In this document: one piece after another, positions 1-16,785 of the stretch | Layout: each line of letters starts with the position of its first letter | How positions within the stretch are numbered: the stretch's first letter is position 1 | Assembly (NCBI GenBank): GCA_002713555.1 | Contig: PATG01000136.1 | Location: 5,001 to 21,785 of the forward strand | Reading direction: 5' to 3' | Source: Planctomycetaceae bacterium | GTDB lineage: Bacteria; Planctomycetota; Planctomycetia; Pirellulales; Lacipirellulaceae | Length of the DNA stretch: 16,785 bases | Notes under the pieces: model-generated | What the model saw: only the letters and a program-made list of their open reading frames with translations | The model's database searches: none | What the model was told of the DNA's origin: nothing | Position numbers and translations under genes: made by a program

Positions 1-38
1 CTCCCAGCGGGTTAGGCGTGCATACTGTTTTCCGCTTT

Positions 39-1046
39 TCACTCACTCTCAGTATCGAGTGCTGTTGGTAAGATCTGCTGACGCATGTGGCTGAGGATGT
101 AGGGGACATAGATAATACCGGAGTAATGATTGGCCAACATCTCAAAATGGTGAGATGGCTCTAGCTTGGCAGTCTTGGCCAGGAGTCTAGCATTGGCCGG
201 CGGAACGACACGATCGAACTGGGCCGAATAGAGCCAAGTGTTCGCGGGGTTGAGGCGGTGTGCGATGCGTGTTGGCTCGATCGACGCAACAAGTGATTTT
301 AGTTTGTCTCCAGTCAGCCCGGCCTTTGCCAATTGCTCACGAAACTTCGCCGCATCCTTCTCGCCACCTTCGATAATCTCCAACAATCCGCCTCCGGCCA
401 GCATGATGAACACATGGTCAAAACCATTGTCGAGGCCGGCGGCGGTCGCAGAAACAAAGCCTCCTAAGCTGGTTCCTTGTAGCGAGATGCTATCCGCATC
501 GACTAGTGGCAAAGACGCGATGGCATCCCGCGCGCGTCGTACGTCCGCAATGGCCTGACGGATAGCGAGCAACAGATTCTCACCTTTCGGCCGTTTTTTG
601 TTTGCTCGCCGTTCGCCATAGAACGGCAGCTGAATCATGAAGGCATGCAATCCTTGCATCCGCAATCCACGGGCCATCATGCGTCCCACCGTCATGTCGC
701 TTCCTGACTCATGAACGACAACGACTGCCGGCGCGACGATGGGACACTTGGCTGCGTCGTGTGCTATGTACCATTCCATCGTCACCAAGTCGTTGGCCTC
801 ATCGCCTCTGGAAATCGGTGAAGGAAATTGAATCATCAGATCGCCACATCGATCGCGCGCATCCGCGCACCGCACTTGAAAGTCCGTGGCCTGCCAGATC
901 AGACCATCGAGACACGCCTTGGCATCAGGCAATGCTTCGCTACCCGGATCGAGTGTGTCATGCGCGGCGAATAGGGCACCGGCTTTGGGTGCTGTTTCTG
1001 CAAATACAGGCATAGCAACACAAACTGGTAGCATGGCGACTAGCAA
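39..1046 (-). CDS. secreted alpha/beta hydrolase (dienelactone hydrolase/acyl-esterase type)
   Basis: A 335-residue protein with a hydrophobic start ending in VFAET, so probably exported by Sec. The nucleophile elbow GTSLGG is at residues 191-196 (Ser193). A plausible acid is Asp278 in the QFDRVVP segment, and a plausible His is His307 in ANHYSG, so the alpha/beta-hydrolase triad is in the usual order. VVVVHESGSD near 107-116 fits the oxyanion-loop strand. The substrate is unknown; an ester is most likely. The gene follows the C45-family gene with about 8 bases between its TTG and that gene's stop, so the two are probably co-transcribed. The start is uncertain. No ATG lies before residue 5, an in-frame TGA sits shortly upstream, and the only purine-rich tract (AGAGGG) is too far from the TTG. 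The true start may be ATG 1034, TTG 1046 or a rare codon just upstream, with translational coupling. Confidence 0.8.
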   Translation of the reverse strand: MLVAMLPVCVAMPVFAETAPKAGALFAAHDTLDPGSEALPDAKACLDGLIWQATDFQVRCADARDRCGDLMIQFPSPISRGDEANDLVTMEWYIAHDAAKCPIVAPAVVVVHESGSDMTVGRMMARGLRMQGLHAFMIQLPFYGERRANKKRPKGENLLLAIRQAIADVRRARDAIASLPLVDADSISLQGTSLGGFVSATAAGLDNGFDHVFIMLAGGGLLEIIEGGEKDAAKFREQLAKAGLTGDKLKSLVASIEPTRIAHRLNPANTWLYSAQFDRVVPPANARLLAKTAKLEPSHHFEMLANHYSGIIYVPYILSHMRQQILPTALDTESE

Positions 1047-1054
1047 AATCAGAA

Positions 1055-2932
1055 TTATGGGTCAGCCCTCTTCTCTGCTGCCGCGACGGCACTCTCGACA
1101 TCTGCCCCAGGGATTGCTTTGAGCAACTCATTTAAGTTCAGCCTCACATAGGGCCGTTCGGCAGCTGGTTTGTTATGACTGGCGTTCGCTACATACAGCA
1201 CGCCGTCCGCAGGAACGAATAACACGTTGTGCAAGTTGGATTGCATCGCAACTGGTCGAGACATCAACGACTGTGCGACGTCGGCATCGATCTGGCCGTA
1301 ACGTTGCGATATTCGCTTGCTCAAAGTTTCAAGCCGTGATCCCGCAGAGAGCACCACCGCGTCTGCGATTCCCGGACCAAGCAACTCGTGAGACTGGCCC
1401 GGCCATATAAACTGAATGTTTTCGGGCGTCGCGGCAACACCCACGGCTTGATTCGTCTTGCCGTCTGCAAACACGTAATAATACTCGCATGTTCGCGGAC
1501 TGTTCGACCACAGAGCCGTTACTTCGTCAAGCGTCGAACATTCTTCGAGAGCCCGTCTCATTAGTGTCGCCATCGGCACACCATCCCAATGTCCTTCGCC
1601 CCGACCTCCCATCTCGCCCAGTGAAATTCCGCGTGTATTCAGGCCGCTGACACTACCGATGAATCCGGCGTAACCAACGTTGGCAAAGGCATGATGGCCG
1701 TCTGGTGCGACAATGAAGGTGGTTGCGGCATCTTGCAGGCCAATGGTTGTCATGTAATCCAGCACACGACCGTGATACAGTTTGCCATGGATGGTCGCTT
1801 GGCCGTACACCGCAAACCCCGAGCAATGGAACAGCTCGGGAAAGACGTTGAGCACTTGGACAAGCTCGTCGTCAAGTCCGAGGCTTGCTGCCAGCGCTCG
1901 TGTTTCTGCCTTGTGCCGCTCGGGAATGTGTGGAGCCAGTTGCGCATAAGCGTCTTCAAGATCGTGGCGGAACCATCGTCCCGTGCGAATTGTCTGCAGG
2001 GTACCGAAGGTGTGAAGCACCGAATCGATGCAGCGCGTGGCTTCCTGCCTCAATAACTCGCCGTGCGCCCTCCCAATTTGCTCTGGTGTACCGTACAGCA
2101 AAGCAACTCGATGTTCTTTGATCCAACGGAGTTCTCCGTGCTCGACTTTCTTGGCAATTTGAGGCGGCGCGATAAGACGCTGCGCTGGCAACAGTATTTC
2201 CAAGGCCCGTCGAACTCCACGAACCAGTTGCCGCTCGAGCTTGCCACGGTCCAGCTCAACGACTTGCATTTCGGGCCAGTCAACCACATTTCTCTCGTTC
2301 GTTGCGCCGCCACGCAGGACCAAATGCACGACTGTGCCATCGGCCTGCCCGTCGATCGTGTTTCCGTCATTCGAGAATTGCAGTGAAATATTCCCTAACT
2401 TCCATGATGACGTGGCGTCATCATATTGCGTTTCGAGCAGTCCTCGAAGAAGCAATGTGACGGCGCCAGTGTCACCGCTCCCCAACAATGATGAGAGCCT
2501 GGAAACATTCGATGCGGAACTGATCAGACGTCCTGTGATACCACACGGCGCGAGGCTATCTTTTGCATCCGTGCCGCCTTGCCCCAGAAAAACCGTGTCA
2601 TGAAGCGGCAGAACCATCGCAGTGGCGTCGGCACGACGACGCAGCTGGACTATATATTCCTTATGTTTAAGGTCAAGATCAAACGACTCATCAGAGAAGC
2701 GAACCAGTCGTACCTCGACTCGCTGCGAATTTCCATCGATCTTGGTGTCAATCTCGGCCGTTATCGTGAACGTATCGCGTTGACCGCTCAGGCAAGAGAG
2801 AAGTGGTTGCAGCTGGCGAGCAAGCCGTGTTTGGTCCTGCTCGGCCGTGCGTGCGAGTGATGGAATCAGCGATAGAATACTGAAGCCAATCAGTAAATAA
2901 ATGGTCCTGAAGCGGTTCGACAAAATGCTCAT
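1055..2932 (-). CDS. exported C45-family Ntn acyltransferase/hydrolase with extra N-terminal domain
   Basis: I place the start at the second of two adjacent ATGs (2932). GAGG lies five bases before it, and a signal-peptide-like segment (TIYLLIGFSILSLIPSLA) follows at once, giving 625 residues. Longer versions of the frame would run into the neighbouring epimerase gene. The C-terminal half, from about residue 270, resembles the acyl-CoA:6-aminopenicillanic acid acyltransferase (C45) family. It has LLYGTPEQIGRAHGELL, then ELFHCSGFAVYG, with Cys370 the likely autocatalytically exposed nucleophile, then HGRVLDY and GFIGSVSGLNTRGISLGEMG. In this family the chain cleaves itself before the Cys, and the product hydrolyses or transfers acyl/amide groups. 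The first ~250 residues are a beta-rich region I do not recognise. The enzyme is probably extracytoplasmic. Its neighbour is a secreted alpha/beta hydrolase. Confidence 0.8.
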   Translation of the reverse strand: MSILSNRFRTIYLLIGFSILSLIPSLARTAEQDQTRLARQLQPLLSCLSGQRDTFTITAEIDTKIDGNSQRVEVRLVRFSDESFDLDLKHKEYIVQLRRRADATAMVLPLHDTVFLGQGGTDAKDSLAPCGITGRLISSASNVSRLSSLLGSGDTGAVTLLLRGLLETQYDDATSSWKLGNISLQFSNDGNTIDGQADGTVVHLVLRGGATNERNVVDWPEMQVVELDRGKLERQLVRGVRRALEILLPAQRLIAPPQIAKKVEHGELRWIKEHRVALLYGTPEQIGRAHGELLRQEATRCIDSVLHTFGTLQTIRTGRWFRHDLEDAYAQLAPHIPERHKAETRALAASLGLDDELVQVLNVFPELFHCSGFAVYGQATIHGKLYHGRVLDYMTTIGLQDAATTFIVAPDGHHAFANVGYAGFIGSVSGLNTRGISLGEMGGRGEGHWDGVPMATLMRRALEECSTLDEVTALWSNSPRTCEYYYVFADGKTNQAVGVAATPENIQFIWPGQSHELLGPGIADAVVLSAGSRLETLSKRISQRYGQIDADVAQSLMSRPVAMQSNLHNVLFVPADGVLYVANASHNKPAAERPYVRLNLNELLKAIPGADVESAVAAAEKRADP

Positions 2933-2935
2933 CAT

Positions 2936-3066
2936 TTCCTCACCGTAGTTAGAAACGCAGAACGCACTTGGACTCAAGCTGCTCGCAAACTGTACTCTTG
3001 CCGGATACACGCAGACGATAATCAGTAATAGTGTATCTAGTTGCCGATTTGTTTGCGAGTCGGGCG
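2936..3066. other. intergenic region with nested symmetric inverted repeat
   Basis: The space between the epimerase stop and the C45 gene holds an outer inverted repeat, CTCGCAAAC at 2982-2990 with GTTTGCGAG at 3051-3059. Nested inside it is an inner repeat, GATACAC at 3004-3010 with GTGTATC at 3031-3037. Both sides of the internal loop are 13 bases long, so the figure is symmetric, with a 20-base apical loop. It could be the leader of the C45 mRNA, a termination structure for the epimerase gene, or an operator pair. No T-run follows either arm closely. I cannot assign a class. Confidence 0.45.
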
Positions 3067-4026
3067 TTAAATCGCCAGCTCGCCAGTTTCCAGCAGGTAT
3101 TCGATGCTCTCGGCGTAGATCTCTTCGGTCGTGTACCGAGACGCGAAGCCAAGCAGGCGCCGGGCCTTTGCGTTGCTCGAACAGGGTGAATGGCAAACGT
3201 GGGATTCAATGATCTCGAAAGACGCGTCGCCCACGACTGTGCGCAGCTCGTCAAGCGGAACGAAGGACAACTTCGGTTTACGGCCAAAAAAAGATGCCAC
3301 ATAGTGGCAGCATCCCAGGAGCGACAGGGCGTAATCAGCGACGGCACTGAAAGACTCGCCTACCGATGCCTTGGGATTATCGATCGAGCGCTGGATGATC
3401 TGAGCAATGTCGTCGGAATGGACGTGGTGGAGCATTGCCAGTCCCTGGTCAGGCAGGTGGACGGTATCGCCACGCGCCAGTTTCTCGTAAATGCCAACAC
3501 CGTCGCGGCTACCCTGGGGATCGATGGGCAGCCAGTAACGACCGCTAATATGTCCCGGATGAACAATCGTGGCCGGAAAACCGTCTCGCCGGCAGGCCGT
3601 GAGCAAGTCCGATTCGATCTGGGCTTTGCCGATACCGTACCCCGTGGTCGGTCGTCTGGCAAAATGTTCTTCGTAGGGAGCCTGCCGGGTTGGGCCGTAA
3701 GCCCAAATACTGCCGATGTGCAGAAAGTGGTCGATGCGTCCGCGGAAGGCCTCGACCATGAGATGGTTCTCTTCGGAAGTGAAAGCCAGCAGATCGATGA
3801 CGACATCTGCCTCGATCGCGGCCATGCGTTTGGACCAGGTGCCGGCCTTCTCTTCAGCGCGCCGATCGGCCGCGATCCACTGCACTCTATTCCAAATGCG
3901 ATCCGGTTCGACGTATTGTGGCCGAGAGTTGCGGGCGACGATGCTGACTTCGTGCCCGGCTAGTATTAATCTGGGAACAAGGTAAGTACCGATATGCCCG
4001 GTGCCGCCGATGATTAAAATACGCAT
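3067..4026 (-). CDS. NAD-dependent epimerase/dehydratase (extended SDR)
   Basis: A 319-residue cytoplasmic protein of usual family length. Its N-terminal Rossmann fold begins MRILIIGGTGHIG, with the GxxGxxG dinucleotide loop at residues 7-13. DVVIDLLAFTSEE occupies the usual fourth strand region, HIGSIWAYGP supplies the catalytic Ser/Thr region near Ser106, and YGIGK at 130-134 gives the Tyr-x-x-x-Lys pair. Extended SDRs of this type act on nucleotide sugars or related hydroxyl/keto substrates; the substrate is not evident. The ATG at 4026 is the natural start because it begins the first Rossmann strand, although the ribosome binding site is weak. The gene is divergent from the amidohydrolase gene and upstream of the C45 and hydrolase genes on the same strand, with a 134-base gap before them. 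Confidence 0.88.
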   Translation of the reverse strand: MRILIIGGTGHIGTYLVPRLILAGHEVSIVARNSRPQYVEPDRIWNRVQWIAADRRAEEKAGTWSKRMAAIEADVVIDLLAFTSEENHLMVEAFRGRIDHFLHIGSIWAYGPTRQAPYEEHFARRPTTGYGIGKAQIESDLLTACRRDGFPATIVHPGHISGRYWLPIDPQGSRDGVGIYEKLARGDTVHLPDQGLAMLHHVHSDDIAQIIQRSIDNPKASVGESFSAVADYALSLLGCCHYVASFFGRKPKLSFVPLDELRTVVGDASFEIIESHVCHSPCSSNAKARRLLGFASRYTTEEIYAESIEYLLETGELAI

Positions 4027-4352
4027 GGGAACGATCTCTGTGAATCTATCGTGAAGAAAAAGAGAGTAGACAACCCAGGCGATTCGTCAACAGACATGCA
4101 GCAACACATAGCTCCCCCCGGATCCGTGTCTTTTAGAAACTGCAGTGGGCTGCCTGCTCGACTTTTACCAATCACCCGTGGTACCACTTCCGAAGCAATT
4201 CTGCAATTTCGCGATCTGCATGGGAAAAAGCTCAGTTTTCGCAGCCTGTATCCTGGAGGCCTCCATTTTTTTTTGGTTGATAGTTCGGTACACTTTACAC
4301 TTCATCAGCAAAACGATCTACTTGGTCACCTACTGAGCGCGGAGTACCAGAA
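4027..4352. other. 326-base divergent intergenic region, no confident gene
   Basis: This space separates the divergent epimerase (minus) and amidohydrolase (plus) genes and should hold both promoters. The only feature that stands out is the perfect palindrome TGGAGGCCTCCA at 4254-4265 followed by nine T residues (4266-4274). Its stem is too short for a convincing terminator. A possible -35 (TTGATA, 4277-4282) has no good partner. A 101-codon plus-strand frame (4051-4356) overlaps the amidohydrolase start by four bases but shows no recognisable protein features. Confidence 0.4.
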
Positions 4353-5279
4353 ATGATCATCGACGCACACGCACACATCTTTTCGTCTGTGGACGGGCTT
4401 ATTGGACAGGGTCCTGTTCGAGGACTCGATTTTGGTATCGCCCAAATTGCCGACGATGCGCCTTTCCAGTTGGTACCGCCTTACAACAAATCCACAACAT
4501 TTCCGCCGGAGTTTCTCCTTTCCAATATGGATTGGGCGGGCGTTGACAAGGCCGTGTTGTTGCAAGGTTCGTTCTATGGCGAGCGCAATGAAGAAGTCCT
4601 GGCGGCCTGCCAAAAGTATCCCCAACGATTTAAAGGGGCCGCGTTTTTTGATCCCTGGATGACATCGGCACGCGCGGAGTTTGACCGTCTGTTTGGCACG
4701 CCATTGTTTCCGATTCTAAAACTTGAGCTCAGCGACACGACGGGATTGCATGGCTTGCATCCTGGATTTCAATTGGATGATCCGGAGCTGGATTGGCTGT
4801 GGGCAGAATTGGAAAGGCGTGAGATAAACCTGACGATGGACCTGGGTCCGGTCGGTGGCCCTTCCTACCAGTCGGCCGCCGTCGAAAAAATCGCAGCCAG
4901 ACATCCGAATTTGTCGATTGTCCTCTGCCATTTAGGATTTCCCACGCGCAGCATGGATGCCGATCCAGCGCTGACGGCTGCATGGGTCGAACAAATCAAG
5001 CTGGGAGAGTTGAGCAATATCTGGTTTGATCTGTCCGCATTGCCTCACCGAGCAGAAGAAAACTATCCCTATCCCAAAATATCGGAATGGATTCGACGGG
5101 CCGTTGAAATTGTCGGCACCGAAAAATTAATGTGGGGCACCGACGTTCCGGGGGTCACCTCAGCGGGCACGTATCCGCAGCTGCTCACTTCTTACCAAGA
5201 ACTGCTGGATGACTTTTCTGACTCCGAACGTGGGCGAATTTTTGGTGGCACAGCAGCCCAAGTCTACAAGTTTGTGTGA
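4353..5279 (+). CDS. amidohydrolase-2 family metal-dependent hydrolase/decarboxylase
   Basis: A 308-residue TIM-barrel enzyme of the Amidohydro_2 type, close to the usual length. It opens with MIIDAHAHIF, so the HxH metal ligands are His6 and His8. A further His lies in LCHLGFP (His193), and the terminal catalytic Asp lies in MWGTDVPG (Asp264). These are the expected metal site and proton-transfer positions. Relatives hydrolyse lactones or amides, or decarboxylate aromatic acids; the exact reaction cannot be chosen from sequence. GGAG lies about eight bases before the ATG. No signal peptide is seen, so it should be cytoplasmic. It is the only intact plus-strand gene in the window and is transcribed away from the epimerase gene. 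Confidence 0.88.
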   Translation: MIIDAHAHIFSSVDGLIGQGPVRGLDFGIAQIADDAPFQLVPPYNKSTTFPPEFLLSNMDWAGVDKAVLLQGSFYGERNEEVLAACQKYPQRFKGAAFFDPWMTSARAEFDRLFGTPLFPILKLELSDTTGLHGLHPGFQLDDPELDWLWAELERREINLTMDLGPVGGPSYQSAAVEKIAARHPNLSIVLCHLGFPTRSMDADPALTAAWVEQIKLGELSNIWFDLSALPHRAEENYPYPKISEWIRRAVEIVGTEKLMWGTDVPGVTSAGTYPQLLTSYQELLDDFSDSERGRIFGGTAAQVYKFV

Positions 5280-5344
5280 ATGGTCAATCCAATTAGTTAT
5301 CTAAGCTAACAACTTGCTCATCACTGCGACAAGCTAATAATCGC

Positions 5345-5380
5345 AAAATGTCGATCGCAACATTTTCATTGAGAAAATGT
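5345..5380. repeat. three-segment competing hairpins
   Basis: AAAATGT (5345-5351), ACATTTTC (5360-5367) and GAAAATGT (5373-5380) follow one another. The middle segment can pair either with the first (8-base loop) or with the third (8 bp, 5-base loop). The two hairpins are mutually exclusive. The element lies after the amidohydrolase gene and before the SCO1 remnant. There is no T-run, so a simple terminator is not supported. Confidence 0.4.
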
Positions 5381-5532
5381 GCCGAACCATCCGCAGCCTG
5401 CCTTACGATGCGACTTTTCTGGTAACAGGAAATGGGACTGTGGGGCTTCAAAAAACGACACCGATCCGGCTCTGTAGAAAGCCTGGGACCTCAACCGTGC
5501 AGTGCCGGGTTCTCAAAAAAAGAAACCACTTA

Positions 5533-5961
5533 TTTTGGGCGACGTGTCCCGTGCAAACCGCCAACCTCCGGAAGCTTCAGCAGCGGCTGACAAAGCTGTC
5601 CTAAGGTGCGGATATTCAGCTGGTCAGTATTACCGTGGCCCCGGATCACGACACTACGGAAGTAGTAGCCGCCTATGCAGATCAAGCCGGTGCGGAAACA
5701 GAGCAATGGCACTTCCTGACAGGCTCCCGCAACGAAATATGGGAGTTATGCAAGACGGGCTTTAAACTGGCTGTCGATGATGCGCCTCCTCAGGCAAACA
5801 CACTTATTCTGCACAGCGACCGGTTCATTCTGGTTGATCGACAGGGACGCATTCGAGGCTGCTTTGAGGGCATGTCAGAGGAAGGTATTGCGGCAACCGG
5901 CGCAGGCCTTGAGCGTTTGCTGGAACAGGCCGCGCAGCGGACGAACATAAACACACACTAA
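5533..5961 (+). pseudogene. decayed SCO1/SenC family copper chaperone
   Basis: Reading one frame across a TAA at 5602-5604 gives CPVQTANLRKLQQRL before the stop and GADIQLVSITVAPDHDT after it, which is the continuous core of a SCO1/SenC protein. The C-terminal half is well kept: WHFLTG, LHSDRFILVD (the copper-ligand His is in HSDRF) and GRIRGCFEG. The family ligates copper with CxxxC plus this His and helps assemble the CuA site of cytochrome oxidase. Here only the second Cys of CxxxC survives in frame (WATCP), and the leader and N-terminal strands are not recognisable. Restoring one G at about 5535 would read TYCWATCPVQ with a normal CxxxC, so a single-base loss near 5535 is an attractive cause. 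A GTG at 5635 could start a 108-residue C-terminal piece, but it would lack both cysteines. The 3' end overlaps the convergent MerC-domain gene by three bases. Confidence 0.75.
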
Positions 5962-6557
5962 CCCAGGCAGCATGCGTTTTCCTGACAACGGCAGGATTTG
6001 CGATGGTTCGAGACGTGCCCCACGACGAGCAACAAACCACCCAAGGGTGTCACAAAAGGTGTGATCGCCAACGAATTGCCACTTTCCAATGCTGCCGTAG
6101 TGATGTTCTGGTCAGCTTGACACAGCGAGCATTCAGCTTCGTTACATTGGGGTGTTCCCTTGAGTTCGACTCCTTCGGGCGTACAAGCGGCACAGCAACC
6201 TCCTTCCAATGCGAAAGCAGCCGTCGTAAGTAGTAGTAGACCGGCTGCACCCCACATTGCTGGCATGAAACTGCGATGCTTTCGCCATCCTGGCACAAAC
6301 GCACTGGCAGCCAGGGCAATACATAGCACTGCCATCCAACGGTGAAATTCTTCTCCGGCAAGCCAGCCAAGCCCCAATGCTGGCAAATAAGCCAGCACCA
6401 TGGGCATGGCCGCGCAGTGGATTGCGCAGCCAATCGAGGCGATCATTCCGGCCCAATCGGCCCATGTCTTGTGTATCTGATTATCAACAACGGTTCGAAT
6501 GGGCAGCAGTTCGTCGTTCATGTCTTTCCTTAGGTTCCGAGCTTTCATCTTGGTCAT
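5958..6557 (-). CDS. MerC-domain inner-membrane protein
   Basis: About 199 residues with four hydrophobic segments. The first carries WADWAGMIASIGCAIHCAAMP, whose GCAIHC cysteines match the paired Cys of MerC-type mercury/metal transporters. The loop before the last segment and the tail are Cys-rich (EGGCCAACTPEG, CSLCQ, SCRCQENACC), which suggests metal binding on a soluble face. I chose ATG 6557 because a full AAGGAGG lies eight bases before it. ATG 6521 also has a good site (AAGGA, five to six bases away) and would give 187 residues. A longer frame to 6617 begins where transcription should start and is unlikely. A perfect Fur-type palindrome lies 72-88 bases upstream, so metal-dependent repression is likely. 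MerC-domain genes often sit beside Zur/Fur genes in other bacteria, so a role in zinc or another metal is as likely as mercury. Confidence 0.85.
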   Translation of the reverse strand: MTKMKARNLRKDMNDELLPIRTVVDNQIHKTWADWAGMIASIGCAIHCAAMPMVLAYLPALGLGWLAGEEFHRWMAVLCIALAASAFVPGWRKHRSFMPAMWGAAGLLLLTTAAFALEGGCCAACTPEGVELKGTPQCNEAECSLCQADQNITTAALESGNSLAITPFVTPLGGLLLVVGHVSNHRKSCRCQENACCLG

Positions 6558-6621
6558 GTCGCGAGCCTCCTTGGCCGGACTCCGTTGCCAGACTGTGGGG
6601 CGCAGAAATTCATGCAAAATA

Positions 6622-6645
6622 AATATACTTGCAATTTAATTGCAA
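6622..6645 (-). promoter_or_regulatory. Fur-family operator palindrome with -10 element, MerC-domain gene
   Basis: TTGCAATTTAATTGCAA at 6629-6645 is a perfect 8-1-8 palindrome whose core is TGCAA-N5-TTGCA. On the minus strand, TATATT (6622-6627, five of six matches to a -10) follows directly, so a bound repressor would cover the promoter. The format is the 7-1-7 dyad of Fur-family boxes. The TGCAA-N5-TTGCA core matches, as I remember it, the Nur box of Streptomyces. A second near-copy lies at 13187-13203. Confidence 0.65.
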
Positions 6646-6713
6646 CATACCGAACGCGTCACTAACTTGCAAGAGCTGCCAAGAGTGAGGATCGTACCAT
6701 CAGCGAACTCCCA

Positions 6714-9143
6714 CTACTCCCCAGACGGAATTGCTTTGGGTTGCATCAAGAATTCTGACAGACGTTGCTGGAACTCGGTCCAGGCGCTCCCCTGCAAGTA
6801 CGGCTCCTGGACGACTCGCACTGATGCATCGCGTCGAAGGTCGCGGGTTATTTTTCGACGACAGGTGACAATTTCAATCCGCGCATTGCCAAGAGTATTG
6901 AGCCGTTCTTGGCTGAATTGGCCTGCATCAAGGCGGCCGAGGTACATGCTGCCAACGATGTTGGGATCGAGCACCTCCTGGTCAACCACGCTATCCGATT
7001 CCTTGAGTCGAGCGCAATTCTCGATCAGTGTCGACCTATCGAGTCTGCCCTGCTTCCAGCCCAGGAGACCCAACATGGGAAAATTTGTTTTTTTGTTGGC
7101 GAGGAGCAGGTCCGCGTCTGGATAGGCTTGCAGAAAACTTGCAGCGATCATGCGGAAGTGCGACTCGGTAAGCTGATACATGGGCAGCCACTGGCAGAAC
7201 ACGCCGCCGTCTCGCAGCGCTCGGCGAGTCGCCTGAAAATGCTCGACGCTAAACAGCCGACCCTCACCCGCCCCGTAGGGTCGGTACAAGTCTCCTACGA
7301 TGACGTCGAAGCGATCCTTCGACGCGGCAATGTATGTCCGTCCGTCTTCAACAACCACCTGGGCCCGAGGATGTTTGTAAAGATCTCGATTGAACTCACT
7401 AAAGTGCTTCTCTGCTGTTCGTGAAACGAGCGAGGAAATTTCAACCGCCGTTAGCTGGCATGTCTCGGAATAGTCGAGGGCCGCCCCTGCGGATATGCCT
7501 GTTGCCACCCCAATGCAGCATACTTCTGCGGGCTGAGCGTGGAGGAGCAATGGCAGCAGGACTTCCCGGCGTTCGTCACGAACGCTGCCACTGCTTCCGA
7601 GCAGGTACTGATTGTTGAGCAGTATCCCTCGGCCGCGAGAGGGGCTTTCGACAACCAGCAAGACACCGTCCCGCCCGAACTCCCTGGCCAACTCTCGGTA
7701 TTGCACCGTTGTCCGCGGGCTGAGGTAGGGAATCCGCGACTGAAGCCATCCGCCCAGGGCAATCGGGATGGCTATCACAGCGCACGCTGCGGCCCACCTG
7801 AGAACGGATGGTCTATGCCATGGTGTCATAAGTAAAGCAAAACCAAGGGCGTAAAGCACTCCCACAACGGCGAAACCTTGATAGATGCCCCACGTGGGCA
7901 AAATCACAAGTTGGGCGATTTCAGCGCCCAGGATGCCGCCAACCCCGTTGGCGGCAAGCAGGTATCCGAAACGCTTTCCCTGGGCGTCGCCGCCTTCACC
8001 TCCGGACCACGCCAAGACAATGGGCAATACCAAGCCCCCCACCAGCAGAGCCGGCCCAACGGTGACCAGGGCAATACTGCATACCGAAAGCAGGAACTGG
8101 GTCGTGGTCGCCAGGTGGTCACCCGCCATCCCTGCTAAGTGAGGTACGTCCATGAGCTGCTGAGTACGCTGGTAAAGAAATTTTGGCGCCAACGAAGCTG
8201 CTATGGAAGCCGCAACCAAGGCTCCCAGCAGCCACGCCCGAGGTGTCCACCAACTCCGCAGCAGCCAAGGCGTCGCGATTGCCGCGACGGCCAAAAGCAA
8301 AATGACCGAGGCCAGCACGCCCACGGTCGCTTGAAAGGATGAGGGAACAACCATACTGATCATCCGAATGGCCAGGACCTCCAAAGCGAGCATCGCCACG
8401 CCGGAGAGGAATGATAAAGCAAGTGAACCGACAGGACTGAGCGGAATTGTCAACTTGGACGGATCATTGCGTTTGGCTTTCGCGCGTTTTCGTTCAGCTC
8501 GTGTCGAAGTCCTTGCACCTTCGGCTTGAGGCCAGCGACTCAGTCGCCAGGCGCCCAGACCAACAGCCAGATTGACAACGATTGCCGCTGCCATGCACCC
8601 CTCCACGCCCAAGGGTTCCAGGAGAAAGCTGCTGCTCACCAAAACGCCAACAACCCCGCCGAGCGTATTGCCTCCGTAAAGCCAGATGCCTTCGCGACGC
8701 ATGGTTCCATTTCGGCGCAGCACGGCAGCCGCGAAGAAAGGAAGCGTCATTCCCATGGGGACTGCCGGTGGCAGGACGACTGCGGCGCTCAGGAAGGTCT
8801 TGATCAGTGCTCCCTGCCAGTCCATCAATCGTTCTGGTCCCAGCGCTGGCCAAATCCCATCGCTCCACCAGGGCAGACAAAGTGCCGGAACAGCAAGCAC
8901 CGCGATGGCCAATTCGCAGAGCGCCACGGCAAGCCACGGCCGCTTGATGCGAGGCAGCACGCGGGCCGCCAGCAGACCCCCCAGGGCGAGGCCAAGAAAG
9001 AAACAACCGAAAACACGGGAAGTCGCTTCGCCCGTGGCGCCGAGCAAATCAACGAGCCGACGCGTCCACAGGAGTTCATGCGAAAGTGCGGCCGCGCCGC
9101 TTAGCACCGCGAGAAACAGAGCAATGGATAAAGTTGACTTCAT
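6714..9143 (-). CDS. polytopic membrane protein fused to a spermidine-synthase-like domain
   Basis: An 809-residue protein. Residues 1-200 hold about six hydrophobic segments, then a basic linker (ARTSTRAERKRAKAKR) follows, and 232-465 hold about seven more. From about 470 on it is a soluble class I SAM-type domain of the spermidine-synthase superfamily. This has CCIGVATGISAGAAL (542-556) as the nucleotide loop, AVEIS (566-570), VVVEDGRTYIA (596-606) and DVIVGDLYRPYG (613-624) in family order. Proteins of this 'fused MFS/spermidine synthase' type are common in Planctomycetota and have unknown substrates; they may aminopropylate or methylate something at the membrane. The ATG overlaps the stop of the thioredoxin-lipoprotein gene (ATGA), so the two are translationally coupled. 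A role in modifying the upstream surface proteins is possible but is inference. Confidence 0.87.
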   Translation of the reverse strand: MKSTLSIALFLAVLSGAAALSHELLWTRRLVDLLGATGEATSRVFGCFFLGLALGGLLAARVLPRIKRPWLAVALCELAIAVLAVPALCLPWWSDGIWPALGPERLMDWQGALIKTFLSAAVVLPPAVPMGMTLPFFAAAVLRRNGTMRREGIWLYGGNTLGGVVGVLVSSSFLLEPLGVEGCMAAAIVVNLAVGLGAWRLSRWPQAEGARTSTRAERKRAKAKRNDPSKLTIPLSPVGSLALSFLSGVAMLALEVLAIRMISMVVPSSFQATVGVLASVILLLAVAAIATPWLLRSWWTPRAWLLGALVAASIAASLAPKFLYQRTQQLMDVPHLAGMAGDHLATTTQFLLSVCSIALVTVGPALLVGGLVLPIVLAWSGGEGGDAQGKRFGYLLAANGVGGILGAEIAQLVILPTWGIYQGFAVVGVLYALGFALLMTPWHRPSVLRWAAACAVIAIPIALGGWLQSRIPYLSPRTTVQYRELAREFGRDGVLLVVESPSRGRGILLNNQYLLGSSGSVRDERREVLLPLLLHAQPAEVCCIGVATGISAGAALDYSETCQLTAVEISSLVSRTAEKHFSEFNRDLYKHPRAQVVVEDGRTYIAASKDRFDVIVGDLYRPYGAGEGRLFSVEHFQATRRALRDGGVFCQWLPMYQLTESHFRMIAASFLQAYPDADLLLANKKTNFPMLGLLGWKQGRLDRSTLIENCARLKESDSVVDQEVLDPNIVGSMYLGRLDAGQFSQERLNTLGNARIEIVTCRRKITRDLRRDASVRVVQEPYLQGSAWTEFQQRLSEFLMQPKAIPSGE

Positions 9144-9586
9144 GGGGCGGCTAGTACACCGTTCAACTCCGCTAAAAGCAGATCACCGGACGTCGGATAG
9201 CTCTGGCGAAACACTTCCTTTCCTGCGTCGAAGGCGACATAGGTGGGGCAAACGCTGATTCCAAATTGTGTAGCCAAGGAGCGCTCGTAAGTTAAATTGA
9301 CTCGGCAAACCTGCAAGCGGCCCGCGCTATTCTTGGCCAGCATGTCGATCTGCTGACGCATCTGGTCGCACCGATAGCAGCCTGTCGGCACGCTAAACTC
9401 CACCAGTATTGGCGACTTAGCGCTGGAAACACTTTCAGATAATTCTTTGGCTGTGACGTAAGGAACGGCTTCTCGCTGCGGCAGCGACTCCGTTCTGTGC
9501 TGCTGGCCGCAACCGCCTAGTGCTAAGCAGTAGCACAGACATCCTAGCATTGACAGTCGCTGCAAGAAAGATATCGGAATAGCCAC
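9140..9586 (-). CDS. thioredoxin-like lipoprotein
   Basis: A 148-residue protein started at GTG 9586, which has GGGAG six bases upstream. A longer frame to 9640 would be read through a stable hairpin and lacks a ribosome site. The N terminus is a lipoprotein signal with lipobox LALGGC (Cys26). The rest is a thioredoxin fold: ILVEFSVPTGCYRCDQM carries the CxxC pair (CYRC, 70-73), and SVCPTYVAF carries the cis-proline. It should be an anchored extracytoplasmic thiol-disulfide protein. The CYRC motif is not the reducing CGPC type. It sits between a PEP-CTERM gene and the spermidine-synthase fusion, which it overlaps by four bases, so it probably serves redox chemistry of one of the cysteine-bearing exported proteins nearby. 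Confidence 0.85.
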   Translation of the reverse strand: MAIPISFLQRLSMLGCLCYCLALGGCGQQHRTESLPQREAVPYVTAKELSESVSSAKSPILVEFSVPTGCYRCDQMRQQIDMLAKNSAGRLQVCRVNLTYERSLATQFGISVCPTYVAFDAGKEVFRQSYPTSGDLLLAELNGVLAAP

Positions 9587-9601
9587 CTGAGTCTCCCAAA
9601 G

Positions 9602-9635
9602 CTCTGCGGCGCCCCGAATGTGGAGCGCCGCAGAG
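9602..9635 (-). terminator. strong intercistronic GC hairpin
   Basis: CTCTGCGGCGC (9602-9612) and GCGCCGCAGAG (9625-9635) form a perfect 11-bp stem with a 12-base loop. It lies after the first PEP-CTERM gene and just before the ribosome site of the thioredoxin-lipoprotein gene. Only three T residues follow on the transcribed side. It may be a partial terminator or an mRNA-stabilising element that sets higher expression of the upstream surface proteins, rather than a full rho-independent terminator. Confidence 0.6.
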
Positions 9636-9669
9636 TGCAAATGATATGAACACTAGGAATTGGTTCTTC

Positions 9670-10413
9670 CTATTGCTCCAGCAACTTTCGCCGTCGCCTG
9701 GCCAGGCCGAATACAACCGCAGCAGCTCCAATCATGGTGAGCGACATGGGCTCGGGGATCTGTCCGGCAAATGCTTCGACACCTGCTTCAAAAGCCTCTT
9801 CGCCCAGGCCAAAGTTTTGGACGATGAAAAAGCGATCGGAATCCGCAATCCCTGGTGCATCCGACGACAGGCTAATCAAGACCGCGTAAGCGCCAGTCGC
9901 CGGCGAACCGGGAAGGGGCTCCAGGGTCCAATCGAGATCACTGTGGAATTCTCCATTGGGTTCCGCATCTGCAATACGATTGCGGGTCAAGGCCGGGTTG
10001 GGAGTGGAGAATACGCCTAGCTGCGATCCACTGGTGCCGCTAACCAAGGTATCGGGAACACCAAGACCAACATTCTCGATCCTTATCTGGGTACCCGCTG
10101 CGACCGGCGCAATGCTGGCCCCATTCCAATACTGGAGAGGACCATGCACGTTGTAGACAATTTCATCGCCCGGATTGAGATTTCCGAACTCGGGTATCTC
10201 CGAAGCAAAACCCGGCTCGGAGGTCCTTTGCAAGTCAATTCCAGTCGTTTCAAAATCTCCCTCAAAAATGCGTCCTTCGGACCCAAATTCCACTTCAATC
10301 TTGCCCGACTCATAGCCGAATTCGACGTCGCTATGGCCGAACGCAGTGCCAAGATTGGCAAGGGCTAGCGTAGCCACAAAGAAACAGGTCATAACACAAA
10401 CCAAATGTCTCAT
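9670..10413 (-). CDS. PEP-CTERM surface protein, His-bearing paralogue 1
   Basis: A 247-residue exported protein: signal peptide to about residue 26, then a beta-rich body, then a PEP-CTERM sorting tail (IPEPMSLTMIG at 219-229, hydrophobic stretch, ARRRRK). The tail means recognition by an exosortase encoded elsewhere and surface or extracellular placement. The body is paralogous to the next gene upstream: GHSDVEF at the mature start (His27), GFASEI, PGDEIVYNV, LQYWNGAS, GEFHSDLDW (His157) and FGLGEEAFEAGVEAFAG all recur in the partner. AGGAG lies nine bases before the ATG. The conserved His residues and the adjacent Fur-type control suggest a metal-linked role. It recalls the Zur-repressed All3515-type PEP-CTERM proteins, a comparison made from memory. 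Confidence 0.82.
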   Translation of the reverse strand: MRHLVCVMTCFFVATLALANLGTAFGHSDVEFGYESGKIEVEFGSEGRIFEGDFETTGIDLQRTSEPGFASEIPEFGNLNPGDEIVYNVHGPLQYWNGASIAPVAAGTQIRIENVGLGVPDTLVSGTSGSQLGVFSTPNPALTRNRIADAEPNGEFHSDLDWTLEPLPGSPATGAYAVLISLSSDAPGIADSDRFFIVQNFGLGEEAFEAGVEAFAGQIPEPMSLTMIGAAAVVFGLARRRRKLLEQ

Positions 10414-10555
10414 TAGTCCATACTCCTATATATTAGTAATAAAATGGATATTCAAGTGCTCATTAATAGCACCTGCAATTATGTCTTATTGCCGAATTGT
10501 CATCTTAGCTCACGGGCTACTCCTTTCATATTTCTTGCTAACCAACGAAAACCAG
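10414..10555. other. intergenic region between the two PEP-CTERM genes
   Basis: These 142 AT-rich bases separate the two paralogous genes. They contain a small inverted repeat (GTGCT-N7-AGCAC, about 10457-10473) and the ribosome binding site of the downstream gene. I see no copy of the TGCAA-N5-TTGCA operator and no convincing promoter: a TTGAAT/TATATA pair exists, but transcription would begin after the ribosome site. Read-through from upstream is the simplest reading. Confidence 0.4.
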
Positions 10556-11476
10556 TTAGCCGGACATAATTTGGAATCGAGGCTTTGAACCAAACAGTAG
10601 TGCCATGCCAAGCAGGCAGAGCAATGCCGTTTGTGGCTCAGGAATTCCTACAGTAGACTGCAGCAGCGGAGGCGGATTGGTGCCATAGTTCGTTTGCCAG
10701 TCGCTTAAATCACCAGCGCTAAGCGGATCGGGAGACAAACCTTGCTGCCAAAGCAGGTAGTCCTCGCCATCCACATCACCATCGAGGTCAAAATCTCCCT
10801 CTTGGCCTGCCAGCAGATCCCCAAAGGCATCCACTGCCTGCTCAAAACCTGTACTGTTCAAGCCGAAATTGAAGGCAAAGATAAACGGATCCGAGACGTC
10901 AACACCCAGGGCATTGGTCCTCAGCCGCAGTTTGATTCCAAAGGCCCCAAAATCTGCAGGGGGTGAGGGTGACGGAAAAGGATTAGGATACAGACGCCAT
11001 TGCAGGTCTCGATGAAAATTCCCGGCTGCATCTGCGTTATCAATGCGGTTCTTCGGAGGAACCTCACTACCGAGTTGCTGGCCAGAGTTTTCGTCCACGG
11101 TGGTCAGGGGAACCGTGGGAGGGGAAGGGTTATTCGTGATCTCAATGGAATAGCCGCTGGGTGGAGCGGTCACGCTGACCCCGTCCCAGTAGAGGAGATC
11201 ATCAATCACGTCGTAATATATCTGGTCCCCAGCGCCGATTCCCAAGCCGTTGATTACCTCCGAGGCAAAACCAGGTAACGTGGCAAAATGTTGTTCGATG
11301 CCGGTCGTTGGAAAAAAGCTACCGAAAACTAAATCCGTCTCTCCTGCTGGGATCTGAACGTTAATCTTGTTGTTAACATAGGAAAACTGGACGTCTAGGT
11401 GACCATACGCGCAGCTCATCCACTCTCCTGGGAAGAGCCCACCGATCAGAAAAAATGTTATCAGTACTTTTTTCAT
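10556..11476 (-). CDS. PEP-CTERM surface protein with dockerin-like tail, His-bearing paralogue 2
   Basis: A 306-residue exported protein. After a signal peptide to about residue 25 comes GHLDVQF (His26), then GFASEV, AGDQIYYDV, LLYWDGVS, GNFHRDLQW (His155) and FNFGLNSTGFEQAVDAFGD, all shared in order with the downstream paralogue. Residues 226-265 (GDFDLDGDVDGEDYLLW ... GDLSDWQTNYG) are the calcium-loop, dockerin-like module common ahead of planctomycetal sorting tails; the paralogue lacks it. The end is GIPEPQTALLCLLGMALLF followed by SKPRFQ, so the usual cluster of arginines is poor. Its AGGAG lies within the last codons of the DUF1559 gene, whose stop is two bases before this ATG, so the two genes are one transcription unit. 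Confidence 0.82.
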   Translation of the reverse strand: MKKVLITFFLIGGLFPGEWMSCAYGHLDVQFSYVNNKINVQIPAGETDLVFGSFFPTTGIEQHFATLPGFASEVINGLGIGAGDQIYYDVIDDLLYWDGVSVTAPPSGYSIEITNNPSPPTVPLTTVDENSGQQLGSEVPPKNRIDNADAAGNFHRDLQWRLYPNPFPSPSPPADFGAFGIKLRLRTNALGVDVSDPFIFAFNFGLNSTGFEQAVDAFGDLLAGQEGDFDLDGDVDGEDYLLWQQGLSPDPLSAGDLSDWQTNYGTNPPPLLQSTVGIPEPQTALLCLLGMALLFGSKPRFQIMSG

Positions 11477-11478
11477 CG

Positions 11479-12558
11479 CTAAAAATCTCCTATCAAATCT
11501 TCACCATTTCGACTCCCTAGCGCCCACCACACGTTGGCATCGATCTGATCATTCACGAACCTTGTGTGCCCATCTGCCAGCAGCAGTTGGATACCACCCG
11601 GATGATTGCTGCTGGGAGTGATCGCGAAGTCCCCATGGCTGTTAAGAAGTACATAATGACAGTGGTTGGTGTTGGGATTCTTCAAGTGCATATAAGTCGC
11701 CCCGGTGCGCGTCCATCCCGAGATCCAGGCCCGGCCAAAATAGGCCGATTGGCCAAGATCGGCATGCGTCAGCGATGAGCTACACTGACCGGCCATGTCG
11801 GCCAAAGTTCGCGCTGCGCTGGTGATGTGAAAAGACCGTAACACATCAGGCGAGGCCAAGACCTCATCGGGGGTGTTCTTGGTTTGAATCAGCCGTTCAG
11901 TCACTGCTGCGGTGTTCGAAGTCCCATCGGTAATCATCTTGATGCTGATTTTCCCTGTCGGATGCCAATCTACGTAATCACCTGGATTCTCAAGCGAGAT
12001 GAATCCGTTGTAGTCCCCGGGAGTCTCGCGCTCGCCTTGATAACCAGTCGCACGCGTTGGCCACCCCGCATTCGCTGCATAGCTGTCACTCGCAGGGTTT
12101 GCCGAACCTAACACTAGCGAGTTGTCGTGGGATACGTTGTCGGAAGGACACAACAAGCCAGCAATCACCGTCGCCGCCGCTGCGGCATTTGGGTGACTGG
12201 CAAGGATGGGTATCCCACTGGTACAGGAGTCCGACATGTTTACGCTCAAATCAATGGATTCGTACAGGGTCTGTTGTTCTATGTAGGGAAGCAGCGGGAC
12301 TATCCAACTGTAAAAACCCGACTCGCAACTACTGCCGACGTCTTCGCCAGCCGCAGTCTGACTCGCCGGAAAATACCCCATTGCGGCGTGGTAATTCTGT
12401 AAAGCGAGTCCAATTTGCTTCTGGTTGTTCAGGCATTGCGTACGCCTCGCTGCTTCTCGAGCGGCTTGAACGGCCGGCAACAGAAGCGCGATCAGCACGC
12501 CAATGATGGCAATAACGACCAACAACTCAACGAGAGTAAAACCGGCAACTCGGCGCAC
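11479..12558 (-). CDS. DUF1559 prepilin-like protein
   Basis: A 359-residue protein starting at GTG 12558, with GAGG eight bases upstream. The N terminus RRVAGFTLVELLVVIAI is a type III (prepilin) leader: cleavage would fall after Gly6, leaving an N-terminal Phe and Glu5 of the mature pilin helix. The helix is followed by PAVQAAREAARRTQCLNNQKQIGLALQNYH and a body ending in LLLADGHTRFVND, the conserved DG-type C-terminal motif of DUF1559. The family exists in dozens of copies per planctomycete genome, and its job is unsettled; it is probably a pseudopilin-like cell-surface protein. It is one of the best taxonomic markers here. Its coupling to a PEP-CTERM gene two bases downstream suggests the two act or are exported together. 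Confidence 0.9.
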   Translation of the reverse strand: MRRVAGFTLVELLVVIAIIGVLIALLLPAVQAAREAARRTQCLNNQKQIGLALQNYHAAMGYFPASQTAAGEDVGSSCESGFYSWIVPLLPYIEQQTLYESIDLSVNMSDSCTSGIPILASHPNAAAAATVIAGLLCPSDNVSHDNSLVLGSANPASDSYAANAGWPTRATGYQGERETPGDYNGFISLENPGDYVDWHPTGKISIKMITDGTSNTAAVTERLIQTKNTPDEVLASPDVLRSFHITSAARTLADMAGQCSSSLTHADLGQSAYFGRAWISGWTRTGATYMHLKNPNTNHCHYVLLNSHGDFAITPSSNHPGGIQLLLADGHTRFVNDQIDANVWWALGSRNGEDLIGDF

Positions 12559-12664
12559 CGAACTGTCCTCATGCGAATCTTGTAAAGGAAATCGCTATCA
12601 AGTGAGAAAGTGCCTGCCTATGCCCTGATGGCAATCGACAAGTCACGACAATACCTTAAGCATC

Positions 12665-13132
12665 TTAGGCTGCCAAAAGGCTAGGCGGACCGCGCTCAGA
12701 AGTAGAAGTACGATGCAGGATCAGAGAAGGGGAATCGTAAGGGGTAGCCTCTATTTCCAAAAAGGGTAGCGATACAATAGGATCGCTATGAATAGCGGAG
12801 TACCCTAAGCTGAGCTGGCCAATCAACGCGCACGCTACGCAATCGGCATCTCCGCGTGACGACCATGCCAGCCAAACTTCTTGATCCGATGCCTCGAAAG
12901 GCTCCGAATGTTCCTGCTGTTGCCCATCCGGGCAATGGTGATGGCAGCAACGACTTGTTTTGCCCGTCGCAGTGCCCCTGCCCCCAGCACTGCAGCCATG
13001 ATCACTGTAGCCATGATCACTGTGGCCATGATCACTGTGGCCATGATCATGCAGCGCATGCCCAAAGATGGCAACCACCGCATAGAGCGCTGCTAAACCC
13101 AGGGAAGTCGTCTTCTGCAAGTTCAGATACAT
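12665..13132 (-). CDS. exported His/Cys-rich putative metal-binding protein
   Basis: 155 residues with a signal-like hydrophobic start (SLGLAALYAVVAIFG). A His-rich repeat of the form DHGHS/DHGYS/DHGCS follows at about 29-47, then RCCHHHCPDG at 61-70 and a DCVACALIGQ pair of cysteines (98 and 101). The C terminus has RGPPSL, a feature I associate with small DUF2946-like copper/metal-linked proteins; that assignment is weak. The composition strongly suggests binding of a soft or transition metal outside the cytoplasm. No good ribosome binding site is seen, but the ATG sits about 36 bases after the predicted transcription start of a promoter overlapped by a Fur-type palindrome. It is the first gene of the run leading to the DUF1559 and PEP-CTERM genes. 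The His repeat is encoded by a 15-bp tandem repeat. Confidence 0.75.
   Translation of the reverse strand: MYLNLQKTTSLGLAALYAVVAIFGHALHDHGHSDHGHSDHGYSDHGCSAGGRGTATGKTSRCCHHHCPDGQQQEHSEPFEASDQEVWLAWSSRGDADCVACALIGQLSLGYSAIHSDPIVSLPFLEIEATPYDSPSLILHRTSTSERGPPSLLAA
12996..13050. repeat. 15-bp tandem repeat, about 3.7 copies
   Basis: CCATGATCACTGTGG repeats at 12996-13010 (one base different), 13011-13025, 13026-13040 and, cut short, 13041-13050. It lies inside the His-rich gene and encodes successive DHGHS-type pentapeptides on the minus strand. Because the unit is a multiple of three, copy-number change by slippage would keep the frame and vary the number of His residues. Confidence 0.9.
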
Positions 13133-13174
13133 AGCCGAAGGAACAAGGATGGAGAACTACCAAACAACTGTGCA

Positions 13175-13203
13175 ATTCTATACCTGATGCAAATCAATTG
13201 CAA
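13175..13203 (-). promoter_or_regulatory. promoter overlapped by Fur-family operator, His-rich gene
   Basis: ATGCAAATCAATTGCAA (13187-13203) matches the MerC-gene palindrome at 14 of 17 positions and keeps the core TGCAA-N5-TTGCA. On the minus strand, TTGCAA (13198-13203) is a fair -35, and TAGAAT (13175-13180, five of six) lies exactly 17 bases downstream as a -10. The dyad therefore covers the -35 and most of the spacer, a classic repressor position. The gene's ATG is about 36 bases beyond the expected transcription start. Confidence 0.68.
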
Positions 13204-13235
13204 GTGGCTATCCGATTCTGTTTCCTAACCGGTAT

Positions 13236-13264
13236 AAACCCTAGCAATCCATCGATTGGCTAGG
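13236..13264 (-). terminator. hairpin terminator after the Fur-family gene
   Basis: CCTAGCAATC (13240-13249) pairs with GATTGGCTAGG (13254-13264) through a four-base loop and one bulged base, overlapping the Fur gene's stop codon. On the minus strand it is followed by GTTTAT. The T-run is modest, but the position, just before the next promoter, fits a terminator that separates the regulator from the His-rich gene. Confidence 0.55.
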
Positions 13265-13703
13265 CTGTGCACCGACCGCAATGTCCCCTCAACAACACCT
13301 CCGTGATGGTCCCCAGCTTGTCCCGCCGAGGACCACGACTGGGGCTGATTGCTACCTTGAAGTCGTTGAGGCACAAGAGTTTACCGCAATCGACACACAT
13401 GAAGTGAGGATGCTCCGGCGAGTCGGCATCCTCCATCTGTCGCAGCTCAAACCGCCGGATTTGGTCGCCCAGGTCAAGACGTATGAGCAATTTCGACTCC
13501 GCCAACTCGTTGAGACATCGAAACAGGGTCGATTGGTCAAATCCCCCATCCTCCAGCGCCCCGACAACTTCGGCATGACTTTGCGGAGTTCTAGCAAGGG
13601 CAAGCCTTTTCAGTACGGCAACCCGTGCAGCGGTCGCACGTAAACCGGCCTCCCGCAGAATACGCTTCGCCCAATTTGTGTCTCGTAAGGTAGTAGATGG
13701 CAC
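13260..13703 (-). CDS. Fur-family metal-responsive regulator (Zur- or Nur-like)
   Basis: A 147-residue protein of standard Fur length, starting at GTG 13703 with AGGAG nine bases upstream. The winged-helix part holds LRATAARVAVLKRL, SHAEVVGAL and the recognition helix DQSTLFRCLNELAESKLL. Metal sites are visible. The structural zinc cysteines are CVDC (103-106) and CGRC (142-145). A regulatory site like that of Fur would be His43, Glu86, His98 and His100, all present. Fur-family proteins dimerise and, when metal-loaded, bind 7-1-7 dyads to repress uptake or storage genes. Two such dyads sit in front of metal-linked genes in this window, so this is the likely repressor. Which metal it senses cannot be told from sequence; context slightly favours zinc. 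Confidence 0.88.
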   Translation of the reverse strand: MPSTTLRDTNWAKRILREAGLRATAARVAVLKRLALARTPQSHAEVVGALEDGGFDQSTLFRCLNELAESKLLIRLDLGDQIRRFELRQMEDADSPEHPHFMCVDCGKLLCLNDFKVAISPSRGPRRDKLGTITEVLLRGHCGRCTA

Positions 13704-13732
13704 GAAAATTAACTCCTATGGGTTCTCTCCGA

Positions 13733-13756
13733 ATCTCGCAACCCGCATCTCGCAAC
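13733..13756. repeat. 10-bp direct repeat upstream of the Fur-family gene
   Basis: ATCTCGCAAC occurs at 13733-13742 and again at 13747-13756, a 14-base period. It lies 30-53 bases before the regulator's GTG in the 102-base space after the aldolase gene. It may be an operator or chance; on the minus strand it reads GTTGCGAGAT, which has only a slight likeness to the TGCAA half-site. Confidence 0.4.
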
Positions 13757-13805
13757 AAACAGATGTGCTCAGGCCCCAAAGTCGCTACGTCAAATCCAGA
13801 GACGC

Positions 13806-14591
13806 TCAACCCTGTACGACTTTTCGGAGGCTGTCGCCGTTCGATTTCAACCAACTGTAAAGAATCCCAATGTCGGTACCGAGTGAAAAGTGCTGCACAC
13901 CCATGTCGAGGTAGTATTTGGCTTCGTCAGGTGAGTTAATCTCCGCACGGGGCGGCACCCCCATCCGAATAGCCGTTTCGAAGACGCGACGTTCGACCGC
14001 TTTTGCCTCGGGCTCCGCACGTGTTCCGGGTCGCCCAATACTCATCGTGTAATCGGACGGTCCCCACTGCACCATGTCGATCCCCTCGACCGAGAGAATC
14101 TCCTCGAGCGACTCGACCGCCGGGGCCTTCTCGATCATAAAGACTACGACGATGTCCTTGAGCGCTTGTACGTATTCCGGGGAATCGCAGTATCCAACAC
14201 CGGCCATGCGGCGGGGCGCGATTGGATAGAGCCCGCCGGCGTCGGGGGTGTCTGGACGGACGATGCGAATTCCGTCGCGGATATCGTCCGGGCTGCGGGC
14301 GTCGGTGAACAGGACACTCTGAAAGCCAGCGCCAACAGCACGCTGCGCCACGTAACAACGATTGGCGTCGTCGACCTTGATCATGGCTGACATGTCGTAC
14401 AGTTCAACTGCACGGCAGAAATTATCGAGTGAATAAAGATCGTACGGGGCATACTCCGCCACGAACTCAACGTAGTCGAATACTCCCGTCTCACCGATGG
14501 CCTCAACCAGGGTCGGCCAGCTCGAAGCGACGCGTGTGCAGATAGTCGGCTTCCCGGCGTTCAATAACTCACGAATCTTGTTCTTTCTCAT
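13806..14591 (-). CDS. HpcH/HpaI family class II aldolase
   Basis: About 261 residues, started at ATG 14591 because AGGAG lies four bases before it; an upstream ATG (14636) has no such site. Family features run in order: KIRELLNAGKPTICTRV at the start, DYVEFVAEYAPYD for the substrate-binding Glu/Asp region, MIKVDD, GAGFQSVLFTDARSP, FMIEKAPAVESLEEIL, and GIDMVQWGPSDYTMSIG with the metal-linked Asp. The family performs retro-aldol cleavage of 2-keto-4-hydroxy acids to pyruvate or glyoxylate plus an aldehyde, with a divalent metal. It lies in the same direction as two Gfo/Idh/MocA oxidoreductases, which fits catabolism of a sugar acid or polyol. The protein is cytoplasmic. Confidence 0.88.
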   Translation of the reverse strand: MRKNKIRELLNAGKPTICTRVASSWPTLVEAIGETGVFDYVEFVAEYAPYDLYSLDNFCRAVELYDMSAMIKVDDANRCYVAQRAVGAGFQSVLFTDARSPDDIRDGIRIVRPDTPDAGGLYPIAPRRMAGVGYCDSPEYVQALKDIVVVFMIEKAPAVESLEEILSVEGIDMVQWGPSDYTMSIGRPGTRAEPEAKAVERRVFETAIRMGVPPRAEINSPDEAKYYLDMGVQHFSLGTDIGILYSWLKSNGDSLRKVVQG

Positions 14592-14692
14592 GGATCTCCT
14601 GACGTGATCAGACAGTCGGTCTGTGAATGGAATCAATTAGTATACATGAAAGCGAGCCTCTATTGCACTTCGATCTGTAGCGAAACAAGATC

Positions 14693-15964
14693 TTACTCGA
14701 GCAAGGTCAGCGGGTTCTTGCGGGTCTTCATCGGGAAACTCACTGGGCCGCCCACGCGGTGCGATTCAAAGACAGCAACGATCATCTCGAGGTTGGTTCG
14801 GGCGTCCTCCAAATTGGACAGCGGCTGGCGATCTGCTTCGATCGCCGCGATCAGGTCGTTCGCCGCCAGGACGTTGCCGGCGTGGTGACCATGCCCTGCG
14901 TCCCGTATGGGTTCTGCGACGCCGATGCCCGCGGAGCTGACGGGAATCCACCGCTTTCCGCTGAGGGCGGCATCCCAGAGCGGGTCGGGCAAGAAGTGTG
15001 CAGGCCCCAGCAAGAGCTCGGTCGAGGACCAATGCAAGACGCCCTCCGTACCGAAAATCCGCACGCCAAAGCGCCACGGATTTGGCGCTCCCGCACGCCG
15101 CAGGGAGTCAAAGTAACCGGTCGTTCCGCTGCTAAACCGGTACATGGCATGGACCTCGTCACCGGCCAGCGGACCAATCCCATTGGCCTGGCTGTCACGG
15201 ACATCCTGCCTGGTAATCGGCCGCCTGTCCTGCAACACGGTTGCGAAACACGACACCGGATCACCAGCCAGGGCTTGCATCACCATGAGCACGCGTGTGC
15301 CCAATACCCAGAGGCCGAGGCCACCGCCGCGAGCGTCTTCCTTGCACCGGCTGCGGATTTCCAATACGTCTCCCAGCTTGCCGGAGCGGATGATCTCCTG
15401 GATGACTTTCATTTTGGGTACGTACCGGGACTGGTGCGCCGTCGCGAGCTTGACGTTGTGTTGGCGGCAAACGGCGACCATCTCGTCGGCTTCCTCCAGC
15501 GTTCGGCAGAGGGGCTTCTCGATGTAGATTCCGCGCACTCCACGCTCAGCCGCAGCAACCACCATGTCGCGATGCACGTCGATGTTTTGAGTGCCGATGC
15601 TTACCAGGTCGGGTTTCAACTCGTCGAGCATCTGACGATAGTCGGGATAGCCCTTTGGTGCAGCAAGTCGCCTCACGGCTTTGGTCAGACCATCGGAATC
15701 AGGATCGGCGACTCCCACAATCTCGGTCCGGGGCATATCCAGCCAGACACTATCCAGCCCATGCCCATAGCCGCCTCGTCCGGTGTGTCCGATGACCGCG
15801 ACGCGATACTTCCCCGTTGCCGCCTCTTTGGCCTGTGCTTGTGTAGGCTGAACCGCCGTCATCGCTAATGCTCCCACTCCGGTAAGGCCCACTCCCGTAA
15901 GAAACGTGCGCCGCTGGAGAGAGCCATCTCCGTTTTCAGAGTCGTGTCTCCCCTTGTTGGCCAT
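14693..15964 (-). CDS. Tat-exported Gfo/Idh/MocA oxidoreductase
   Basis: A 423-residue protein with a Tat signal: LQRRTFLTG with the twin arginines at 18-19, a hydrophobic stretch, and QAQAKEA near the cut site. The Rossmann domain follows (YRVAVIGHTGRGGYGHG, 53-69), with the EKP motif in IYIEKPLCRT (149-151) that marks nucleotide binding and catalysis in the family. The C-terminal domain contains GDEVHAMYRFSSGTTGYF and GIFGTEG-like strand VRIFGTEGVLHW. Such exported Gfo/Idh/MocA proteins are abundant in Planctomycetota, and folded export lets the NAD(P) cofactor be carried along. The substrate is unknown, probably a sugar or cyclitol. The gap to the upstream partial paralogue is 33 bases, so they share an operon. 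The ribosome site is weak. Confidence 0.88.
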   Translation of the reverse strand: MANKGRHDSENGDGSLQRRTFLTGVGLTGVGALAMTAVQPTQAQAKEAATGKYRVAVIGHTGRGGYGHGLDSVWLDMPRTEIVGVADPDSDGLTKAVRRLAAPKGYPDYRQMLDELKPDLVSIGTQNIDVHRDMVVAAAERGVRGIYIEKPLCRTLEEADEMVAVCRQHNVKLATAHQSRYVPKMKVIQEIIRSGKLGDVLEIRSRCKEDARGGGLGLWVLGTRVLMVMQALAGDPVSCFATVLQDRRPITRQDVRDSQANGIGPLAGDEVHAMYRFSSGTTGYFDSLRRAGAPNPWRFGVRIFGTEGVLHWSSTELLLGPAHFLPDPLWDAALSGKRWIPVSSAGIGVAEPIRDAGHGHHAGNVLAANDLIAAIEADRQPLSNLEDARTNLEMIVAVFESHRVGGPVSFPMKTRKNPLTLLE

Positions 15965-15997
15965 TTGGTGGTTCTCGATTTGAAGACTTGTGAGGGG

Positions 15998-16785
15998 TTA
16001 AATCACTTCGACGACTCTTCCCGTGCGACCTGACTCGATTGCGGCTGCAACGGTCGCGGTGATCGCCCGACTCGTCGGGGCATCGAGAATGGGGTCGCTG
16101 CCGGCGTCGATCGCCCGGGCAAAGTCGTCGGCCAGCAGGTAGTCGTTGTCGAGCGCCAACAGTCGCTGATTGCGAAACTCACCGGGTGGCTGTCCACGGT
16201 AGTAAACGCCTATTTCAGGTCGAGCCTCGCTGATGACCAAAGCGCCCTTGCTCCCGATGATATGAAACTTGATTTCGCCGATGTCGGGGTGGCTGGCGTC
16301 CCCGATCCGTCCCAACGCCAGACTGCCGACAAGTCCCTCATCCATCTCGAGCGTTACCGTCGCTAGGTCCTCCACGTCGTTGTCGACGCAAAGTTGGTGA
16401 AAGTGGGCCGTCGTGCGGGCGAAGACGCGGCGGACCTTCGCGCCAGAGAGCATCACTAGGTAGGCCAGCGGATAGCATCCCTCGATGCTGAGCTCGCCCA
16501 TCGGCTCCTTGCCCACGCCACCATCGGCCCCAGTGACATGCGCTGCCTGCAGCGCTTCGAGCCAGTCGATCGGCGGCTGGTCGGGATTTCGTGAACCCTT
16601 GGGCGGGCCGGCGTCTTTGGCAAAATAAAAGTCGACGTGAAATGCCTGCGGCGTCCCGATCTGGCCTTGAGCGATCGCCTCGCGCGCTTGAACAACCGCC
16701 GGCAAAAAGTTGCGATTCCACATCAGAAACCTGACATTGTTGCGGGCCACGGCCTCGACCACGCGGTCGCACTCCGCCAGGGAGT
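15998..16785 (-). CDS. Gfo/Idh/MocA oxidoreductase, 5' end cut by window edge
   Basis: The reading frame is open to the last base of the window (SLAECDRVVEAVARNNVRFLMWNRNF at its visible start), so the N-terminal Rossmann domain and EKP motif lie outside. What remains is the end of the nucleotide-binding domain and the C-terminal beta-sheet domain. It includes WNRNFLPAVVQAREAIAQGQIG, GGVGKEPMGELSIEGCYPLAYL, TAHFHQLCVDNDVEDLATVTLEM and GSKGALVISE, a pattern normal for the family. The stop is 33 bases before the next Gfo/Idh/MocA gene. The GTG at 16762 is an internal codon, not the start. Confidence 0.85.
   Translation of the reverse strand, partial: SLAECDRVVEAVARNNVRFLMWNRNFLPAVVQAREAIAQGQIGTPQAFHVDFYFAKDAGPPKGSRNPDQPPIDWLEALQAAHVTGADGGVGKEPMGELSIEGCYPLAYLVMLSGAKVRRVFARTTAHFHQLCVDNDVEDLATVTLEMDEGLVGSLALGRIGDASHPDIGEIKFHIIGSKGALVISEARPEIGVYYRGQPPGEFRNQRLLALDNDYLLADDFARAIDAGSDPILDAPTSRAITATVAAAIESGRTGRVVEVI

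Follow-up and report, generated by a model that had tools for sequence, protein, structure and literature searches.

Zur boxes have been described in a 7-1-7 format, and the sensory site of Zur is described as an N2OS ligand set (PMC6103462). In other bacteria, the occurrence of COG0523 and QueD paralogs downstream of Zur sites is established (PMC2770081). The box of the nickel regulator Nur has the consensus tTGCaa-N5-ttGCAA (PMC3919588). The zinc exoprotein ZepA (All3515), which also occurs in the PVC superphylum, has been reported near FUR-family genes and genes for COG0523, 6-carboxytetrahydropterin synthase, ZupT, and DksA (PMC10957091). Planctomycete zinc sensing and collection are hardly covered in the open-access literature that was searched. 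No description of a planctomycete Zur box or motif was found there, nor were descriptions that link choice-of-anchor M proteins with zinc, MerC with Zur, or DUF1559 with zinc.

The stretch of DNA analyzed here (the window) comprises 16,785 nucleotides from a Planctomycetaceae bacterium. It contains exactly two copies of the core TGCAA-N5-TTGCA (6630-6644 and 13188-13202), compared with a mean of 0.04 after shuffling, and only 1 of 200 shuffled windows carries at least two. The first putative operator, TTGCAATTTAATTGCAA (6629-6645), is an 8-1-8 palindrome in which the center base alone is unpaired. The second, ATGCAAATCAATTGCAA (13187-13203), is identical to the first at 14 of 17 positions; neither site is assigned a strand. 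Each exact core lies 5′ of a minus-strand gene, which is a MerC gene for operator 1 and a His/Cys-rich gene for operator 2, and operator 2 is situated between the latter and a Fur-family gene (13703-13260, minus strand; Pfam FUR, 39.6 bits). An earlier note on this DNA had described a perfect palindrome and a 14/17 copy, both in promoter position before these genes, with a Fur-family gene adjoining the second site and no further N5 core outside coding DNA, and each of these points is borne out. Its reading of the 7-1-7 dyad as a Fur-family format agrees with the Zur boxes in PMC6103462, and the match of the core to the Streptomyces Nur box, which it also named, is correct (PMC3919588).

When up to two mismatches are permitted, the core occurs 13 times in the window versus 9.8 expected, and the one-mismatch copies at 7129, 9970, 10229, and 15231 all fall within coding sequence. 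Mismatched copies are therefore at background, and only exact copies are informative. Operator 2 includes the TTGCAA of a promoter-like TTGCAA-17-TAGAAT; promoter-like matches around this site are at background (5 seen, 4.5 expected). Unlike many of its relatives, the fur gene of the window has no exact core upstream.

The spacing of the core is conserved in related genomes, from which loci (designated L with a number) were taken for comparison. Among 29 loci fetched through protein similarity to the window Fur gene, 31 distinct sites have a 5-base spacer versus 15 sites across 15 other spacers pooled. A second set of 30 loci yields 12 sites at spacer 5 versus 2, and both sets combined with the MerC and ZigA loci yield 56 versus 17. 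Of 27 loci, 13 have the core no more than 400 bp away on the upstream side of fur, whereas shuffled sequences give 0.03 on average and never more than 1. This count leaves out L028 and L029, whose proteins are 26-32% identical. At 60% identity or above, the proportion is 7 of 8 loci. The exact core is missing from this interval in the other 14 subfamily loci, 13 of which are 45-57% identical and one 64%. In the second set, 10 of 30 loci carry the core upstream of fur; no fur gene could be placed in L061 or L077, and the entry for L061 was taken from the spacer test. The expectation that the sites would be conserved upstream of orthologs is thus supported, as the core is found upstream of fur and of relatives of the MerC, His-rich, and DUF1559 genes. 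Spacer specificity, conservation, and absence near other Fur-family genes support the proposal of Fur-type operators that define a local metal regulon.

The protein encoded at 13260-13703 has the N-terminal winged helix and C-terminal dimerization domain of the Fur fold. Across 36 rows of the regulator alignment, C103, C106, C142, and C145 are unchanged, as are H43, E86, H98, H100, and C111. The four paired cysteines match a Cys4 structural site and form a candidate zinc site. A residue pattern caught 39 of the 57 subfamily loci, and 38 of these have C111, which aligns with a glutamate of Pseudomonas aeruginosa Fur that we take to be E100. The Cys4 pair and C111 appear to fit the N2OS sensory site described for Zur (PMC6103462).

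By whole-domain score, the closest models and structures are those of ferric Fur and PerR, as would be expected of a sensor of the Fur/Mur/PerR type that responds to iron, manganese, or peroxide and runs broad metal stress genes as well. However, in each of 20 box-bearing genomes there is another FUR-family gene that scores higher, and none of the 23 loci of this kind that were fetched carries the core. These 23 are part of 30 loci fetched among 49 FUR matches in the 20 genomes; the 7 subfamily loci among the 30 all carry the core, in genomes that had been picked for a box near fur. In addition, no gene for iron or manganese uptake was seen behind the box when the regions around fur, ZigA, MerC, and motif copies were read by eye. 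A role of this type is therefore considered very unlikely.

The genes behind the box in related genomes point to zinc. The box precedes the gene for the zinc-chaperone GTPase ZigA in 7 of 10 full-length matches, and these 7 score 574.9-605.1 bits against a cutoff of 600; the other 3 have no box within the fetched stretch. In the 20 box-bearing genomes, 3 of the 4 MerC genes found have the core upstream, and the fourth has no box within its fetched stretch. One ZIP transporter gene (103 bits) is separated from a ZigA gene by a stretch with three boxes, and QueD, COG0523, and DksA/TraR genes are also preceded by the box. All five choice-of-anchor M matches in the 20 genomes are on two contigs with box-bearing fur genes. 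A palindromic box upstream of zinc-homeostasis genes, as is characteristic of Zur, was therefore found in genomes that had been selected for carrying one near fur. Since this choice of genomes applies to both gene and motif counts, and the tblastn searches for relatives covered loci that had been cut out around fur, ZigA, MerC, or the box, the counts reflect consistency rather than whole-genome enrichment. Several loci overlap (L001/L050, L002/L083, L004/L092, L005/L041/L093, L006/L045/L081, L010/L038/L098, and L027/L048/L049/L082), and genes were consequently counted per genome place rather than per locus. Judging from this gene content, the metal sensed is most likely zinc.

A nickel regulator whose operator is a Nur box and whose regulon supplies nickel would account for the core, which is identical to the published Nur consensus (PMC3919588). 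In scoring against structure chains, the protein reaches 30.1 bits with 2o03 (Zur), 28.9 bits with 3eyy, and 25.2 bits with 3mwm (Zur). Chain 3eyy is presumably Nur and falls between the two Zur chains. In contrast, the core is present at 0 of 6 Ni-SOD loci of the same 20 genomes; this search covered Ni-SOD, whereas the direct targets of Nur are nickel transporters and Fe-SOD. The genes that the box precedes (zinc chaperone, ZIP, QueD, DksA, and COG0523) also argue against nickel, making this explanation highly improbable. A probable zinc regulon thus has an operator with the sequence of a published nickel-sensor box, which is a caution against naming the metal from a motif.

Counted class-wide, the motif is a weak discriminator between genomes that have a Fur homolog and genomes that lack one. 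The pattern WTGCAAN5TTGCAW gives 153 sites versus 65 for a reversed-pattern control in 54 genomes with a homolog, and 85 versus 43 in 94 genomes without one. Genome-wide motif counting was dropped as a proof for this weakness, with counts about 2-3 times the reversed control. At this level a lone copy is no evidence, and a rightly placed copy is. The earlier note had offered commonness at random positions as grounds for refutation; placement proved informative, but the excess over the control is too small to set this concern aside entirely. Counts about twice the control mean that many single copies arise by chance, but the preference for one spacer, the position of the core ahead of fur, and its lack at other Fur-family loci make a coincidental pair, or a pair bound by an unrelated regulator, extremely unlikely.

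The explanation with by far the greatest weight is that, as proposed, the Fur-family protein encoded beside operator 2 uses the palindromes as its operators and is a planctomycete Zur controlling two units; we regard this as highly probable. The palindromes are very probably docking sites for the neighboring zinc-sensing repressor and mark a small and little-known surface zinc-scavenging gene set. With ample zinc, a dimer loaded with the metal would occupy the 7-1-7 palindrome directly (extended consensus ACWTGCAATTNAATTGCAWGT). The palindrome is predicted to overlap the promoter, and the bound dimer would repress rather than activate, shutting two units. When zinc is short, release of the repressor would allow putative surface zinc-binding proteins and the presumed MerC membrane carrier to be made. 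Unstudied members of the proposed regulon would be the MerC protein, the His-rich exported protein, the DUF1559 pseudopilin, and PEP-CTERM proteins that have a GHxD motif and are related to choice-of-anchor M.

The first repressed unit would be the gene for the MerC-domain membrane protein (5958..6617; PF03203, 80.4 bits), whose true start is probably downstream of 6617. The second is a probable operon, with all genes likewise on the minus strand. It begins about 63 bp from operator 2 with the His/Cys-rich exported protein (12665..13132), which has an N-terminal signal-like stretch and was assigned no family in profile searches. A relative in L001 (40% identical) has a core 67 bp upstream. The DUF1559 pseudopilin (11479..12558) has a prepilin-type N-methylation signal and an H-X9-DG C-terminus, and its relative in L032 (65% identical) has a core 166 bp upstream. 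Two exported proteins with GHxD and FHxDLxW motifs follow. The PEP-CTERM-like protein at 10556..11476 has weak PEP-CTERM matches and can be aligned with the PEP-CTERM protein at 9670..10413 (TIGR02595, 18.6 bits, cutoff 16) and with an L001 relative; the model of the 9670..10413 protein is beta-rich (pLDDT 89.5). A thioredoxin-like protein (9140..9640; PF00085), judged by eye to be a lipoprotein, has homologs in L085 and L092 immediately upstream of ZigA. The last gene encodes a fused MFS/spermidine-synthase-like membrane protein (6714..9143; NF037959, 61.4 bits, cutoff 40), and a relative in L027 (37% identical) adjoins a core, with a Fur gene close by.

A broader scenario, which we offer tentatively and consider somewhat doubtful, is a distinct planctomycete zinc-acquisition machine that operates from the nickel-box operator. 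Its Zur would have a rearranged sensory site, with C111 replacing the usual carboxylate and E86 kept in the hinge strand. The DUF1559 pseudopilin, together with GHxD surface proteins sorted by exosortase, might catch extracellular zinc, the His-rich and thioredoxin-like proteins might hand it inward, and MerC, of a family named for mercury uptake, might move it over the inner membrane. If true, a DUF1559 protein would gain a function, and Fur-family operator sequence would be no predictor of metal. The defined box already allows anyone to list the zinc regulon of planctomycete genomes, and it provides testable roles for little-understood families, including DUF1559, PEP-CTERM proteins, and MerC relatives.

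Several known systems resemble parts of this locus. The GHxD start and C-terminal His motif are shared with choice-of-anchor M proteins (NF038134, TIGR03769). Relatives behind the DUF1559 gene exceed the 55-bit cutoff of NF038134 (86.1 bits in L001, 96.8 in L048), and no choice-of-anchor M match is listed for the window proteins, which differ in bearing PEP-CTERM-type tails. The ZepA system similarly links exported PEP-CTERM proteins to Zur (PMC10957091). The main text of that paper names no box of this sequence, and the ZepA motif H-X2-9-H-F/Y-H is absent from the two window proteins, the 27 rows of the alignment made for them, and three further relatives. Both window sites fit the operator consensus of S. 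coelicolor Nur, whereas the Ni-SOD link is absent and zinc genes lie behind the box. The Zur regulons of Escherichia coli, S. coelicolor, Anabaena, and Caulobacter crescentus are alike in having a Fur-family regulator with a Cys4 site, a 7-1-7-type palindromic box, and COG0523 GTPase, QueD, DksA, and zinc transport genes. In contrast, the planctomycete box differs in sequence, and E. coli Zur has Glu111 where the window protein, by spacing from the CxxC pair, has C111; the window regulator retains a hinge-strand carboxylate in E86. ZnuABC is not among the genes noted behind the planctomycete box. Finally, the planctomycete regulon is distinguished by its richness in unstudied surface proteins and by MerC.

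Two exact copies of TGCAA-N5-TTGCA occur in the window, versus 0.04 expected, and two or more copies arose in 1 of 200 shuffles. The first, TTGCAATTTAATTGCAA at 6629-6645, is paired at every base but its centre; the second, at 13187-13203, is identical to it at 14 of 17 positions. Copies with up to two mismatches are at background level (13 vs 9.8). Both palindromes precede minus-strand genes: one for a MerC-domain protein (80.4 bits) behind the first, and one for a His/Cys-rich exported protein behind the second. A Fur-family gene (13703-13260, minus strand; 39.6 bits), here called fur, lies directly upstream of the 13187-13203 site and has no exact box upstream of itself. The TTGCAA of a promoter-like pair on the minus strand, TTGCAA-17-TAGAAT, is part of this second site; such pairs occur at background frequency in the region. 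The earlier note had placed both palindromes at these positions as the sole copies of the core outside coding DNA, and had pointed to their Fur-type format, the Fur link and a resemblance to the Streptomyces Nur box; all of this stands.

Conservation is high in the planctomycete subfamily of the window Fur protein, whose 35 aligned homologues are 61-86% identical to it. When the protein alignment was scanned against genome contigs, 29 loci were obtained, of which 27 were usable, and 13 of these carry the exact core within 400 bp upstream of fur. By fur identity, the core is present in 7/8 loci at 60% or above, 4/13 at 50-60% and 2/6 below 50%. Dinucleotide shuffles average 0.03 such loci and never exceed 1. 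A second, unselected set of 30 loci out of 148 genomes of the class has the exact core in 10; two of these 10 (L052 and L053) carry their exact copies after fur and before ZigA, with a one-mismatch copy before fur. One spacer length dominates: a spacer of 5 accounts for 31 sites in the first set, versus 15 for 15 other spacers (0 to 15), and for 12 versus 2 in the second set. With MerC and ZigA loci added to both sets, the numbers are 56 versus 17. An extended consensus, ACWTGCAATTNAATTGCAWGT, was built from 58 sequences that include the two window sites. In six loci (L011, L013, L014, L015, L017 and L019), an asymmetric variant with one mismatch (TTTGCAARAGAYTAGCA-like) lies at a similar place, ∼245-390 bp upstream of fur. 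This variant, found before more distant orthologues, is possibly a drifted operator.

The box is tied to the window-type Fur regulator, not to Fur proteins generally. As a control we used 20 genomes, from whose 49 FUR-family matches 30 loci were fetched. All seven subfamily loci among them have the core, as was to be expected, since each genome was picked for a box already seen near fur. The core is missing from all 23 other, higher-scoring FUR-family loci, which include one or more from every genome. Genome-wide motif counts are less telling. TTGCAAN5TTGCA gives 97 strand-hits in 11 of the 20 box-bearing genomes, versus 36 for the reversed pattern, and across the 148 genomes the motif is about twofold over control with or without a Fur homologue found. 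The information lies in position, not mere presence.

Several genes behind the boxes are linked to zinc. At locus L042, a gene for the zinc-metallochaperone GTPase ZigA (596.1 bits, against a curated cut-off of 600) has a box 56 bp ahead of its open frame. L048 has three boxes between a ZIP transporter gene (103 bits) and a divergent ZigA gene (574.9 bits), with additional boxes before a fur gene and before a DUF1559 gene, and in genome G133 two boxes separate tandem fur and ZigA genes. Among the 20 genomes, 7 of 10 full-length ZigA genes have a box before them or their short operon; the ZigA genes of L085, L095 and L096 have none inside the fetched stretch. Boxes also lie 102 and 321 bp upstream of a QueD gene followed by COG0523, and ∼250 bp upstream of a DksA/TraR gene. 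Zur sites upstream of COG0523 and QueD paralogues are established in other bacteria (PMC2770081). The operator here has the sequence published for the box of Nur, the nickel regulator of Streptomyces coelicolor (PMC3919588). In a search limited to Ni-SOD (the direct Nur targets are Fe-SOD and nickel transporters), 6 of the 20 genomes have this gene, with the core at 0/6 of its loci. Because zinc genes lie behind the boxes and Ni-SOD loci lack the core, zinc is by far the best reading of the regulon's metal, despite the Nur-box operator.

The window genes were compared by tblastn with the loci fetched so far. A relative of the His-rich protein in L001 (40%) has a box centred 67 bp upstream, compared with ∼63 bp for the window gene itself. 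MerC relatives in L027 (65%) and L006 (49%) each have two boxes upstream, and a third in L080 (43%) has one 54 bp before its start. The box is 166 bp upstream of a DUF1559 relative in L032 (65%), which is followed by a PEP-CTERM homologue, and ∼65 bp upstream of a PEP homologue in L037. An L027 relative of the spermidine-synthase-like protein (37%) adjoins a box and is near a Fur gene, and thioredoxin homologues in L085 and L092 are directly upstream of ZigA. Since these loci had been retrieved for containing fur, ZigA, MerC or the box, the matches show consistent placement, not whole-genome enrichment. In the window, neighbouring genes between 13132 and 6714 are separated by short gaps (-4 to 142 bp) and probably form one operon behind the 13187-13203 operator; the MerC gene has its own, at 6629-6645. 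Convergent with MerC is a frame for the C-terminal half of a copper chaperone of the SCO1/SenC family (5635-5961, plus strand; 31.5 bits, profile positions 67-133 of 134); the rest, upstream, may be in other frames, so that the gene is perhaps broken. Three box-bearing regions (L034:837-3739, L010:17203-19980 and L008:922-3836) contain a cassette that encodes a thioredoxin-like protein, an FtsX/MacB permease and an ABC ATPase; it is a candidate for a zinc-linked transporter of FtsX type, its families tested in L034 and assigned by eye in the other two.

Two exported proteins of the window (10556..11476 and 9670..10413) share a GHxD start and FHxDL in their alignment, and the shorter has a PEP-CTERM tail above cut-off. 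Behind the DUF1559 gene in L001 and L048, relatives score 86.1 and 96.8 bits for choice-of-anchor M (cut-off 55) and exceed the TIGR03769 cut-off; for TIGR03773 and TIGR03772, models of anchored-repeat transporters, they stay below the cut-offs. Choice-of-anchor M gave five match rows in the 20 genomes, every one of them on a contig of a box-bearing fur cluster, from two genomes. At L084:41-541(-) and L086:43-492(-), a box precedes genes for exported His-rich proteins (HHDHHCCHSHSH), which resemble the window His-rich protein in build but have no tblastn match to it. Exported proteins with similar YY[IV]GID starts adjoin MerC (L083:403-1281(-)) and ZigA (L087:2848-3660(+)).

No description of this box was found in the open-access literature searched; the metal, specificity controls, extended consensus and regulon are new over the earlier note. 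The closest paper is PMC10957091, and the motifs reported in the text seen differ from this box. As described there, ZepA of Anabaena (All3515) is a Zur-controlled PEP-CTERM zinc exoprotein, reported also from the PVC superphylum. The GHxD and choice-of-anchor M exported proteins are inferred to work like ZepA, but they are not ZepA, because they lack its H-X2-9-H-F/Y-H motif.

The predicted model of the window Fur protein has a Fur fold, and its structural Cys4 is intact. Invariant residues of the subfamily alignment are H43, E86, H98, H100, C103, C106, C111, C142 and C145, and C111 is present in 38 of 39 subfamily loci caught by pattern (57 examined). In a profile alignment, C111 is opposite a glutamate of P. 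aeruginosa Fur (chain 1mzb), which we take to be E100. The sensory site of known Zur proteins is N2OS (PMC6103462), and the E. coli Zur ligands are His77, Cys88, His96 and Glu111 (PMC4219657). By the spacing of CxxC pairs, Glu111 of E. coli Zur corresponds to C111 here, whereas the hinge strand here has a glutamate, E86. We therefore propose, from sequence comparison, that the S and O ligands of the sensory site may be swapped relative to those of E. coli Zur.
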